64,000 nucleotides of DNA, from contig JAOZFN010000014.1 in the NCBI GenBank assembly GCA_027492205.1, positions 62,001 to 126,000 of the forward strand, read 5' to 3'. Source of the DNA: Thermoproteota archaeon (GTDB lineage: Archaea > Korarchaeota > Korarchaeia > Korarchaeales > Korarchaeaceae). Position numbers and translations under genes: made by a program. This document shows positions 1 to 64,000 of this stretch, in pieces. The notes under the pieces were generated by a model. It was given only the letters and a program-made list of their open reading frames with translations, was not told the origin of the DNA and searched no databases. The first letter of the stretch is position 1. The number at the start of each line of letters is the position of its first letter.

Positions 1-728
1 CCCAGCCCTCCGGCGAGGGCGACGGCGCCGATCAGGGCGGGTGGGGCCGGGTGAGGCCTGGACGTCGCCCTGAGCAGGAGCTCCTCGGTCACCCTCACGA
101 GGTCCCTGTCTCCAGAGTCCCAGTAGGGCCAGACCGGGTTGAAGGCCAGGGCGAGCACCGCCCCGCCGCCGCACCTCGCCAAGACAGCAGCGGGGCCTCC
201 GTCTCTGAACCTCGCGAGCACCTCCCCGTCGGTGAACTTCAGCTCGGCTCGACCGTAACTGGCCGGATCGTATTCCACCCCTCCCAGGCCCCCGCTGGGA
301 CTGAACTCAAGCTCGATCAAGTCGCCCCCGGTTTTGGGGAAGTCCCAGGGGAGTGTCAAGAGTCCCTCGAGCGCGCCCAGGTAGAGGAGGGTGTTTGCGT
401 CCGCGACCAGCAGGCCGCCCCCCTCGACGTACGACCTGATCGCCCGGGCGACCTCGGGCGGCATGTCCCTCCCGTTCCAGTCGAGGATCACCAGGGCGTT
501 TGGACGCAGGGAGGACCAGTCTTCGATGTCGCCCGCCCAGGCGACGCGGAGTGGGATGCCGAGAGATTTCAACTCGATTGCGAACCTAAAATCTGGCTCG
601 TCCAGGGCCACAAAAAGCAGTTCACCGCCGACGGCTGAGGAGGCGCTGATCCCGGCCGACAGCAGGCCCAGCAGGATGCCCAGCGAGAGCGCCCTCGCCA
701 GCCCCTTCCGGCCGATGGAAATCGGCAC
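1..728 (-). CDS. Secreted, membrane-anchored amidotransferase-fold-like protein, cut by left edge
   Basis: No stop is reached before the window edge; 242 codons are visible from a GTG at 726-728. Residues 8-28 form a signal peptide (core LGILLGLLSAGI). The mature part alternates strands and helices as in class I glutamine-amidotransferase-like or DUF4350-like domains (LVILDWNGRD, VEGGGLLVADA, GGGAVLALAFNP); I see no catalytic Cys-His pair, so an enzymatic role is not claimed. The last visible residues (PALIGAVALAGGLG) begin a probable C-terminal membrane helix. An AT-rich TATA-like stretch lies at 748-765, about 25-35 nt before the start. Such proteins are often found with VWA/DUF58 genes in surface or secretion loci; the neighbours to the left are not visible. 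Confidence 0.6.
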   Translation of the reverse strand, partial: MPISIGRKGLARALSLGILLGLLSAGISASSAVGGELLFVALDEPDFRFAIELKSLGIPLRVAWAGDIEDWSSLRPNALVILDWNGRDMPPEVARAIRSYVEGGGLLVADANTLLYLGALEGLLTLPWDFPKTGGDLIELEFSPSGGLGGVEYDPASYGRAELKFTDGEVLARFRDGGPAAVLARCGGGAVLALAFNPVWPYWDSGDRDLVRVTEELLLRATSRPHPAPPALIGAVALAGGL

Positions 729-867
729 AAGATCTGTTGCGGCGGCGCTCTTTTTATTCGTTTTCGCCGCCAATCGTACTCAGCGAACGCCGAATCCCGG
801 CGAGTGGGGAAATCGGATCGGGCCGGGGAGACCCCACCAATGGACAGATTGGCGGGGGAGTGAGTCG

Positions 868-1617
868 TCATATCTTCCCCGTCAGCCTGGCCCTGAGGGT
901 CATCCTCTTGAGCTCGGCGATCAGGCTCCCCGGCCTGATGTGCTTGGGGCACACCTCGGCGCACGCGTAGACCTGGTGGCACCTCCAGACTCCGGAGGCC
1001 TCGCTGTCTGCCACCAGGAGCCTCAGGGGCTTCACGTCGTCCCTCTCCCTAGAGTCCACCGCGAACCTGTACAGCTGGGTCAGCGCCGCGGGCCCCAGGA
1101 AGAGCGGGTCCGTCGCGGCCACCGGACACGCGGAGACGCAGGCCCCGCACCATATGCAGTCGGAGGGGGACTTGTACCTCTCGAACTCCATTGGGGAGAC
1201 CCTTGGCTCTCGCACGCCCTCCCTCGGGTAGAGGTAGGGCATTACGGCCTCCATCTGCCTCAGGAACGGCTCTATGTCCACGACGAGGTCCTTGAGCACC
1301 CGGAAGTGGGCCAGGGGCTCCACCTTCACCCTCCTGCCCAGGTCCGCGATCTGGGTCTCGCAGGCCAGCCTCTGCACCCCGTTTATCATCATGGCGCAGG
1401 AGCCGCAGATCTTGGCCCTGCAGCTGTACCTGAACGACAGGGTGGGGTCGAGCTCCTGCAGGATGTAGAGCAGCCCGTCGAGGACCGTCATGCCCCTCCG
1501 GTAGGGGACCTCGTACTCCACGTAGTAGGGGGCCCTGTCCCTCCTAGGGTCGAATCGGAAGACTGTGAACCTGACGGTCTCGCCCTCCCGAACCCGCCCG
1601 GGCATTCGCCGACTCAC
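868..1617 (-). CDS. sdhB: Succinate dehydrogenase/fumarate reductase iron-sulfur subunit
   Basis: 249 aa, normal length for SdhB. The N-terminal plant-type ferredoxin domain carries the [2Fe-2S] ligands C66, C71, C74 and C86 (YSCRAKICGSC...LAC). The C-terminal half carries C154-x2-C157-x2-C160-x3-C164 and C213, C219, C223 for the [4Fe-4S] and [3Fe-4S] clusters. It passes electrons from the flavin of SdhA to the membrane anchor. The start is GTG at 1617, with ATG at 1605 possible. It is the last gene of the operon, 7 bp after sdhA. Confidence 0.95.
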   Translation of the reverse strand: MSRRMPGRVREGETVRFTVFRFDPRRDRAPYYVEYEVPYRRGMTVLDGLLYILQELDPTLSFRYSCRAKICGSCAMMINGVQRLACETQIADLGRRVKVEPLAHFRVLKDLVVDIEPFLRQMEAVMPYLYPREGVREPRVSPMEFERYKSPSDCIWCGACVSACPVAATDPLFLGPAALTQLYRFAVDSRERDDVKPLRLLVADSEASGVWRCHQVYACAEVCPKHIRPGSLIAELKRMTLRARLTGKI

Positions 1618-1624
1618 CCCCTCC

Positions 1625-3325
1625 TCAGTACCTCCTCTCCGTGGGCTGCCACTTGGTGATCACCACCGGCTTGTAGTCGAACTCCGGCCCGTCCGGCGTG
1701 TAGAAGGCCAGCGTGTGCTTAAGCCATTTCTCATCGTCTCTCTTCGGGTAGTCCGTGCGGTAGTGCCCGCCCCTGCTCTCCGTACGCCTCAGCGCGCCCT
1801 CGGCCACCACCAGCGCCACGTCGAGCATCCCCTCAATGATGAGGGCGTCCAGCAGGCCCTGATTGAACGGCCCGGGCGGAGCCGGGACACCGGCACTCTC
1901 CCGATACTCCTTTCTCAGCCTCCTGATGGTCTCCACACCCTTCCTGAGACGCTCCTCATCCCTGAAGATCCCCACGTAGTCCCACATGGCCTGCTGCATG
2001 TCCCTCCTTATCCTGTAGGGGTTGGAGTGTCCCTCCTCCCTGCCCCTCTCCAGCAGGACCTTGATCCTTCCCTCGACCTCCTCCAGGGCTCTCTCAACGG
2101 CCTCCTTCCCGTCGAACTCCCTGCGCTCGACGTCCTCGGCGGCCGACGCCCCCGCCCTGGCCCCGAAGACCACGCACTCCAGGAGGGAATTGCCCCCCAG
2201 CCTGTTGGCCCCGTGGACGCTGACGCACGCACACTCGCCGGCCGCGTACAGGCCCTTGATCCTGGCCCTACCGTGCTTGTCTGTCTCTATCCCGCCCATG
2301 GTGTAGTGCTGGCCCGGCTGGACGGGGATCGGCTCCTCCCTCGCGTCGACGCCCGCGAACTTGAGGGCCAGCTCCCATATCTGCGGGAGCCTCTCCATTA
2401 TCAGGTCGGCCCCGAGGTGGGATATGACCAGGTGAACGTACTCGTTCTCGAACCCCCTCCCCTCCAGCACCTCGGTCCATATGGCCCTGGCCACTATGTC
2501 CCTGGGGGCCAGCTCCATCTTCTCCGGGGCGTACCTCTCCATGAACCTCTCGCCCTCGGCGTTGAGCAGGATCCCCCCCTCCCCCCTGGCCGCCTCGCTG
2601 ATGAGGATGTTCGTCCCGTAGAGCGTCGTCGGGTGGAACTGGATGAACTCCATGTCCTCGAGGGGCGCGCCAACCCAGTAGGCCAGGGCCATGCCGAAGC
2701 CGGTGCTGTGGTGGCTGTTGGTGGTCCTGGCGTAGATCCTGCCAGCCCCGCCGGTGGCCATGATCACGGCCTTGGCCTCGTAGGCCTCCAGCTCCCCGGT
2801 CTGGACGTTCATGGCCACGAGGCCCCTCACGCCCTCCTCGTCCCGGGCGAGGCGGAGCACCGCCCTCTCGTTGTAGAAGGTTACCCCCAGCCTGAGGGCC
2901 TGCTGGAACACGGTGTGCATGACCGCGTGGCCCGTCTTGTCGGCCGCGTAGCAGGTCCTCGGGAACCCCGCCCCGCCGAAGGGCCTCTGAGCTATCCGAC
3001 CGTCCTCGAACCTGCTGAAGGGGACGCCCCACCTGTCGAGCTCCAGCACCCTCTCTATCGCGTCCTGACAGTACTCCAGCACCGCGTCCTGGTCGGCCAG
3101 GTAGTCCGCGCCCTTGATCGTGTCGAAGGCGTGCCTCTCGACGCTGTCGCTGGGGTCGGCGTTGCCGAGGGCCGCGTTTATCCCCCCCTGGGCCGCCACC
3201 GAGTGGGACCTCATCGGGTAGAGCAGGCTCACGACGGCCACGTCCGCCCCGCGGAGCTTGGCCTCGACCGCGGCCCTGAGGCCCGCGAGCCCACCTCCGA
3301 CGACGATCACGTCGTGCCTCTCCAA
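1625..3325 (-). CDS. sdhA: Succinate dehydrogenase/fumarate reductase flavoprotein subunit
   Basis: 566 aa. N-terminal Rossmann FAD site (DVIVVGGGLAGLRAAVEA), then the SHSVAAQGG motif whose His41 is the usual covalent FAD attachment point. The catalytic region has HPTTLYGTNILISEAARGEGG and ELAPRDIVARAI, and the C-terminal part GANRLGGNSLLECVVFG. It oxidises succinate to fumarate (or the reverse) on the cytoplasmic face. The direction cannot be told from sequence; with no quinol:fumarate-specific context here, succinate dehydrogenase is the default. It sits 21 bp downstream of the anchor gene, transcribed in the order anchor-A-B. Confidence 0.95.
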   Translation of the reverse strand: MERHDVIVVGGGLAGLRAAVEAKLRGADVAVVSLLYPMRSHSVAAQGGINAALGNADPSDSVERHAFDTIKGADYLADQDAVLEYCQDAIERVLELDRWGVPFSRFEDGRIAQRPFGGAGFPRTCYAADKTGHAVMHTVFQQALRLGVTFYNERAVLRLARDEEGVRGLVAMNVQTGELEAYEAKAVIMATGGAGRIYARTTNSHHSTGFGMALAYWVGAPLEDMEFIQFHPTTLYGTNILISEAARGEGGILLNAEGERFMERYAPEKMELAPRDIVARAIWTEVLEGRGFENEYVHLVISHLGADLIMERLPQIWELALKFAGVDAREEPIPVQPGQHYTMGGIETDKHGRARIKGLYAAGECACVSVHGANRLGGNSLLECVVFGARAGASAAEDVERREFDGKEAVERALEEVEGRIKVLLERGREEGHSNPYRIRRDMQQAMWDYVGIFRDEERLRKGVETIRRLRKEYRESAGVPAPPGPFNQGLLDALIIEGMLDVALVVAEGALRRTESRGGHYRTDYPKRDDEKWLKHTLAFYTPDGPEFDYKPVVITKWQPTERRY

Positions 3326-3346
3326 GGGCGATCCCCCTCAGCCGGC

Positions 3347-3736
3347 TCAGAGGCCCACTGCATAGGCCCAGTAAACCATGAAGATCACGGTGGCCACCAG
3401 CACGGCTATGAACAGCTTGTCCTCCCTCTCCGCGGCCCACCCGAAGGCCTCGATCAGGATCACCCTGATCCCGTTGAAGGCGTGGTAGGCTCCCGTGAAC
3501 AGGATCAGGTCGTCGGTAAGGAGCGTCCCGCCAGGGAACGCGTAGCCGAAGTGGTTGGCCAGCACGTGCACGACGGCGCCGAAGACCATGAGGGCTCCGG
3601 TCACCCTCTGGAGGAGCCAGGCCCACATGCCCAGGCCCCTCCTCCTAACGTGGGCGACCCAGTGGACCACGTTCCTGAAGTCCGCTCCGGGGTTCCTAAC
3701 CTCCCGCGGCGCCGGGGCTGACTCCTCGTCGGGCAT
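3347..3736 (-). CDS. Succinate dehydrogenase cytochrome b556-type membrane anchor
   Basis: 129 aa with three predicted membrane helices (about residues 38-62, 74-98, 107-128). The second helix contains AYHAFNGIRVILIE, the H-x3-G-x-R signature with a likely haem or quinone-site histidine; a further His in VHVLANHFG lies at the end of helix 1. This is one SdhC/SdhD-type protein; a second anchor gene, usual in this complex, is not next to it. The ATG at 3736 follows an archaeal TATA box (minus-strand CTTTTAAC, 3766-3773) by about 33 nt, so this is the first gene of the operon. Confidence 0.85.
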   Translation of the reverse strand: MPDEESAPAPREVRNPGADFRNVVHWVAHVRRRGLGMWAWLLQRVTGALMVFGAVVHVLANHFGYAFPGGTLLTDDLILFTGAYHAFNGIRVILIEAFGWAAEREDKLFIAVLVATVIFMVYWAYAVGL

Positions 3737-3765
3737 GTTGGCTCGGGGGGCCGGGGCCCATTTCT

Positions 3766-3773
3766 GTTAAAAG
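3766..3773 (-). promoter_or_regulatory. TATA box of the sdh operon
   Basis: Minus-strand CTTTTAAC, about 33 nt upstream of the sdh anchor ATG, leaving almost no 5' leader. Confidence 0.55.
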
Positions 3774-3868
3774 ATTGTCTTTACCCGAAAGGGGAAGCGC
3801 CTGAAGCCCGGGATCTCCCCCATCGCCCCCCCCGATCCGTCGTTCTGGGATGGTGGGTGCTGGCGGAC

Positions 3869-4426
3869 TCAGTGGATGAGCTTGAGCCTCTTCGCGGTCT
3901 CGACAACCAACCTGCCCACCTGATCCTCCCCCTCCAGGGGGAACACCGGGACCTCTCCCCCCGAGCTGGATCTGAGCGGGCCCCGGACCTCAGCGGCGCA
4001 GACGGCGGCGACCACCGGGTCCGCCAGCCCACGGAGGATCGCCTGCGCCTCCCTCGGACCGTGAGCCACCACCACCTTCAGCACGTCTTCCCTGCGCCCG
4101 GCCAGTCGGTCGAAGCCGCTCAGGACGACCGCGTCGGGCGGCACCCTCTGGCCGGCCTCGAGAAGACGGAGCAGGTCCTCGAGCGACTTTGGCGCCGTTA
4201 CCACCGTCACGCGACTCCTCCTCCTGCCCACGAGGGCAACGAGGCTGGCCCCGGAGTTCTCCAACAGGCCTGCCTCCGTATCAGGCCTCTCCCTCACAGC
4301 GGACTCTGAGGCGGCCCTGGAGGCGGCGCCGACTCTGTACCCCCTGGAGCTGAGCGCCCTCACCAGCGCGCCCGCGACGCTGGCGCGCTCGGGCCCCCTT
4401 GGACCTGACACGAGGACCACGAGCAA
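3869..4426 (-). CDS. MobB-like P-loop-fold protein with degenerate Walker A
   Basis: 185 aa from a TTG start. The overall plan follows MobB (molybdopterin-guanine dinucleotide biosynthesis adaptor): an N-terminal strand-loop-helix VVLVSGPRGPERASVAGAL, a basic strand GYRVGAASR, a middle NSGASLVALVGRRR resembling the AGA segment, and PPDAVVLSGFDRLAGRREDVLKVVV where MobB has its D-x-V-L-V-E-G-F motif. The P-loop reads GPRGPERAS instead of GxxGxGKT/S, so the lysine is lost and nucleotide binding is doubtful. It is downstream of a small hypothetical gene on the same strand. The family assignment is by pattern and moderate. Confidence 0.5.
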   Translation of the reverse strand: MLVVLVSGPRGPERASVAGALVRALSSRGYRVGAASRAASESAVRERPDTEAGLLENSGASLVALVGRRRSRVTVVTAPKSLEDLLRLLEAGQRVPPDAVVLSGFDRLAGRREDVLKVVVAHGPREAQAILRGLADPVVAAVCAAEVRGPLRSSSGGEVPVFPLEGEDQVGRLVVETAKRLKLIH

Positions 4427-4444
4427 GCAAAAATCCCCCCACGG

Positions 4445-4759
4445 TCAGGACTCGGCGAAGAGCCTCCGCTGAATGGCCATCTTGATTCTCAAGAACCAGT
4501 TCTGAGCCTCCTCCCTCGCCTGGGCGGAGGCGTCCCGAGAGGCCAGCATCGAGCTTAGGGCGCCGACCGTCTCCCTGAGGCCGAACCTCTCCAAGGGCTC
4601 CGAGAGTGTGTCTGCGGCCTCAATCGCCTCCTCGAACCTCCCCGAGGCGAGGAGATCCACGAGTCTGAGGAGCTGGGCCAGGTACCTCCGGTCGGCGTAG
4701 CTGCAGGCGACCGCCAGCCTCCTGAGATAGAACTGGAGGTTGTCTCCCCCGCCGCTCAA
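4445..4759 (-). CDS. Small helical protein of unknown function
   Basis: 104 aa from a TTG start, almost entirely predicted helix with heptad-like leucines (RRYLAQLLRLVDLLASGRFEEAIEAAD). No family recognised. It lies between the MobB-like gene (19 bp) and another hypothetical gene (35 bp) on the same strand, so all three probably form one transcript. Regular AGG-rich codon use supports it being real. Confidence 0.55.
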   Translation of the reverse strand: MSGGGDNLQFYLRRLAVACSYADRRYLAQLLRLVDLLASGRFEEAIEAADTLSEPLERFGLRETVGALSSMLASRDASAQAREEAQNWFLRIKMAIQRRLFAES

Positions 4760-4793
4760 CGTCGGGAACCACCCCGGTGGTTCAGATTAACCT

Positions 4794-5228
4794 TCACCGA
4801 TCCGCGTGGGGCTCGAACTCGCCCTCCTCGCATACCCTCCCGGTGAAGAACAGCTCCGCTATTTCCCCCGCCGACCTCGCGAAGACCTCCGGACCATCGT
4901 CGTCGGGGAGGCCGACCGACAGAACCGTGATCGAGCACCCGGTGGGCTCCTCCAGGTGTATGGAGAGGACCAGCTCCCCGTCAACCTCCTCCCACTCGTC
5001 TCCGTCCATAAGGGACTTCCTGTAGTACCTCGCCCTCCACCTCCCGAACTCGATCGTGACGGCGGAGGCACCCACGAACCTGGCCAGGCCCTCCACGGCG
5101 CCCAGCAGGTAGGCCCTCAGCTCCTCGACGTCCATCGAGAGGAGCGACCATGGATCGCTCCTCGCCCTGCTGACGAGGTCCTCCCACTTTCGCTCGATCG
5201 CCTCAACGTCCACCTCCGCGTCGGCCAA
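4794..5228 (-). CDS. Hypothetical alpha/beta protein
   Basis: 144 aa from TTG at 5228. An N-terminal helical half (to about residue 55) is followed by a beta-rich half (SAVTIEFGRWRARYYRKS, GELVLSIHLEEPTGCSITV, VLSVGLPDDD). No family recognised and no catalytic motif seen. A TATA-like element (minus-strand GACTTTTAGT near 5261-5270) precedes it inside the 3' end of the padR gene, so it may head a three-gene transcript with 4445-4759 and the MobB-like gene. Confidence 0.55.
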   Translation of the reverse strand: MADAEVDVEAIERKWEDLVSRARSDPWSLLSMDVEELRAYLLGAVEGLARFVGASAVTIEFGRWRARYYRKSLMDGDEWEEVDGELVLSIHLEEPTGCSITVLSVGLPDDDGPEVFARSAGEIAELFFTGRVCEEGEFEPHADR

Positions 5229-5259
5229 TTTCCCTCCCCCCTCAGGGATCGCGCGGGTA

Positions 5260-5745
5260 CTAAAAGTCTGCCGCCCGCTGCGAATCGAGAGCGTGCCTAA
5301 TGTCTCGGGCCGCCCTCCTCAAGGCCTCGACGACCTTCTCCCTGACGCCCCGATTTGACAGGTGGACCTCGGCCTCCGCTATCGCCGCCTTCACCTCTCT
5401 CATGGCCTCGACGACGTCCTCCGGGATCTCCGACTCGAGCAGGACGCTGGCGGCCTCCACAAACCTCTCGTAGTCCCTCCTGAGGCTGACCCTCGCCTCC
5501 TCCAGCCTCGAGGCGAGCTCCCTCCCGCTCGGGGTGAGGTAGTAAACCTTCCTCCGGCCCTCCTCCCTCCTGGCCACGATGCCCCGTGACTCGAGGTCTC
5601 GGAGGAGCGGGTAGACCGTCCCGGGAGACGGTCTCCAGTACCCGGTCTTCCTCTCAATCTCTTTGATGATGTCGTACCCGGTGAGTTCCCCCTTCTCCCT
5701 CAGCATCCTGAGTATCACGATGCGGAGGAGGCCCATCCCAGCCAT
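5260..5745 (-). CDS. PadR-family transcriptional regulator
   Basis: 161 aa with ATG at 5745. The N-terminal winged helix is typical of PadR (LLRIVILRMLREKGELTGYD, then RPSPGTVYPLLRDLESRGIV and the wing RRKVYYLTPSGRE). The C-terminal helices form the dimerisation region. The reading frame is open further upstream; a GTG at 5802 would be leaderless behind a TATA box (minus-strand GTTAAAAC, 5825-5832) and is the main alternative start. It is divergent from the phosphatase gene at 5896 and may control it or itself. The ligand is unknown. Confidence 0.85.
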   Translation of the reverse strand: MAGMGLLRIVILRMLREKGELTGYDIIKEIERKTGYWRPSPGTVYPLLRDLESRGIVARREEGRRKVYYLTPSGRELASRLEEARVSLRRDYERFVEAASVLLESEIPEDVVEAMREVKAAIAEAEVHLSNRGVREKVVEALRRAARDIRHALDSQRAADF

Positions 5746-5865
5746 CGTCCGTCGGCGTCCCTCGTCCTCCAGCCCGCTCCCTTCGCAGCAGCCCCCCGAC
5801 ACCTGTCGTGTTTCGAAGGACTCAGTTTTAACGTCTCCGAGCGCCGTCCCGGTGGGCGGCAGGCA

Positions 5866-5872
5866 CTTATAG
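5866..5872 (+). promoter_or_regulatory. TATA box for the phosphatase gene, in a divergent promoter region
   Basis: CTTATAG at 5866-5872 lies 24-30 nt before the ATG at 5896, giving a leaderless transcript. A second TATA (GTTTTAAC, 5825-5832) serves the padR gene on the other strand. Confidence 0.5.
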
Positions 5873-5895
5873 CCCACGGGCTAGACGGACCCGCG

Positions 5896-6390
5896 ATGAA
5901 GCCCCGCTACGACCTCCTCATCCTAGACTTGGATCTGACCGTTTGGGATCACGAGGACGCATCTTCGCTCGTGCCTCCCTACCAGAGGGTGTCCGAGGGC
6001 GCCGCGGCGGACTCTCGCGGAACGACGATCCGCCTTCGGCCCGGGGTAAGGGAACTCCTCTCGCGTTGCGCCGAGTGGGGGATACGCGTAACGGTAGCCA
6101 GCTGGAACAGGCCCGATGTGGTCTTTCCCCTCCTGAGGACCCTGGATCTCGACCGGTTTCTCTGGAACCCGGTGATAGAGTTCCACCCGGACAAGGTGGC
6201 CATGGTGGCCAAGATCCTGCGGGCCCTCGGGCCCGAGTGGGATGGGCGGGGGCTGTTCGTGGACGATAGGGAGGAGAACGTTCGGGCGGTCGCCGAGGCC
6301 TTCGAGAGGGTGGACGCCGTCCGGTTCGGCGTGGACGTCAAGTCCTTCCGAGACCTGGCCGAACTCCTCGTGGGCGGCAGGGAGGTGTGA
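5896..6390 (+). CDS. HAD-superfamily magnesium-dependent phosphatase (MDP-1 type)
   Basis: 164 aa, the usual length of MDP-1. HAD motif I is DLDLTVW (nucleophile and acid/base aspartates), motif II is in VTVASWNRPD, the lysine is in HPDKVAMVAKIL and motif III is the pair in GLFVDDREENV. MDP-1 enzymes act on phosphotyrosine or sugar phosphates, and archaeal substrates are largely unknown. The ATG is leaderless behind the 5866 TATA box. The aldo/keto reductase gene starts 4 bp downstream, so both are likely cotranscribed. Confidence 0.85.
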   Translation: MKPRYDLLILDLDLTVWDHEDASSLVPPYQRVSEGAAADSRGTTIRLRPGVRELLSRCAEWGIRVTVASWNRPDVVFPLLRTLDLDRFLWNPVIEFHPDKVAMVAKILRALGPEWDGRGLFVDDREENVRAVAEAFERVDAVRFGVDVKSFRDLAELLVGGREV

Positions 6391-6394
6391 GGGG

Positions 6395-7312
6395 GTGGAG
6401 TACGCGGAGCTGGGTCGGACGGGCATCAGGGTTTCAAGGATCGGGCTGGGGACCTGGCAGATAGGGGCCTCCTACTGGGGCTGGGGGAGGGAGTACACCC
6501 GGGAGGAGGCTCTGAGGGTGATAAGGACCGCCATCGAGCTCGGGGTCAACTTCATCGACACCGCCGAGATCTACGGCGGGGGCACGTCGGAGAGGATCGT
6601 GGGTGTGGCCATAAGGGACGTGAGGGACGAGGTGGTCGTGGCCACCAAGGTCTCCCCCCTGCACCTGACCTACCGCGGGGTCAGGAGGGCCCTGGAGGGC
6701 AGCCTCAGGAGGCTAGGCCTAAGGTACGTGGACCTCTACCAGGTGCACTGGCCCAACCCCCTGATCCCGCTGGGCCAGACCATGAGGGCTATGGAGGACC
6801 TGCTTGAGGAGGGGAAGATCAGGGCCATAGGCGTCAGCAACTTCTCGCTAAAGAGACTTGAGGCGGCCAGGGGGCACCTGAGCAGGCACGACGTGGCGTC
6901 TGACCAGGTGGAGTACAACCTGCTTAAGAGGGACGTGGAGAGAGACCTCCTTCCGTACTGCGAGGGGGAGAGGATTACTCTCATCGCCTACAGCCCCCTG
7001 GCCCAGGGGCTCCTCACGGGAAAGTACGGCCCGGGCAGGATGCCGAGGGGGCTTCAGCGGAGGGTCATGATGGCGCTGAAGTACGGAGGCGTCAGGAGGC
7101 TGACCAGGGTCCTGGAGGTCCTCGGAGAGATCGCGAAGAGGCGGGGGGTGACCGTACCCCAGGTCTCCCTCAACTGGGTGCTCAGGAGCCGCGCGGTGGT
7201 CGCCATACCGGGGGCCAAGAGGGGGGAGCACGTCAGGCAGAACGTCGGCGCGGTCGGCTGGTCGCTGACCCAGGAGGAGCTGGAGGCCATCGAGGCGGCC
7301 CTGTCCCCGTGA
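6395..7312 (+). CDS. Aldo/keto reductase
   Basis: 305 aa from GTG at 6395. The TIM-barrel AKR signatures are present: NFIDTAEIYGGGTSERIVG with the catalytic Asp and Tyr, VVVATKVSP with the Lys, and DLYQVHWPNP with the His. GVSNFS and the C-terminal phosphate-binding segment AIPGAKRGEHVRQNVGAV (NADPH 2'-phosphate site) complete the fold. It probably reduces an aldehyde or ketone with NADPH in the cytoplasm; the substrate is not predictable. An in-frame extension upstream exists but overlaps the phosphatase gene. Confidence 0.9.
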   Translation: MEYAELGRTGIRVSRIGLGTWQIGASYWGWGREYTREEALRVIRTAIELGVNFIDTAEIYGGGTSERIVGVAIRDVRDEVVVATKVSPLHLTYRGVRRALEGSLRRLGLRYVDLYQVHWPNPLIPLGQTMRAMEDLLEEGKIRAIGVSNFSLKRLEAARGHLSRHDVASDQVEYNLLKRDVERDLLPYCEGERITLIAYSPLAQGLLTGKYGPGRMPRGLQRRVMMALKYGGVRRLTRVLEVLGEIAKRRGVTVPQVSLNWVLRSRAVVAIPGAKRGEHVRQNVGAVGWSLTQEELEAIEAALSP

Positions 7313-7321
7313 ACCCGGGCC

Positions 7322-9133
7322 TCAGGGCTTTCGGAGGACCACCAGGCTCTCGGTGGGGATCGCCCCCCTCTCGCTGGACTTGGCGAGGTGCACGTCGAAC
7401 CTGACCTCCGGCTCGAGTCCCGCCTGACTCGCCAGCTCGATCATCCAGTCGGCCACCGGAAGCCTCCTCCCCTCCCCCCTCACCCTCATGACCTGCTCGG
7501 CACCGATCACCCACGTGACCCTGCCGCCCGGCCTCAGGACCTCGCCAATCTCCTTGAACACCCTCAGGACCCCCAAGAAGTACCTGAGGAGCGCCGCCGA
7601 CATCTTGGGCCTGCCCGGCCTGAGCCAGAGGAGGAAGTCCCTCACGTCCTCTGGCAGGGAGTCCAGTGCCGACTCGCTCCACTCCCTCGACCTGGATCCC
7701 CTCACCGAGCCCAGCGTCTCCCTGTCGACTGCGAGGTGGTCCGAGGTCAGGCCTAGGACGTAGAGCGAGTAGAGCTGGTTCCCCACGTAGTCTATGGCGG
7801 CCAGGTAGGGGGGGCTGGTCACCACGCCGTCGAACGGCCCCCTCAGCTCGCCGGGCACCCGCCTGAGCACCTCCCTGAGCCTCGTGGAGTCCCCACGGAT
7901 CACCTCGGCCTTCGCGGGCTCTATGGGCCTCACGTTCTCCCTGTAAAGCTGGAGGAACCTCAGGGCAAACCACATCCTCTTCAGGTGATCCAGGTAGGTG
8001 GAGATCACCTTCTCCGGCGCCTGCTTCGTGAGCATGCTCCTCATCCAGTAGGCCAGGGGCACCTTGAGGAAGTCGGACAGGTCGGGATCTCCCACACTCT
8101 GAGAGATCTCCAAGACCCTGACGACGACCGCGAGGGAACCCCTCCTCACCCTGGAGGCCAGCCTCTCCGGCAGCCTGGAGAGCATCTCCTCCAGAGATCG
8201 TCCGTCGGCCGCCGGGCGGGAGCGCAGCTCCTCCTCGACCCGCGATATCAGCTTGGAGACCTCCGACGGATCGGCACCCAGCGCCCTAACCTTCACCCGG
8301 CTCACCATAGCCAGCAGGGGGTTCACCTCGACGCCCACGGACCTGATCCCCATCAGAGAGGCCTCGACGTTCAGCGTCCCGCAGCCCGTGAATGGGTCCA
8401 GGACCAGGTCCCCCTCGCGGAGGCCCATGAGGTTCATGGCGGCCCTGATCATCCTCGGGAAGAACTTGCCGCGGATCCCGAAGAACCAGTGGGTCAGGTA
8501 GAGCTGGGGGGCCCTGCGGTCGTCCATGAAGTCCTCTATAGTCTTGAAGAGCCTGGCGGACTCCGCCGAGTAGGCCCTCTTCACCCCCACCCGGAGGTGC
8601 CTCAGGCCGGCGCGGAACATCCTCTCGACGTCTGAATCATCCCTGGCCAGCCTGCAGACGAAGTCCGAGAACTCGTAGGCCGCCTGGTCCGGGACCACCC
8701 TGAGGCACCTCCCGCCCTCCAGCCTGTAGAGCGTGGTCAGCGGGTCGAGGCTCACCTCGCTCTCCCCTGCCCCTGGGCGGAGCCCCATGTCCTCGGCGGG
8801 GGAGTCGTCGTCCCGCCCCCAGGCCAGGTAGACCTCCCTGAAGTAAGAGAGCCTCCTAATCGCTCCAAGTAGCTCCGGGCTCGGCTCCAGCCCTCGTGTC
8901 AGGAAACCCTCGAGCCCCCCGGGGTAGGGGTGCCAGCAGATCCTGTCGTGGATTCGGAGCCTCCGATCCATCAGGAACCTGAGTTCGTCAACCAGCACGT
9001 CGGCGGCGTTCCTCACCTCCTCCACGCCGGCGCCTATCGAGGACTCGACCTCCTCCCTCGCCAGAGGAAGCTCAGAGTCGTTCTGGATGTCGTGCTTGAG
9101 CTTGAAATATCCGACGAGCCCGCCCTCGCCCAC
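7322..9133 (-). CDS. SAM-dependent DNA methyltransferase-like protein (SPPY class)
   Basis: 603 aa. Motif I is LVLDPFTGCGTLNVEASLMG, followed by GVEVNP, and the catalytic motif IV is GVVTSPPYLAAIDYVG, typical of amino-methyltransferases acting on N4-cytosine or N6-adenine. The first ~230 residues and the ~110 residues between the motifs are helical and unassigned, making it longer than most such enzymes. No restriction endonuclease gene is adjacent, so it would be a solitary methylase; an RNA substrate cannot be excluded. The start is GTG at 9133. Confidence 0.75.
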   Translation of the reverse strand: MGEGGLVGYFKLKHDIQNDSELPLAREEVESSIGAGVEEVRNAADVLVDELRFLMDRRLRIHDRICWHPYPGGLEGFLTRGLEPSPELLGAIRRLSYFREVYLAWGRDDDSPAEDMGLRPGAGESEVSLDPLTTLYRLEGGRCLRVVPDQAAYEFSDFVCRLARDDSDVERMFRAGLRHLRVGVKRAYSAESARLFKTIEDFMDDRRAPQLYLTHWFFGIRGKFFPRMIRAAMNLMGLREGDLVLDPFTGCGTLNVEASLMGIRSVGVEVNPLLAMVSRVKVRALGADPSEVSKLISRVEEELRSRPAADGRSLEEMLSRLPERLASRVRRGSLAVVVRVLEISQSVGDPDLSDFLKVPLAYWMRSMLTKQAPEKVISTYLDHLKRMWFALRFLQLYRENVRPIEPAKAEVIRGDSTRLREVLRRVPGELRGPFDGVVTSPPYLAAIDYVGNQLYSLYVLGLTSDHLAVDRETLGSVRGSRSREWSESALDSLPEDVRDFLLWLRPGRPKMSAALLRYFLGVLRVFKEIGEVLRPGGRVTWVIGAEQVMRVRGEGRRLPVADWMIELASQAGLEPEVRFDVHLAKSSERGAIPTESLVVLRKP

Positions 9134-9203
9134 GCGGATCGACCGCCCACCGCCGGACGTGGCGCCGAAGCCCCTGGACCGGTGGAGACCTTCTGCGCGA
9201 GGG

Positions 9204-9211
9204 TATAATAA
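9204..9211 (+). promoter_or_regulatory. TATA box of the polyprenol-kinase-like gene
   Basis: TATAATAA, 22-29 nt before the GTG at 9233, which fixes that GTG as the leaderless start. Confidence 0.5.
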
Positions 9212-9232
9212 ATTCGACGAACCACCCGCCCG

Positions 9233-9949
9233 GTGGGGTTGCGGGTGGAGCTCAGGAGTCCCCGCGCGCTCACCGCGCTCACTCTCGCAGTAGCGGGCGC
9301 TTTCTCAGCAGCAGTCTCCCTCGCGTGGCCTCCAAAGCCCTACGAGGTGGCTCTGGGAGGGATTTTCGTCGGCTGGATACTCCTGATGGTCTTCAAGGCG
9401 GCCAAGGTGGTCTCCGCGAGGCTCAACAAGTACATCGCCAGGAAGTTCATCCACTTCACCACCGGCGGCCTCGTGGCCGCGCTGTCGCCATTCGTCTTCG
9501 AGACGCCCACAGTCCCGATAATTGGGGCCGTCGGAATGGCCCTCATGACCCTCATCCCCAGGATATGGGGCAGGGAGCTGGACTGGTACCAGGTAAAGAA
9601 CAACTTCGGCGACACCTGGTTCTGCGTGAGCTTCGCGGCCCTTTACACCTCTCTCTGGTACGAGGACAAGTGGCTCGCCGTGGTGCCAGCTCTGTTCATG
9701 GCCTACGGAGACGGGGTGACGGGCGTGGTGAGGAGCGTAGTCTACAGGGACTGGGTGAAGGGCGGCTGGGGGAGCCTCGCCATGCTCCTGGTCTCGCTCC
9801 CCATCGGGGCCGCCGTGAAGGGGGTGGCCGGCGTGGCGTCCGCCCTGGCGGCCACCGTGGTTGAGAAGCTCCCCTACATAGACGACAACATAACCGTGCC
9901 CGCCGTATCGGCCGCGGTGCTCTACGCCCTCCACGCGCTGGGGGCTTGA
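9233..9949 (+). CDS. CTP-dependent polyprenol/phytol kinase-like membrane protein (SEC59/COG0170 family)
   Basis: 238 aa with about seven membrane helices. The family signatures are ARKFIHFTTGGL near the N-terminus, FMAYGDGVTGVVRS in the middle, a GGWGSLAMLLVS segment where kinases have the K-x-G-S stretch, and EKLPYIDDNITVP near the end (usual D-N-l-x-V-P). Dolichol, phytol and geranylgeraniol kinases share these features and use CTP. In an archaeon the likely role is phosphorylating an isoprenoid alcohol for membrane lipid salvage or glycan carrier supply. CDP-archaeol synthase is a related alternative. Confidence 0.65.
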   Translation: MGLRVELRSPRALTALTLAVAGAFSAAVSLAWPPKPYEVALGGIFVGWILLMVFKAAKVVSARLNKYIARKFIHFTTGGLVAALSPFVFETPTVPIIGAVGMALMTLIPRIWGRELDWYQVKNNFGDTWFCVSFAALYTSLWYEDKWLAVVPALFMAYGDGVTGVVRSVVYRDWVKGGWGSLAMLLVSLPIGAAVKGVAGVASALAATVVEKLPYIDDNITVPAVSAAVLYALHALGA

Positions 9950-10484
9950 ACCTTTGGAGGCCGCTCCAAACCTCGCCGTCGCGGATCGACCGAGCCCTTG
10001 CCGTAGCTGATGAGGGCCACCGCCGCCATTATTGTCATCACGATGAGGATGGCCTCCGTGGCCGTTCTGGATATCCCGGGCCTGCCGGCCGGAGTCCACA
10101 CGGCCATCACCTCTGATAGTGTAGGAGTATACGGCGAACGTGCCCTGGGGCCCGTAGAGCTTCAGCATGTGGTGCTCCTTCGCTGTGGCGTAGGTTGATG
10201 TGTAGCGTCCCGCATACTTGGTGCACTGGTTGTCCGACCACCTGAGGGTGGCCACCTCGCCTACCCCCAGGACGTCGTCCCCAACGACGTCGACGTAGTC
10301 CGCCTCCCCGCAGTAGTGATCGTCCACGATTGGTATCCAGACCCCACGCAGACCGGCGTTCCGCAGCTCCATGGGCCCATTGTTCTTCACGCCCACCTCC
10401 ATGCACGTCCCGGAGGTGCGGCTGGACTGGGCAAAGTAGGCCCCGTAGATCTCCAGAGTAGACGGGCCGAGATGGAGGTCGTCC
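9922..10484 (-). pseudogene. Frameshifted secreted protein with C-terminal membrane anchor
   Basis: From about 10484 down to 10115 the minus strand reads as an extracellular beta-domain (LEIYGAYFAQSS, MEVGVKNNGPMELRN, GVGEVATLRWSDN, YGPQGTFAVYSYTI), resembling CARDB/adhesin-like folds. At about 10115 a one-base shift is needed to continue into WTPAGRPGISRTATEAILIV, a membrane helix, and a short basic tail ending at 9922. There is no signal peptide and an in-frame stop lies just upstream (10484-10486). The two fitting halves in different frames suggest a decayed or mis-called gene. Confidence 0.5.
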
Positions 10485-10531
10485 TAAAGAGGACGCTCGA
10501 GGCGTACGAGCCTATTGGGCCGAAGACCCCG

Positions 10532-10539
10532 CTTTTACC
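10532..10539 (+). promoter_or_regulatory. TATA box for the C/D-box sRNA
   Basis: CTTTTACC about 25 nt before the predicted 5' end of the sRNA at 10561. Confidence 0.45.
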
Positions 10540-10560
10540 CAAGTCCGACACGAATGCCCC

Positions 10561-10620
10561 CGGGCGATGATGACGCGATGGGGCGCGGAGGCGTGAAGAT
10601 GCAGTGCCGACCTGAGCCCG
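10561..10620 (+). ncRNA. C/D-box sRNA candidate (2'-O-methylation guide)
   Basis: All elements are in order: 5' stem strand CGGGC (10561-10565), C box ATGATGA (10567-10573), 12-nt guide (10574-10585), D' box CGGA (10586-10589, one mismatch to CTGA), a 3-nt spacer, C' box GTGAAGA (10593-10599, one mismatch), 12-nt guide (10600-10611), D box CTGA (10612-10615), and 3' stem strand GCCCG (10616-10620) pairing perfectly with the 5' strand. Equal 12-nt guides and the short D'-C' spacer are what archaeal C/D sRNAs show. It lies between convergent genes with its own TATA box. The targets would be rRNA or tRNA sites complementary to the guides; I could not check them. Confidence 0.7.
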
Positions 10621-10644
10621 CTCCCCCCTCATCTCCAAAGGGGC

Positions 10645-11439
10645 TCAGGAGAAATCCAGGTGTGAGCCTAGCCACAGCAGCGCCGCTCCGACGGCGGGGG
10701 CAAGCAGGGCGGGGGTCACCGCAGCGCCCTGGGCCACGGACATCAGGGGCACGAACGACGCCATGTAGGCGACCCTCCACATCGGGCTTGTCCGCGGCGG
10801 GAGGGCGCCACCGAAGATCTTGGTGAAGAGGCAGAGGGCCACGGCCGAGACGGTGAACCAGCCCAAGAAGTTGGAAAGGGGGATCCCGAACCACGAACCC
10901 CCCTCCTCCCAGGACCAGGCGCCCAGGGCCACCATGACGGGGTCGACGGCCAGGTCCAGCGCAACCATCATCGCCGAGGCAAGAGCTACCCTCGCCCAGG
11001 CCCGACGCGTCAGGGAGGAGGCGGCCGAGTAGCAGACGAAGAGGTAGACACCCCAGGCGATCACCACCGGAACCGGGACCCCGAGGATCTCCGGGCCGAA
11101 CTCGGAGTAAGAATACCTCCCGAACGGAATCCCGTAGCGCACTCCGACGACCTCGAACGCGAGCCCAACCGCCGAGCCGACTGGTGGCAGGGCCAGCCCC
11201 GGCCTCCAGTACCGCGCCCCAGTGAGAATCAGCGCCAATGCGAAGCAGGCCGTGAGGATCAGGTCCGACTCCGCCCTCCTGCCCGTCAGCGCTATCGCGG
11301 CGTTGAGGATGAATCCAAGCGAGACCACGACGGCCGGGGCCCAGTCAGATTCCTCCGAGACCCTCACAGGCTGAGGCGCCTCCGGACGCAAAAAAAGGTG
11401 CGCCGGCGCCTTCGGCCAGCTCTCCCAAAGGTCCTGCAC
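10645..11439 (-). CDS. CruF/bisanhydrobacterioruberin-hydratase-like carotenoid protein (COG2324)
   Basis: 264 aa with about seven membrane helices. The diagnostic COG2324 stretches are EVVGVRYGIPFGRYSYSEFG, LGVPVPVVIAWGVYLF, and DLAVDPVMVALGAWSW followed by SWFGIPLSNFLGWF. Members hydrate C50 or acyclic carotenoids (bacterioruberin route in archaea). No phytoene synthase, desaturase or lycopene elongase is in the window, so the pathway context is missing. GTG start at 11439 with a TATA-like GGTTATCG near 11470. Confidence 0.75.
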   Translation of the reverse strand: MQDLWESWPKAPAHLFLRPEAPQPVRVSEESDWAPAVVVSLGFILNAAIALTGRRAESDLILTACFALALILTGARYWRPGLALPPVGSAVGLAFEVVGVRYGIPFGRYSYSEFGPEILGVPVPVVIAWGVYLFVCYSAASSLTRRAWARVALASAMMVALDLAVDPVMVALGAWSWEEGGSWFGIPLSNFLGWFTVSAVALCLFTKIFGGALPPRTSPMWRVAYMASFVPLMSVAQGAAVTPALLAPAVGAALLWLGSHLDFS

Positions 11440-11558
11440 GGACGGCCCCCGACCGGAGCCACTCGGCCCGATAACCTCGGCCTCAGCCGGTCACCGGGGG
11501 CAGACGCGGAGCCGCTTCTAGGTTCTGACATCTGTAAAATTGTTAATGTTACGGAAAT

Positions 11559-11568
11559 CCTTATTTGG
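11559..11568 (+). promoter_or_regulatory. TATA box before the small membrane gene pair
   Basis: CCTTATTTGG about 35 nt before the ATG at 11599, in an AT-rich intergenic stretch. Confidence 0.45.
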
Positions 11569-11598
11569 TAACAATGGTTTGGGTGGGACCGACCTGGG

Positions 11599-11793
11599 AT
11601 GGGTCATCGGTGGCTGGCGCTTATGGCCCTGCTGGTCGCGTCCCTGGGCGCCCTAGGCGCCCTGGCCGCCTACCAGTTTAGGGAGGCGCGAACTGGAGGA
11701 GGCCAGGGAGAGAGATTGGTCCTGGCCTGGGGAGACTGGGGTCAACCAAACCGACCCTCGTGTACCTGGCTCCTGTGGTCGTGGCCGCCGTAG
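11599..11793 (+). CDS. Short membrane protein, possibly 5' part of a frameshifted gene
   Basis: 64 aa: a single N-terminal membrane helix or signal (RWLALMALLVASLGALGALAAY... core LLVASLGALGAL) and a short hydrophilic tail. Its start is placed by the TATA box at 11559. The tail overlaps the next reading frame, which begins with its own membrane helix. The pair could be two overlapping small genes or one gene broken by a frameshift near 11700-11760. Function unknown. Confidence 0.4.
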   Translation: MGHRWLALMALLVASLGALGALAAYQFREARTGGGQGERLVLAWGDWGQPNRPSCTWLLWSWPP

Positions 11794-12134
11794 CCGCCAC
11801 GGCCCTGGGTCTCAGGAGGGCGGAGAGGCTCACCGGCGATGCCTGGTATGACCTCGACTCGGGTACCCTGTTCGTGAGGTTGAAGAACAGCCTGAAGAGC
11901 GCGGTGAGAGTCAGGAAGATAGCGGCCCTCACTCTCGACGGCAGGGAGATCCTGGCGAGTTCTGAGCCCCGATCTAGGGAGTACAAGTCCCCCAGAGTTC
12001 CAGCCCGCGGGTCGGCCACCTTCGAGCTGAGGGACAAGGGTGGAGGGGTAATAGACGCGATGGCCGAGGGAGGCGTGAAGATCTCGATTCAGACTGACCG
12101 TGGAGAGATCAGGCTCTCCCTAAGAGCCGGCTGA
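11760..12134 (+). CDS. Membrane-anchored protein with extracellular beta-domain
   Basis: 124 aa from GTG at 11760: a membrane helix (APVVVAAVAATALGL) then a beta-rich domain (GTLFVRLKNSLKSAVRVRKI, GREILASSEP, GSATFELRDKG). The pattern resembles archaeal proteins whose N-terminal helix resembles class III signal peptides, but no clear prepilin cleavage site is seen. It overlaps the preceding frame by 34 bp; the upstream open frame means it may belong to a single longer protein. Confidence 0.5.
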   Translation: MYLAPVVVAAVAATALGLRRAERLTGDAWYDLDSGTLFVRLKNSLKSAVRVRKIAALTLDGREILASSEPRSREYKSPRVPARGSATFELRDKGGGVIDAMAEGGVKISIQTDRGEIRLSLRAG

Positions 12135-12318
12135 GCAGCTAGTCCAACGCTCCAGACCGCGGGTAGGCGCGCGCCATACGTGCTCTATCAACAAGCGGAC
12201 CGCCCTTGAGAGAGGCTGGGTCTCTCTTCGCGATCCCGCCGAGGGAGAGGGGGAGAGTTTGCAGGGAGATAGGCTGATACGATCTTAGATTGTCCCGAGG
12301 AGTCAGACCAAGACAAAC

Positions 12319-12326
12319 GTTTATCT
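12319..12326 (+). promoter_or_regulatory. TATA box of the protoglobin gene
   Basis: GTTTATCT about 30 nt before the ATG at 12355. Confidence 0.5.
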
Positions 12327-12354
12327 TACTCCAACCCACCCCCTGCCTTCCGAG

Positions 12355-12933
12355 ATGGACTTCTCTCGCGAGGCTGAGAGGGCCAGGAGCTACCTGGACT
12401 TGGGCCCCCAGGACATCAGGGTGATAAGGCAGATAAGGCCACTGATAGTGTCTCACGAGGACGAGATCATTCAGGGAGTCTTGAATTCCCTGCTATCAGA
12501 TCAGGAGGCCGTCTCGGTGGTCAAGGAGTCTGGGCTGTCTGCAGAAAGGGCCATAGCGCTCTTCAAGTCTGTGATTCGCCTGACGCTCTCCGGGGATTTC
12601 GGGGGCGAGCACGCAAAGCGCGTGTTCGTGGTCGGCGCGGCGCACCTCAGAGTCGGAGTGGGCCACAGGCTGATGACGCTGAACGCGGGCGCTTTCGCGC
12701 GGGAGGTCGCGAGGGTACTTGGCGAGGCCGGGATGTGCGAGGCCATAGTCCCGGCTCTGAAGGCCATCTTTTGGACCCTGTCAATTATAACCGAAAGCTA
12801 CCTAGAGGCCGAGCGCAGGAGCCTTAGGGAGGCCTCAGGTCTCAGGCCAGAGCTGGTGGAGAGGCTTAAGCGGGCTAAGGCCCGCGAGATTTACGATGAG
12901 TTCAGGGCTGTAGGCAGGACGGAGCTGGTTTGA
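12355..12933 (+). CDS. Protoglobin-like haem protein
   Basis: 192 aa, the length of single-domain protoglobins. The pattern matches: YLDLGPQDIRVIRQIRPLIV at the N-terminus, helices through QGVLNSLLSD, then KRVFVVGAAHLRVGVGHR, where His97 occupies the place of the proximal haem ligand of globin-coupled sensors (G-x2-H-x-R-x-G). Protoglobins of archaea bind O2, CO and NO. There is no C-terminal signalling domain. The deoxyhypusine synthase gene follows directly but has its own TATA box, so regulation is probably separate. Confidence 0.75.
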   Translation: MDFSREAERARSYLDLGPQDIRVIRQIRPLIVSHEDEIIQGVLNSLLSDQEAVSVVKESGLSAERAIALFKSVIRLTLSGDFGGEHAKRVFVVGAAHLRVGVGHRLMTLNAGAFAREVARVLGEAGMCEAIVPALKAIFWTLSIITESYLEAERRSLREASGLRPELVERLKRAKAREIYDEFRAVGRTELV

Positions 12934-12945
12934 AGTGCCCGTGGG

Positions 12946-12953
12946 GTTATAAT
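12946..12953 (+). promoter_or_regulatory. TATA box deciding the deoxyhypusine synthase start
   Basis: GTTATAAT, 28-35 nt before the ATG at 12981. It favours 12981 over an in-frame start at 12930 that overlaps the protoglobin gene. Confidence 0.55.
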
Positions 12954-12980
12954 GGGCGCCCGGGTGATTCACCGAGCCGT

Positions 12981-13922
12981 ATGGAGTACGTTAGGGACCT
13001 CGTCTGGAGGCCGGGAATGACCGTGAGGGAGCTGGTGGAGGGGTTCGCCGCCACGGGCTTTCAGAGCACGGAGCTCTACAAGGCCGCCCAGATAGTCGTG
13101 AGGATGAAGAGGGAGGGGGCGAAGGTCATCCTCACCTTCACGTCCAACATGGGGACCTCGGGGCTGAGGGGCCTCTTCGCCCAGCTGATCGGGGTGGGCC
13201 TGGTTGATGTGGTGATAACAACCGTCGGCGCGATAGAGGAGGACGTGATGAAGGCCCTGGGCGAGAGGTTCTACATTCACCGGTTCCAGGCCGACGACGT
13301 GGAGCTCCACGAGAGGGGCATGAACAGGGTCGGCAACCTGCTGATCAGCAACGACAGCTACGCCAGGTTTGAGGCGTTCGCCACCCGGCTCCTCGAGGAG
13401 ATCTACCGGGAGAAGAGGAGGCTCACCGTGTCGGAGCTCCTCCGGGAGATAGGCCTGAGGCTGGAGGACGAGAACTCCTTCCTCTACCAGGCGGCCAGGA
13501 GGGACGTACCGGTGTTCTGCCCCGCCATAACCGACGGCTCCTTCGGGTTTCACCTCTTCATGGCGAGGGAGAGGCACCCGGACTTCGACGTGGACGTGGT
13601 GGGGGACTTCGGTAGGATGATCCTGTACCTGAGCCAGGAGGACAGGAAGGGCGTCATAGCCCTGGGCGGGGGAGTGTCGAAGCACCACGCGATCCTCATG
13701 ACCCTCCTGAGCGGCGGCGCCGACTACGCGGTCTACATCACCACCTCAACCCAGTTCTCGGGGAGCATGAGCGGCGCCACGACGTCGGAGGCCAAGAGCT
13801 GGGGAAAGATCAAGGACGACTCCGACTCCGTCACCGTGATAGGCGACGCGACCATCCTCTTCCCGCTGGTCGCCGCCTACTCCCTCGAGGTCCTGAGGGA
13901 GGAGGGGCTGATAGAGGCGTAG
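12981..13922 (+). CDS. dhs: Deoxyhypusine synthase
   Basis: 313 aa. It transfers the aminobutyl group of spermidine (via NAD) to a lysine of translation factor aIF5A, the first step of hypusine formation. Motifs seen: FTSNMGTSGLRG (NAD site), ITTVGAIEEDVMKALG, CPAITDGSFG, GGGVSKHH, and the active-site segment TTSEAKSWGKIK, whose Lys (about 276) forms the covalent imine. The ATG at 12981 is chosen because of the TATA box at 12946. A PLP-dependent decarboxylase gene follows after 29 bp, consistent with a shared polyamine job. Confidence 0.95.
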   Translation: MEYVRDLVWRPGMTVRELVEGFAATGFQSTELYKAAQIVVRMKREGAKVILTFTSNMGTSGLRGLFAQLIGVGLVDVVITTVGAIEEDVMKALGERFYIHRFQADDVELHERGMNRVGNLLISNDSYARFEAFATRLLEEIYREKRRLTVSELLREIGLRLEDENSFLYQAARRDVPVFCPAITDGSFGFHLFMARERHPDFDVDVVGDFGRMILYLSQEDRKGVIALGGGVSKHHAILMTLLSGGADYAVYITTSTQFSGSMSGATTSEAKSWGKIKDDSDSVTVIGDATILFPLVAAYSLEVLREEGLIEA

Positions 13923-13951
13923 TCCGGTGAGGGAGGGAGAGGGTCGGGAGA

Positions 13952-15007
13952 ATGGCCAGGTTCATCCTGAGCAGGAGGGTGGCGCTGAGGCAGTACGAGA
14001 CCGTGAAGAGGTACGTGGACGTCGTGGCCTACAGCTACAAGACCAACCCGGCGGTCTGGGAGGTCCTCAGGGAGACCGACGCGATGGTGGGCCTGAGTTC
14101 GATGGGCTCGGCGAGGAGGGTTCGGGAGCTGAGCAGGGCGATCTACTACCTGCAGGGGGAGTCCGAGGAGGAGGTCAGGTGGCTCCTCGACTCGGGCGTG
14201 GGGTGGCTCCTGGTGGACAACGAGCCCGAGCTCCGGGCGCTCCTCGGCGAACTGAGCAGGCTCGACCGCTCGGTCAACCTGCTCGTCAGGATGAAGATGA
14301 GGGAGCACACAGTCTACACGGGGAAGCACTTCGTCTACGGTATCGACTGGAGGAGGGTGAGCGATCTGATACCAGAGCTGCGCGAGAACCCGCACGTCGA
14401 GTCTCTTGGGGTCCACTTCCACAGGAAGACCCAGAACGTGGGGGAGTGGAGCCTCGTCGAGGACCTCTCCGACGCGCTTGACGACCGCGCCATGGGAGAG
14501 CTGGACGCTGTGAACATAGGCGGCGGGATACCGGTGAGGTACGCCAACTCCAGGCCGAACGTGGAGCTAGTCCTCGCCAAGGTGGGGGAGCTCAGGGACT
14601 TCCTCAGCGCCAGGGGGGTGAGGCTGATGGCCGAGCCGGGGAGGTTCATAGCTGCCCCCGCGGTGGCGCTGGAGGCCACGGTCCTGAACGTCTACTCCGG
14701 CACGGCCGTGCTGGACTGCTCCATCTTCAACGCCTACATGGACACCTACCTCCTCAACACCAGGCTGCCCGTGCTGGGCGAGAGGGGGGACCGCTCGGGC
14801 CACAGGTACCTCCTCAAGGGGAGGTCGCCGGACTCCCTCGACATCTTCCGCTACTCCGTCTACCTCGACAGGGAGCTGAGGCCGGGTGACAAGGTGGTCT
14901 TCCTGAACGCCGGGGCGTACAACTTCCACACCGACTTCAACGACATGCCGAGGCTCGAGACCGATGTCGTGGAGGACTTCCCCTTCCCCGTTCCGGGGTG
15001 GCTGTGA
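13952..15007 (+). CDS. Fold-III PLP-dependent decarboxylase (ornithine/arginine/diaminopimelate type), atypical active site
   Basis: 351 aa. The alanine-racemase-type barrel is clear: PLP lysine in VVAYSYKTNP (K30), HFHRKTQN, the phosphate-binding NIGGGIP, AEPGRF, and the C-terminal GAYNFHTDFND (the G-A-Y-x motif). Where ornithine decarboxylase has GPTCDGLD, with the Cys that reprotonates the product, this protein has GRSPDSLD, i.e. Pro in place of Cys. Cotranscription with deoxyhypusine synthase suggests a polyamine substrate, but carboxyspermidine-type or unrelated amino acids are open. Confidence 0.8.
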   Translation: MARFILSRRVALRQYETVKRYVDVVAYSYKTNPAVWEVLRETDAMVGLSSMGSARRVRELSRAIYYLQGESEEEVRWLLDSGVGWLLVDNEPELRALLGELSRLDRSVNLLVRMKMREHTVYTGKHFVYGIDWRRVSDLIPELRENPHVESLGVHFHRKTQNVGEWSLVEDLSDALDDRAMGELDAVNIGGGIPVRYANSRPNVELVLAKVGELRDFLSARGVRLMAEPGRFIAAPAVALEATVLNVYSGTAVLDCSIFNAYMDTYLLNTRLPVLGERGDRSGHRYLLKGRSPDSLDIFRYSVYLDRELRPGDKVVFLNAGAYNFHTDFNDMPRLETDVVEDFPFPVPGWL

Positions 15008-15014
15008 GGCCTCT

Positions 15015-15698
15015 TCAGGACAGGCCCCCGAGGTCCACCGGCCCCAACCCCTCCACGTCGAGCACGGGCCTGCCCCCAGGTAGGACGACCAGCAGGGCCG
15101 TCGAGTATCCGTCTGGGGTCACGTCGAGTTCCATCGCTGGGTAGAGCCCCAGCCTGACGACGGGAGAGATTCCCACGGGAGGGGCGAGCCTAACGAGCCA
15201 GGCGCCCGGGTCGCAGTCGGTTATCCTCTTCGCCCTCACCCTCCACCGCCCGACCTCGCCTTCTCGCCAGCCCATCTCACCCTCCAGCGCGTCAAGGAGG
15301 TCCACGCCTATCGGGGGCTCCCCGACCGGCCCGAGAGTATCCCTGGGACCTACCTGGAGGACCTCTCCCTCCAGCTCCAGCTCGACGGCGAGTCCAGGCG
15401 CCCCACACGCGATCACGGCCGGCGGGCCGACCCAGCCCTCGCCGTGGTCGAGCAACTCGGCCGAGGTCGAGGTCCACGACTCCAGTGTCGCGCCGCCCGG
15501 CTCAGACACCCTCAGCCCGAGGTATCCCCCGGCGACGCCCCCCCTCACCGAGGCCCTGATCAGGAGGACGTCGACCTCTCCCAGCAGCACGGGAAGGATC
15601 AGGAGCCTCGATCTCTCACCGCCGGCCTCGATCCAGCACGCCGCGCGGGCGAGGTCGTTCAGTGCCGCGTCCGTGAGGTTGTACAGCTGAAGGGTCAT
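15015..15698 (-). CDS. Hypothetical protein, mostly beta
   Basis: 227 aa counted from the ATG at 15698, which follows a minus-strand TATA box (CGTTATTT, 15722-15729) by 25-30 nt; the frame stays open upstream but that part is antisense to the next gene. It contains beta-strand stretches (LLILPVLLGEVDVLLIRASV, GGYLGLRVSEPGG, LAVELELEGEVLQVGP) and no recognisable motif or signal peptide. It is convergent with the decarboxylase gene (7 bp) and divergent from the M23-like gene, whose start is only about 50 bp away. Confidence 0.55.
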   Translation of the reverse strand: MTLQLYNLTDAALNDLARAACWIEAGGERSRLLILPVLLGEVDVLLIRASVRGGVAGGYLGLRVSEPGGATLESWTSTSAELLDHGEGWVGPPAVIACGAPGLAVELELEGEVLQVGPRDTLGPVGEPPIGVDLLDALEGEMGWREGEVGRWRVRAKRITDCDPGAWLVRLAPPVGISPVVRLGLYPAMELDVTPDGYSTALLVVLPGGRPVLDVEGLGPVDLGGLS

Positions 15699-15721
15699 CG
15701 GGGGCCCGGCCTCGGTGAATG

Positions 15722-15729
15722 AAATAACG
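15722..15729 (-). promoter_or_regulatory. TATA box between divergent genes at 15.7 kb
   Basis: Minus-strand CGTTATTT places the start of the 15015-15698 gene; it lies only 20 nt from the GTG of the plus-strand gene, so the two promoters overlap. Confidence 0.45.
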
Positions 15730-15749
15730 GTCCCCGCCCCCGGGTCGAG

Positions 15750-16637
15750 GTGCCCGTCGTCGCCAGGTTCGCCGGGGTCGAGCTGTGGGTGCCCTTGGGA
15801 GTCAGTTTCAGCGTATTCAACAGTCCCTACCCTGCCCACGCCGGGTGCGGCGCCCTGGACGTCTACTTCGACGGAGAGGCCCTGATGCCGGTCGAGGAGG
15901 GTATCGTGAGGGAGGTGAGAAGATTCCGCGGCCCCAAGCCCCGCTCCCACGGTCCCGGGTGCCGGAGGGAGGAGCCGGTGATCCTGATCGACCTGCCGGG
16001 TGGGCTGATTCTCAAGGTCATGCACGTCGAGCCCTCCGTGTCACCCGGCGAGAGGCTGACCAGGCTCGATCACATAGGGAGGGTGGTGCGGTCCTGCTAC
16101 CTATGTCCCTGGTCCGACCCCCATGCCCACTTCGAGCTCAAGCTGGGCAGGCCATACAGGGCGTCGGGCTGGGCGCCCCTCGACCTTTCCCCCGCCCTGA
16201 CCTGGCTAGAGGACCCACCCGAGCCCTCGGAGGAGTTCACCGTAGACGAGGTCAGGGACGAGTACGTATGGCTCCTCCCGAAGAGGCCCGGATCGGCCGG
16301 GCTCGTCGCGCTGGTCGGCGGGGCCCCTGCCCACGTCGACGGCGGCCTCCCACACTACGGGCACGGGGCGGCCTTGGTCAAACACTCTTCCCCGGGCCTG
16401 ACTGGCGAGGGCGTGGCCTGGACGGACGGGACGCTTATGGGAGAGCCCACAGCCAGCCTGGGGTTCGGGGTGACCTTTCGGCCCACGGCCAGACCCGTGG
16501 CAGACGGCCTGGCGTGCATCGGCGTTGGGTCTTACCTGGTCGAGCCCAGGCTCAAGTTGATCGTGAGGAGGGAGAAACACCCGTGGTCGGAGGGCGACGT
16601 TCTAAGGCTCGGGTTTACGCCGCTCGACTCACGGTGA
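15750..16637 (+). CDS. M23-peptidase-fold (LytM-like) protein in an archaeon
   Basis: 295 aa from GTG at 15750. The middle follows the lysostaphin/LytM plan: AHAGCGALDVYF (H-x-G-x-D region), EEGIVREV (G-x-V turn), VMHVEPSVSPGERL (H...G-x-x-v), IGRVV, and DPHAHFELK, which equals the metal-binding H-x-H-F-E motif. The last ~100 residues are a separate beta-domain. There is no signal peptide, so it looks cytoplasmic. Archaea other than pseudomurein methanogens lack peptidoglycan, so the substrate is unknown; a non-peptidase use of the fold is possible. Confidence 0.6.
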   Translation: MPVVARFAGVELWVPLGVSFSVFNSPYPAHAGCGALDVYFDGEALMPVEEGIVREVRRFRGPKPRSHGPGCRREEPVILIDLPGGLILKVMHVEPSVSPGERLTRLDHIGRVVRSCYLCPWSDPHAHFELKLGRPYRASGWAPLDLSPALTWLEDPPEPSEEFTVDEVRDEYVWLLPKRPGSAGLVALVGGAPAHVDGGLPHYGHGAALVKHSSPGLTGEGVAWTDGTLMGEPTASLGFGVTFRPTARPVADGLACIGVGSYLVEPRLKLIVRREKHPWSEGDVLRLGFTPLDSR

Positions 16638-16677
16638 GATCGCCGCGATTCGCCGGGAGATCGTCTGCCGGAGAACC

Positions 16678-16685
16678 GTTAAATG
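16678..16685 (+). promoter_or_regulatory. TATA box of the methyltransferase gene
   Basis: GTTAAATG, 21-28 nt before the GTG at 16706. It selects that GTG as a leaderless start within a much longer open frame. Confidence 0.5.
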
Positions 16686-16705
16686 ATCTCGCGGGCCGTA
16701 ATGAC

Positions 16706-17557
16706 GTGCCTCACCTGGGAGATCACCTGAGCCGACTCTACAGCATCTGGCCCTGGCCTGCGGATCCCTGGAGTGAGGAGGGAAGGAGGAGGTACGAGGA
16801 GTCCATCAAGAAGTTCCATTCTCTCTTGGAGCACGATTGGCTCTCCCGCCAGGTCAGCGACAAGAAGACCGTGAGGATCTTAGACATCTGCGGGGGGACC
16901 GGGATAGGCGGGGTGGCCCTGGGCAAGGTCCTCTCGTCCAGAGGGCTCGGAGTGGAGCTCACGGTCGTGGACCTCCGGAGGGAGGCTCTAGAGGTCGCGG
17001 AGAGATTCGGGACCGAGGAGCTGGGTTCGGTCAGGGTAGAAATCGCCGACGCGACCAAGCTCTGGGAGCTCGGAGTGCAGGCCGATCTGGCGTTGATCTA
17101 CGGGTTCTCCACACCGCACTTCAACCCCTGGGACATGGTGAGGCTCCTGAGCTCCATCGCCGACTCCCTCTCCGACGACGGAGTTCTGATCATCGAGGAG
17201 GCGGACAGGACCTACACGATCTTCTACCTCAGAGGCTACAAGGAGTGGCTGGCCGAGGACGTCGGTGAGGACAGACTCTTCGTCACGGTCCACGCTGGCT
17301 ACGACTTCAGGAAGGGGGTCTTCAGGAGGGCCGCGGTGGAACTCCTGAAGGGCGTGGGACCCATATCCCACGAGGTGAGGCTCTGGGACCTCGCCGGCGT
17401 GATGGCCCTCGCCTGGGCCTTCTTCCAGGACGTGGACTTCGTGCCGGAGGAGAGGCCATGGAGCGGGTTCGTTCTCGCCAGGGCCCCGAGGAGGAAACTG
17501 GGCGCCGCCGACTTCGTCCAAACGCCAAAGGCCCTTTCGGAGGAGAAGGAGGGTTAG
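16706..17557 (+). CDS. Class I SAM-dependent methyltransferase
   Basis: 283 aa. The SAM-binding Rossmann signature is VRILDICGGTGIGGVALGKV, followed by LTVVDLRREAL (ribose-binding Asp), the acidic VEIADATKL, and DLALIYGFSTPHFNP where motif IV sits; GVLIIEEADRT follows. The substrate cannot be told. The long open frame upstream is antisense-free but overlaps the M23-like gene in another frame, so I use the GTG after the TATA box. The beta-lactamase-fold hydrolase gene starts 4 bp after the stop. Confidence 0.8.
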   Translation: MPHLGDHLSRLYSIWPWPADPWSEEGRRRYEESIKKFHSLLEHDWLSRQVSDKKTVRILDICGGTGIGGVALGKVLSSRGLGVELTVVDLRREALEVAERFGTEELGSVRVEIADATKLWELGVQADLALIYGFSTPHFNPWDMVRLLSSIADSLSDDGVLIIEEADRTYTIFYLRGYKEWLAEDVGEDRLFVTVHAGYDFRKGVFRRAAVELLKGVGPISHEVRLWDLAGVMALAWAFFQDVDFVPEERPWSGFVLARAPRRKLGAADFVQTPKALSEEKEG

Positions 17558-17561
17558 GCGG

Positions 17562-18203
17562 TTGGGAGAGGATTCCCTGAGCGAGTACGGGGCGCTGGTG
17601 GGCAGGATCTGCTGCGGGCCGCTCAGAAGCGTGTGCTACCTGGTTGTAGACCTCCGTGAGGGGGAGGCGGCGCTCGTGGACGCCGGCTGCCCGGCTGGGG
17701 AGGTGCTCGGGGCCTTAGGGGAGCTGGGAGTTGAGCTGAGGCTCGTGCTCCTCACCCACACACACTTCGACCACGTGGCGAGCGTCGGGGAGATCTGCGG
17801 ATCGACGGGGGCCAGGGCCGTCGCCCACCCCGCAGATGTGGAGATGCTCCCGAGGTACTGGGACTGGGGCGGAAAAGGGAACGCCCTCGACGTGGAGCCG
17901 GCTGTCGAGGATGGATCCGAGTTTTCCGTGGGGAGGCTGAGGGTCAGGGCCCTGCACACCCCAGGTCACACGCCGGGCAGCGTCTGCTACTTCTTAGAGG
18001 CGGAGGGCCTGCTGTTCACCGGCGACACGGTCTTCGCCGGGGCCGTGGGGAGGACGGACTTTGCGGGGGGCGACAAAACCAGGATGAAGGAGAGCCTGAG
18101 AAGGCTGCTGACCCTCCCCGACGAGACTGTGATCTTACCGGGGCACGGGCCCGAGACCACCCTCGGAGGAGAGCGGCGGTATCTGGAGTCCCTCCTGAGG
18201 TGA
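17562..18203 (+). CDS. Metallo-beta-lactamase-fold hydrolase (glyoxalase II-like)
   Basis: 213 aa from TTG at 17562, preceded by GGAGGG in the end of the methyltransferase gene. The zinc ligands are LLTHTHFDHVASVG (H-x-H-x-D-H), TPGHTPGSV, LFTGDTVF and the final LPGHGPET. Length and motif spacing fit hydroxyacylglutathione-hydrolase-like thioesterases; archaea use them on various thioesters or in sulfur metabolism. Probably translationally coupled to the methyltransferase. Confidence 0.85.
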   Translation: MGEDSLSEYGALVGRICCGPLRSVCYLVVDLREGEAALVDAGCPAGEVLGALGELGVELRLVLLTHTHFDHVASVGEICGSTGARAVAHPADVEMLPRYWDWGGKGNALDVEPAVEDGSEFSVGRLRVRALHTPGHTPGSVCYFLEAEGLLFTGDTVFAGAVGRTDFAGGDKTRMKESLRRLLTLPDETVILPGHGPETTLGGERRYLESLLR

Positions 18204-18222
18204 ACGGGCTGGAGAGCGACCG

Positions 18223-18231
18223 CTTTTTATG
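18223..18231 (+). promoter_or_regulatory. TATA box of the MFS transporter gene
   Basis: CTTTTTATG at 18223-18231. An ATG at 18229 falls inside it, so the real start is probably TTG at 18271 or GTG at 18283. Confidence 0.45.
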
Positions 18232-18270
18232 GGCCATCGGTCCGGCCACTCCGCCGGTCGGGGGTTCACC

Positions 18271-19512
18271 TTGCTCGAGGGTGTGAAGGACTCGATAAGG
18301 GGAAACGTTAGGGTGCTGATCGTCGTCTCCGCGCTCTCTGGAGCCTACGTAGCGATGATTGACGTCGTGACGCAGCCGATGCTCCTGGAGCTCGGGGCAT
18401 CCGTCTACACGATAGGGCTCCTGTTCACCCTCGGGGGATACAGCGGCCTGATCCCCACGCTAGTCCAGCCGATAGGAGGCGTGCTCTCAGACTCACTCGG
18501 CAGGAGGCCCTTCGTCCTTCTGATGCGTCTCGCTACGGCGGCCGCGATGGCCTGCTACCTGGCCGCAGCCCTAACCGGATCTCTTGGTCTCGCGCTGCTG
18601 GCGGTCTCTCTTCGGGCTCTCCGCGATCGGCTGGCCCGCCTGGGACGCCGCGGTCGCCGAGTCCTCCCCCGCCCACGGGAGGGGGGTAGCGTACAGCGCC
18701 GTCCTGCTAGCCGGAGTCGCGCCGAGCCTCCTGACGAGGCCCATCGGCGGTGTGCTGGCTGACAGAATTGGGTATTGGTCAGTCTACCTCGTCGGCCTCG
18801 CGGGAGAGGCTGCGTGCCTCGCAGTCCTCCTTTCGGCGTTCAGGGAGAGTGCCTCGACGGGAGATAGACAGGTGAGCTTGAGGGGGCTCCTCAGAAGGGT
18901 GTTCACGCCTTCCAAGGATCTCTGGAGGTTCTACATACTCACCGGGCTGGACTCGCTCCTATGGGGCGTGAGCATGGGCGTCCTGCCGGCCATCGTCGTC
19001 TCGCAGTTCGGGGTTAGCAACATCGAGCTCGGCGTCCTGACGACGGTCCTGAGCGCGACGATGATCGCCTCTCAGATCCCCGCGGGAGTCCTGATCGATC
19101 GGATCGGCCCCGTGAAGGTTCTCGCGCTGTCTCAGGCCCTGGGGTACCGCTGGCCGTGATCCTGCTCAGGGCAGAAGGGTTCGCCCACCTGATCCCGGCC
19201 TACGCGACTCTTGGCCTCGCCGCCTCCACTTGGGTCCCCACCACGAGGGCCTACCTCTCACTAGTTGTCGAATCGGACAACGTGGCTGGCTCGATGGGCA
19301 GGCTGAGTGCGTTTGGCGGCCTATTCGGCTTCGCCGCCCCAGCTCTGGGAGGAGCGCTCTACGAGCTCTACGGCCTGAAGGGTCCGGTGACAGTGACTCT
19401 GGCCGGCAGCCTAGCCCTGGCCGCGGGATTCGCCCTCCTCTTGGAAGAGGCGAAACGTCCAGCTGGGCAGGTTAATATCCCAGGATCAGAAGGCGAGCAG
19501 CGCTGGAGATGA
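18271..19512 (+). pseudogene. MFS transporter with two frameshifts
   Basis: Three open stretches in different frames join into one ~410-aa, 12-helix major facilitator: 18271 to about 18607 (PTLVQPIGGVLSDSLGRRPF, the loop 2-3 motif), about 18607 to 19142 (LFGLSAIGWPAWDAAVAE, GGVLADRIGYWSVYLVG, GVLIDRIGPVKVLALSQALG) and about 19142 to 19512 (VPLAVILLRAEGFAH, PTTRAYLSLVVES, GGLFGFAAPALGGALYEL). No residues seem to be missing at the joints, so each is a one- or two-base event. Either a recently inactivated drug/metabolite exporter or base-call errors. Confidence 0.75.
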
Positions 19513-19979
19513 AGAGACCCAAGAATTTCTCGTGGGTGACGGAGCACCTCGCCGGCTCAGCCCTGCCGGTTAGCAGGGAGGAGATAGAGTACATGAAGAA
19601 GGTAGGTGTCAGGGCCATAATCTCCCTCGACACGGACCTGCCTAGGGGAGTGGTCGAGGCCATCAGGGAGTTCGGCATCAAGCACTACTTGGAGGAGGTG
19701 GAGGACCTAAGGGCCCCCACGCTCGAGCAGATGGAGCGAATCGTCAAGATAATTGACGAACACGTGTCTAGGGGAGAAAAGGTGGTCGTCCACTGTTACG
19801 CCGGCTGTGGGCGGACTGGGACGATCTTGGCGGCCTACTTGGTGTACACGGGGGCCGACCCGCGGGAGGCTATTGACTACGTCAGGTCTCTCAGGCCTTG
19901 CTCCATCGAGACTTACCCACAGGAGATGGCGATAGAGTACTTCGCCCGTTACTTGAGGTCTCAGAGGAGGGAAGAGTGA
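19509..19979 (+). CDS. Dual-specificity/tyrosine protein phosphatase
   Basis: 156 aa. The catalytic loop is VVHCYAGCGRTGTILAAYLV (H-C-x5-R-T), with the upstream Asp region in VEDLRAPTLEQM. The size fits archaeal cysteine-based PTPs that dephosphorylate Tyr/Ser/Thr of proteins. ATG at 19509 lies 30-37 nt after the TATA box TTAATATC (19472-19479), which sits in the end of the MFS gene. Confidence 0.9.
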   Translation: MKRPKNFSWVTEHLAGSALPVSREEIEYMKKVGVRAIISLDTDLPRGVVEAIREFGIKHYLEEVEDLRAPTLEQMERIVKIIDEHVSRGEKVVVHCYAGCGRTGTILAAYLVYTGADPREAIDYVRSLRPCSIETYPQEMAIEYFARYLRSQRREE

Positions 19980-20060
19980 GCGGGCTCCCCAGAGGAGTGT
20001 CCAAAGTACGCATACCCATCTTCGGGATCTGTCCCTCATTCCAGCAGATCCGCACGCTAG

Positions 20061-20537
20061 ATGTCGACTAGTGCAGATATTTCCGACTGGGAAGTTGCCC
20101 CGCCCTCCGTTACTATGTCGAGCCGCGGCAGATCCCCGGAAGGGCCTCTGAGAGTCTACATCAAGAAGGTCGGTCCGGGGGGTGTCACCAGCCGGATCCT
20201 GATCTCCACCTCCCGGTGCCCAAGCTGCCGAGCCCCCCTAGTTGTAGACTGGGCGTCGAGATCCGCGATTTGCGAGTCCTGCGGATGGTCGGCGGAACTG
20301 GCGGATTCCCACGTATTTGAGAGGGCGGCCGAACTCACGAGGAAGTCCGGTGATCTCCTCAGGGAGGCCGCAACGCTCCTCATCCGCCTTCCAGCCCTAT
20401 TTGGGAGGCTGGACGCGGCGTCCGCGCTGGCGCGTAGCTTATTCTCCCAGCTGCGGAGCCTCGCCGAACTTGCGGAAGAGGACGAGGTAGAGAGACTTGA
20501 GCGGGCAGAGCCGGGATGCGGAGAGGCAGAACGCTAA
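20061..20537 (+). CDS. Zinc-ribbon protein with helical C-terminus
   Basis: 158 aa. A C-x2-C...C-x2-C zinc ribbon lies at about residues 53-75 (STSRCPSCRAPLV ... SAICESCGWSAEL). It is followed by ~80 helical residues (LTRKSGDLLREAATLLIRLP). An alternative start is Met19. No family recognised; such small ribbons are often nucleic-acid or protein-binding adaptors. The last 41 bp overlap a frame open upstream of the MNT gene. Confidence 0.6.
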   Translation: MSTSADISDWEVAPPSVTMSSRGRSPEGPLRVYIKKVGPGGVTSRILISTSRCPSCRAPLVVDWASRSAICESCGWSAELADSHVFERAAELTRKSGDLLREAATLLIRLPALFGRLDAASALARSLFSQLRSLAELAEEDEVERLERAEPGCGEAER

Positions 20538-20565
20538 AGACATCATATGTGGCGGTTGGAAAGAC

Positions 20566-20949
20566 ATGGGCAGTCTCCAGGTAGAGGCCCTGAGGGCGGC
20601 GATTGAGGAGCTGGCCCACCTATACCGGATCAGGCTGGCCGTGCTGTTCGGCTCCCTGGCCAGGGGAGAGGCCAACAATCTGAGCGATGTGGATCTCGCC
20701 GTCCTCTGTGACTGCGACGTCTTGGAGCTGGCCGAGGAGCTGGAGAGAAGGGGGGTGAAAGTGGACATCGTGGACTTGGAAACAGCGCCCCCCGTCTTGG
20801 CCTACCTGGTGGCCAGGGATGGCGTGCTCCTCTACGGCGACGAGTGGGACTTCCACGAGTTCATGTCGAGGGCTGTCAGGATGTACTTGGACTTCAAGAG
20901 AATCTTGGAGCCTCACACGGCCAGGGCCAGGCTATACGTGGGGGTCTGA
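20566..20949 (+). CDS. mntA: MntA-type nucleotidyltransferase antitoxin
   Basis: 127 aa. The polymerase-beta-type signature GSLARGEANNLSDVDLAVL (G-S-x10-D-x-D) is intact. In HEPN/MNT systems the MNT protein AMPylates a tyrosine of the HEPN toxin and silences it. ATG at 20566 is selected by the TATA-like CATCATATG (20541-20549). The hepT gene starts at TTG 20951, immediately after the stop. Confidence 0.85.
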   Translation: MGSLQVEALRAAIEELAHLYRIRLAVLFGSLARGEANNLSDVDLAVLCDCDVLELAEELERRGVKVDIVDLETAPPVLAYLVARDGVLLYGDEWDFHEFMSRAVRMYLDFKRILEPHTARARLYVGV

Positions 20950-20950
20950 A

Positions 20951-21373
20951 TTGGGGGAGAGGGTAAACGCGCGAATAAGGGTGCTAGAGTCAGCCCTCAG
21001 GAGACTCGAGGAGGTCTCGACAATGAGCCTCGAGGACTTCCTGAGGGACAGGTTCGCGCCGGCAGCCACCGAGAGGAGCTTCCAAGTGGCCATCGAGGTG
21101 GTGATAGACTTGGCCAACATGCTTGCATCCAAGGTCGGGAGGAGGTCGCCCGATACCTACGCGGATGTGTTCAGGGTCCTCGGCGAGGCGGGAAGCTTAA
21201 GTCCCAGGTTGGTGGAAGAGGGGATAGGAATGGCCAGGTTCAGAAATCTGCTAGTGCACGCGTATGCCGCGATGGATCCCGCCAGAGTTCACGCGATGGC
21301 GCGGGAGAAGGTGAGCGTCCTCCGCGAGCTGTCCTCAACCCTGGCCAGACAGCTCGAGGAGCTTGGGGCGTAG
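20951..21373 (+). CDS. hepT: HepT-type HEPN toxin (DUF86 RNase)
   Basis: 140 aa from TTG at 20951. All-helical, with the HEPN active site RFRNLLVHAYAAMD containing R-x4-H-x-Y: the Arg and His make the RNase and the Tyr is the site AMPylated by MntA. Both catalytic partners are complete, so this pair looks functional. Confidence 0.85.
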   Translation: MGERVNARIRVLESALRRLEEVSTMSLEDFLRDRFAPAATERSFQVAIEVVIDLANMLASKVGRRSPDTYADVFRVLGEAGSLSPRLVEEGIGMARFRNLLVHAYAAMDPARVHAMAREKVSVLRELSSTLARQLEELGA

Positions 21374-21448
21374 CCGAAAGCGGGTGAGCCCTCAATAGGG
21401 GACGGCTCCCACCCACCGACCTCTCGGGTGGCTCTGGTCACGACGCCC

Positions 21449-22287
21449 TCACCGAAGCGCGCCCACGAAGTTCTCGATGAGGGAATTCAGCAGGTCCGGC
21501 TTCTCGTAGAGTATCAGATGTCCCGCCCCATCCACCACGACCAGCTCGGAGTTCGGGATCAGCTCGGCTATCCTCCTGCTCTGATCCACAGGGGTAACCC
21601 TGTCGTCCCTCGCCACAACCACCAGCGTCGGGCACTTCACCTCGCCCAGCCAAGGTTCCGCGTTGTAGCCCCTCAGCATCTCCGAGTACCTGTGCACGTG
21701 GGCCGGGAGGCCCGAGATGTAGTCGGCGTTGTCCTCCATGAACTCCTCAAACGCCTTGGGCGGGCTCTTGGGGCTGAAGAATAGCCTCCTGTAGAAGCCG
21801 ATCGTGAACCTGTTGGGCCTGAAGAGCAGGGGCTGCCAGAGGATAGCCGGCAGGCGCCTAACTATCCACTCCACGGCGCCGCCCGAGTGCCTCACCGCGC
21901 TCCCAACCAGGATCAGCCCCTTCAGGTCCCTCCCCCGGGCGAACGCCTGGGCGACCATGCCGCCGAAGCTGTGGCCCACGAGGACGGCATCCTCGGGCCC
22001 GATCCCCAACCGGCCCATGACCTCCCCGAGGTCCAGCAGGTAGTCCTCGAAGGTGACCCTCTCGGGCTTGTCCGACTCTCCGTACCCCCTCATGTCGTAC
22101 GCGACGATCCTCCAGCGCCTCTCCAGCCGCTCGATCTGGTACCTCCAGTTCGTGAGCTGCCCTGGCACGCCGCGCAGCAGGATCAGCGTGATTGGGTCGT
22201 CGTAAGAGAGCCTCTCCGCCGAGTCGTACAGCCCAGCCTGATCCCCCTGACGCTCAGGAACCTCTCATGGGTCGGCCTCCAGGGCAC
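21449..22287 (-). pseudogene. Alpha/beta hydrolase, frameshifted near its N-terminus
   Basis: From 22168 to 21449 the frame encodes a standard hydrolase core: WRIVAYDMRGYGESDKP, nucleophile elbow VLVGHSFGGMVAQAF, acid in VVVARDDRVTP, and His in GAGHLILYEKPD. The expected N-terminus (ERFLSVRGIRL) is in another frame from GTG 22287 and joins near 22235, giving LTLILLRGVPGQLTNW-type strand and oxyanion region. The usual HG-x-PG motif reads RGVPGQ, so the oxyanion His is Arg. TATA (TTTTTAAAG, 22331-22339) is shared with the divergent gene at 22361. A shortened protein from GTG 22168 is possible. Confidence 0.65.
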
Positions 22288-22330
22288 GCGCCTGCAGGAT
22301 AGGAAACGTGATAAGGGCAACGGTGGCTCC

Positions 22331-22339
22331 TTTTTAAAG
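22331..22339. promoter_or_regulatory. Bidirectional TATA box at 22.3 kb
   Basis: TTTTTAAAG is near-palindromic. It lies 22-30 nt before the ATG at 22361 on the plus strand and about 45 nt before the GTG at 22287 on the minus strand. Confidence 0.4.
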
Positions 22340-22360
22340 CCGGCGGGGGCGCTTGCTTCG

Positions 22361-23011
22361 ATGCACTCAATGGTCGTCGACCTTCGCTCCCCGAGGGAGT
22401 GGAGGAGGAAGATTCAGCTGTTCACGTCGAGCCTGGAGTCCGCCCTCGGCGGCAGGCTCATCATGGTCGTCGCCCTGCCCTCCCCCGCGGACACCCTGTA
22501 CGACTCAAACGTCCTGGTCGTCCTCGACGAGCTGAGGCCCGGCGACCTGGAGGCCGTGGCGTCCCTGACCCCGGAGGGGGTCAGCCCTCTCGTCGTTCCG
22601 GAGGACGACAGGCAGGCGGTGGAGGCGTTCAGCTCATACGAGGCCCCGCCCGACGACTGGGGAGAGGAGCTGGACAGCTTCCTCTCCCGCCTGGTCGAGA
22701 GGTTCGGCGGCAGGCTCATCATGGTCGTCGCCCTGCCCTCCCCCGCGGACACCCTGTACGACTCAAACGTCCTGGTCGTCCTCGACGAGCTGAGGCCCGG
22801 CGACCTGGAGGCCGTGGCGTCCCTGACCCCGGAGGGGGTCAGCCCTCTCGTCGTTCCGGAGGACGACAGGCAGGCGGTGGAGGCGTTCAGCTTGGCCGGG
22901 GGACGGAGGCTGTGGGGGCGCTCAGATGGCGGCCGGGCGGCGGAGACTGATCGGAGGCCGCTCCTCGGAGGGGGTACCCCTGGGTCTCAGGGAGAAGTCC
23001 AAGAGGCTTGA
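22361..23011 (+). CDS. Degenerate MNT-like nucleotidyltransferase with internal tandem duplication
   Basis: 216 aa from a leaderless ATG. It holds two copies of a block that starts GGRLIMVVALPSPADTL and ends DRQAVEAFS, 63 residues identical in protein and DNA, with an 86-residue period. Each block aligns with the MNT core, where YDSNVLVVLDE matches the S-D-x-D-x-L-V-V-L-D region, but the G-S motif reads LPSPAD and the first Asp pair reads D-S-N, so catalysis is unlikely. The final ~39 residues are low in similarity to anything and overlap the HEPN gene, suggesting a frame change after repeat 2. It pairs with the HEPN gene at 22926. Confidence 0.6.
   Translation: MHSMVVDLRSPREWRRKIQLFTSSLESALGGRLIMVVALPSPADTLYDSNVLVVLDELRPGDLEAVASLTPEGVSPLVVPEDDRQAVEAFSSYEAPPDDWGEELDSFLSRLVERFGGRLIMVVALPSPADTLYDSNVLVVLDELRPGDLEAVASLTPEGVSPLVVPEDDRQAVEAFSLAGGRRLWGRSDGGRAAETDRRPLLGGGTPGSQGEVQEA
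22446..22634 (+). repeat. Tandem repeat copy 1 (189 bp, perfect)
   Basis: Identical over 189 bp to 22704-22892, offset 258 bp (86 codons), so the duplication keeps frame. Confidence 0.95.
22704..22892 (+). repeat. Tandem repeat copy 2 (189 bp, perfect)
   Basis: Second copy of 22446-22634. The 69 bp between the copies are unique. Confidence 0.95.
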
Positions 23012-23330
23012 GGAAGAGGCGCTCGAGGACCTCAGGGTCGGGTGTTACAACAAGGCGGTCTCGGCCGCCTACTTCGCGGTCAGGTTGGCCGCTGAGTCTA
23101 AGCTCAGGGGGCTCAGGACGAGGAGGGACGACAAGGTAGCGAACGCGCTGGCGAGGGTCCTCTCCAGGACGCTCGGAGAAGAGGGTGCCGAGCTGGTGAG
23201 GAGGGAGTACCTGTCTCTCTTTGAGGCTAGGAAGCTCGCGGACCACAGGCCGTATCTGTTCTCCAGGGAAGAGGCCGAGGACGTGGTCTCCAGGGCGAGA
23301 AAGCTCCTTCGGGTAATCGAGGAGATCTAG
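22926..23330 (+). CDS. HEPN-domain protein (toxin partner of the degenerate MNT)
   Basis: 134 aa, helical. The HEPN core reads VGCYNKAVSAAYFAVRLAAE and, near the C-terminus, FEARKLADHRPYLFSREEAE, where R-x4-H gives the RNase-type motif followed by the usual A-D-Y-like segment. It overlaps the end of the MNT-like gene by 86 bp, as expected for a cotranscribed pair. The exact start is uncertain. Confidence 0.7.
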   Translation: MAAGRRRLIGGRSSEGVPLGLREKSKRLEEEALEDLRVGCYNKAVSAAYFAVRLAAESKLRGLRTRRDDKVANALARVLSRTLGEEGAELVRREYLSLFEARKLADHRPYLFSREEAEDVVSRARKLLRVIEEI

Positions 23331-23335
23331 AGGCC

Positions 23336-23963
23336 ACCCCTAGCCGCCTCCTCGGCCATCCCGGAGAGCCGGAGGAGGTTCTCCCTGAACTCCGATATCT
23401 GCTCGGGCGTTATGAGGCTCCTCGCGTCAGGGTCGCCGAGCATCGCGGCGAGCCACCCAGCCCCGTTGGCCGCCTCCAAAACCCCTCCTCCCCGAGGCCG
23501 AGGTCCCTCAGGGCGAGGTAGGCGGATGTGAGGGGGAGCCTCAGCCTCCCCAGCTAGTCCGCGGCGGCCGTGAGGTTCCGGTCGAGGAACTCGGCCGCCC
23601 TCCGGGCCGACTCGGAGACCCTCGCGAGGAGGTCCGAGAGGTTTACTCTAGAGGGCTCTCCGGGCAGCAGCTCAACGACGGCGTCGGTCCCCCCTGGCTA
23701 GGACTCGGAGGTTTCCAAGGTCCACGCTCTCCCCCTCCGGAAGCCTAACGACCAGGAACCTGACGTTCTCCCCGATCGCGGCCCCAGTTTCCGGGGGCTA
23801 CACCTCGTCCCACATGCCCGCGTCGATCCTTGTCGGGGCGAACACCGCGACCGCGCAGCCCATCTCCCGCTGTCGAAGTGGACCACCTCCCCCTCCCTCA
23901 CGCCCGCTGCAACGAGAGAGGCCGCGATCTCGCCGGCGTCCGTCCACGTGAAACCGCTCCCGG
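23336..23963 (-). pseudogene. Decayed coding region with frameshifts and stops
   Basis: Read on the minus strand in shifting frames, this stretch gives fragments with good codon use: ANPEDVTGSGFTWTDAGEIA, GCAVAVFAPTRIDAGMWDEV then a stop, GENVRFLVVRLPEGESVDLG, VELLPGEPSRVNLSDLLARV, an internal stop, then GAGWLAAMLGDPDARSLITP to a final stop at about 23330. It is the decayed 3' continuation of the hydrolase-deacetylase gene or a separate lost gene downstream of it. At least three frame changes are needed, too many for single call errors. Confidence 0.5.
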
Positions 23964-25937
23964 TCACGTCCTCGGGGTTCGCGTTCGCGAGGAGACGTAC
24001 CGGAGCCTCTCGGCCTCCCACCTCAGGTAGAGCTGGGTGACCTCGTCGAAGGTCATCCAGACGACCCTGCCGTCGGCCACGAGCGGGTCGACGACCTCCA
24101 TCAGCCAACGGTCGTACGCCTGGAGAACCCTTCCGACCTCGTCCTCGCTCGCGCCAGTCTGGTAGAGATGTGAGCTGGCCCACCAGACGTTGACGAACCT
24201 CTCGTCCACCGAGGACAGTGCCCTCATCAGCGACTCCGTCGCGTCTTGGAAGCAGTCGCCGCCGGACCTGCAGTCCACCTCGAAGTCCCCGGAGTTCCAA
24301 AACCAACCGGGGATGTAGACCAGCCCGCCCGAGTCGTCGTGGACCATCCACCTGGGGTCGGAGAGGTCGATCATCTGCGTCGGGGGCAGGATCCAGGGAT
24401 GGAGCCACGTCGGCGCCCTGCCCGTCTGCTGGTGGTAGGGCTTCTCCACGGCCGTCATGGACGAGAACCACAGCCCTCCCCTCACCGCGCCGAGGAGGCA
24501 GACGTTGTCCATCTCGAACCCTCCCCCGAGGTTCGTCGGCTCCGAGCCGAGGGCCAGGGCCACCGCCTCCTTGACCTCCCGGGTGTAGGCGAGCTTCTGT
24601 GCGTCGGTCGTCAGCCCCAGCTCCCTCATGTGGTGCCCCATGTGGCTCTGAACGCCGACCCCGTGTCCCCTCGAGACCAGGTCCCTGAGCACGAGCCTGT
24701 TGAACAGCACGTCGGCGCGCGCGAAGTTCTTCTCGGTCTGCACGGAGAGCTTCGCTCCGTGTGCCTCGAACGTCGAGGCAAGCCTGTCGAGCACCTCCGC
24801 GTACCACTCGAAGGTCGACCTGTCCTGATCGTAGTAGGTGCCCCTGCCGGGGCCCTCCTCGATGTGGAGTTGGAAGGCGACCACGAGGACGGGCCGGGGG
24901 CAGTCGAACGGGCTGTTCTCCCACGTTTCGCCCGTGCCGCACACCCCGTCCCCGCCGTTCGCCGGGATGTCAACCCCCAAGATATTCATCAGCGTCTTCT
25001 TGAACTCCTGAGGGGCTTCTGAGGCGAAGAACTCTCTCGCCTCTTCGAAGTACTCCTCCAGGGGCATGGAGTGACCCCTGTCGTGCCAGAAGATCTTCCT
25101 CTCGGCCGCCCGTATTGCCGCGTTGTAGGCCTTGACGCATGCCTCTGGCGTCAGGAGGTTGTCCCTCAGACCGCAGTGGAAGTGTACCCTGCCCTCGTAG
25201 TTGGGGAGGAGGTAGAGCGGATCTATCTCCCTGAGCACCGAGTCGTCGTCCAGCCAAGAGTGCCACTGGCCCACCCGGCCGTAGGTGAACACGTACCTCA
25301 GGTCGGCCGACGCGAGGAGGAGTTCGGCCTTGTCTATCCTCGCGCCGCCGCCCAGGGCCACGGCCGAGACTATGCTCCCGAGGCTCCTGGAGACGAGGTA
25401 GACCTCCGAGGCCCCCTGAGCCCTCAGGTACTCGGCAGCGATGACAATCTCGCTGGCTCCCTGCCTTATGAGGTCTGGCAGGACCTCCCCTCCTAGGAAG
25501 GGACCCCTCTCCCCGTGATACGGGAGGTCGAATGCGAAGACTGCGTATCCCAGGCCCTCAAAGGCCTCCATGTCCCGTTCCCAGGTTTCCTTGCTTCCAC
25601 CCAGCCCGTGCACGAAGATGATGGCCTTTCCGTTCCACCGAGGGGGTACCCTGTATACGTGCGGTATGGCCGAGACCGCAGACTCCAGGTCTCCCGCTAC
25701 CCCAGGTCCCTCCGTGGGACTGGGCGAGGTCTTCGGGTGCTTCCCCCCACCGGGCCCCCTGGTCGGGGCCTGGGCCTCCGGCTGTCCGGTCGTCTGGACT
25801 GGGGAGGGAGCAGGAGAGGGCTCTGGCGTTCGCTCTCCCCCGCGACCCAACCTGACCGGGACCAGGTGGACCGCGAGGGCCGCGCCGAGCGCGGCGAGGA
25901 GCAGGGCGGCCGACAGCAGGAGAGCGCCTCGACTCAT
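23964..25937 (-). CDS. Secreted alpha/beta hydrolase fused to a deacetylase-like barrel domain
   Basis: 657 aa from ATG 25937, with a signal peptide or anchor (LLLSAALLLAALGAALAV) and a Pro/Thr/Ser-rich linker to about residue 85. Domain 1 (~90-330) is an alpha/beta hydrolase: FVHGLGGSKETW, nucleophile YLVSRSLGSIVS, His in DRGHSMPLEEY. A short Cys module follows (GDGVCGTGETWENSPFDC), common in archaeal surface proteins. Domain 2 (~350-650) resembles polysaccharide-deacetylase barrels (VVAFQLHIEEGPG, SRGHGVGVQSHMGHH with H-x3-H). It probably acts on an extracellular glycan ester. The C-terminus runs into the decayed region 23336-23963, so the protein may be shortened. TATA-like GGTAAATG near 25963. 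Confidence 0.7.
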   Translation of the reverse strand: MSRGALLLSAALLLAALGAALAVHLVPVRLGRGGERTPEPSPAPSPVQTTGQPEAQAPTRGPGGGKHPKTSPSPTEGPGVAGDLESAVSAIPHVYRVPPRWNGKAIIFVHGLGGSKETWERDMEAFEGLGYAVFAFDLPYHGERGPFLGGEVLPDLIRQGASEIVIAAEYLRAQGASEVYLVSRSLGSIVSAVALGGGARIDKAELLLASADLRYVFTYGRVGQWHSWLDDDSVLREIDPLYLLPNYEGRVHFHCGLRDNLLTPEACVKAYNAAIRAAERKIFWHDRGHSMPLEEYFEEAREFFASEAPQEFKKTLMNILGVDIPANGGDGVCGTGETWENSPFDCPRPVLVVAFQLHIEEGPGRGTYYDQDRSTFEWYAEVLDRLASTFEAHGAKLSVQTEKNFARADVLFNRLVLRDLVSRGHGVGVQSHMGHHMRELGLTTDAQKLAYTREVKEAVALALGSEPTNLGGGFEMDNVCLLGAVRGGLWFSSMTAVEKPYHQQTGRAPTWLHPWILPPTQMIDLSDPRWMVHDDSGGLVYIPGWFWNSGDFEVDCRSGGDCFQDATESLMRALSSVDERFVNVWWASSHLYQTGASEDEVGRVLQAYDRWLMEVVDPLVADGRVVWMTFDEVTQLYLRWEAERLRYVSSRTRTPRT

Positions 25938-26028
25938 CGCGAACCCCGGATCCGAACATTTACCAACTTTCAGGACCATGGGTATAGACCCGTTGAGCCC
26001 AAGTCCGGGGAAGGCGGGGGGAGGGAGT

Positions 26029-26829
26029 TCACCAGAACCCTATCGCCCTCACCCCGTTCCTCCTTATCCACCGGATGGCCCACTTGGTGGCCCAGGCCGC
26101 GACGACCGCCATGGCCAGCGCCTCAACTCCAGCGACCGCCAGCGCCGCGTACTCCAGCCCCTCCCCCGCTCCAGCGGCCAGCTTCACCAGGTGCGCCGGG
26201 GCGACGTAGGGTATGCAGAGGAAGACGGGTCTCAGGGCCTCAGGTAGAGCCTGCACCGGGACCATCAGGAGTCCTACGACGACGAAGTTCAGTATCTCTA
26301 GGAGGTTGTTGGGCACGCTGGTTCTCACGGCAATTGAGGCCACGGTGAACCCGTAGGAGAGACTCTGAACGGCCAGCAGCCCCATGCCCGCCAGGAGGAG
26401 CCAGAGGCTCTCCGTGTGCAGGAGGTTAACGTGGAAGGCCCCTCCGACCAGCGCCGCCATGAAGAGGAGCGACGCCACGACCACCGAGAGGCCAGTCACC
26501 ACCCTGCCGAGGAGCGTCCTGAAGGGGGAGAACCCCCTGACCAGGTGCTCCTCCACCATCCCTATCGAGATGAAGAAGTTCATCCAACCCCCCACCAGCG
26601 ACGAGAAGTTTGACACGAAGCTCCAGGCCACTATCGTCCAGAAGGCGCCCTTGACCGCGACCCCCAGCCTCTCGCTGGGGACGAAGAGCAGGGCGCCGAG
26701 GACGAACATGAAGATCCACGCCGCCTCCGAGAGGATCATGTTCAGAAAGGAGTACCTGTACCTCCACAGCCTCAGGGTGTGGAGCCAGAGCACGGCCTTC
26801 ACCTTGACTAGGTCCTCTCGAACCGGCAA
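26029..26829 (-). CDS. ABC-2-type transporter permease
   Basis: 266 aa with six predicted membrane helices (for example AAWIFMFVLGALLFV, VVVASLLFMAALVGGAF, LNFVVVGLLMVPVQALP). Typical ABC-2 permease length. It begins 1 bp before the end of the companion permease gene at 26831, in an operon ATPase-permease-permease. Exports an unknown substrate (lipid, polysaccharide or drug). Confidence 0.85.
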   Translation of the reverse strand: MPVREDLVKVKAVLWLHTLRLWRYRYSFLNMILSEAAWIFMFVLGALLFVPSERLGVAVKGAFWTIVAWSFVSNFSSLVGGWMNFFISIGMVEEHLVRGFSPFRTLLGRVVTGLSVVVASLLFMAALVGGAFHVNLLHTESLWLLLAGMGLLAVQSLSYGFTVASIAVRTSVPNNLLEILNFVVVGLLMVPVQALPEALRPVFLCIPYVAPAHLVKLAAGAGEGLEYAALAVAGVEALAMAVVAAWATKWAIRWIRRNGVRAIGFW

Positions 26830-26830
26830 C

Positions 26831-27643
26831 TCAGATCGCCCCCTCCCTCATGGCCCTCCTCTCGCCCGCCTCGATCACCAGGCCGGAGGCGGAGTTGTAC
26901 AGCGCGGTCATGGCCACCAGGGCCCCGATGAGCAGGGTGACCCGCCTCAGCTCCGGCGACCCGATGAGCGCGGCCACCCGCGCCAGCTCGATCGTGTAGG
27001 TTGAGGGCAGGATCGCGGAGATCAGCTGGGCCCACCTGGGCAGCAGGTACGCCGGGTAGAATGCGCCTGAGAACAGCAGGATCAGGGGATTCAGGAAGCT
27101 GAGTACGTTGCTCTCCTCCTTTATCGAGAGGAGGAACGAGGCGAAGAGCGCCGCAAATCCCAACAGGGGGAGCATCCCCACGGTCGCCGCCAGCGCCATG
27201 ACCCCCAGCTTCAGCGTCCCGACGGAGAGGCCCTCGACCGCCAGCACGAGGGGGGCGAACTCGGCCAGCTGTATCGCCGCGGTCATCAGGTATCTGGGCA
27301 CGTACGTGAACACGAGAGTGACTGACGTCCTGTTCGGAGACAGGAGGACGTAGGGGAGCGTGCCAATCCACCTGTGGTGGAGCACGCTCCCCCCGACACC
27401 CCACATGACGTCTAGGGAGACCATCATCGCCAGCGTGGAGGCGACGAAGTAGGTTAGGGGGTTCACGGGCAGGCCCACGTTCTGCCTGAAGGCCTGCGCG
27501 CTGCCGAACATGGCCCCCATGCCCAGGATGAGCCCCAGGGTCAGGTATGGCCAGATCAGCATGGAGACGAAGGCGGACCTGTTGTTCTTGAAGAAGTACA
27601 GGTCGAGCACGATCCCGGACTTCAGGAGCGTCTTGACCCCCAC
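26831..27643 (-). CDS. ABC-2-type transporter permease
   Basis: 270 aa from GTG at 27643, preceded by a purine-rich GGGGGGG ribosome-binding site. Six helices and the ABC-2 signature region FLNPLILLFSGAFYPAYLLP. It starts 18 bp after the ATPase stop. A longer open frame upstream overlaps the ATPase gene and is not used. Forms a heterodimer with 26029-26829. Confidence 0.85.
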   Translation of the reverse strand: MGVKTLLKSGIVLDLYFFKNNRSAFVSMLIWPYLTLGLILGMGAMFGSAQAFRQNVGLPVNPLTYFVASTLAMMVSLDVMWGVGGSVLHHRWIGTLPYVLLSPNRTSVTLVFTYVPRYLMTAAIQLAEFAPLVLAVEGLSVGTLKLGVMALAATVGMLPLLGFAALFASFLLSIKEESNVLSFLNPLILLFSGAFYPAYLLPRWAQLISAILPSTYTIELARVAALIGSPELRRVTLLIGALVAMTALYNSASGLVIEAGERRAMREGAI

Positions 27644-27660
27644 GGTACCCCCCCCAAGAC

Positions 27661-28677
27661 TCAGAAGCCCGTCCGACCGGTCAGCTGGACGAAGACATCC
27701 TCGAGCGTCGGCTCGCTCACCTCGACCCTCCTTATCCCGCACCTCATCGAGTGGAGAAGGCTCAGCACCCTGGAGGTGGTCTCTTCCACCCGCTCCGGGG
27801 GCTGGACGATCTTCAGCCTCACAGTCCCATTCTCCGGGAACGCGTCAGCGGGCGAGTCCACCTCCCCCCTCACCCTGGCCAGGAGCCCGTCGACCCTAAC
27901 GTGCGCCGGCGGGGTGACCACGATCTCCAGTGAGACGCGGTCGGACACCCTCCTCTTGAGCGCCTCCACGGCGTCAAGGGCGATGATCCTGCCCTGGTTG
28001 ATTATCGCTACGCGATCGCACACTATCTCGGCCTCGAACATGTTGTGGGTCGTCACCAGCACGGTCTTCCCCTCGTCGTGGGCTATCCTGACGAGGAGCT
28101 CCCTGAGGGTCCTCGCCGAGGGAGGATCAAGTCCGAGGGTCGGCTCGTCCAGTATGAGGACGTCCGGGTCGGTCAGCAGGGCCCTGGCTATGCTCAGCCT
28201 GGCCTTCATGCCCAGCGAGTACTCCTCGTAGAGCTTGTCCTCCACGCCAAGGTCGGTCAGCCCGACCAGCCCCAGCACCTCCTCCACCCTCTCCCTGAGC
28301 CTGCGCCCGTCCATGCCGTAGAGCATGCCGAAGTAGGTGAGGTTCTCCCTGCCCGTGAGCTTCCAGAAGAAGCCCTTCTCGACGGTGAGGGAGACGCCGA
28401 TCCTCCTCCTCACATCTGGCGCCTGCTCCACCACGTCGTACCCGAGGACGCTCGCCCTCCCGCCGTCGGGCAGGAGGAGGGTGCAGAGGATCTTCACGGT
28501 GGTGGTCTTCCCGGCGCCGTTGGGGCCCAGGAGGCCGAACACCTCCCCACGGCGCACTTCGAAGGAGACCCCCTTGAGCGCCTCGACGACCCTCCTCTCT
28601 CGCCTGAACATCCCCCTCCGCAGGTAGGTCGTGTACCTCTTCTCCAGGTCGCGCACGCTTATCGCGGCCTCAGACAT
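27661..28677 (-). CDS. ABC transporter ATP-binding protein
   Basis: 338 aa. Walker A GLLGPNGAGKTTTVKIL, signature YSLGMKARLSIARALL, Walker B VLILDEPTLGLDPPSA, H-loop VLVTTHNMFEAE. The C-terminal ~90 residues form the extra domain usual in ABC-2 exporters of the drug/lipid type. ATG 28677 is chosen for its ribosome-binding site (GAGGGG) and a TATA box (minus-strand GATATATC about 28723-28730). First gene of a three-gene operon. Confidence 0.95.
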   Translation of the reverse strand: MSEAAISVRDLEKRYTTYLRRGMFRRERRVVEALKGVSFEVRRGEVFGLLGPNGAGKTTTVKILCTLLLPDGGRASVLGYDVVEQAPDVRRRIGVSLTVEKGFFWKLTGRENLTYFGMLYGMDGRRLRERVEEVLGLVGLTDLGVEDKLYEEYSLGMKARLSIARALLTDPDVLILDEPTLGLDPPSARTLRELLVRIAHDEGKTVLVTTHNMFEAEIVCDRVAIINQGRIIALDAVEALKRRVSDRVSLEIVVTPPAHVRVDGLLARVRGEVDSPADAFPENGTVRLKIVQPPERVEETTSRVLSLLHSMRCGIRRVEVSEPTLEDVFVQLTGRTGF

Positions 28678-28892
28678 CCAATTCACCCCTCTGGGGCTCC
28701 CGGGCCCTGAACCCCCGGCGCGCAGATATATCGGTTCTGAGCACATGTGAGCGCGGCTCCACTCGAGACGCCGCGTTAACCCCGCGATCTCTCCACGCCG
28801 GTCACTTGCCCCCTACCAACCCAGAACCTCTCATCCCCAGCTCAGTCCTCACTTATGGGAGTCCGTACCTCTCTCCGGGTCCGCAGCCTCAA

Positions 28893-29810
28893 CTATTCGA
28901 ACTCCACCACAAACCCAAGCCTCTTGAGCGCCCTGATCGCCCTACGGAGGTCTCCCTCTTTAACGAGGATGTGGTCGGTGGAGTAGGAGGAGAAGGCCAG
29001 CAGGCTCACGCCCTCGTGCGCCAGGGCGTTTGACACGGCGGCCATGAACCCGACCAGGGTGAAGGGCAGCTCCATGGAGAAGGTCAGCAGCCTGAAGCCG
29101 CACTCGACATCTCCTTCAGGTCGATCCGGGAGCAGATCCCTCCTCGCCACCACGGTCAGCTCCCTGCCGTCGCGCAGGACTGCGAAGGCCCCCTCCACCG
29201 GTTCCTCAAGCCTGGCCACGCAGTACTCCCCCGACCTGACGAGGACCCGCCCCCGCTCGATCAGCTCCCTGAGTCGACCGGTGGCCCTCCTCAGCCTGGC
29301 CCCCAGCAGCCTCCCGAGGACCGCCACGTCGGAGTTGGCACCGCCCTCCCACCTCGTCAGCTCAATCGTGTTGAGGAAGTCGTAGCCGGCCGATACGAAG
29401 AAGTCGAGGGCCTCGTCGTTGGCCGGAATGACGCTGAGGAAGATGGAGTCTGCGCCCCACCTGTTTCGGGCCTCTCTCTCGGCCTCCCTCAGGAGGAGCC
29501 TCCCGAGGCCACTCCCCCTGCGGTCGGGCCTCACGTAGATCTCCCTCAGGAAGACGGCTCCCTCGTGCTCCTGAAGCCTGGCGAATCCCTCGGCCCTCCC
29601 GGACTCCTCGAGGATCAGGACCACAGAGGTCTCGTCTGAGAGGGCCCTCCTCGCCGTGCTCCTTCCCCACTCCAGGCTCTTGGGCGGAGAGCCCAGGAGC
29701 CGAGCGTGGTGGGTGTAGAAGTCGGCCAGCATCTCAGCCAGCGCCGTCTCGTCCCCCGCCCCGGCCCGCCTCACGGAGATTCCTGGTGGATTGCCCTCCC
29801 CGCGCGACAA
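28893..29810 (-). CDS. GNAT acetyltransferase fused to an ACT-type ligand-binding domain
   Basis: 305 aa from TTG at 29810 (GAGGGGG ribosome-binding site). Residues ~10-155 are GNAT: FLREIYVRPDRRGSGLGRLL is the acetyl-CoA loop (R/Q-x2-G-x-G/A) and ALDFFVSAGYDFLNTIELTR the end of the fold. Residues ~190-305 match the CASTOR/ACT_7 (COG3603) pattern (FRLLTFSMELPFTLVGFMAA, GVSLLAFSSYSTDHILVKEG). A GNAT with an amino-acid-sensing domain suggests feedback control of an acetylation step. TATA (CTTATATC) near 29866-29873 on the minus strand. Confidence 0.8.
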   Translation of the reverse strand: MSRGEGNPPGISVRRAGAGDETALAEMLADFYTHHARLLGSPPKSLEWGRSTARRALSDETSVVLILEESGRAEGFARLQEHEGAVFLREIYVRPDRRGSGLGRLLLREAEREARNRWGADSIFLSVIPANDEALDFFVSAGYDFLNTIELTRWEGGANSDVAVLGRLLGARLRRATGRLRELIERGRVLVRSGEYCVARLEEPVEGAFAVLRDGRELTVVARRDLLPDRPEGDVECGFRLLTFSMELPFTLVGFMAAVSNALAHEGVSLLAFSSYSTDHILVKEGDLRRAIRALKRLGFVVEFE

Positions 29811-30007
29811 GCCCCCTCACCCCAAGAGACATCGTCGCCCTCCTCCCCCCCAGCCGACCGTGAGGATATAAGAGCCCCCACTCTACAGCGCCTCCCGCCG
29901 AGAGGGGGATCTTCGGTGCGGGGACGCCTCGGGAGACGCCTCACCGACAGAGGACAACCTCGCCGCGGGCGGGCTCCCGCGCGGCTCTCCAAAAAGCTCG
30001 GCGCGGC

Positions 30008-30328
30008 CTAGGCGACTCTGACGCCCTTCCTCCTGGCCTCTTCTATCAGAGCCCTGTAAGTCTCGTTGTCGGCCACTATCAGGTCAAGCGGAACCCCCAG
30101 GTCTAAGAGGGCATCCACCTCGTCTCTGAGTAGCTCAAACAGGTCAACCTTCCCGAACTCCTTTGGAACCACTATCAGGTCCAGGTCGCTCTCGCCCCTG
30201 ACCGCCGACCCATCGACGACCGATCCGAAGATGTACGCCTCCCTAACCCTGCCCCTGAGCTTCCTCCTCAGCGAGTCGATCACTCCCTCAAGGTCCCGGA
30301 GGGAGACCAGCCTCACATCCTCTGGCAC
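30008..30328 (-). CDS. MNT-type nucleotidyltransferase antitoxin
   Basis: 106 aa from GTG 30328. The signature is AYIFGSVVDGSAVRGESDLDLIVVP (G-S-x10-D-x-D; the quoted part is split by FGSVVDG and ESDLDL). It begins 1 bp after the HEPN stop, so the pair is translationally coupled. The catalytic residues are intact. Confidence 0.8.
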   Translation of the reverse strand: MPEDVRLVSLRDLEGVIDSLRRKLRGRVREAYIFGSVVDGSAVRGESDLDLIVVPKEFGKVDLFELLRDEVDALLDLGVPLDLIVADNETYRALIEEARRKGVRVA

Positions 30329-30329
30329 G

Positions 30330-30692
30330 CTACTCCCCCACCTTGGCCAGGAGTTCCCTGTAGACCTCATCGATTCTATCTAGGTCCTCCTCCGAGATCG
30401 AGGGGACCACCCCGTAGTCTCCCCTCTCCCTCAGGGATTGTATCCTCGCGATGGCCCTCACCAACCTCTCCTGCAGGCCCAGCCGCTCTCGCGACGCCCA
30501 CATCCTAGAGATCAGGCTAGCGTGCGTCTTCGGGATCGGCTCGCCGTGCTTTAAGAGCAGGGCTCTTGACAGGTGCAGGATCGCATAATACCCTCGGGAG
30601 GCGGCGTCCTCCAAGAGCCCCTCGCGCCCGAGTATTGAAAAGGCCCTGTGAGCCTTCCGGGCCCTCTCAACGTGAAGTTCGTAGTCCTCCAA
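30330..30692 (-). CDS. HEPN-domain toxin
   Basis: 120 aa from TTG at 30692. Helical HEPN core: AHRAFSILGREGLLEDAASR, GYYAILHLSRALLLKHG and the C-terminal RERGDYGVVPSISEEDLDRI; here the catalytic R-x4-6-H motif is not obvious, so activity is uncertain. A TATA box (GTTTATTT, about 30720-30727 on the minus strand) precedes it. Upstream gene of the HEPN-MNT pair. Confidence 0.75.
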   Translation of the reverse strand: MEDYELHVERARKAHRAFSILGREGLLEDAASRGYYAILHLSRALLLKHGEPIPKTHASLISRMWASRERLGLQERLVRAIARIQSLRERGDYGVVPSISEEDLDRIDEVYRELLAKVGE

Positions 30693-30765
30693 ACCACTCC
30701 AACCTCCTCTTGCTGAGGTAAATAAACGCTCAGCTTGACCAGCTCGACTCTCCGCGCGGCGAGCC

Positions 30766-33594
30766 TCAGCTCCGACCGGAACCTCGTCTCACCGTCTGCA
30801 GTCGCTCCGTCTCGATCACCCGCGTTTGAGTTTCCGGTGAGGCTTGGAGGCGCGCCTGCAGGCTGGTCCCGCGATCGGCACCCCCACGGGCCCCCACCGG
30901 GTGGACCCTCCCGACCCCCACGCCGGCTCTCCCTCCCGGCTCGTAGACCGGGCCCCACGGGTGCGTCCTCCAGGGGTCCCAGAGCCAGGCCAGCAGGAGG
31001 GACGCCATGAAGCCGCTCGTCGAGAGGATGGCGTGCTGCTTGCCTGTGGCGAACTGACCGACGGGGTTCCCCTCGTACCAGAAGTACCTGGACCCGTAGA
31101 GGAACTGCTGCAGGGCGACCTGCAGGTAGGTCTGGTTGCCCGAGTACTCCCAGGCGTAGACGAAGGCGTCGCTTATCACAAGCATCCAGGCGTTGGCCCC
31201 GCCTCCGGGCGACCAGTCGCTGACCCTGCCGTCGCCCCACCACCTGTAGACGAAGTGGGGCCCGGAGAAGGCGTCGTCTCCCACGCGGTGGTAGGCGTAC
31301 CTGAGCATCCACCTCGCGTACCCCAGCAGGGAGCTCTTGGCGGCCTGGTCCGTCCTCCCTCTGGTCCACCTGATCAGGTCCAGGTACTCCCCCAGCGCCA
31401 CCATGAGCATGGCCTGCTGCCAGGGGGCCACGGACCTGCCGGCCATCCCCTCCGAGGGCCCGGAGGCGTACCACCTGCGGTCGAAGTGGGACTCCTCGAC
31501 CACCCTCCCCGCCGCCTGGAGGAACCTCTCATCCCACGTGGCCTGGTAAGCCGCCAAAAGGATCATTAGGGCGTTGGCCGGGGCCCTGGCCTCGTCGCCC
31601 GTGGTCCCGCTGTATCCCGGCTCACCGGGGCCGTTCGTCACCCTCCAGTAGGCGTTCTCCGACAGCTCCATCGCGGCCTCCCAGGCGGGGCGGTAGCCTG
31701 TCAGGTAGTAGTACAGGAAGAGGCCCCTCGCGAACTGAAACTCGAGGCTTGGAGAGGACCCCCTGTGGGGGTTCTCCAGCCCGGGCTCCCCGTGGGGGGT
31801 GTGCCAGAACATGCCTCCCCAGCTCCACCTGATCCAGTAGGAGGAGGGCTGGGATGGGTCGCCCCAGTGGACGTGGAGCACGTCCATGTCTGCGGTGTGC
31901 CTGGCCGCCTGCTCTCCCAGCAGCCACCACCTCCGCGAGTTCACGTCGTCCCCTCCCAGCAGCCTGAGGCTCTGGACCAGCATCCCGTACTCGAAGTCGT
32001 ACTGCAGGTTGCTCTGGCCGGTCCCGCCGTCCTCGTCCACCACCCTCACGTCCCCGAAGTGCATCCACCCGTAGAAGTCCACCCTCTCCCTGGCGTCGAA
32101 GAGGTTGTCCGCGTACGGGCCGGCAGTCCCGTTCACGGCCGCCAGGTTGTTCAGCTCGTAGCACGTCAGCCAGGGGTTCAGGGGCTGGTAGGGGGGCCAC
32201 CTCTCGTACAGCCCGTACTCCAGGTAGAGCTCCGCCGGGGCCCTGGCCTGCATGGGGTCCATCAGGCCCACGACCTCCCGGGCGCGCCCCTCGGTGAACC
32301 GGCCGGGGTGGAAGTTCAGGACGAGCTCGTGGGTCTTCCTCTCCCCGGCCCTGTGCTCGAAGGGCGCAGAGAACTGAGTCGGCATGAGGCCCACCCGGAC
32401 CTGCCCGGAGGGGAGGAGCTCGATCGAACTCGGGTAGCTCTCCCAGAAGTACCTCTTGCCGACCGTCAGGCCGAAGCCCTCGTATGACAGGTCGGCCCAG
32501 CCCTCCGACCTGTTCCCGCGGTGCAGATCCCTCTCCCCCACCCTCACCACGTACCCCCTGAAGCTGACCCCGGGCCACCTGTCCCAGTCCGGCCCGCCGC
32601 TCGAGTCCTGGTAGAGCAGCGCGGCGCCGGTCAGGTCGCCCCGCAGGATCCGTCCATCCGCGGGGACGGCGTAGGATGGGTCAGGCCCGCGGGTGAGGTT
32701 CAGCCTCAGCTCCACACCCTCGAACCTAACGGAGTTCGGGGACCCCAGCCTGAGGCAGTTAGGCTGCCCCGAGCCGTCGTTAAGACAGGGGAGCACGTTC
32801 TCCTCCGCGTAGTAGACTCTGAGGTAGCTCTTCCAGGCGAAGGCGTGGATCCTGAGCGTGTAGTTCAGGAGGGTGCCGCCCGCCGGGCTGACGTGCGATC
32901 CCCTGACCAGGATCGAGACCCTCAGCGGCCCGGCCTCCTCCACCTCAACCACCCTTCCCCCGAGGCCGGCCAGGTACTCCCCTCCGTCCTCCCCGACCAC
33001 GACCACGTCTCCCCCTTCGGCCACTTCAGCCTCGGGGAAGCCGTCCCCGTCGAGGTCGAGGCGGAAGGGTCCGAGCAGGGGGGAGCCGCTCCTCCCCACC
33101 TCGAAGCTCAGCGGGCCGGTGCGGACGATCAGGGCGTCGCCCAGGTCCTCGACCTCCAGGGGGGTGTCCACCCCCCGTGGTTGGGCGCCGGCCTCGAGAT
33201 AGTAGGTGGACTCTCCTCCAGCCTCGACGTCGGCCTGGAGATCCACGAGGACCCACCTCAGGCTCCCGTCGGCCCACCTGGCCAGCACGCTGAACTGGGC
33301 CGGAACCTCGAGCGCCGATCCTTCCAGCAGCCGCAACTCATCCACGTCCCAGGCCACCCCGGGCGGGAGGGGGACGCCCGACGACACGGGCTCCCCGCGC
33401 CTGTCCCATGGGAGCCAGTTCCTCACGGTCAGGGGGATCGCGTGGACGGGGCCCAAAACCTGCTTGGACGTCGGGCCGACGCACGCGGCCCCGGCGCGTA
33501 GGGGCGGCGATCCCCCCGGTGAGGCCTGGGGGACCAGGAGAAGGATCAGGGCGCCGGCGGAGAGGAGGCGGGACCTCACCTCACCATCCCACAC
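30766..33594 (-). CDS. Secreted exo-rhamnogalacturonan-lyase-like protein (PcRGLX/YetA-like)
   Basis: 942 aa with a signal peptide (LLSAGALILLLVPQASPG). Residues ~55-150 match the N-terminal RIFT-type barrel of PcRGLX/YetA-like proteins (VPLPPGVAWDVDELRLL, VLARWADGSLRWVLVDLQAD), followed by a beta-sandwich and, from ~490, an alpha/alpha toroid (NNLAAVNGTAGPYADNLFDA, FGDVRVVDEDGG, QYDFEYGMLVQSLRLLGGDD). The last ~50 residues are low-complexity and may be read-through past a lost stop. The family cleaves acidic pectic polysaccharides; here some surface or environmental glycan. GTG 33594 or GTG 33579 (after GGTGAG) is the start; TATA near 33632-33640. Confidence 0.75.
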   Translation of the reverse strand: MWDGEVRSRLLSAGALILLLVPQASPGGSPPLRAGAACVGPTSKQVLGPVHAIPLTVRNWLPWDRRGEPVSSGVPLPPGVAWDVDELRLLEGSALEVPAQFSVLARWADGSLRWVLVDLQADVEAGGESTYYLEAGAQPRGVDTPLEVEDLGDALIVRTGPLSFEVGRSGSPLLGPFRLDLDGDGFPEAEVAEGGDVVVVGEDGGEYLAGLGGRVVEVEEAGPLRVSILVRGSHVSPAGGTLLNYTLRIHAFAWKSYLRVYYAEENVLPCLNDGSGQPNCLRLGSPNSVRFEGVELRLNLTRGPDPSYAVPADGRILRGDLTGAALLYQDSSGGPDWDRWPGVSFRGYVVRVGERDLHRGNRSEGWADLSYEGFGLTVGKRYFWESYPSSIELLPSGQVRVGLMPTQFSAPFEHRAGERKTHELVLNFHPGRFTEGRAREVVGLMDPMQARAPAELYLEYGLYERWPPYQPLNPWLTCYELNNLAAVNGTAGPYADNLFDARERVDFYGWMHFGDVRVVDEDGGTGQSNLQYDFEYGMLVQSLRLLGGDDVNSRRWWLLGEQAARHTADMDVLHVHWGDPSQPSSYWIRWSWGGMFWHTPHGEPGLENPHRGSSPSLEFQFARGLFLYYYLTGYRPAWEAAMELSENAYWRVTNGPGEPGYSGTTGDEARAPANALMILLAAYQATWDERFLQAAGRVVEESHFDRRWYASGPSEGMAGRSVAPWQQAMLMVALGEYLDLIRWTRGRTDQAAKSSLLGYARWMLRYAYHRVGDDAFSGPHFVYRWWGDGRVSDWSPGGGANAWMLVISDAFVYAWEYSGNQTYLQVALQQFLYGSRYFWYEGNPVGQFATGKQHAILSTSGFMASLLLAWLWDPWRTHPWGPVYEPGGRAGVGVGRVHPVGARGGADRGTSLQARLQASPETQTRVIETERLQTVRRGSGRS

Positions 33595-33678
33595 GCGCCG
33601 GGGGTCAGGACCTTGATAGCGTTTAGGACCGGGGGTATAGACCAGAAGTCGGGGGGCGCCGACGGGGCCTCGAATCGG

Positions 33679-33686
33679 GTTTTAAG
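33679..33686 (+). promoter_or_regulatory. TATA box of the glycoside-hydrolase-like gene
   Basis: GTTTTAAG, 22-29 nt before the GTG at 33708. With a minus-strand TATA near 33632-33640 (CTATACCC) it makes a divergent promoter for the two secreted carbohydrate-active proteins. Confidence 0.5.
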
Positions 33687-33707
33687 TGTCCGCGCGGCGC
33701 GGCCCCC

Positions 33708-35012
33708 GTGGGCGGAAGGAGAGTCCTAGCCCTGCTGGCCGCGGCGCTGGCAGTCACCTCAGCCGCGGCGCTGGCGTGGCTCAGGGTCGCGGGCCCTCGA
33801 CGGGAGAGGGACGGCTTCTTCGGGATCACCGGGGTCGTCCGAGATCTCTCGCATCTCCGGGAGCTCGGGGTCGACGTGCACAGCTTCGGCTTCTTCGTGG
33901 GAGCGGACCCGGGATACGTCGGCTCCCCTCAGGAGAGGAGGAACACCAGGGTGATGAGGTGGGTGGTGGGGAACGGCTCCGAGCCGCTCGCGGCCTTCTG
34001 GGTCCCGGAGGTCAGGGACCCGGACGCCACGTTCCGGGCGGTCGAGGGGATAGTCAGGTACTACACGGAGGGGGAGGGGGCGGCCCGCGTCGGCAGGCGG
34101 GTGACGCTGTGGATGGTGGGGAACGAGGAGAACGGGGGGTGGGGGACGTCCTGCGGGCCCGAGGAGTTCGCCCGGAGGTTCGAGGTCTACGCCTCCGCCA
34201 TAAAGGAGGCCTGCCCAGACTGCACCGTGGTGATGGGGGGCCTACTGGACGAGTCCTCGCTGGGCCCGTACCTGAGGGCATTCCTGGACACCGGCGCCGG
34301 CCGGCTGGTCGACGCCTTCAACTTCCACTACTACGGGCTCGCCGCCCCATCGGAGCGGCTCCCCGGGGCCCAGACGTACCTCTCTGGCGTGCGGATATAC
34401 AGGGGGGTCAAGGAGATCCTGTCCGAGTACGGGCTGGGCGACAGGCCGGTCTGGGTGCAGGAGACCTCGACCTTCTCCGGGTGCGTAGGGGAGGTATGCC
34501 AGACCGAGGTGGAGCAGGCCGCGGACCTGGTCAAGAGGTTCGTGACCCTCAGGGCCGCGGGGGCGGAGAGGGTCTTCTGGTGCTACGTCGAGGAGCCGAG
34601 CTACGAGGGCACCGGCCGGGGTTTCTTCGACCAGTCTGGGCTGATCTACGACGGCAGGGGCCCGTGGGACAGGGGGGCGGGGGTGAAGAAGAGGGGGTTC
34701 TACGCGTACAGGACCACCTCCAGGCTCCTCGGGTCAGCGAGGCTCGAGTTCTCCATAAATGACTCTCTGACCTATCTCTTCAGGTTTTCCACCCCAAAGG
34801 GGCCCGTCTCGGTTGTCTGGCAAGACTGGTGGGTCGTAAGGGGTCCCGGCCAGGGCGCCCCCCTCGTCCTGGAGGGTGAGGGGACCCTCGAGGCCCTCGA
34901 CCTGTCTGGCGAGGAGATCGCGCTCGGCTCCGGGAGCCTCGAACTCTTCCTGGGTAAGGAACCGGTCTTCGTTCTAGGGGAGGTGAGCGGGTTCAGGTAC
35001 TCCGGCGGGTAG
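33708..35012 (+). CDS. Secreted glycoside hydrolase-like protein (clan GH-A type)
   Basis: 434 aa with an N-terminal signal or anchor (VLALLAAALAVTSAAALAWL). A TIM barrel follows with WMVGNEENGGWG, where the N-E pair is the usual acid/base of clan GH-A, and RPVWVQETSTFSG, whose Glu would be the nucleophile. The C-terminal ~90 residues are a beta-sandwich (GPVSVVWQDWWVV). The specific family and substrate cannot be named. Divergent from the lyase-like gene, so probably coregulated for glycan breakdown outside the cell. Confidence 0.7.
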   Translation: MGGRRVLALLAAALAVTSAAALAWLRVAGPRRERDGFFGITGVVRDLSHLRELGVDVHSFGFFVGADPGYVGSPQERRNTRVMRWVVGNGSEPLAAFWVPEVRDPDATFRAVEGIVRYYTEGEGAARVGRRVTLWMVGNEENGGWGTSCGPEEFARRFEVYASAIKEACPDCTVVMGGLLDESSLGPYLRAFLDTGAGRLVDAFNFHYYGLAAPSERLPGAQTYLSGVRIYRGVKEILSEYGLGDRPVWVQETSTFSGCVGEVCQTEVEQAADLVKRFVTLRAAGAERVFWCYVEEPSYEGTGRGFFDQSGLIYDGRGPWDRGAGVKKRGFYAYRTTSRLLGSARLEFSINDSLTYLFRFSTPKGPVSVVWQDWWVVRGPGQGAPLVLEGEGTLEALDLSGEEIALGSGSLELFLGKEPVFVLGEVSGFRYSGG

Positions 35013-35045
35013 GTCGGCCCCGCGATCCTGCGCGGCGCGCCCACA

Positions 35046-35056
35046 GCTATATATAG
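35046..35056 (+). promoter_or_regulatory. TATA box of a vapBC operon
   Basis: GCTATATATAG, about 25-34 nt before the ATG at 35080. Confidence 0.6.
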
Positions 35057-35079
35057 TTGATGGGAATTCATTCCACAGT

Positions 35080-35310
35080 ATGGGAGCCAATGTGGTTGAG
35101 ATGGACGACAGGGGCAGGATCACCCTCCCGGCCAGGCTCAGGAGGGAGCTGGGGGCCAGGAGGTTCCTCGTCCTGAGGAGCGGGAGGGAGGTCAGGCTGA
35201 TCCCCCTGAGGGACCCGCTGGACCTCAAGGGATCGGTCAAGATACCCTGGAGCGCGGAGGAGCTCGAGGAGGCGGGTGAGGAGTCTGCCGCGCAGAGGGC
35301 TGAGTGGTAA
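35080..35310 (+). CDS. vapB: VapB antitoxin, AbrB/SpoVT type
   Basis: 76 aa. N-terminal swapped-hairpin DNA-binding motif VVEMDDRGRITLPARLRREL, then LVLRSGREVRLIPL. The C-terminal tail (WSAEELEEAGEES) would wrap the toxin. Leaderless behind the 35046 TATA box; overlaps the vapC start by 35 bp. Confidence 0.85.
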   Translation: MGANVVEMDDRGRITLPARLRRELGARRFLVLRSGREVRLIPLRDPLDLKGSVKIPWSAEELEEAGEESAAQRAEW

Positions 35311-35743
35311 GGTGCTCTTGGACGCCGACGTGTTCATCTCCTTCCTGAGGGGAGACGAGCTCGCAGACGCCGCAGAGGTGGTGGTTCGGTCTCTCTCGTC
35401 GGGTGAGGCCACGGGGCTCGTCTCCTCGATCATGTACGACGAGCTTATCAGCGCGCTCAGGTCGAAGGGAGCCTCCCTCGACCTCATTGAGGAGGTCCTG
35501 GCGGGGGTGGCGGCCATCCCCCACACTCCGCTCCCCGTCACCCCGGAGGTGGCCCTGCTGGCCCTGCGGCTGTACCGGGAGCACGGCGGCCCCAGGAGGC
35601 TGCACTACTTCGACTCCTTCCACGTGGCCACGGCCTCCCTCGAGGGAGTTCCGATTGTCACGAGCGATAGGTACATCCTGAGGCACGCGGACTCGCTCGG
35701 AGTCGAGGTCGTAAACCTCAGAGACCTCCCGCCCGAGAGATGA
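35276..35743 (+). CDS. vapC: VapC toxin, PIN-domain RNase
   Basis: 155 aa as drawn. PIN acidic residues: VLLDADVFISFLRGD (first Asp), SSIMYDELISAL (Glu), HYFDSFHVATA (Asp) and IVTSDRYI (last Asp). GTG 35276 is the longest start; GTG 35312 (VLLDADVF) is a reasonable alternative. Intact. Confidence 0.85.
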   Translation: MRSLPRRGLSGKVLLDADVFISFLRGDELADAAEVVVRSLSSGEATGLVSSIMYDELISALRSKGASLDLIEEVLAGVAAIPHTPLPVTPEVALLALRLYREHGGPRRLHYFDSFHVATASLEGVPIVTSDRYILRHADSLGVEVVNLRDLPPER

Positions 35744-35822
35744 GGGGATGTGCCAGCGATCCCTCGGTAAACCTATCATTACTACCAAGAGTTCTCACCA
35801 CAGGGTGGCGAAGGAGGCGATA

Positions 35823-35951
35823 ATGAGGAAGCTGGCTGAGTTCGGGCTCGAGAGGCTTGAGAGGAGGGCCGAGGGGCCGAGGGACGTTCTGGAGAAGCTG
35901 GACGTCCAGAGGGTCGTCGCGCACATGAGGGAAGAAAGGGAGTCGAGGTGA
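35823..35951 (+). CDS. Small antitoxin-like protein next to a truncated VapC
   Basis: 42 aa from ATG 35823 (67 aa if read from 35748): MRKLAEFGLERLERRAEG... with a charged helical tail VVAHMREERESR. The shape fits VapB-type antitoxins of archaeal PIN toxins. It directly precedes the VapC remnant at 35954, supporting an orphan antitoxin. TATA-like AACCTATC near 35769. Confidence 0.45.
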   Translation: MRKLAEFGLERLERRAEGPRDVLEKLDVQRVVAHMREERESR

Positions 35952-35953
35952 GG

Positions 35954-36050
35954 ATGATGGTTGACGCCAGCTCGATAACCCGGGCTGTGAGGGAGGGCGG
36001 AATGCGGAGGCTCGCGGGGGGCAACGATCCCCCTGGCCAGGTTTGAGGCG
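35954..36050 (+). pseudogene. Truncated, frameshifted VapC (PIN) N-terminus
   Basis: Starts like a PIN toxin, MMVDASSITRAVREGGMRRL, then needs a one-base shift near 36020 to continue as ATIPLARFEA, the next PIN element (i-P-L-A-x-[FY]-E). Coding similarity then ends abruptly against the minus-strand phosphorylase remnant. The remaining ~90 PIN residues are missing. Confidence 0.6.
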
Positions 36051-36509
36051 CGACGGATTCCCTCCAACGGTCGCCGACATTGGCCGCGGCCTCTCTCAGC
36101 CGCCTGGACGGCTGCTCGACCGGGGTGACCCTCTCCAGCCAACCGCCCTCCGCCTCCTTAGCGTACTGGTAGTACTCAACCGAGCTGGAGTAGAAAACGT
36201 CCCCCACCCGCAGACCGTCCCTCCCAACAACACCCCCCGTGCCGACCACGACGATGAAGCGGGGCCTCCAGATGGAGATTACCGCCCTGGTTAGGCTGGC
36301 AGAGAGCAGGTTCCCCCTGTCGGTGCACCTGACGCATGCCATCCGGCACCCCTTCAGGGAGCCGCGGTAGTACTCAAGGCCGCGCTCTCCGTAGTCGACT
36401 CGATGAGGGCTTCCAGGTTTAGGGACTCCCTGACGGCCCTGCACTCCTCATCCATGGCGGTGATCACCACGTAGTCCACGATTGAGCCGCGCGAGGGGGA
36501 GTCGTCCAT
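36045..36509 (-). pseudogene. Frameshifted, truncated nucleoside-phosphorylase-superfamily gene
   Basis: Starts well: TATA box (ATTTTTATG, about 36531-36540 on the minus strand), ATG 36509, then SIVDYVVITAMDEECRAVRE as in MTA/SAH-nucleosidase-like phosphorylases. Near 36400 the frame shifts, then continues GLEYYRGSLKGCRMACVRC, RPRFIVVVGTGGVVGRDGLR and VGDVFYSSSVEYYQYAKEA (the v-V-G-x-x-G-G-v...V-G-D-V motif). It breaks off near 36045, opposite the truncated VapC, losing about half the domain. Stand-alone phosphorylase-like proteins occur as nucleotide-acting effectors in defence islands, but this copy is dead. Confidence 0.65.
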
Positions 36510-36539
36510 CCCGGGGCGGCTTTTCCAGCCTTCATAAAA

Positions 36540-37407
36540 ATGGTCGCTCTGCTGCACGGGACCGCGGGGGGGATCAGCGATTGGTCCGGGCTGGACCCCG
36601 TCGTCTTGAGGGTGTGGCGAAGCTTCGAAGGTGCGGCGAAGGCGCCGCGACCCTCGAAGGACACGCCAGACAAGGTCTTGGGTGGTTGGAAGGGGCACTC
36701 TAGGGCGTGCGTCGTCGCGGGCTTGCGGCGGCCGAAGAGGGAGCCCACGGTGGAGTGCAATCCCTCCCACGCGCTCCCGGGGAGGGCCCACCCGAGGGCG
36801 CTTGAAATAAGGTCGAGGGGAGCGAGGGGACCAGCGACCGTTTAATACCTCTCCCACGTCTCAGCCGCCTGAGCGTCCGCATGTCGCGCGAGAGCACCAG
36901 TGCGACTGGTTTAGGGAGGAGATGGACGATCTCTGGCCGGGGTTCTACCGCGGGCTGGCCAGGGGATGAATAGAGGATGTGGACTTGACCTGCGCCTGGA
37001 GAGAGTGCCGCACGGCGAGCGCGGAGGGGCCCACGCGTCGTTGTTCCTGGCCAGAGGGGTGAAGCGGTGAGACCCCCTAGCTGTACCGCGAGCTCAATCC
37101 TGCGCACCTTCTGGGCATCGGAGGGATCTGGGAGGGCCGTCGTTCCCGTGCTTTTGGACGTGGGACTGGGAGCGGGTATCGAAGTTCAGGCGAGGAGCGG
37201 TCCATTCCGGGTGGAGAGTTGAGGGTCTTGGCAGAGCTTCTCAGAGATCTGGCTTCTCTAGGGGAGTAGCGATCCCAGCTGGGGGCGACCAATGATTTCA
37301 GTCCTTCGCTCGATCGCTTGACCCACCAGCCGGAGAGTTCTCCATATTTCTAAAAAGTGGGTAGAAACATATTTCATGCTATCATTGAGATAGTAGGTGA
37401 GCTTTGC
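36540..37407. other. Non-coding stretch with toxin-antitoxin remnants
   Basis: No convincing gene in 870 bp. It holds the first copy of a promoter repeat (36800-36886) with a dead reading frame behind it (CDWFREEMDDLWPGFYRGLA, about 36889-36967), and near 37150-37260 fragments PVLLDVGLGAGIEVQARSG ending in TGA overlapped by TTGAGG, the same VapB/VapC junction layout as at 41886 and 42680. I read it as a graveyard of small modules. Confidence 0.4.
36800..36886 (+). repeat. Promoter-start repeat, copy 1
   Basis: About 86 bp, nearly identical to 38121-38205 (a few substitutions and one 2-bp indel). It contains the TATA box GTTTAATA (36839-36846) and ends on an ATG at 36881. Here no intact gene follows. 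Confidence 0.85.
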
Positions 37408-37644
37408 GTGGGGACCATAGTCAGGATGGATCGGCAGGGCAGGGTGCTGATCCCCGCGAAGGTGAGGAGGCGGGTCGGATCGAGGCTGTTCGTGTTGGAG
37501 GAGACTGGGGGCGTGATAGTGCTCAGGCCCATTAAGGCGGTGAGGCCGTCAGACCTGTTTGACGCCATTGAGATTGACGTTGATCGGTTCACCGACTCAC
37601 ACGAGCTGAGGAGGGCCGTCCATGAGCGAGGTAACGTTCATTGA
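37408..37644 (+). CDS. vapB: VapB antitoxin, AbrB/SpoVT type
   Basis: 78 aa from GTG 37408. AbrB motif TIVRMDRQGRVLIPAKVRRR, then LFVLEETGGVIVLRPI. TATA-like ACATATTTC lies at about 37366-37374. It overlaps vapC by 23 bp. Confidence 0.85.
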   Translation: MGTIVRMDRQGRVLIPAKVRRRVGSRLFVLEETGGVIVLRPIKAVRPSDLFDAIEIDVDRFTDSHELRRAVHERGNVH

Positions 37645-38047
37645 CTCAAGCGTCTTTCTCCACGCGTACCTAAGACCCAGGAGGGAGATGAGACCAGAAG
37701 AGGTCAAGGTCAAGGAGGAGGCGAAGGGGATACTCCTCAGGGTTGAGGCCGGCGAGCGGGTCGCCACCACCGTCGTGCACCTTAGCGAGATAGCCAACAT
37801 AGTCGAGTCAAGGGTCGGCCTCGCCGAGAGCGTGGGCCTGATGGCCTGGCTTCTGTCAGCGGGGAACGTCGAGGTCCTCCCCGTGAGCCGGAGCGACTAC
37901 GCGGCGGCCGTGTCCGTGGCCAAGCGGCGTGGTGTTAGCGTTAACGACGCCCTTGCATACGTGAAGATGCTTGAGCTGGGTATCAGGAGGGCGTACAGCT
38001 TTGATCGCCACTTCAGGAGGTTCGAGGACATTGAAGTTCAACCCTGA
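37622..38047 (+). CDS. vapC: VapC toxin, PIN-domain RNase
   Basis: 141 aa. PIN residues: TFIDSSVFLHAYL (Asp), VVHLSEIANIVES (Glu), VSVNDALAYVKM (Asp) and YSFDRHFRRFEDI (last Asp). Intact pair with the AbrB-type antitoxin upstream. Confidence 0.9.
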   Translation: MSEVTFIDSSVFLHAYLRPRREMRPEEVKVKEEAKGILLRVEAGERVATTVVHLSEIANIVESRVGLAESVGLMAWLLSAGNVEVLPVSRSDYAAAVSVAKRRGVSVNDALAYVKMLELGIRRAYSFDRHFRRFEDIEVQP

Positions 38048-38120
38048 GGCCCCCCGCTGATCGGCCTCGCCGCGTCAGACCCTCCCCTCTGCCGCCGGCG
38101 CCTCCCAGCACACTCAGCCC

Positions 38121-38205
38121 GCTTGAAATGGGGTTGAGGGGCGAGGGGACCAGCGACCGTTTAATACCTCTCCCACGTCTCAGCTGCCTGAGCGTCCGCA
38201 TGTCG
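38121..38205 (+). repeat. Promoter-start repeat, copy 2
   Basis: Second copy of 36800-36886. TATA GTTTAATA (38159-38166) and ATG 38200, the real start of a HEPN gene. Confidence 0.85.
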
Positions 38206-38580
38206 GAGTGGATCTCGAGGGGGAGGGTCTTCCTCTCTGAGGCGCGAGAGAACTTGGGTGAGGGGCACTACTGGCTTGCCTGCTTCAACGCTCACCAGGC
38301 CGCCGAGTTTCACCTGAAGGGCCTCCTCGTCTCTCTCACCGGGATCTACCCCTTCTCGCACGACCTAGTCGAGCTGCTGCGCGCCGCCGAGTCGCTTGAC
38401 CTCTCGGCGCCTCCCGAGGTCTTGGAGGCCGCGGACGCCCTCACGCCCCACTACACCATGGCCAGGTACCCCGGCCGGACCCCTGGGCGGTACGACAGGG
38501 AGAGGGCAGAGAGGTGCATCTCTTATGCCGAGAGGATCGTCGAGTGGGTTGAGAAGGCTCTTGAGGAGCGAGGCCGATAG
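38200..38580 (+). CDS. HEPN-domain toxin
   Basis: 126 aa from ATG 38200, placed by the TATA box in the repeat. HEPN pattern: ARENLGEGHYWLACFNAHQA, AAEFHLKGLLVSL, GIYPFSHDLVELL, and the C-terminal YDRERAERCISYAERIVEWV. This is the HEPN subgroup whose His is in the F-S-H-D-L segment. The MNT gene starts inside its 3' end. Confidence 0.8.
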   Translation: MSEWISRGRVFLSEARENLGEGHYWLACFNAHQAAEFHLKGLLVSLTGIYPFSHDLVELLRAAESLDLSAPPEVLEAADALTPHYTMARYPGRTPGRYDRERAERCISYAERIVEWVEKALEERGR

Positions 38581-38932
38581 GCTCAGGCGCCAGCCACTCC
38601 TCTTCAGGGAGTTCGTCGAGAGGCTCAGGCGCCGGCGTCCACGATCGACGATTCTCCTGTTTGGCTCTAGGGCGAGGGGGGAGGCGCGGGCGGCGAGTGA
38701 CTACGATGTGGCGATAATTCTGCCGGACCCGGATCCCCTGGAGGAGGCGATCTGGGCTAGGAAGGCGAGGCCGAGGGGTCTGAGGGCCGACATAGTCGTG
38801 CTGGATGTCCGCCAGCTGGAGGACCCGGTGTACGCGCGGATGCTGGACGGGGCCGTAGTTCTACACGACGGGCTCAACCTGTTCGGGAAGGGCCGCCGCG
38901 CATCTAGGGGGGGACTCTGCTCTGGCTCCTAG
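38561..38932 (+). CDS. MNT-type nucleotidyltransferase antitoxin
   Basis: 123 aa from TTG 38561, overlapping the HEPN gene by 20 bp. Signature LLFGSRARGEARAASDYDVA (G-S-x10-D-x-D) is complete, and ADIVVLD supplies the third acidic residue. The C-terminal 20 residues are low-complexity and may be read past an original stop. Confidence 0.85.
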   Translation: MRSEADRLRRQPLLFREFVERLRRRRPRSTILLFGSRARGEARAASDYDVAIILPDPDPLEEAIWARKARPRGLRADIVVLDVRQLEDPVYARMLDGAVVLHDGLNLFGKGRRASRGGLCSGS

Positions 38933-39631
38933 GCGTTAATGATAAGTCCCTTTCTAACTCGGACTTGAGAGAGGCGCGGGAGGCAGATGGGGGGCCGAAG
39001 ATCGAGGTCCAAGAATGGCCGACCCTTAGTGTTCATTTTCCTGCCTCGGAGCCTAAGTTAGCAGGCTGAGTGAGAGCTATTCGACGGCTACCGAGTCACT
39101 AGCTCAGGAACTCGGCAAGCTCGCTAGGTCTGGATCTTCCAAGCCCATTCACGCCTCTTCCGTCGCTGGCAGAGCGAGTGCGATGTACGACCTGAGGGAT
39201 GGTGTCTAAGGCAGGAAGTAAGCCTACATTACGTGCAGGAGCCCAAAACTCCCACTGCCAGTCAAAGAGATCTTTAGGTCCGCGAGCGATGGAGGCGTGA
39301 AGAACAGGCGCATTTCAATGGAGACGAGCAGAAGCGTTGTAGGCGAGCTTAAGGACGCCGTGAAGTTCTACACGTGGGCAGGTAGAAGATTGCAGCGGTT
39401 CCCGTGAGAGACTTCATGAGGGCTTCATTGGAAGGGGAAAAACACGCTCCTGGTGGTCAGCGTTTGGGTGGAGGTCAGAACGGTGAGGAAGGTGCAGGCA
39501 ATGCTGTTCGACACGCTAACAGAGTGAGAATTCGATCCCTCCTCCCACGACTCTTCGTCGGCGCTGGTTTCAAGCTGGTTCCACGCCATCTCACCCGTGT
39601 TCGATATTTCTGATCGCCCGATCTCACTCGC
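38933..39631. other. Gene-poor stretch of lower GC
   Basis: About 700 bp with no supported gene. Near 39425-39525 a short frame (RGKNTLLVVSVWVEVRTVRK, then AMLFDTLTE and a stop) looks like a coding remnant. A TATA box for the next gene (CGATATTTC) lies at about 39601-39609. Confidence 0.4.
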
Positions 39632-40978
39632 GTGCGTGTGGGTCGTTGGGTTGTCGCGATTGCCGTCTGCATAATCGTCGCCTCAGCCGGGATAGCTTAT
39701 GGCGTGTGGGTCCACAGAGGGGAGCGAACTGAGGGGCCCGATGTAAACCTCTCTCGAGTCAGGGTGGCAATACTATACGAGCGGGTGACAGACGGGGGCC
39801 TCATCAACAGGAGTCTAGACGACGTGGTGCGAATAGTCGAGGAGACGAAAGCGGACATGATATTCAGGGGTTTCTGGAGGTGGAGCTCCTTCCCCGATGA
39901 CTGCTCTCAGCTGCCGAAGAGGCTCCAGGCGCGGTGCGAGTTGGCCGGATACAGCTACGAGCACCTCGAGGAGGCGGTCGCCGCCATAAAGGAGGCCAAG
40001 CCAGACCTGATATTCTGCGGCGCGGTTCCAGCCCAGAAGGTGTGGAGTAAGCACGAGAGGAACCCGGAGACTGGCGAGATCCTAGAGTATCCGGATACTT
40101 GGGAAATGGCTTTAGACCCTGGTAAGTGGGGCATCAGCGTCTCGAAGGAGAGGTTTCAGTGTGAGCTCGGGAAGACCCACCTCTGGGTCGACCAAGAGCT
40201 GAACTGCGCGGAGTACGACCCTGAGGAGGCTGATGGATACTTCCCGGACATAACGAACGAGAAGTTTCAGGAGCTTCTCCTTAGCTGGGCCGAGGAGCAG
40301 ATCGACCGGGGAGCGGACGCCATCTGGATAGACATGCTTCTCACGCAGGCCAGGATTATGGAGCGCCTTACCGGAGACCAGAATCACCCAGCCGTGTTGG
40401 ACGCCCTAAGAGCGGCGCAGAAGATTGTGGACGGGATACACTCCTACGGGAGATCCAAGGGGAAGTACGTATACGTCGGGAGCTGGTGGTCTGCCGCTAA
40501 ATTCTCCAACTACAGGCCAGACCTCGACTTCGTGACAGTATCTCCCACGGTCGAGGAGGTGCTCAGCATGGAGTTCAACGAGACTAGGTGGAGCGAGATC
40601 GTTGGGCTGGTGAGGGAGCGCATGGGCGATGTACCGATATTCGCGTTTATCGACTGGGCGAGCACCACATACACCCCACTCGGGGCCTTCAGTCAGAAAC
40701 TGACCCCCGAGCAGCAGAGAGAGTTCCTCAGGAGGGCAGACGCCTTCTTCCGGTTTAGGGGGATAGTATTCGTGTACCCAGTCCACGGGGGCTACATGGG
40801 AGTCGACGCCGCCGTGCTCTCGTACGGCAGTTACGGCTTCTACGACAGCCTGGCGCCGGAGTTCCAGACCTACGAGACCATAGTGGGACTCGCCCAATCT
40901 TGCGGCGAGGGATTGATGGTCGCTTGGTGTCGAGGAGGGGCCATCCACGGCCTCAGGCGTCACCCTCCCCAGGTCTAA
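39632..40978 (+). CDS. Secreted TIM-barrel protein, glycosidase-like, unknown specificity
   Basis: 448 aa with an N-terminal signal or anchor (WVVAIAVCIIVASAGIAYGV). The rest looks like a beta/alpha barrel: VRVAILYERVTDGG, ADMIFRGFWRWSSFPDD, KPDLIFCGAVPAQ, GADAIWIDMLLTQARIM, LDFVTVSPTVEEV, IFAFIDWASTTYTPLGAF, GIVFVYPVHGG. Acidic residues at strand ends (WIDM, FIDW) could be catalytic, but no family could be named. No neighbour explains it; it sits between toxin-antitoxin modules. Confidence 0.6.
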   Translation: MRVGRWVVAIAVCIIVASAGIAYGVWVHRGERTEGPDVNLSRVRVAILYERVTDGGLINRSLDDVVRIVEETKADMIFRGFWRWSSFPDDCSQLPKRLQARCELAGYSYEHLEEAVAAIKEAKPDLIFCGAVPAQKVWSKHERNPETGEILEYPDTWEMALDPGKWGISVSKERFQCELGKTHLWVDQELNCAEYDPEEADGYFPDITNEKFQELLLSWAEEQIDRGADAIWIDMLLTQARIMERLTGDQNHPAVLDALRAAQKIVDGIHSYGRSKGKYVYVGSWWSAAKFSNYRPDLDFVTVSPTVEEVLSMEFNETRWSEIVGLVRERMGDVPIFAFIDWASTTYTPLGAFSQKLTPEQQREFLRRADAFFRFRGIVFVYPVHGGYMGVDAAVLSYGSYGFYDSLAPEFQTYETIVGLAQSCGEGLMVAWCRGGAIHGLRRHPPQV

Positions 40979-41022
40979 GGCGGGACCTGAACCGTCAACT
41001 CTCACGCGGGCGAGGATGCACT

Positions 41023-41235
41023 ATGGGCGGCTTCAGGCTCGAAGCCAAGAGAAGGGTCCTGAGGGGCATAGAAGAGTTCAGGGAGTACAGGGAGAGGCTC
41101 ACAGAGCCGTTCACGGTTCTCAAGCGGGACCCGGTTCCGTTCAGGGAGTTCGATGTGGCGAAGCTGGGGGGGTACATAGACACCTACAGACGTCTCAATC
41201 CCTATGCGCGCGATAGCCTCGAGAGCGTGCTCTGA
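41023..41235 (+). CDS. Small charged protein, unknown
   Basis: 70 aa from ATG 41023: FRLEAKRRVLRGIEEFREYR and KRDPVPFREFDVAKLGGYID. Good codon use but no recognised family, and it may be the truncated N-terminus of a longer gene. The reading frame is open upstream within the preceding gene. Confidence 0.35.
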   Translation: MGGFRLEAKRRVLRGIEEFREYRERLTEPFTVLKRDPVPFREFDVAKLGGYIDTYRRLNPYARDSLESVL

Positions 41236-41634
41236 CAGCTTAACTCGAAGTCGCCCCTGTCGATCGCTGGCTGGAGGATCCACACCGTGTCGAGGTAGGC
41301 GAAGGATTCGCCCGCGAATTAAGCTCTACGCGCCGCTGCGACGCCGGCGATAGCGGCCCCTGCGATCGCGAGGCCCCCCTACCGCAGCATCGAAAAAAGC
41401 CATCCCTGAAGCTACGGCGACGCAGACGGCAGCCCAGGCAACGTAAGCGCTGAGGGACTTCGGCTGCGCCGAGAGGAGGGACGCCCCCTCAGCGGCACGA
41501 GACGCGATAGGTCAGGCGGGGGTATAAATCTCCTGGAGGGCTACATAGCGTGGAGTCGCCCCGCCGTGCAACGCACGCAACGCGACGGTAACCTATTTTA
41601 AGAGTATTACCTCGAGTGATACTTGGTATAACCT
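41236..41634. other. Intergenic stretch with a broken small membrane protein on the minus strand
   Basis: On the minus strand, 41510 to about 41330 reads LSAYVAWAAVCVAVASGMAF (one membrane helix) and, after a one-base shift near 41385, GLAIAGAAIAGVAAARRA to a stop. A TATA box (minus GATTTATACC, about 41521-41530) precedes it but no start codon fits. On the plus strand the TATA of the next vapB (TATTTTAA, 41594-41601) lies here. Confidence 0.35.
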
Positions 41635-41889
41635 ATGGTAAGACTCAAGGTGAAGGTCGGGCCGAAGGGCCAGATAATCATTCCGAAGGTGCTGAGGAAG
41701 AAGTACGGGATAAGGGAGTATGACCAGGTCTTATTGGAGCTTAGAGAAGACGAGATAGCCATCAGAGGTCCCAGGAGCATTGAGGAGACCCTGAGGTGGA
41801 TCAGAGAGAGGAGGGGGAAGGTGGGGGGGAGCGAGGCCAGGCTGGGTGACCTGGCCGACGTGGACCTGGAGGGGGAGTTCGAGGATTGA
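41635..41889 (+). CDS. vapB: VapB antitoxin, AbrB/SpoVT type
   Basis: 84 aa. AbrB motif LKVKVGPKGQIIIPKVLRKK, then QVLLELREDEIAIRGP. TATA box 34-41 nt upstream. Stop and vapC start overlap (TTGA). It is the closest relative of the vapB at 42405 and shows what that N-terminus should look like. Confidence 0.9.
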   Translation: MVRLKVKVGPKGQIIIPKVLRKKYGIREYDQVLLELREDEIAIRGPRSIEETLRWIRERRGKVGGSEARLGDLADVDLEGEFED

Positions 41890-42287
41890 GGGTGCTGGTC
41901 GACGCCAGCCTCATCGTGTACCTCAACGTGAGGATGCCTGACGACGAGGCCAAGCTCGTCGAAGATTTCTGGGAGGATCTGCTCAGGGACCACGAGCTCT
42001 TCACAAATCTGCTGGCGCTGGACGAGGCCATATACGTATCTGAGAGGAAGTACGGCGTCCCTTTTAGTGAGACCCTCGAGCTCATCGACAGAGCGGTGCT
42101 TCCCCACGTTGAGGTGCTTCCGCTGAGCCTGGAGAGCTACCTGGAAGCCAAGAAGTACATGGTCAGGCACGGCCTGAAGCCCTCCGACTCGATCCACGCG
42201 GCGACCGTGGAGGTGTTTGGGCTACAGGCGATAGCCAGCGAGGACAGGGATTTCGACAAGATCGACATCAAGAGGCTCTGGTTATGA
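41886..42287 (+). CDS. vapC: VapC toxin, PIN-domain RNase
   Basis: 133 aa from TTG 41886. PIN residues: VLVDASLIVYLNV (Asp), ALDEAIYVSERKYG (Glu), KPSDSIHAATVEV (Asp) and IASEDRDFDKIDI (last Asp). Same architecture as its paralogue at 42680. Confidence 0.9.
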   Translation: MRVLVDASLIVYLNVRMPDDEAKLVEDFWEDLLRDHELFTNLLALDEAIYVSERKYGVPFSETLELIDRAVLPHVEVLPLSLESYLEAKKYMVRHGLKPSDSIHAATVEVFGLQAIASEDRDFDKIDIKRLWL

Positions 42288-42400
42288 ATTTTAGCCTTGA
42301 AAGGAGGTCAGGGTAATACGGAGGGCGTCTAGAGAAGACCTCGTTGACCTAGACCATGAGCGGCCTGCCCCCCTTCTGGATGTCCAGCCTATCCATCACC

Positions 42401-42408
42401 CCTCTTGG
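42401..42408 (+). repeat. Left arm of the inverted repeat around the flipped vapB segment
   Basis: CCTCTTGG, perfect inverted repeat of CCAAGAGG at 42454-42461, with a 45-bp spacer (42409-42453). Confidence 0.9.
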
Positions 42409-42683
42409 TTACGACGATCCCGCCCCTATCGTCCACCACTACCTCGATCACGTCCAAGAGGCTGGCAGAGGTCAGGGAGGCCGTCGGAATAGAGGAGGGC
42501 GATGAGGTCATCGTCGAGATCGGCGACGGGATAACCCTCAGGCCAGTCAGGAGGTTCGACAGAGAGAAGCTGAAGGAGGCGCTCAGGAGGCACCTAGACA
42601 GGCTGAGCGGGATAGAGGGCCTCAGGGAGCCCAGGCCGGGAGAGCTCGCGTCCGCCTACCTGGAGGAGGAGTTCGAGAGTTGA
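42405..42683 (+). CDS. vapB: VapB antitoxin, AbrB type, with its N-terminal 45 bp inverted
   Basis: 92 aa from TTG 42405. As written, the first codons give a Thr/Ser/Pro-rich sequence (VTTIPPLSSTTTSITS) with no AbrB features, followed by a normal AbrB second half (KRLAEVREAVGIEEGDEVIV). Reverse-complementing only 42409-42453, between 8-bp inverted repeats, changes the start to DVIEVVVDDRGGIVVT, the standard AbrB strand-turn (D-x-R/x-G-x-I-V), from the same TTG and in frame (45 bp = 15 codons). The present form probably cannot bind DNA. The PIN toxin gene follows in TTGA overlap. Confidence 0.8.
   Translation: MVTTIPPLSSTTTSITSKRLAEVREAVGIEEGDEVIVEIGDGITLRPVRRFDREKLKEALRRHLDRLSGIEGLREPRPGELASAYLEEEFES
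42454..42461 (+). repeat. Right arm of the inverted repeat around the flipped vapB segment
   Basis: CCAAGAGG, partner of 42401-42408; it encodes the Lys-Arg that begins the conserved second half of VapB. Confidence 0.9.
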
Positions 42684-43087
42684 GGGTCTTCATTGACGCG
42701 CCGCTGCTGATCTACCTGAACGCCGCTAGGTCCCCCGAGTTGAGGAGGACCTACGAGGACTTCTACATCGACCTACTATCTGGTAACAGGGCTTTCTCAG
42801 ATGCGCTGGTTCTAGACGAAGTTATCTACGTCTCTCAGAGGAAATACAACGTGCCGTATGAATTGACGCTCGAGTTCATCGACTCCATAGTTCTGCCGTA
42901 CGTGAAGTTGCTGCCAATCGGGGCAGACGAGTTCGGGAAGGCATCGGAGGTCTTGAGGGCGCACAGGATCAATCCGTCTGACGCGCTCCACCTCGGGGCG
43001 ATGATGTTGAGTGGAATCGAGAATATCGTTTCGGAGGATAAAGAATTTGACAAAATTAGTGGAATAAGGAGAATGTGGTTGGGCTAA
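42680..43087 (+). CDS. vapC: VapC toxin, PIN-domain RNase
   Basis: 135 aa from TTG 42680. PIN residues: VFIDAPLLIYLNA (Asp), LDEVIYVSQRKYN (Glu), NPSDALHLGAMML (Asp), IVSEDKEFDKISG (last Asp). Complete even though its antitoxin partner appears flipped. Lower GC at the 3' end than its neighbours. Confidence 0.9.
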   Translation: MRVFIDAPLLIYLNAARSPELRRTYEDFYIDLLSGNRAFSDALVLDEVIYVSQRKYNVPYELTLEFIDSIVLPYVKLLPIGADEFGKASEVLRAHRINPSDALHLGAMMLSGIENIVSEDKEFDKISGIRRMWLG

Positions 43088-43102
43088 GTGATTTTTACAC
43101 TT
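43086..43102 (+). terminator. Stem-loop with T-run after the second vapBC
   Basis: AAGTG / CACTT stem around a T5 loop, overlapping the vapC stop. A weak terminator candidate. Confidence 0.3.
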
Positions 43103-43509
43103 ATCAGTTCGTCTCCAGAGCCGGTGGAGGTTGTGCGCAAGACCCACCCAGTCAGGAGCTTCAGGGGGGCTACGAGTTAGATTAGAGCCGATAAAACTTG
43201 GTACAGTCTAGGGGATCACCTCAGGTTTGACGGGACCGGAAGATCTACTCTCCGCGCGGCTGACTCGAGAAATAACCCTCGCAGAGAACTTCCGCTGCGC
43301 GCGGGCAAGGTCGTACAGCACCCGACCAGAGAGGTATCAGCCCGGAGGGTCATATACTGCCCGGGGAATCGCCGAGGCGACGAGAAGGGCGCGAGATCAG
43401 ATCGTCCCGCTGGAATCGCCCTCTGGAGGACCCTGGAGCCGGAGTAGCAGATCGCAACCCTTATGGGCCAGCCGCTCCCCCCTCACGCGCGGAGGGGGGA
43501 GGGCGCGCC
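43103..43509. other. Intergenic stretch without a supported gene
   Basis: A TATA-like GATAAAAC (about 43190-43197) stands 30 nt before a TTG-started frame of ~90 codons at 43227, but its codon use (few AGG, many CGN) differs from real genes here and no domain is visible. A second TATA (CCTTATGGG, about 43457-43465) belongs to the gene at 43510. Confidence 0.4.
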
Positions 43510-44097
43510 TTGGGCCGCCTCGTGCCCTGGAGGCTCGTGGCGGACTGGAGGTGCCTCGCCTGCGGGGCGTGCTGCACCCGCTTCAGGATCCCCCTGAGGC
43601 CTGACGAGGCCGTCTCTATAGCGAGGTCGATCGGGGAGTGGGCCGTGGAGGTCAGGGCTGGGAGGCCCTACCTGGCGAGGGTCGGGGGGAGGTGCGCCTT
43701 CCTCTCGGAGGAAGGGAGGTGCCTCCTCCATCCACTCGGGCTTAAGCCCAGGGCGTGCAAGGTCTGGCCCTTCAGCGTGAGCAGGGAGCCCGTGCACGGC
43801 CTACGGGATCTGGCGAGGTTCGAGCACCTGGGGCGCACCTGGTACGTCTACGCTGACCCCAGGTGCCCGGGACTGAGGCTGGGAGAGCCCGAGGACAGGC
43901 TGAGAGAGGAGGTTATCCCGGAGGTCGTGGAGATCTGGGCCGGAGTCAGAGCGAGGCAGGAGGCTAGCACCTCCGCGCTCCCTGCCGAGGTAGGGGCGAC
44001 AGAGAGCCCATCAACCCCTGTGTTCGCTCGGGCTGTTATCAACCTCATAGCGGGTCGGGCTCACATCCAGGGACACCCTTCCTCGATCCTGGGGTGA
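43510..44097 (+). CDS. YkgJ-family zinc/iron-chelating cysteine-cluster protein
   Basis: 195 aa from TTG 43510 after a GGAGGGGGGAGG ribosome-binding site. The family cluster is WRCLACGACCTRFRIPLRPD (C-x2-C-x2-C-C), followed by CAFLSEEGRCLLHPLGLKPR and ACKVWPFSV, the other metal-binding Cys segments. These proteins bind zinc or an Fe-S cluster; the role is generally unknown. It ends a few bp before the MNT remnant. Confidence 0.85.
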   Translation: MGRLVPWRLVADWRCLACGACCTRFRIPLRPDEAVSIARSIGEWAVEVRAGRPYLARVGGRCAFLSEEGRCLLHPLGLKPRACKVWPFSVSREPVHGLRDLARFEHLGRTWYVYADPRCPGLRLGEPEDRLREEVIPEVVEIWAGVRARQEASTSALPAEVGATESPSTPVFARAVINLIAGRAHIQGHPSSILG

Positions 44098-44115
44098 CCG
44101 AAAAGGTCGCCGCGC

Positions 44116-44475
44116 GCTCCTGCGGCCGTCAGGAGAGGGGGATCCTCCGTTGTTCTCTTCGGCTCATGGGTCAGGGGGGAGGCGTCTGCGACCAGCGACT
44201 TCGACGTGCCGCTCATCGCAAAGGAACCCGGCGTCAGGGACGGGCTGGCCGGGGACCTCAGGGCACCTAAGATGCTGGCCGACGTGCACTGGTTCACCCC
44301 AGGAGAGGCGGAGAGACTTCTCCCCTACTCCTACTATACTTCTGGACGCCCTCAGGAGGGAATTGTTCTCCCAGACGAGGCTGGGATTGTCAGACTCACC
44401 GAGCGGGCGAAGGGGCTCGGCAAGAGGGGCGATGGCAGGGTCCCCCGGGGGTGGAAGCTCGGGGAGCCTAAGTAG
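44116..44475 (+). pseudogene. MNT nucleotidyltransferase remnant without start codon
   Basis: The frame reads SSVVLFGSWVRGEASATSDF and DVPLIAKEPG, an intact G-S-x10-D-x-D core, then LADVHWFTPGEAERLLPYSY. No start codon lies between the upstream TGA (44095) and the motif. Around 44335-44360 the sequence fits the family (LLDALR, EGIVL) only with two compensating frameshifts. No HEPN partner remains. Antitoxin left over from a lost module. Confidence 0.6.
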
Positions 44476-44490
44476 TGAGCCTTACGCCTC

Positions 44491-45078
44491 TCAGGGTGTC
44501 ACCACCTCCCCCAGCTCCACCAGCACCGCCCCCGCCTTGAGCATATCCTCCAGGGCCCGCTCGCTATCCCCCGGCTCGACGTCCACCCCCCTTACCGCGT
44601 CGGTCAGGACGAAGACCTCGAAGCCCAGTCGGAGCCCGTCCAGCACGGTGGCCCTCACGCAGTAGTCGGTGGCAACCCCGCCCACGAACAGCCTCCTCAC
44701 CCCGAGGGCCCTCAGCCCCTCGGCCATGTCGGTGCCCTCGAAGCCGGAGTACGCCTCCCTGTCCGGCTCGGTCGCCTTGGAAACGATGATGGTCCCCTCC
44801 GGGAGCCTGAGGTCGGGGTGGAACTCCGCGCCCTCCGTGCCCCGAACGCAGTGGGGCGGCCAAGGTCCCTTGGGCCTGAAGCTTACGTGGTTCGGCGGGT
44901 GCCAGTCCCTCGTAGCCACCACGGGCCTCCCCAGCCTGTCGAACAGCTCGATGTAGGAGTTGAGCACCGGCACGACCTCGTCCCCGTTCGGCACGGGGAG
45001 CGCGCCGCCGGGCATGAAGTCCCTCTGCACGTCCACCATAACGAGCGCGGACCTCCTCGTGATGGCCACCCTGGCCAT
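44491..45078 (-). CDS. pncA: Nicotinamidase/isochorismatase-family amidohydrolase
   Basis: 195 aa from ATG 45078. Catalytic triad of nicotinamidases: Asp in ALVMVDVQRDFMPGG, Lys in TIIVSKATEP, Cys in GGVATDYCVRATVLD; metal ligands in ATRDWHPPNHVSF (D-x-H-x2-x-H). It converts nicotinamide to nicotinate in NAD salvage. Length and motifs match PncA well. TATA (minus CGTTATTAC, about 45109-45117) gives a short leader. Confidence 0.9.
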   Translation of the reverse strand: MARVAITRRSALVMVDVQRDFMPGGALPVPNGDEVVPVLNSYIELFDRLGRPVVATRDWHPPNHVSFRPKGPWPPHCVRGTEGAEFHPDLRLPEGTIIVSKATEPDREAYSGFEGTDMAEGLRALGVRRLFVGGVATDYCVRATVLDGLRLGFEVFVLTDAVRGVDVEPGDSERALEDMLKAGAVLVELGEVVTP

Positions 45079-45206
45079 TCTCGACCCTGCGCCCAGGGCG
45101 GTTCGACAAGTAATAACGGGTACAGCCCCGGCCCCGGCCAATGGCCGGCCGCCCAAGCTCGCGCGCTTTAAGGCCGACCGGCTGGGCACTAACTCAGGTG
45201 GGTTGA

Positions 45207-45683
45207 GTGGAGCGGGAGGAGTTCCTGAGGTTCGTCGGGAGGCAGAAGGCCCTGGAGAGGGAGATCGTCTCCCAGGCGAACGGGTCCGTCGAGCGGGTGA
45301 AGAACCCCCTTGTGAGGGAACTCATAAGGGGAATAGCCCTCGACTCGATGAAGCACGAGAACATTCTCTCGGCCATCGAGGCCAGGATGGCGGGCTCAAC
45401 GCCCTTCCTCACGGAGGAGGAGCGCGACGCCATCAGGGGGGCCATTGAGAGGCACATCGAGATGGAGAGGGAGGCTATAGAGAGGTACTCCGAGGTTCTC
45501 AAGGGGCTGGAGGACGAGAGGCTCAGGCTCCTTATCGAGTACATCCTCGAGGACGAGCGCCGCCACCACGCCCTCCTCCTGAGGATCCAGAAGCTGGTGG
45601 TGGAGCCGGAGACCCTCACGGACCAGGACCTGGCCTACCTAATGTGGTTCGACGCCCTCTTCCACGGGACGCCGGGCGGCTGA
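45207..45683 (+). CDS. Ferritin-like diiron protein (rubrerythrin-type four-helix bundle)
   Basis: 158 aa from GTG 45207, leaderless behind TATA GCTTTAAGG (about 45166-45174). Iron-ligand pattern of ferritin-like COG1633 proteins: IALDSMKHENILSAIE (E/D-x-x-K-H-E), RHIEMEREAIERYSEVL (E-x6-Y) and ILEDERRHHALLLRIQ (E-D-E-x-x-H). No rubredoxin domain. Possibly peroxide defence or iron handling. Confidence 0.75.
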   Translation: MEREEFLRFVGRQKALEREIVSQANGSVERVKNPLVRELIRGIALDSMKHENILSAIEARMAGSTPFLTEEERDAIRGAIERHIEMEREAIERYSEVLKGLEDERLRLLIEYILEDERRHHALLLRIQKLVVEPETLTDQDLAYLMWFDALFHGTPGG

Positions 45684-45927
45684 GCCTATAGCGCCGGGTG
45701 GAGGTCGTCCACAGCTCCGAGCGGTTCATCACGGGCCTCAAGCCCCCTTGAGCATCCGACTTGGGCGGAGGGCGCAGGACGATTTGCGGCCGGTATGCCT
45801 CATGGGACGGGGCCCGAGCGGATGTTGGCACCCTGTCAGCCTCGAACCCCCTCCGCCGCCGGCCAATCAGTTGGAAGCCGTGCGGCCTTTAATTCTTCAG
45901 CCCCGCGAGATTGACCGTGAGTTGGCC

Positions 45928-46383
45928 GTGAGGAGGAGGCTCCTGATAAGGGGCTCCAGAGTGCAAGACATAGGATATCGAATGTTCCTGCTCAACCTGG
46001 CGACCGAGCGCGGGCTGACCGGCTTTCGGGCCAGGAACGTGGACGGAAACGCCGTCGAGGTCATCTACGAGGGGGAAGAGGAGGCGGTGCTCGGCTTCGA
46101 GGACGACGTTCGGAGACTCGCCCCCGAGGGAGCCGAGGTCGAGGGTCTCGAGTTCTGGGACTACGAGGGCCCCGTCCCAGACATTGAGAGGTTCAGGTCC
46201 CACTTCGCCACCCTGCAGCTGGGCAAGATCATAGAGGTGGGGCTGGCGATGATACGCCGGCAGGACGAGACCATAGCCGAGATAAGGGCACTGAGTGATG
46301 CCGTAACCGGACTCCTGGACGAGAGGCTCAGAAAGCTCGAGGAGGACGTGAGGGAGATAAAGGCAAGGCTAGGCCTGATCTGA
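45928..46383 (+). CDS. Acylphosphatase domain fused to a coiled-coil tail
   Basis: 151 aa from GTG 45928. Residues 1-~85 are acylphosphatase: LLIRGSRVQDIGYRMFLLNL (catalytic Arg in the phosphate cradle), GLTGFRARNVDGNAVEVIYEG (catalytic Asn). The remaining ~65 residues are a long helix ending in a coiled coil (DERLRKLEEDVREIKARLG). Ordinary acylphosphatases stop at ~95 aa. The tail implies oligomerisation or a partner. TATA CTTTAATT (about 45890-45897). Confidence 0.8.
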   Translation: MRRRLLIRGSRVQDIGYRMFLLNLATERGLTGFRARNVDGNAVEVIYEGEEEAVLGFEDDVRRLAPEGAEVEGLEFWDYEGPVPDIERFRSHFATLQLGKIIEVGLAMIRRQDETIAEIRALSDAVTGLLDERLRKLEEDVREIKARLGLI

Positions 46384-46676
46384 AGCAGATCGCGGGTTGC
46401 AATGTCCGCCGGTGGCCTTGTCGCGCATTTCCACGCGGAACTCAAAGCCTCCCGCAGCAGAGTCGAATCCCACTATATACAGGCGAGACCCGGATGCGCA
46501 AGCCGCGAAGGCGCTGTCCGGGCCCGGTCCCATGTCCTCACCTGACGATCCGGTTGATCCCCGGCTGAACAAACCTGGCGCCGCCTGGCCCAGGGTTATA
46601 GGTATGGAGAAGTAGGATAGGAGTAGTGAGATTAGGGCCAGTGAGATCGAGCCCTTCTGGGGACCCTGATCGGCAC
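46384..46676 (-). pseudogene. Truncated, frameshifted secreted beta-propeller-like protein
   Basis: A TATA box (minus GATAAAT, 46701-46707) and GTG 46676 give a leaderless start: VPIRVPRRARS, then a one-base shift near 46640 leads into a signal peptide (LALISLLLSYFSIPITLGQA). The mature part reads PDSAFAACASGSRLYIVGFD and FEFRVEMRDKATG, a blade pattern of archaeal secreted propeller proteins. It stops at 46384 against the acylphosphatase gene, after about one blade. Only the promoter end of the gene survives. Confidence 0.6.
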
Positions 46677-46813
46677 GATCGGGCGCTCCCCCCGTGACGG
46701 ATTTATCGTCGACTCCCTCGACCCCTTAGAGATGCCCGGGGGTGGGCCATGATGGGGCTGGGACGGTCGCGGCCGGTCCACGGCGTCGGCCGAGAGGTGG
46801 AGGGGAGGTACGA

Positions 46814-47785
46814 ATGAGCGAGAGCGTCGGGCGCCCCCTCTCCGAGTTCCCCGTGGCGTTCCGGCCGGTGGCGCCCTTCTCGTTCAGCCCCCACCTGGAG
46901 AGGTTCACCGCACCCGGTTTGCCAACCCCGTACCTGTATGACCCTGGCGAGCGCAGGCTCTCGCTTCTCGTTCTGGCCGAGGGTAGGCTCCTCCCGGTCA
47001 GCCTAACCTTGGAGGGAGAGCCCTGGAGTCCCCTGATTCGAGGGCGGATCTGGGCCCCCACCAAGCGGGAGGCGGAGGCGGGCCGGCGCGCCCTTGAGGA
47101 AGTGGTCAGGGCGAGGTTCGACTACGAGAGGTTCGCCAAGGAGGTCTGTGGGCTGGACGAGGGGCTATGCGAACTCGTGCGGAGGTACCCAGGTCTCCGG
47201 CCGGGGAGGTGCCTCAGCCTCTACGCCGCCCTCGTGGACAGCGTCGTCAAGCAGAGGATCGCCCTCCGCGCCGCCCTGAGGGTGTACTCGAGGCTCGTCC
47301 AGCGCTACGGCGCGAGGGTGGAGGCGGGCGGCGAGACCTTCTACTGGCATCCCCTGCCCGAGAGGCTGGCCGACGAGGATCCGGCCAGGCTGAGGGAGCT
47401 GGGCCTTACCCGGGTCAAGGCCAGGGCCCTGGTGGAGGTCGCCAGGGCCGAGGCGGAGGGGAGGCTGCCAGGCCTCGAGGAGGCCCTGAGGGACCCCGAT
47501 TCGACGGTCGAGAGCCTGACCAACCTATACGGCGTCGGAGAGTGGACCGCCCGGCTGGCCCTGGCAATGGTCGCCCCTGACTTCCCCCTGGGCCCACTCA
47601 GCGATCTCGCAGTGGCGAGGGGACTGGCCCTAGTCGTTGGGGCTGACAGGGGTCGTGAGCTGGGACGGAGGGTGGTTGAGGGGCTGCCGGGGCTGGGGGG
47701 CCTGGTGCTGTACCTGGCGGCCTTCGACTACGAGGGGAGGAGGGGCGGACGCGGCTCGCCCCCGCGGGCGTCCCGTGGAACCTAG
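46814..47785 (+). CDS. DNA glycosylase, HhH-GPD superfamily (AlkA/OGG-like)
   Basis: 323 aa from ATG 46814 with GGAGGT 7 nt upstream. The helix-hairpin-helix is TNLYGVGEWTARLALAMVAP and the catalytic Asp is in FPLGPLSDLAVARGLAL, in the AlkA-like position (K of OGG1/EndoIII is absent, so a monofunctional glycosylase is likely). The N-terminal ~110 residues form the extra beta-domain of AlkA/OGG proteins. It removes damaged (for example alkylated) bases. Confidence 0.8.
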   Translation: MSESVGRPLSEFPVAFRPVAPFSFSPHLERFTAPGLPTPYLYDPGERRLSLLVLAEGRLLPVSLTLEGEPWSPLIRGRIWAPTKREAEAGRRALEEVVRARFDYERFAKEVCGLDEGLCELVRRYPGLRPGRCLSLYAALVDSVVKQRIALRAALRVYSRLVQRYGARVEAGGETFYWHPLPERLADEDPARLRELGLTRVKARALVEVARAEAEGRLPGLEEALRDPDSTVESLTNLYGVGEWTARLALAMVAPDFPLGPLSDLAVARGLALVVGADRGRELGRRVVEGLPGLGGLVLYLAAFDYEGRRGGRGSPPRASRGT

Positions 47786-47879
47786 TCAGGTCAGCGACCC
47801 TGATGCCACGCGCGGCCCCGCACCCCAGCTGGGCTGGGGCTGCCTGGAAAAAAGTGGGGGCTGGGACCCCCCTCACAGA

Positions 47880-48917
47880 TCACACGCCGGGATCTCCGCT
47901 CATTGTGAGCGCCATGACCGCCATCTTCGCGTAGAGGTTGTCCTCCGCCTGCTCGTAGATGACGGAGTTGGGTCCGTCCATGACCTCGTCGGTCGCCTCC
48001 TCGCCCCTGAACACCGGCAGCACGTGGGTCACGATGGCCCCGGGCTCCATCAGGTCGTCCACCAGCTCCTGGGTCAGCATCCAGTCCCTGTACTTCCTGT
48101 GGATGTCAAGCTCCCTCTCCAGGCCGAACTGAGACAGCCCAACCTGCCCGAGCTGCCAGGTGTGCCAGCTCCTCGGAAAGACCGCGTGGGCTCCCTTCAG
48201 GGCCTCCTTGTAGTCGTTCACTATCTCGAAGCTCCCCCCGCTCTCTTTGGCGTTCTCCCTCACCCAGCCCATGATCTTGGGGTCGAGCTCGAACCCGGGC
48301 GGGTGCGCCAGCACCACGTCCATCCCGAACCTGCTGGCTATGAGCAGGTCGGCGTGTATGCTGCACGGGCCCCTGATCTTGGAGGCGTAGGCCCACATGA
48401 CCACGAACTTCTTCCCCTGGAGCTTCTTGAGCTTCTCCCGCATTACCATGATGTCGCCGAGGGCCTGGGTCGGGTGGAACATGTCGTCGGCCATGTTTAT
48501 GACGGGCTTCTTCGCCACTCGGGCGAACTCCCTTATCACCGGGTTTCCCGTGCCGTACTTGAAGTCGATCACCTTGTCCAGGAGCCTAACGCCGATGCCG
48601 TGGGCGTAGATGTCGTACATCTTGGCGACGTCCTTCACGGCCTCCCCTGCACCGAGCCTGGTGGTGCTCACGTCCACGTAGACCCCGTGCCCGCCCAGGA
48701 GGGTGGCGCCCGCCTCGAACGCCCCCCTGGTTCTGGTGGAGGGCGCGAAGAAGACCATGAAGAAGTTCTTGTTCTTCAGGACGGGCGGAAACTCCCTGCC
48801 CGCCCTACCGATCTGCTTGTACCTCGCGGCGACCCTCAGGGCCTCCTCGATCTCGTCCATCGTCCACTCCTGAGTCGTGATAAGGTCCTTCATGTAGAGG
48901 TCGACCATGGGTTTCAC
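47880..48917 (-). CDS. Aspartate/ornithine carbamoyltransferase-family protein, atypical
   Basis: 345 aa. The carbamoyl-phosphate site FFAPSTRTRGAFEAGATLLG (S-T-R-T-R at 60-64) and HPTQALGDIMVM are typical. The second-substrate loop, HCLP in ornithine carbamoyltransferase, reads THVLPVFRGEEATDEVMDGP, i.e. Val replaces Cys; the rest (NSVIYEQAEDNLYAKMAVMA) is like OTC. Insertions relative to ArgF (YGTGNPVIREFARVAK, WAYASKIRGPCSIH) recall the YgeW/knotted group. No other arginine gene is nearby. The substrate is uncertain. Start near ATG 48917 with TATA (minus CTTAATAC, 48943-48950). Confidence 0.75.
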   Translation of the reverse strand: MKPMVDLYMKDLITTQEWTMDEIEEALRVAARYKQIGRAGREFPPVLKNKNFFMVFFAPSTRTRGAFEAGATLLGGHGVYVDVSTTRLGAGEAVKDVAKMYDIYAHGIGVRLLDKVIDFKYGTGNPVIREFARVAKKPVINMADDMFHPTQALGDIMVMREKLKKLQGKKFVVMWAYASKIRGPCSIHADLLIASRFGMDVVLAHPPGFELDPKIMGWVRENAKESGGSFEIVNDYKEALKGAHAVFPRSWHTWQLGQVGLSQFGLERELDIHRKYRDWMLTQELVDDLMEPGAIVTHVLPVFRGEEATDEVMDGPNSVIYEQAEDNLYAKMAVMALTMSGDPGV

Positions 48918-49059
48918 CCCGCCGAGACCCTGCGACGGCTCAGTATTAAGCCGCCCGGGTGCCGCGTTGCCGTGGGTCTCCTCCGTGAGATCGGGCTTCT
49001 GGTCCGCAATAAGAAAGTGAGATGGGGGTTGGGCTCACCGGAGCACCTCGGCACCGGCT

Positions 49060-50364
49060 TCACAGCCCGAGGACCTGCGCGTATCCCTGGAGGTCCAGGA
49101 GACCGTGGCCGGAGTAGTTGAAGAGTATTACGTCCTCCCTGCCCTCTCTCTTCGCCCTCAGGGCCTCCTCCACCGCGGCCTTGACCGCGTGGGCCGTCTC
49201 CGGCGCGGGTATCAGTCCCTCGGTCATCGCGAAGATCCTAGCGGCCTCAAAGACCTCCTCCTGCGGATACGCCACGGCCTCGATCACCCCCTTCCTCTTC
49301 AGGAGCGAGACCGTGGGGGCGGCCCCGTGGTACCTCAGCCCGCCGGCGTGTATCGGCGGAGGGACGAAGTCGTGGCCGAGGGTGTACATCATTATGAGAG
49401 GGGTCGTGCCCGCGGCGTCTCCGAAGTCGTACCTGTACTCCCCCTCCGTGAGCGAGGGGGAGGCCGTGGGCTCAGCGGCTATGACCCTGTAGCTCGCCCT
49501 GCCCTCCAAGATCTCCCTGATGAACGGGAACGTCAGGCCGGCGAAGTTGCTCCCCCCTCCGACGCAGCCTATCAGCACGTCAACATCCTCTCCGGCGAGC
49601 TCCATCTGCCTCCTGGCCTCCTCGCCTATCACCGTCTGGTGCAGGAGCACGTGGTGGAGGACGCTTCCAAGCGAGTACTTCGCCCGGTCGTCGGACATAG
49701 CGGCCTCTATGGCCTCGCTTATCGCTATCCCCAGCGAGCCGGGGTGCTCCGGGTCCTCCTCCAGGAACCGCCTGCCCGCCTGGGTCCTGTCGCTCGGTGA
49801 TGGAACCACCTCTGCCCCGTAGAGCTTCATGACGTACTTCCTGTAGGGCTTCTGGTTGTAGGAGACCCTGACCATGAACACCAGGGCCCTTATCCCGTTC
49901 AGCGCCGTCGCCAGCGACAGGGCGGAGCCCCACTGCCCCGCGCCGGTCTCGGTGGTGAGGTACTCTAGCCCCTCCCTCGCCGCGTAGAACGCCTGGGCTA
50001 GGGCCGTGTTCAGCTTGTGGCTCCCCGTGGGGCTGAGGTCCTCCCTCTTGTAGTAGATCCTGGCCGGGGTCCTGAGGTACCGCTCCAGCCTCCTTGCCCT
50101 GTAGATCGGCGTTGGCCTCCCTATCCTCACGTAGAGCTCCCTGAGCTCCCCCGGTATGTCGATGAACCTCTCCCTGGAGAACTCCTGCCTCACGCACTCT
50201 CTTGGGAAGAGGGGCTCGAAGGCCTCCGGACCTAGCGGCTCCCTGGTCGCAGGGTGGACGTAGGGCGGCAGGTCCGGGAGATCCGCCGTTACGTTGTACC
50301 ACCTCTTTGGGAGCTCCTCCTGGGGAAGATCTATCCTGTCGGACGGGGTTCCACCCGAGCTCAT
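49060..50364 (-). CDS. trpB: Tryptophan synthase beta chain, TrpB2 type
   Basis: 434 aa. PLP lysine in [20 protein letters not shown] (K117), [28 protein letters not shown] and the C-terminal [28 protein letters not shown]. The extra N-terminal segment ([20 protein letters not shown]) and the overall length are TrpB2 features. TrpB2 enzymes make tryptophan from indole and are reported to prefer O-phosphoserine over serine. The start overlaps the stop of the SerK-like gene (ATGA), so the two are translationally coupled. No trpA is in the window. Confidence 0.9.
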
Positions 50365-50822
50365 GTCCCATCACGCTCCCTCGGCAGAGATAGGAGGTCG
50401 CGGAGAGGCACGTCCACCTCCGGCAGGTCGATCGGTAAGACGTGCCTGGTGGTCTTCGGTGGGAGCAGCCTCCCAGACGCCGCGGTGACCCTAACGAGTC
50501 CCTTTGAGACCGGTACGTCGAGCCTCCTGGGCCTCACTTCCACTTCCGGCGAGGAGTAGTTCACCAGCGCCGCCGGGACGGCCCTCGCGCCGAGTGACCG
50601 GAGCGCGGCCAGCCTGTGGTGGCCGTCCAGCAGGGCCCCCGTCTGTCGATCCACGAGCACGGGGACCCTGAGGACTCCGTCCTCCAAGATCTCGCGACCG
50701 AGGCGGCGCCTTCTGGCGGGAATGGTCATCTCATGGGGTCTCAGTGTGGACACCGGGACCAGAGAGACGTCGACGGACAGGTCCCCGGACGTGAGAGACC
50801 TGATTAGAGGGGTTGCCCTCAA
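50361..50822 (-). CDS. SerK-like free serine kinase (ParB/Srx fold)
   Basis: 153 aa from TTG 50822. ParB/sulfiredoxin-fold core: [20 protein letters not shown] with the Glu that is catalytic in Thermococcus Ser[21 protein letters not shown], and [18 protein letters not shown] (D-G-H-H-R phosphate-binding signature). The tail [15 protein letters not shown] also follows SerK. SerK uses ADP (or ATP) to turn serine into O-phosphoserine. A DNA-binding ParB is less likely: no helix-turn-helix domain. Coupled to trpB2 downstream. Confidence 0.75.
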
Positions 50823-51095
50823 CTCCGGGCGGGCGGGCCTACTCGCGCGACCAAACTAGATCCCCCACATTCCATCCCTCCCTTGGGGGTTGGCCGGGGC
50901 GGCGGCCGCGAGCTAATAAGGGTTGCCCTGGGTCGGACGTTCACGTCGGTTATAAACGGTCTATGGACCGTTTTCGGGGCAAAGAAGGGTCCGCTGCCGA
51001 GGCCTCGGAGCCGGAGGGCCGCGATCGTCGAAGGAAACCTTAAGTTTATCCGCCCGCCGTCGAACCCTTACCCAATACAGGCTGTGGTGATACCC

Positions 51096-51698
51096 ATGCC
51101 CAGGACCGTGTGGGATAGGGAGCCGGGCGAGATCCGCAGGCCCGGCACGATTCACATAGCCATCATGGCCCTGTTGATAGGAGTGGGCGCGGTGGCCGGC
51201 ACCTTCGGTAGCCTATCGGTGCCGCTGGGATACGGCGTCACCGGCTTCTGGCCTGGCGTCGCCGTTCAGGCCGTCGGCGGCATCTGGTTCGGCATGTGGG
51301 GAGTGATAGCGGGCTTCCTGTTCCCGTTCATCTCCAACTCCCTCGCCGGCGCCCCGCTGTACGTGAGCTTCGCCTACCTGCCATCCAACCTGATCCAGGG
51401 CCTGCTCCCTGCCTGGGCCTTCAGGTACTTCAAGGCCGACCCGAGCCTGAAGAGCGGGCGCGACTGGATCCTCTTCCTCGTCTTCGGCGTCATCGTCAAC
51501 AACATCCTAGGCGCGGCCTGGGCCGTGACCGCCCTGCAGTGGTTCGGCCTCATCACCGTCGAGTCCGTCCCGCTGTTCTTCTCCGGGTGGACCATCGGAA
51601 ACGGAGTGCCTGCCCTGATATTCGGCGCCATCCTGCTGAAGGCGCTCTCGCCGCTGGTTGTGAAGCACAGGTCCTTCGTCAAGGGCTGGTGGGCCTGA
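51096..51698 (+). CDS. ECF transporter substrate-binding (S) component
   Basis: 200 aa from ATG 51096, about 30 nt after the likely transcript start (TATA GTTTATCC, 51044-51051). Five to six membrane helices: HIAIMALLIGVGAVAGTFGS, GVAVQAVGGIWFGMWGVIAG, LVFGVIVNNILGAAWAVTAL, plus the SNLIQGLLPAWAFRYF loop. It precedes EcfT and two EcfA genes. The substrate is not readable; the nearby trpB2-serK operon (divergent) makes an amino acid or indole-type ligand worth considering. A longer frame upstream is rejected as it covers the promoter. Confidence 0.75.
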   Translation: MPRTVWDREPGEIRRPGTIHIAIMALLIGVGAVAGTFGSLSVPLGYGVTGFWPGVAVQAVGGIWFGMWGVIAGFLFPFISNSLAGAPLYVSFAYLPSNLIQGLLPAWAFRYFKADPSLKSGRDWILFLVFGVIVNNILGAAWAVTALQWFGLITVESVPLFFSGWTIGNGVPALIFGAILLKALSPLVVKHRSFVKGWWA

Positions 51699-51715
51699 GG
51701 GCCCCACCCTCCAAC

Positions 51716-51721
51716 TTTTTT
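51716..51721 (+). terminator. T-run after the S-component gene
   Basis: T6 with flanking CC/GG, 18 bp after the stop. Archaeal terminators are T-rich; it may only attenuate, since EcfT follows on the same strand. Confidence 0.3.
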
Positions 51722-51764
51722 GGACCCGACGGCGATTGGGAGTCAGTGGAGAGAGTGAGATGAG

Positions 51765-52616
51765 ATGCCCACCAAGATGAGGAGGTCCCTGCTGGGGTAT
51801 CTCCCGGTAGACTCGCCCATCTTCAGCCTGCACCCGATGACCAGGCTCCTCTTCCTGCTGATAGTCAGCGCCTACCCCATGATAGTGAGGCTGCCGGAGC
51901 TGAACGTCGCCGGCTCGATATTCATGCTCGCGCTGTTCAAGGTCTCGAAGGTGGACCTCAGGGTGATCAAGAACTACAAGATGGCCTTCGTCAACCTGTT
52001 CTTCGTCATAGCCATCGCCTACACGTTCTTCGGGGGCTACAACCCGGACTACAGGGTGCTGATCAAGCTTGGGCCGGTGAAGGTGTGCTGGGAGAACCTG
52101 AGGTGGGCCACGGTGGTGTACATCCAGCTGATCTTCGCCATCCTGATCATGATCTTCTTCCTCAGCACCATGAGGGAGAGGGACATAGTGGTGGGGCTCA
52201 GGGCCCTCAGGGTGCCCTTCGTGCTGGCCTACATGGCCGGCCTGGCCCTCAGGTCGATTGGCCTCTCGATAATAGACTTCAACACGATAAGGGAGGCCGA
52301 GAAGGCACGGGCTCTCGACCTGCAGGCCCTCCCCTTCTCCGAGAAGGTGAAGAAGTTCGGCATGTACATAGTGCCGCTGGTCGCGCTCGCCATAAGGAGG
52401 TCGGACGAGGTGTCCAACGCCCTCGACTCCAGGGGGTTCAGGTTCACGGGGCTGAGGTCTGGCAGGAGGACCGACTACATCCTGTCCAAGTACAGGATGA
52501 CCAGGCTCGACTACGCGGTCTTGGCCGGAATGGGTGTGTTCCTCGCTGGAATCGTACTGATCAGCGTCTACACCGACTGGCTCGCGCTGGAGAACTCCCT
52601 CCTCTACCGGATATGA
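51765..52616 (+). CDS. ecfT: ECF transporter transmembrane (T) component
   Basis: 283 aa. Five or more helices, and the two coupling helices with the A-R-G-type motifs: TIREAEKARALDLQALPF and DEVSNALDSRGFRFTGLRSG (A-R-A and S-R-G forms). EcfT links the S protein to the ATPases. It ends 1 bp before the first ecfA. Confidence 0.9.
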   Translation: MPTKMRRSLLGYLPVDSPIFSLHPMTRLLFLLIVSAYPMIVRLPELNVAGSIFMLALFKVSKVDLRVIKNYKMAFVNLFFVIAIAYTFFGGYNPDYRVLIKLGPVKVCWENLRWATVVYIQLIFAILIMIFFLSTMRERDIVVGLRALRVPFVLAYMAGLALRSIGLSIIDFNTIREAEKARALDLQALPFSEKVKKFGMYIVPLVALAIRRSDEVSNALDSRGFRFTGLRSGRRTDYILSKYRMTRLDYAVLAGMGVFLAGIVLISVYTDWLALENSLLYRI

Positions 52617-52617
52617 G

Positions 52618-53487
52618 GTGATGGGGTTGGCGGAGCCGGTCATCAGGGTCGAGGGGCTGAAGTGGAAGTACGAGGGCTCTAGGGACTGGGTCCTGAGGGG
52701 CGTGGACCTGGAGATCCACCAGGGGGAGTTCGTCGGAATAGTGGGCCCAAACGACTCCGGCAAGACGACCCTGGCCATGAGCCTGAACGGCCTCGTGCCC
52801 AACAACTACCCCGGCGTGATGGAGGGCCGGGTCGTCGTGGACGGGATGGACACCAGGGAGCACTCCGTCGCCGAGATAGCCGAGAGCGTGGGCTTCGTGT
52901 TCCCGGACCCGGAGAGCCAGTTCCTCTCGATGACGGTCGAGGAGGAGGTCGTCTTCGCCCTCGAGAACCGGGGGTTCCCGAGGGAGGAGATAGAGGAGAG
53001 GATGTGGTGGGCCTTAGAACTCACGAACATCCCGGAGGACTACCTGGAGAAGCCCCCCTACGAGCTCAGCGGCGGGGAGAAGCAGAGGGTGGCCATAGCG
53101 AGCGTGCTGGCCATGAGGCCAAAGATAATCGTGCTGGACGAGCCGACCTCCATGCTGGACCCGATAGGCAAGACCGAGGTGATAGAGGTCCTGACGGAGA
53201 TGAAGAGGAGGTACAACGCCACCGTGATCGTCATAGAGCACCGGCTTGAGGACATCGCCCCCCTGGCGGACAAGATGGTCCTGGTCTACCGCGGGACGAT
53301 ACCGAAGGTCGCCCCGCCGAGGGAGTTCTTCCAGGACGTCGACTTCCTGCTGGAGCACGACGTTTTCCCGCCGGACGTGATGGTGCTGGTCAACGAGCTG
53401 AGGAGGCGCGGGCTGTACGACGGCCCGGTGCCCATGACCGTGGACGAGGCCGAGGGCGTAGTGAGGGAGATCCTGGGGAGGAGGTGA
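52618..53487 (+). CDS. ecfA: ECF transporter ATP-binding protein EcfA (copy 1)
   Basis: 289 aa from GTG/ATG near 52618. Walker A is GIVGPNDSGKTTLAM, with Asp where Gly is usual (G-P-N-G-S-G-K-T). Q-loop VGFVFPDPESQFLSM (EcfA Q-helix), signature YELSGGEKQRVAIAS, Walker B IIVLDEPTSMLDPIGK, H-loop IVIEHRLED. The signature is canonical, so this subunit supplies the good signature to one composite site. Overlaps the next ecfA by 4 bp. Confidence 0.95.
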   Translation: MMGLAEPVIRVEGLKWKYEGSRDWVLRGVDLEIHQGEFVGIVGPNDSGKTTLAMSLNGLVPNNYPGVMEGRVVVDGMDTREHSVAEIAESVGFVFPDPESQFLSMTVEEEVVFALENRGFPREEIEERMWWALELTNIPEDYLEKPPYELSGGEKQRVAIASVLAMRPKIIVLDEPTSMLDPIGKTEVIEVLTEMKRRYNATVIVIEHRLEDIAPLADKMVLVYRGTIPKVAPPREFFQDVDFLLEHDVFPPDVMVLVNELRRRGLYDGPVPMTVDEAEGVVREILGRR

Positions 53488-54329
53488 CGGGCGTGGGAGA
53501 GGCCGTAAGGGTGGATCACATCAGCTACGTGTACCCCGACGGGACCGTGGGGCTGAAGGAGGCCACGCTCACGATACAGGAGGGCGAGTTCCTTGCGTTC
53601 ATAGGCCAGAATGGCTCCGGGAAGACCACGCTGAGCAAGAACATCTCCGGCCTGCTCAAGCCCACCACCGGGGACGTCTGGGTTTTCGGGAGGAACACCA
53701 GGGAGGCTCCAATGTCCGAGCTGGCGACCCTCGTGGGGTACATCTTCCAGAACCCGGACCACCAGCTGTTCAACCAGACCGTGTACGACGAGATAGCCTA
53801 CGGCCCGAGGAACCTGAAGCTCCCGGAGGAGGAGGTCGAGGAGCGCGTGACGGAGGCCATGAGGATCGTCGGATTGGACGAGTCTTACAGGGAGGAGCAC
53901 CCGTTCTTCCTGAGCAAGGGGCTCAGGCAGAGGGTCGCGATAGCCAGCATACTCGCCATGAGGCCGAGGGTCATCATAGTGGACGAGCCCACCACGGGGC
54001 AGGACTTCAAGCAGTCAATCGACATCATGGACTTCCTGACGATGCTGAACAGGGAGCACGGGCACACGATCATCATAATCACCCACGACATGCCCATCGT
54101 GGCCAAGTACGCGGAGAGGACCGTCGCCATGGCCGACGGCAGGATTCTGCTGGACGGCCCCACGAGGGAGGTCTTCGCCCAGGCCGAGGTGCTGGCCCGG
54201 GCCAACATCAAGCCGCCGCAGATAACGAGGCTGGCTCAGAGGCTCGGAGATCTGGGGATACCTCCCAACGTCCTATCCATCGAGGAGATGGCGGATCTGA
54301 TTGAGTCGGCCGTGAAGGGGGGGAGTTGA
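53484..54329 (+). CDS. ecfA: ECF transporter ATP-binding protein EcfA (copy 2)
   Basis: 281 aa. Walker A GQNGSGKTTLSKN is canonical, Q-loop VGYIFQNPDHQLFNQTV is the EcfA Q-helix form, but the signature reads FLSKGLRQRVAIAS instead of LSGGQ. Walker B VIIVDEPTTGQD, H-loop IIITHDMPIV. The defect is complementary to that of copy 1, pointing to an asymmetric heterodimer with one weak ATP site. Confidence 0.95.
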   Translation: MTGVGEAVRVDHISYVYPDGTVGLKEATLTIQEGEFLAFIGQNGSGKTTLSKNISGLLKPTTGDVWVFGRNTREAPMSELATLVGYIFQNPDHQLFNQTVYDEIAYGPRNLKLPEEEVEERVTEAMRIVGLDESYREEHPFFLSKGLRQRVAIASILAMRPRVIIVDEPTTGQDFKQSIDIMDFLTMLNREHGHTIIIITHDMPIVAKYAERTVAMADGRILLDGPTREVFAQAEVLARANIKPPQITRLAQRLGDLGIPPNVLSIEEMADLIESAVKGGS

Positions 54330-54343
54330 CCCCCACCTCAACG

Positions 54344-54349
54344 TTTTTT
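54344..54349 (+). terminator. T-run after the ECF operon
   Basis: ACGTTTTTTG, 15 bp after the last ecfA stop and before the TATA box of the next gene; probable operon end. Confidence 0.4.
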
Positions 54350-54422
54350 GCCCCCACGCCGGTTGAGGGGCAGCCGGTCGGCAGCCTCCTTGTTGCGTGC
54401 TGCAACGGCCGAACCAGGATAC

Positions 54423-54430
54423 GTTAAAAT
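54423..54430 (+). promoter_or_regulatory. TATA box of the RAM-domain gene
   Basis: GTTAAAAT, about 33-40 nt before ATG 54463 and 24-31 nt before an in-frame GTG at 54454. Confidence 0.45.
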
Positions 54431-54462
54431 TGGGTGGTCGCACCTCCGCCTCGGTGGAGCGC

Positions 54463-54750
54463 ATGTACGAGATGAGGAGGTACGCGAGGGCCTTCGTCCT
54501 GCTGTCCACGGACCTCGGCAAGGAGAAGGATGTGATCAAGAGGGTCATGGAGCTCCCGGAGGTCGAGGAGGCCCACATAGTGCCAGGGGACTACGACGTG
54601 CTCGCCGTGCTCAGGGTGAGGCGCGACATAGTGGCCCCCTCCGAGGAGGAGGTCATGGACGTCGTGCTGGACAAGATCGCAAAGATCCCGGGGGTGAGGG
54701 ACACCCACACGATCATCCCCACACACTCCTTCACGAAGAGGCGAGAGTAG
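54463..54750 (+). CDS. Stand-alone Lrp/AsnC ligand-binding (RAM) domain protein
   Basis: 95 aa with only the alpha/beta RAM domain: ARAFVLLSTDLGKEKDVIKR, EEAHIVPGDYDVLAVLRVRR (the G-D-Y-D element) and IPGVRDTHTIIPTHSF. No helix-turn-helix. Stand-alone RAM proteins oligomerise and bind amino acids, sometimes tuning full-length Lrp regulators. It lies between the ECF operon and an ABC operon, each with different promoters. GTGGAG upstream supports ATG 54463. Confidence 0.85.
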   Translation: MYEMRRYARAFVLLSTDLGKEKDVIKRVMELPEVEEAHIVPGDYDVLAVLRVRRDIVAPSEEEVMDVVLDKIAKIPGVRDTHTIIPTHSFTKRRE

Positions 54751-54766
54751 GGGGCGGAAGTACCAA

Positions 54767-55681
54767 GTGGGGACGGCCGTGGAGTTAGAGGGAGTAAGCA
54801 AGCGGTTTGGCCGGGTTGAGGCGCTCCGCGAGGCGTCCTTTGACGTCCGGGAGGGGTCGGTGACAGGGCTGCTTGGGCCCAACGGCGCCGGGAAGACCAC
54901 CACGCTGAAGATCCTGGTGGGCCTCCTGAGGCCCGACGCCGGAGAGGTCCGGGTCCTCGGCATGGACCCCTGGACCGAGGGTCACAGGGTCAGGCGGAGG
55001 GTTGGAATCCTCCACGAGCGGCCGATGTACCCCGCAGACGTGGACGTGTGGAGGCTCCTCAGGTACGCCGCGAGGGTGAGGGGGCTCCACCCGACCGACG
55101 CCCACAGGGCCGCCAGGCTGGCCGGGCTCATGGGTCACCTCGACAGGAGGGTGTCTGCGCTTAGCAGAGGCTACCTCCAGAGGTTGGGGGTTGCCCTGGC
55201 CATAATGGGGGACCCGGAACTCCTGCTGCTGGACGAGCCCACGGCCAACCTCGACCCGGCGGCCAGGATGGAGATACTCGGCCTGATAGGCACGCTCAAG
55301 ACCGAGCTGGGCGTCACCATGCTGATCTCGTCTCACATCATTCCGGAGCTGGAGCTGGTGTGCGACTCCGCCGCCTTCATATCCGAGGGGAGGGTGATAG
55401 ACTACGGTCCCCTGGAGGACCTGGCTAGGAGGCACGGGACGGAGGCCCGCGTGACGCTCAGGGCCTCGCGACCCAGGGAGGTCGCCTCCAGACTCATCTC
55501 CCTCGAGTCCGTGGAGGCCGTCGAGGTGAGGGGGGAGATGGTCACGGTCAGGGTGGCTCCCGGCTCGCTGAGTCTCGTTCAGGCTGAGATCTCGACGATC
55601 CCGGGGGTCGAGGTGCTGTCGTCGGGTAGGGCAGGCCTGATGGACCTCTACAGGAAGGTGGTCCTGAGTGAGGCTTCTTGA
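54767..55681 (+). CDS. ABC transporter ATP-binding protein
   Basis: 304 aa. Walker A GLLGPNGAGKTTTLKIL, signature SALSRGYLQRLGVALA (R in place of the second G of LSGGQ), Walker B LLLLDEPTANLDPAAR, H-loop MLISSHIIPELE, then a ~80-aa C-terminal domain. First gene of an operon with two membrane genes (14 bp overlap with the next). Confidence 0.95.
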   Translation: MGTAVELEGVSKRFGRVEALREASFDVREGSVTGLLGPNGAGKTTTLKILVGLLRPDAGEVRVLGMDPWTEGHRVRRRVGILHERPMYPADVDVWRLLRYAARVRGLHPTDAHRAARLAGLMGHLDRRVSALSRGYLQRLGVALAIMGDPELLLLDEPTANLDPAARMEILGLIGTLKTELGVTMLISSHIIPELELVCDSAAFISEGRVIDYGPLEDLARRHGTEARVTLRASRPREVASRLISLESVEAVEVRGEMVTVRVAPGSLSLVQAEISTIPGVEVLSSGRAGLMDLYRKVVLSEAS

Positions 55682-56420
55682 GGTCCTCGAGGAGTATCTC
55701 TCCGTGTCACTGGGGCGTAACGCGTACGCCTTCCCTCTAGGGGCGCTCGCGGCCTCAATCGCCGCAGGGCTGTTTGGTCTCGGAGCTGCTGTCTCTCAGG
55801 TGGCCCTCTCCCCCGGCCAAATCCCCCCGAACGCCGTAAGCGCGGGCCTCGCACTCTCCCACCTGGTGTTCGGCTTCGTGGTCATGGCCCTGGCCGGAAC
55901 GCTGGCCGGGGAGCTCAAGTCCGAGGCGACGTTCCACCTCAGCCTCCCGATGAGGAAGGAGGAGTACGCGGTTGCCTGGCTGGCCGCGGCCGTGTGGGTC
56001 CCCGTGGCCCTCGAGATAGTCGCACCGCTCGTTCCCATCGCGGTGCTCGACCCGAGGCTCGTGACGGGCGTGGTCGTGGAGCCGCTGATTTACAGGGCCG
56101 TCGAGGACGCCTTCGTCTTCGGCACCATCCTCTGGGTCTCCCTGCTCAGGCGAAAGGGCCTCGTCACGGTCTACGGCCTGGGCGTCATCCTGCTCCTCCC
56201 GATGATGGTGGGGCTCTCTCTAGGCGCTGTGGGTGCCTTCTCCGGGCGGCGGACGTGGGTGACCCGGGTCGTCGGGAGCGCCCTGCCAGCGACCTCGTCC
56301 ATGATAGGCGTCGGCCCCTCCGGGGCATGGTGGGTTCCCGCCCTTGTGTCTGGGCTGCTGGCGGCGGGGACCCAGGCGGGGTTCGTTCTCTGGATCGGCA
56401 GGAGGCTGGAGGTGACGTGA
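55668..56420 (+). CDS. ABC-type membrane protein (ABC-2-like permease)
   Basis: 250 aa with about six helices (AASIAAGLFGLGAAVSQVAL, HLVFGFVVMALAGTLAGELK, LGVILLLPMMVGLSLGAVGA). The SEATFHLSLPMRKEEYAVAW segment after helix 2 is typical of ABC-2 permeases. Overlaps the ATPase by 14 bp and the next gene by 1 bp (TGATG). Confidence 0.8.
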   Translation: MRLLEVLEEYLSVSLGRNAYAFPLGALAASIAAGLFGLGAAVSQVALSPGQIPPNAVSAGLALSHLVFGFVVMALAGTLAGELKSEATFHLSLPMRKEEYAVAWLAAAVWVPVALEIVAPLVPIAVLDPRLVTGVVVEPLIYRAVEDAFVFGTILWVSLLRRKGLVTVYGLGVILLLPMMVGLSLGAVGAFSGRRTWVTRVVGSALPATSSMIGVGPSGAWWVPALVSGLLAAGTQAGFVLWIGRRLEVT

Positions 56421-57163
56421 TGACCGCGCTCAGGGCAGCCGGCATACTGGCGCTGTGCCTGTCGGTCGGGAGCCTGCTGGCCTTGGCGGCGGCCAGCAGG
56501 ACGGGCGGGAACTCCGTCGGCCCGGTGAGCTCTAGGGTCAGGTGCTACGCAGGGGGAGACCAAGTGATCGTCGTGGCGTCAAGCGAGGAGATAGAGGTAA
56601 GGGAGGCCGAGGGGATACGGCTGTTCGTGGGGGCGACGGTCCCTCAGGCGTTCGTGGCCTACCCACAGCCGCGGAACGTCACCGTGGCCTACCCGCCAGC
56701 GGGGCCGGGCGCCCCACCCCTCCCTGCGCCGCCCACCCAGCGGCCCCAGTTCTCGGGGGGAGAGTTGATGGTCCTCAGGGCCGACGAGGGGAGGGCGATC
56801 GGGCTCCCGCTGGCCGTGCTCTCCGGGGACCCCGTAGAGCTGGCTCAAAGGGTTGAAGAGCTCGCCTCTGGGAGATCTCAGCTGGAGAGCCCGAGGTGGG
56901 CCTCGGGCAGCTACCTGACGGGGAGCGTGGGGATCCCAGAGGCGGGGAGGTGGTACGCGGTGGTGGTCGCCGTGGCCCGGGCCGACTCGCCGATCCCGGC
57001 CGACTCGACGGTTGACTGCGACGTGTTCATGGACCTGGAGGCGAGGGTTTACCCCGGCCCGAGTCAGGCGCTCAGGTCCGCCTACCTGGCCGCAGCGGGG
57101 GCTCTGCTGATCCTCCTGGATCGGGTCAGGTCCAGGAGGGAGGGGTGGTCCCCTCCGAGTTGA
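56420..57163 (+). CDS. Membrane-anchored extracellular protein of the ABC operon
   Basis: 247 aa. N-terminal signal or anchor (AAGILALCLSVGSLLALAAA), a beta-rich outer domain with a Pro-rich loop (PPAGPGAPPLPAPPTQRPQF), and a C-terminal membrane helix (SAYLAAAGALLILLDRVRSR). No family recognised. Translationally coupled to the permease, so it is probably part of that system. Confidence 0.65.
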   Translation: MTALRAAGILALCLSVGSLLALAAASRTGGNSVGPVSSRVRCYAGGDQVIVVASSEEIEVREAEGIRLFVGATVPQAFVAYPQPRNVTVAYPPAGPGAPPLPAPPTQRPQFSGGELMVLRADEGRAIGLPLAVLSGDPVELAQRVEELASGRSQLESPRWASGSYLTGSVGIPEAGRWYAVVVAVARADSPIPADSTVDCDVFMDLEARVYPGPSQALRSAYLAAAGALLILLDRVRSRREGWSPPS

Positions 57164-57184
57164 GGTCCCCGGCGGCCCGGGCCC

Positions 57185-58189
57185 TCACAGCCTGGTCCCC
57201 TCCTCGCGCTGCGCCAGAGCCCAGTAGGCTCCGTAGAGGGCAATCCCGGCGACTATCATGGGCCACCCGAGGTCCAGCTGCGTCCTCACGGGCACCTTCA
57301 CGGAGGCGCTGAACCGTGCGGTGGTGACGGTCTCGGAGACCCGCGACGACAGGTTCGAGAGCGTGTCCAGCAGGTCCTGCACGGTGGTCACCGTGTGGTG
57401 GGTCCCGCCGGTCTCCCTAGCTATCAGCCTGGTCTCCTCCTCCCCCTCTGAGCCCGCCCTCCCGATGAAGACCGTGTGGATTGGAACTTCCAGCTCCCGG
57501 AAGGAGCTGAGCAGGTGCCTGTACTCCGACCTGTCGGCCGGGAGGCCGTCGGTTAGCATGACCACGGCGCAGGTTGCGTTGAAGGCCCTGTACCCCCTCA
57601 CCCAGGCCAGCGCCGACATCAGGGGGTAGGAGTACATGGTCCCGCCGGTCGCTCTGAGGCCCTCGATGGCGGCCTCCAGCTCGGACCTGTTCCCCGTCGG
57701 GGGGACCGAGGACTCGACCCTCTCGGAGAAGGCGATGATCCCCACGTCGACGCCCCCGGGGATCCCGTCGACGAACCTGAGCGCGGCCTCCTTCGCGGCC
57801 CCTATCTTGACGCCCCCGGGGATCTGCTCTCCCATGCTGCCCGAGACGTCGATCGCCAGGATCACGGCGGGCCTGGCCACCTGATGTGCCGCCTGGACCT
57901 CTCCCGAGGCTTGAACCGTGACCTCCCTCTCCACGGTCGCGGTCGGGGAGAGGAGGCCGACCGCCAGGGTTGCCAGGGCGGCGGCGAGGACGGCACCCCT
58001 CAGCCTGCCCCTCCGCGCCGAGGTGGGCTGAAGCAGCCTCGCCAGCGGGTATGAAACCCTGACGGGGGGTGAGCCGGCGAGCCTCCTCCTTAGGGCGAGC
58101 CCTGCCAACGGCGCGGCCAGGGCGAGGGCCGCGACGAGGTTGTGCACGCCGATCGTCAGGCTCAGCTCCAGCTCACGCACCCCCCGCAA
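57185..58189 (-). CDS. VWA-domain membrane protein (BatA/B type)
   Basis: 334 aa. Two N-terminal helices (NLVAALALAAPLAGLAL, GAVLAAALATLAVGLLS) frame a short linker, then the VWA domain with the MIDAS motif AIDVSGSMGEQ (D-x-S-x-S), ATGGTM (T) and VVMLTDGLPA (D). A C-terminal helix IVAGIALYGAYWALA. Same plan as Bat/aerotolerance-type and MoxR-associated proteins. Overlaps the upstream VWA gene by 17 bp. Confidence 0.85.
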   Translation of the reverse strand: MRGVRELELSLTIGVHNLVAALALAAPLAGLALRRRLAGSPPVRVSYPLARLLQPTSARRGRLRGAVLAAALATLAVGLLSPTATVEREVTVQASGEVQAAHQVARPAVILAIDVSGSMGEQIPGGVKIGAAKEAALRFVDGIPGGVDVGIIAFSERVESSVPPTGNRSELEAAIEGLRATGGTMYSYPLMSALAWVRGYRAFNATCAVVMLTDGLPADRSEYRHLLSSFRELEVPIHTVFIGRAGSEGEEETRLIARETGGTHHTVTTVQDLLDTLSNLSSRVSETVTTARFSASVKVPVRTQLDLGWPMIVAGIALYGAYWALAQREEGTRL

Positions 58190-59120
58190 TCGCCAGCAGC
58201 AGGAGGACGGCGGAGGCCGCGGACAGGAGGTCCCTAGGGGTCCTCGGGTCCGAGACCTCGACCTCCACGTAGGCCCTGCCGGCGGCCCTCAGCGCCTCGT
58301 ACTTTGTCCTCCTGGCCACCTCCGCGGCGAGCGACCTCAGCGCGGACTCGTCGAACTCGTCGACCCACCTGAACTCCCCTCCCGCCGACTCCGCGATGTC
58401 CGCAGACAGGGCCGGATCGGCGCTCGCTCCCCGGCCGACCTGCACGACGAGGAGGGGAATTCCAGCCTCGCGGAGACTCTCTGCGGCCGCGATCGGATCG
58501 GTGCCCCCGTTGTTCCCCCCGTCTGAGATCAAGACGACTGCCGACGGCCTCCTAGACGACGAGGCCACGGCGAGGGCCGTCACGAGGGCGTCCCCCACCG
58601 AGGTGTAGTTCCTGTCGGCGCTGAGCCCCTCCAAGACCCGGGCGGCCCCGCCGGGCGGACCGGAGTAGAGGACCTCCGCGCCGCCCGCGAACGCGACCAG
58701 GGTCACCAGGTCGCCGGGCGAGAGGGACTGGAGTATGCCCCTCACGACCTCCTCGGCAGCCTCAATCCTCGCCTCCCCGCCCGGCCCCAGGGGGTACCCC
58801 ATGCTCCTGGACACGTCGACGAGGAGCACCAGCTGGGCCTCTGCCCTCGCCAGAAGGGGACTGTCCGGGGTGATCGGCACCCTCTCGACCGCCGTCGCGT
58901 AGGGCCCGGCCGCCAGGAGGGCGAGCGTAAGCGCGAGGGCCGCCCTCGCGGCGAGGGACGCTGTGAGGAGGCGCCGCCCCACGGGCCTGCCTGCGGAGCC
59001 CATGGAGGACTCGATCGATCTCGCCAGGCCGAACGCCCTCCTGGCTAGGGCGAGGAGGAGGATCATGGTCGGCGGGGCGACCGCCAGGGCCCAGGGCCTC
59101 TCGAGTCCCAGGCTAGTCAT
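58173..59120 (-). CDS. VWA-domain membrane protein (BatA/B type)
   Basis: 315 aa from ATG 59120, which overlaps the stop of the upstream gene by 8 bp. N-terminal helices, MIDAS LLVDVSRSMGYP (D-x-S-x-S), GGAEVLYSG, then VVLISDGGNNGGTD (D) and a C-terminal helix SAASAVLLLLAIAGG. Paralogue of 57185-58189; the two probably act together at the membrane. Confidence 0.85.
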   Translation of the reverse strand: MTSLGLERPWALAVAPPTMILLLALARRAFGLARSIESSMGSAGRPVGRRLLTASLAARAALALTLALLAAGPYATAVERVPITPDSPLLARAEAQLVLLVDVSRSMGYPLGPGGEARIEAAEEVVRGILQSLSPGDLVTLVAFAGGAEVLYSGPPGGAARVLEGLSADRNYTSVGDALVTALAVASSSRRPSAVVLISDGGNNGGTDPIAAAESLREAGIPLLVVQVGRGASADPALSADIAESAGGEFRWVDEFDESALRSLAAEVARRTKYEALRAAGRAYVEVEVSDPRTPRDLLSAASAVLLLLAIAGGA

Positions 59121-60066
59121 TCGGCCTCTCCCCCCACCCAGCCCCCGCACCCCGGCCGGGACCCCGGGGCTCGCCACCCTGGGCCGCCTCGCTGAGCGCC
59201 TCGACGAGGGCCCTGAGCTGCGCCAGCTGTCCGCCGAACCTGCCCGCGTCGCCCGGGCTGAGGGAGGACACGCCTGTCAAGAACTCCCGTACGCCGGGGG
59301 ACGACAGGATCTCCAGGGCCTCCTCCGGAGACAGCCCCCCGTCCCTGGCCGCCGCGGCCGCGGCGAGGGCCCTCCGGGCCGCCTCGGGGTTCCCCCCGAC
59401 CAGGGAGAAGAGGGCCAGGATCACGTCCAGCTCCCTGGCCAGCGCCTCCAGCCTCCCCCTGGACTCGTTCAGGATCTCGACGTGCGACGGTGAGAGGAGG
59501 GCGGAGTCGTCCACCGACGAGAGGTTCAGCAGGGCCTCTCCCACCATCTCCCTGGCGCGCCTCACGCCCGCCGCAACCTCCGACCACTCGGCCAGGGCGG
59601 CCTGGACGTCCCCCGACGTCAGGTTGCCCACGGCCCTCCAGACGCCGGGTCGAACCGCGTCCAAGATAGAGGCGGCCCGGGCGGACGAGTCCGCCGCCAC
59701 GGCGGCGTGGCGGTAGGCCCTGACCGCGGCCAGCACCCTCGAGGAGAGCCCGGTGCCCCCCGACTCCTCGGCCGCCCTCCCCGCCCTGGCCAGCATCTCG
59801 AGGGACCTGGCCGCGGCCCCCCTCGCGAGGGCCACGGCGGAGGGATCCACCTCCACCCAGAGCGAGTCGTAGGCCAGGGCGGAGGAGTTCTCCAGCGCTC
59901 CTGCGGCCAGCTCACCGCCCGGAACGACAAGCGTCATGTCCGCCGGGTCCACGGCGCCTGAGGAGGCTATGAGGGGCCAGAAGAAGGCCAGGGCGATCAG
60001 CGTCAGGGCTAGGGCGACTGGGATCTCGGGCCTGACCCTGCCGAGGATCGGCGGCGAGGGGCTCAC
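59113..60066 (-). CDS. Secreted or anchored helical protein of the VWA operon
   Basis: 317 aa from GTG 60066 with GGAGGT 6 nt upstream and a TATA box (minus CTAAATAC, about 60088-60095). One N-terminal helix (PVALALTLIALAFFWPLIAS), then almost continuous Ala-rich helix (RSLEMLARAGRAAEESGG, VRRAREMVGEALLNLSSVDD) and a Gly/Pro tail. No family recognised, but position matches the extra subunit often found with VWA/DUF58 genes. First gene of the operon. Confidence 0.65.
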   Translation of the reverse strand: MSPSPPILGRVRPEIPVALALTLIALAFFWPLIASSGAVDPADMTLVVPGGELAAGALENSSALAYDSLWVEVDPSAVALARGAAARSLEMLARAGRAAEESGGTGLSSRVLAAVRAYRHAAVAADSSARAASILDAVRPGVWRAVGNLTSGDVQAALAEWSEVAAGVRRAREMVGEALLNLSSVDDSALLSPSHVEILNESRGRLEALARELDVILALFSLVGGNPEAARRALAAAAAARDGGLSPEEALEILSSPGVREFLTGVSSLSPGDAGRFGGQLAQLRALVEALSEAAQGGEPRGPGRGAGAGWGERPND

Positions 60067-60296
60067 CGGGACCTCCGGGCGGCCGGCCGTATTTAGGTTA
60101 ACCAGCCCGGGGCCATCAGGCGCGAGCCGCCCGGGCCGCGCTTCCAGCCCGGGGCTGACTGCCACCCACGTGGACCGAGTGCGCAGCGACGTGGGCCCAC
60201 CCGGTCTTGTGCAGTCGCCCGATGGCCCATCCCTTCCCCCCGCGGCCCGAGCCCAGGCTGGGCTGGGGGCCACCCTCGTTCATCACAATGACTGTA

Positions 60297-60304
60297 CTTA
60301 TATT
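60297..60304 (+). promoter_or_regulatory. TATA box of the vapBC pair at 60.3 kb
   Basis: ACTTATAT, 25-32 nt before the ATG at 60329. Confidence 0.55.
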
Positions 60305-60328
60305 GCCAACACACCCACCCTCAGCACG

Positions 60329-60637
60329 ATGCCCGAGAGGGTCGTGGTGCAGGTCAGGCTTCCGGCGAGGCTCGTGAGGGAACTCGACAGGCTGACGGAG
60401 GAGGGGTACTACGGGAGCAGGACCGAGGCCATTGCCGACGCGATAAGGCACCTCCTCGAGAGGTACAGGCGCGGCGGCGGGCTCGCCAGGGTCGTTCGAC
60501 TCTACCTGCTGGGGAGGAGGCCGAGGCCCCCCAAGCTCGAGGTGGACGTCGACGAGGCGGTGAGGAACATCAGGGAGTCGCTGGGGACCGATGACCCGGA
60601 CAGGGTGATGGACATCCTGAGGGGGCGGGTGGCGTAG
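60329..60637 (+). CDS. vapB: VapB antitoxin, ribbon-helix-helix type
   Basis: 102 aa. RHH domain VVVQVRLPARLVRELDRLTE, GYYGSRTEAIADAIRHLLER. The tail (EVDVDEAVRNIRESLG) is the likely toxin-wrapping part. It differs from the AbrB-type antitoxins elsewhere in the window. Leaderless ATG; the toxin gene follows after 1 bp. Confidence 0.85.
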   Translation: MPERVVVQVRLPARLVRELDRLTEEGYYGSRTEAIADAIRHLLERYRRGGGLARVVRLYLLGRRPRPPKLEVDVDEAVRNIRESLGTDDPDRVMDILRGRVA

Positions 60638-60638
60638 C

Positions 60639-61073
60639 TTGATCGTCGTGGACACGGACGTGCTGGCGATCCACCACATCTTCAGGAGAGACGGGAGGTT
60701 TGAGGTTAACGAGAGGGCCTACGAGGAGTTGAGGAGGAGAGAGGGCGCCACGACGATCCACAACCTCATGGAGCTGTGCGGCCTCTTCGCGGTGGCCGGG
60801 ATGGGGAACCGGATCGCGGCCCTCATAAACAGGTACCTCGGGGGAGCGGAGCTGAGGGTCGAGTTTCCGAGGTACCCGGAGGACTGGGGGGAGTTCGTGG
60901 AGGTCCTGGTGGGATACCTGGAGAGGGGCCTCAGCTATGGGGACGCCTTGGTGGCCGCGGCCGCGGAGGACCTGGGCGCCGAGATCCTCGTCACCTGGAA
61001 CAAGAGGCACTTCTCCGGGAGGATATCGGCGGACGTGATGACTCCTGAGGAGTTCCTCGCGGCGGGGCCGTAG
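60639..61073 (+). CDS. vapC: VapC toxin, PIN-domain RNase
   Basis: 144 aa from TTG 60639. PIN residues: IVVDTDVLAIHHI (Asp), TTIHNLMELCGLF (Glu), LSYGDALVAAAAE (Asp) and ILVTWNKRHFSGR (N in place of the last Asp, common in this subgroup). Intact. Confidence 0.85.
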   Translation: MIVVDTDVLAIHHIFRRDGRFEVNERAYEELRRREGATTIHNLMELCGLFAVAGMGNRIAALINRYLGGAELRVEFPRYPEDWGEFVEVLVGYLERGLSYGDALVAAAAEDLGAEILVTWNKRHFSGRISADVMTPEEFLAAGP

Positions 61074-61146
61074 TCGCGCCACGGTCTTCCGGGGCCAGAC
61101 GCAGCCCCGCCCTGCCGGGAGGTCTAGAGGGGTTCGGGAGACGTGG

Positions 61147-62319
61147 TCATTTGTAGACGTGCGCGCCTCCCTTGGGCATCATCTCCGTAGATCCGCCCCT
61201 CTCGGGGGAACCCCGGGCGCCCCGCATCCGAAGGTTGAGGGCCGCGGCCTCGTCCCTGTCGACGATCAGCCCGCAGCCCTCGCACCGCATGAGCCTGCCC
61301 CGATAGGCCAGCAATCGGCCTGAGCACACGGGGCAGGTCCTGGAGGAGTAGGCGGGGTTCACGAATTGCACGGGGAGGCCCAGCCACCTGGCCTTGTAGG
61401 CCAGCATGAACTGAAGCGTGCGAGCGTCCCACTTGCTGAGCCTCCGCCTGATCTCCCTCCTGCTGGCCCTCCCTCTCCTGGCAGTCCTCTCCTTTATGCC
61501 GCTCAGGTCCTCCAAGACGATCCCGTAGTTCAGCGAGGCCAGCTCCCTGACTATCCTGGTGGTCAGCTTGTGGAGGAAGTCCCTGACCCTGTTCCTCTCT
61601 CTTTTACTGTACTTCTCCATCAGCCTCCTGGACCTCCTCGGGTGGGTCCTCCTGAGCGCCTGTATCCTCCGGCGCTTCTCCTCGTAGACCCTGTGGATGT
61701 GGTAAAGTTCCCTTAAGTCGTACCTGATCACTCCGGATCTGTCCCTCGCCTCCGTCACGTTCGCCTCGTTCACGTCGAAGGCCGACCACCCCCTGACTTC
61801 CTTCTTCGGCTCTGCAGAGCGCTTGAACGTGATGTAGAGCCTGTCGTCCGTCATCAGCAGGCCGCCGATGGAGTCGTAGTCCCTGGGCAGGTGGTCGAAC
61901 CCCGACAGGTCCACCTCTAGGTAGCGCCTCCTGGCCACTACCCTGATGATCAGCTTGTTCTCCTTGACCCTGAACAGCGTGCTCTTGATGTAGACCATCC
62001 TCCTCGTTATCTCCGGTGGTCTCTTCGCCTTGCCCCTGTTGTGCAGCTTTATCCAACCCTTCACCAGGCCCATGACCGAGTTGATGGCGGAGTCGACGTA
62101 GTGGCTAGCGTAAGGCCAGTCCTTGAGCAGCTCTTTCCTGATCTCGCGCCTCTCCCCGGCCCTCAGGCGGAGCCTGGCCTTTCCGCTAGGGCCGTAGGAG
62201 ACGTGCGCCATCACAGCCTCCAGCGCCTTCCTCTTGACCTCTAGGTAGGCGTCTATGAGGTCTTTGGGAGCCTTTATGGGCACAGCGCAGCTCTTGATCG
62301 CCTCACTCCTCTGAGACAA
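61147..62319 (-). CDS. tnpB: TnpB RNA-guided nuclease of an IS607-type element
   Basis: 390 aa. RuvC-like catalytic residues are all present: D182 (GWSAFDVNEANVT), E270 (GIVLEDLSGIKERT) and D354 (GLIVDRDEAAALNLR). Zinc ribbon C329, C332, C346, C349 (RTCPVCSG...RCEGCG). The N-terminal region is the helical, RNA-binding half. Ancestor-type of Cas12. It cuts DNA guided by an RNA from the element's right end, favouring element maintenance. Appears functional. Confidence 0.95.
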   Translation of the reverse strand: MSQRSEAIKSCAVPIKAPKDLIDAYLEVKRKALEAVMAHVSYGPSGKARLRLRAGERREIRKELLKDWPYASHYVDSAINSVMGLVKGWIKLHNRGKAKRPPEITRRMVYIKSTLFRVKENKLIIRVVARRRYLEVDLSGFDHLPRDYDSIGGLLMTDDRLYITFKRSAEPKKEVRGWSAFDVNEANVTEARDRSGVIRYDLRELYHIHRVYEEKRRRIQALRRTHPRRSRRLMEKYSKRERNRVRDFLHKLTTRIVRELASLNYGIVLEDLSGIKERTARRGRASRREIRRRLSKWDARTLQFMLAYKARWLGLPVQFVNPAYSSRTCPVCSGRLLAYRGRLMRCEGCGLIVDRDEAAALNLRMRGARGSPERGGSTEMMPKGGAHVYK

Positions 62320-62914
62320 GCTCCCTCACCCCCTGAACGAGCCTCCTGTACCTGTGGCTCCTCCTGCCGTAGAGCCTGCCAGCGAAGTGGGCTACTATCG
62401 CTATGAGATCCTCCACGAGCTCCTCCCTGGGAGCCCTCTCCCTCTCGTTGATCACCTCTATCTCAGCGCCGAACGCTTGGAAGAGCCTCCTCAGCGTCGA
62501 GAAGCCGAACCTGGTCAGCCTGTCCGGGTAAGTGACTATCACCCTGCTGACTCTGCGCTCAGCGACCATGTCCAGCAGCCTCAAGTAGCCTCTACGCCGC
62601 TCGTTCAGCCCAGAGCCAACGTCAGTTATCACCTCGGCCAGCTCGTAGCCCCTCCGACTTGCGTGCTCCCCTATGGCCTGAACCTGCCTCTCCAGGTCAT
62701 CCCTCTGAGACCTAGAGGACACCCTGGCGTAGCCCACCACAACCCGTTCCTCGCTCAAACCGAGTACCCTCCTTATCTCCGACTCTGGAACCCTCCTCCT
62801 GCCACCCGGAGTGCGGATGCACCTGATCTTGCCTGATTTATCCCACCGCTGGATCGTTCTGACTGAGACGCCCAGGATCTTGGCCGCCTCTCTCATTGTG
62901 TAGTGTCGTTCCAT
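62303..62914 (-). CDS. tnpA: IS607-type serine recombinase (transposase)
   Basis: 203 aa. N-terminal MerR-like helix-turn-helix (YTMREAAKILGVSVRTIQRW, PGGRRRVPESEIRRVLG), then the serine-resolvase domain VVVGYARVSSRSQRDDLERQ, with Ser66 as nucleophile and the usual Arg in YPDRLTRFGF. The N-terminal DNA-binding domain ahead of the catalytic domain is the IS607 hallmark. Leaderless or nearly so behind the TATA at ~62950. Confidence 0.95.
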   Translation of the reverse strand: MERHYTMREAAKILGVSVRTIQRWDKSGKIRCIRTPGGRRRVPESEIRRVLGLSEERVVVGYARVSSRSQRDDLERQVQAIGEHASRRGYELAEVITDVGSGLNERRRGYLRLLDMVAERRVSRVIVTYPDRLTRFGFSTLRRLFQAFGAEIEVINERERAPREELVEDLIAIVAHFAGRLYGRRSHRYRRLVQGVRELVSEE

Positions 62915-63114
62915 GTCAACCTATGAGTATATTTGACTATTGAGTATTTAACAGTTTCGTACGGCCGTGCCATCGTCGTGTCCAATCCCCCACATGGCTT
63001 CTCGTCGTGGTTTTCAGCGAAGTGATTTCCAGGGATCAGAGGGCGCCCTCGCGGGGGTTGACCCGTCGCCCGGTCGACCGGGCGGGCGGGGACGGGTAGT
63101 CCCCGCACACGTGC

Positions 63115-63981
63115 TCAGCGATCCCAGGCCGCCTCAACCCTGCCAGCCCCCTCCCTGGCGGAACGGTAGAGCCAGGCCAGGTCGGTGGCCGCGGATCTGC
63201 ACCCACCCAGTCCGACGAACTCGACGTGCGGGACGGCCCACCTCCTCAGGGTCGCGAACACCTCGGCCCTGTGGCGTGACAGCCTCTCCGAGAGGAGCCG
63301 CCAGCCATCGACGCCCTCCACGAGGACCGAGCCGTTCTCCGGGTCCACCAGCTCGGCGATCCCCCCGGGGGGCAGGGAGACCTCCGAGGGGTGCGACGAG
63401 ATCGCGACGCCCAGGCCCCAGCCGACGGCGGAGAGGGCCGACGCCAGGCCCTCGAACTCCCCCGGGTCGTGGGCCAGGTCGGTGATGAGCACGAGCGAGG
63501 CGCGCCTGCGGGAGAGCGAGGCAGCCGCCCGGGCGACCTGGCGGAGGTCGGCCGCGCCACCCGGCTCTGGCGTCTCGCAGAGCTCCCGAACAGCCGCCAG
63601 GGCGAGCTCCGACGGCGGCAGCCTCAGGGCGGTGAGCCGGTCGCCGAGGATCAGAAGGGTCGTGACGTCTCCCAGCCAGCCAGCCAGCGAGGCCAAGAGC
63701 GGGAGGGCGTAGAGCGCGGCGTGGAGCTTCTCGCCGAAGTCCATTGAGGGGGACGCGTCGAGGGCCAGCACAACCTCGAGCTGGCGCTCGGCCCGCCTCT
63801 CTCGAACGAGGAGTCTCATCCCGCCGTCCGATCCAATGGACCGGCTCGAGAGCCTCCAGTCAATCAGCCTGAAGTCGTCACCTGGCTGGTAATCCCTGTA
63901 GTCGTCCCACTCGAGGCCGATCCCCCTGGCCCTTACCGGGGTGACGCCCACGGCGAGCGAGTCGGCGTGGACCCTGGCCAT
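63115..63981 (-). CDS. DUF58-family VWA-like protein, possibly cut by right edge
   Basis: 288 aa from ATG 63981; the frame stays open (AVAIVE) to the edge, so the start may lie outside. DUF58 signature GIGLEWDDYRDYQPGDDFRL followed by IDWR, then a VWA-like domain with VVLALDASPSMDFGE (D-x-S-x-S), VLITDLAHD and GVAISSHPSEV. DUF58 proteins go with MoxR AAA ATPases and VWA proteins. The VWA genes at 57-60 kb run the same way but are separated from it by a vapBC and the IS607 element. Confidence 0.85.
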   Translation of the reverse strand: MARVHADSLAVGVTPVRARGIGLEWDDYRDYQPGDDFRLIDWRLSSRSIGSDGGMRLLVRERRAERQLEVVLALDASPSMDFGEKLHAALYALPLLASLAGWLGDVTTLLILGDRLTALRLPPSELALAAVRELCETPEPGGAADLRQVARAAASLSRRRASLVLITDLAHDPGEFEGLASALSAVGWGLGVAISSHPSEVSLPPGGIAELVDPENGSVLVEGVDGWRLLSERLSRHRAEVFATLRRWAVPHVEFVGLGGCRSAATDLAWLYRSAREGAGRVEAAWDR

Positions 63982-64000
63982 CTCGACGATGGCTACGGCC

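Follow-up and report, generated by a model that had tools for sequence, protein, structure and literature searches.

Archaeal box C/D guide sRNAs are described as RNAs of about 60 nt that carry C, D', C' and D boxes, two 12-nt guides, a short D'-C' spacer and a closing stem, and that select their targets by the N+5 rule (PMC4644070, PMC7994747). We analyzed a window of 64 kb—positions 62001-126000 of contig C3 in a 1.94-Mb archaeal genome bin (G000:C3:62001-126000)—and we conclude with high confidence that the plus-strand segment at 10561-10620 is an archaeal box C/D guide sRNA, with a D guide that is predicted to direct 2'-O-methylation of 23S G2509 (Gm2509, E. coli numbering). It is an unannotated but ordinary member of this well-known class, and finding one in an archaeon is no surprise. 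All of the shared features listed above are found, and the differences from the described RNAs are a D' box that reads CGGA and a k-turn core pair that is G-C in relatives.

The components of the element are listed in Table 1. They follow one another in the order stem, C, guide, D', spacer, C', guide, D, stem; the C and D boxes lie beside the terminal stem, where a k-turn is possible, and the internal C' and D' boxes are separated by the short spacer. The first-pass annotation had described a complete set of four boxes with two 12-nt guides, a 3-nt D'-C' spacer and a 5-bp closing stem, and every one of these was located in the segment. Its reading as a C/D-box sRNA is further borne out by an 11-bp pairing of the D guide with 23S rRNA, by a core that is conserved where the flanks are not, and by the presence of genes for the partner proteins. 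The latter comprise fibrillarin (PF01269, E 7.6e-89) and Nop5 (PF01798, E 2e-69), which are adjacent on contig C16, and two L7Ae-family genes (PF01248).

Table 1. Positions of the sRNA, its parts and flanking features in the 64-kb window
Feature	Position	Strand	Sequence	Remarks
Box C/D sRNA	10561-10620	+	CGGGC-G-AUGAUGA-CGCGAUGGGGCG-CGGA-GGC-GUGAAGA-UGCAGUGCCGAC-CUGA-GCCCG	~60 nt, unannotated
Closing stem, 5' strand	10561-10565	+	CGGGC	5 bp with 10616-10620
Nucleotide between stem and C box	10566	+	G	unpaired
C box	10567-10573	+	AUGAUGA	fits RUGAUGA
D' guide	10574-10585	+	CGCGAUGGGGCG	12 nt
D' box	10586-10589	+	CGGA	single letter differs from CUGA
D'-C' spacer	10590-10592	+	GGC
C' box	10593-10599	+	GUGAAGA
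D guide	10600-10611	+	UGCAGUGCCGAC	12 nt; 23S-pairing segment GCAGUGCCGAC
D box	10612-10615	+	CUGA
Closing stem, 3' strand	10616-10620	+	GCCCG	pairs with 10561-10565
TATA-like box	10532-10537	+	CTTTTA	~26 nt upstream of stem
Secreted or pilin-like gene remnant	~9922-10526	-		frame-broken, 5' end missing
Inverted repeat, 9 bp	10610-10618 with 10640-10648		CCTGAGCCC/GGGCTCAGG

Transcription of the sRNA would most likely start from a TATA-like promoter of its own; boxes C and D would form a k-turn and C' and D' a k-loop, and both would bind L7Ae. Nop5 and fibrillarin would then join the L7Ae-bound RNA, the D guide would pair with 23S positions 2505-2515, and fibrillarin would add a methyl group to the 2'-OH of G2509, where helix 90 begins beside the peptidyl-transferase centre, presumably to the benefit of the cell.

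A search of the element against Rfam returned no family that reaches its gathering score. The best Rfam match, sR1 (RF01152; 25.5 bits, E=3e-5), is colinear across the whole element and its boxes, but its guides differ from those of the window sRNA and the score lies below the 45-bit gathering threshold; membership in sR1 was rejected on both counts.

Guide complementarity and predicted targets

The D guide forms 11 contiguous Watson-Crick pairs with the 23S rRNA of the same genome, at 2645-2655 (E. coli 2505-2515), with the pairing ending at the D box, and the fifth nucleotide before the box pairs with G2649, the equivalent of E. coli G2509. By the five-upstream rule this match predicts Gm2509, a very likely modification, in helix 90 and beside the peptidyl-transferase centre; the site falls within helices 90-93, which have been reported as a methylation hotspot of archaeal C/D sRNAs (PMC4644070, PMC7994747). 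A literature search for Gm2509 in rRNA returned only unrelated gene names. The matched 23S stretch, GUCGGCACUGC, is lineage-specific, and most other sampled archaea read GUCGGCUCUUC or similar.

Shuffled guides find a perfect 11-mer in rRNA at p = 0.0026, and a perfect 11-mer of this kind precedes 2 of the 770 CTGA sites in the window, of which the D box of the sRNA is one. With a wider target set (tRNAs added, G.U pairs allowed) about 3% of CTGA-adjacent 14-mers score equally, and complementarity taken alone is therefore moderate evidence. Ten guide nucleotides, GCAGUGCCGA, are invariant in all nine genomes that carry the element, however, and the target is identical in each of the six carriers with that 23S region assembled; the three observations together are strong.

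Three genomes (G005, G008 and G009; 23S loci L177, L179 and L185) have A in place of G2509, and this is matched by a change of C to U in the opposite strand of helix 90 (GAGCUGGG to GAGUUGGG). The covariance model described below detects no sRNA in these genomes, and no guide variant fitting their G2509A 23S was found within 3 mismatches. Since other genomes with G2509 are also without the sRNA, there is no clean correlation between target and sRNA.

The comparison of both guides with rRNA and tRNA had been put forward in the first-pass annotation as a test that could refute the reading, and the two guides gave different answers: the D guide has its 11-bp match, with G2509 at the fifth position, and the D' guide has no match beyond chance. 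None of the D' pairings with 23S, 16S or 43 tRNAs, under several placements of D', beats shuffles (the 16S sequences used were those of relatives; the 16S of this genome bin is incomplete). The best of them, with 23S 320-331 and with 23S C964 (a weak candidate), are equalled by about 30% of shuffles, and both were rejected as D' targets. The D' guide is either an orphan or has a target that this comparison missed. Orphan guides are common, amounting to 28% in Pyrobaculum (review PMC7994747).

It is unlikely that the RNA is mainly a chaperone of rRNA folding, which would keep helix 90 (through the D guide) and 23S ~960-970 (through the D' guide) in contact while the ribosome assembles and would methylate only as a secondary role. 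Two-guide chaperones have been proposed for archaea (PMC4644070), and an uninterrupted run of 10 pairs, two of them G.U, is possible between the D' guide and 23S at E. coli 960-970; but this pairing is no better than chance, is broken by a mismatch in the guides of genus g3, and is poorer in genome G017.

Conservation and gene context among relatives

Relatives of the element were sought by a blastn-type search, a pattern scan of GTDB genomes and a covariance model built from nine copies. It is present in 9 of 29 genomes of a phylum-level group, probably Korarchaeia, where the carriers belong to two genera (covariance model E<=2e-15; next best 4e-4). Carriers in the GTDB pattern scan include the MAGs Aegir_M25_B147, _B107 and _B233, S143_77_esom, 356-284, PIR-30 and T2, which are labelled Thermoproteota or Crenarchaeota. 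The other 20 genomes of the group have no detectable copy, and several of these, G007 among them, have an identical 23S target. Weaker covariance-model matches elsewhere bear different guides and so are other C/D RNAs or noise; they were rejected as homologues.

The sister genome G001 is about 96% identical over the element, and in the g3 genomes identity of 75-87% extends over ~60 nt only, with unrelated flanks. Three gene neighbourhoods are seen among the carriers: in the window and in G001 the element is accompanied by a carotenoid-biosynthesis-family gene (PF04240) and a small secreted- or pilin-like gene (the pilin name was given by eye); in several g3 genomes it precedes a pcp-like gene (also named by eye), a GTG-started extension of which can overlap its 3' part; and in G017 it lies between other genes. 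That the element is conserved and its surroundings are not fits an RNA gene under selection.

The position directly upstream of the pcp-like reading frame in g3 genomes would also suit a C/D-like RNA that acts elsewhere and matches rRNA incidentally, for example a 5'-leader k-turn bound by L7Ae, and L7Ae is reported to regulate translation through k-turns in archaea (PMC5539422). We regard such a role as very improbable: the next gene is on the opposite strand in the window and in G001, G017 provides a third context, and the invariance of the ten 23S-matching guide nucleotides would go unexplained.

Structure was assessed in an alignment of nine sequences, eight of them distinct. In the closing stem 95% of alignment cells are paired, as against 54-56% with the partner slid by one column, and two pairs, 3-62 (C-G vs G-C) and 4-61 (G-C vs U-G), differ among relatives in both partners. 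This count of both-sides changes was matched in 13 of 500 shuffles; the counts are small, so that the stem covariation is supportive and not decisive. In the C box, AUGA does not vary, nor does the G two positions after it, and the D box in relatives is CUGA, or CCGA where the C box has a corresponding change from U to G. The third pair of the C/D core (columns 13-55) is U.U in the window, G-C in g3 and G.U in G017, and the C'/D' core has A.G in most sequences and U.U in G017; these changes keep a k-turn. The D' box is CUGA in G017, where C' reads UGAUG, and C' fits RUGAWG in all relatives. Single-strand folding prefers a rival hairpin between the D box and stem and a downstream repeat (z -0.9). 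Folding computed without the bound proteins is unreliable for C/D RNAs.

A regular expression for the strict layout has its sole match in the 64 kb at this site and none in 100 first-order Markov shuffles of the window, and a relaxed layout scan again finds this site alone, against 0.05 per shuffled window. No further C/D RNA was found in the window by pattern, and the covariance model gave weak matches there, with E of at least 0.03. Open reading frames overlap the element on both strands, but a chance match in GC-rich DNA or a piece of a coding sequence has next to no probability in view of these controls, the covarying pairs and the confinement of conservation to the element across three gene contexts.

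Putative promoter and flanking sequences

The TATA box that the first-pass annotation had placed about 25 nt upstream is present, at essentially that distance (Table 1). The tRNA genes of this genome have upstream boxes such as CTTTTATA and TTTTTAT at 25-30 nt, which CTTTTA matches in distance and resembles in its letters, and the g3 genomes have TTTTTCTT at a similar distance in flanks that are otherwise unrelated; a comparable TATA-like box is absent in G017. The window is about 208 bp shorter than G001, with homology lost at ~10527, 4-5 nt ahead of CTTTTA, and both the box and the sRNA are intact in G001 where homology resumes. The claim that the sRNA has its own promoter is plausible rather than proven, from a box that lies at the distance seen for tRNA genes and is spared by the length difference. 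A review puts the share of archaeal C/D genes with their own TATA-like box at only ~20% (PMC7994747), which makes this a minority but known arrangement.

The sRNA had also been placed between two convergent genes. A convergent pair, 9233-9949(+) and 10645-11439(-), does enclose it, but the minus-strand remnant is nearer on the left, and both immediate neighbours of the sRNA are therefore on the minus strand. The homologue of the remnant is open in G001 (L119:1913-2425, 170 aa), and the ~208 bp missing in the window include the 5' end of the remnant gene; its frame breaks suggest that it may be a pseudogene or an assembly error.

One arm of the 9-bp inverted repeat overlaps the D box and stem of the sRNA, and the other contains the PF04240 stop codon. 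It is also found in G001 and is absent in g3; the hairpin that its two arms could form may terminate transcription of the sRNA or of the PF04240 gene. Further along the window, a protoglobin-like gene at 12355-12933(+) overlaps the start of a deoxyhypusine synthase gene at 12930-13922(+).

The 23S active site and a second C/D family

The 23S sequences of 15 genomes of the phylum, including that of the genome studied here (G000:C12, L026), were aligned with those of E. coli and nine other clearly aligning archaea. Position 2504 is C in all 15 (U2504C), and U in E. coli and the nine other archaea; U2504 is a near-universal peptidyl-transferase residue. Phylum-wide substitutions are also seen at A2453 (to G; A or U elsewhere), A2497 (to U; A elsewhere), A2448 (to G) and C2551 (to A), together with U2500 to C in the class of the window (U elsewhere) and A2503 to U in families f4 and f5. 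In E. coli A2453 and C2499 form a wobble pair, which the change of A2453 to G could turn into a G-C pair here. No paper naming these substitutions was found among the open-licence papers searched, nor did any of those papers mention 'C D box' together with a Korarchaeia name.

Gm2509 would lie five nucleotides from 2504, and one suggestion, an unlikely one, is that it helps to stabilise the altered active site (U2504C and A2453G, with U2500C in the class of the window). The predicted Gm2509 is in any case a concrete, testable site beside the peptidyl-transferase centre, in a lineage with an unusual 23S active-site sequence, and the element illustrates that reading raw sequence can find RNA genes of this kind that annotation misses.

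A second C/D sRNA family occurs in the lineage (L147 in G007, L149, L151, L152 and L163-L166), with ~60 nt at the match. It shares the box architecture and a G/C-rich closing stem with the window sRNA and differs from it in its guides: the D' guide has a match of 10-13 nt at the 16S 3' end, over the anti-Shine-Dalgarno sequence, and in members L163-L166 the D guide matches 16S at ~528.
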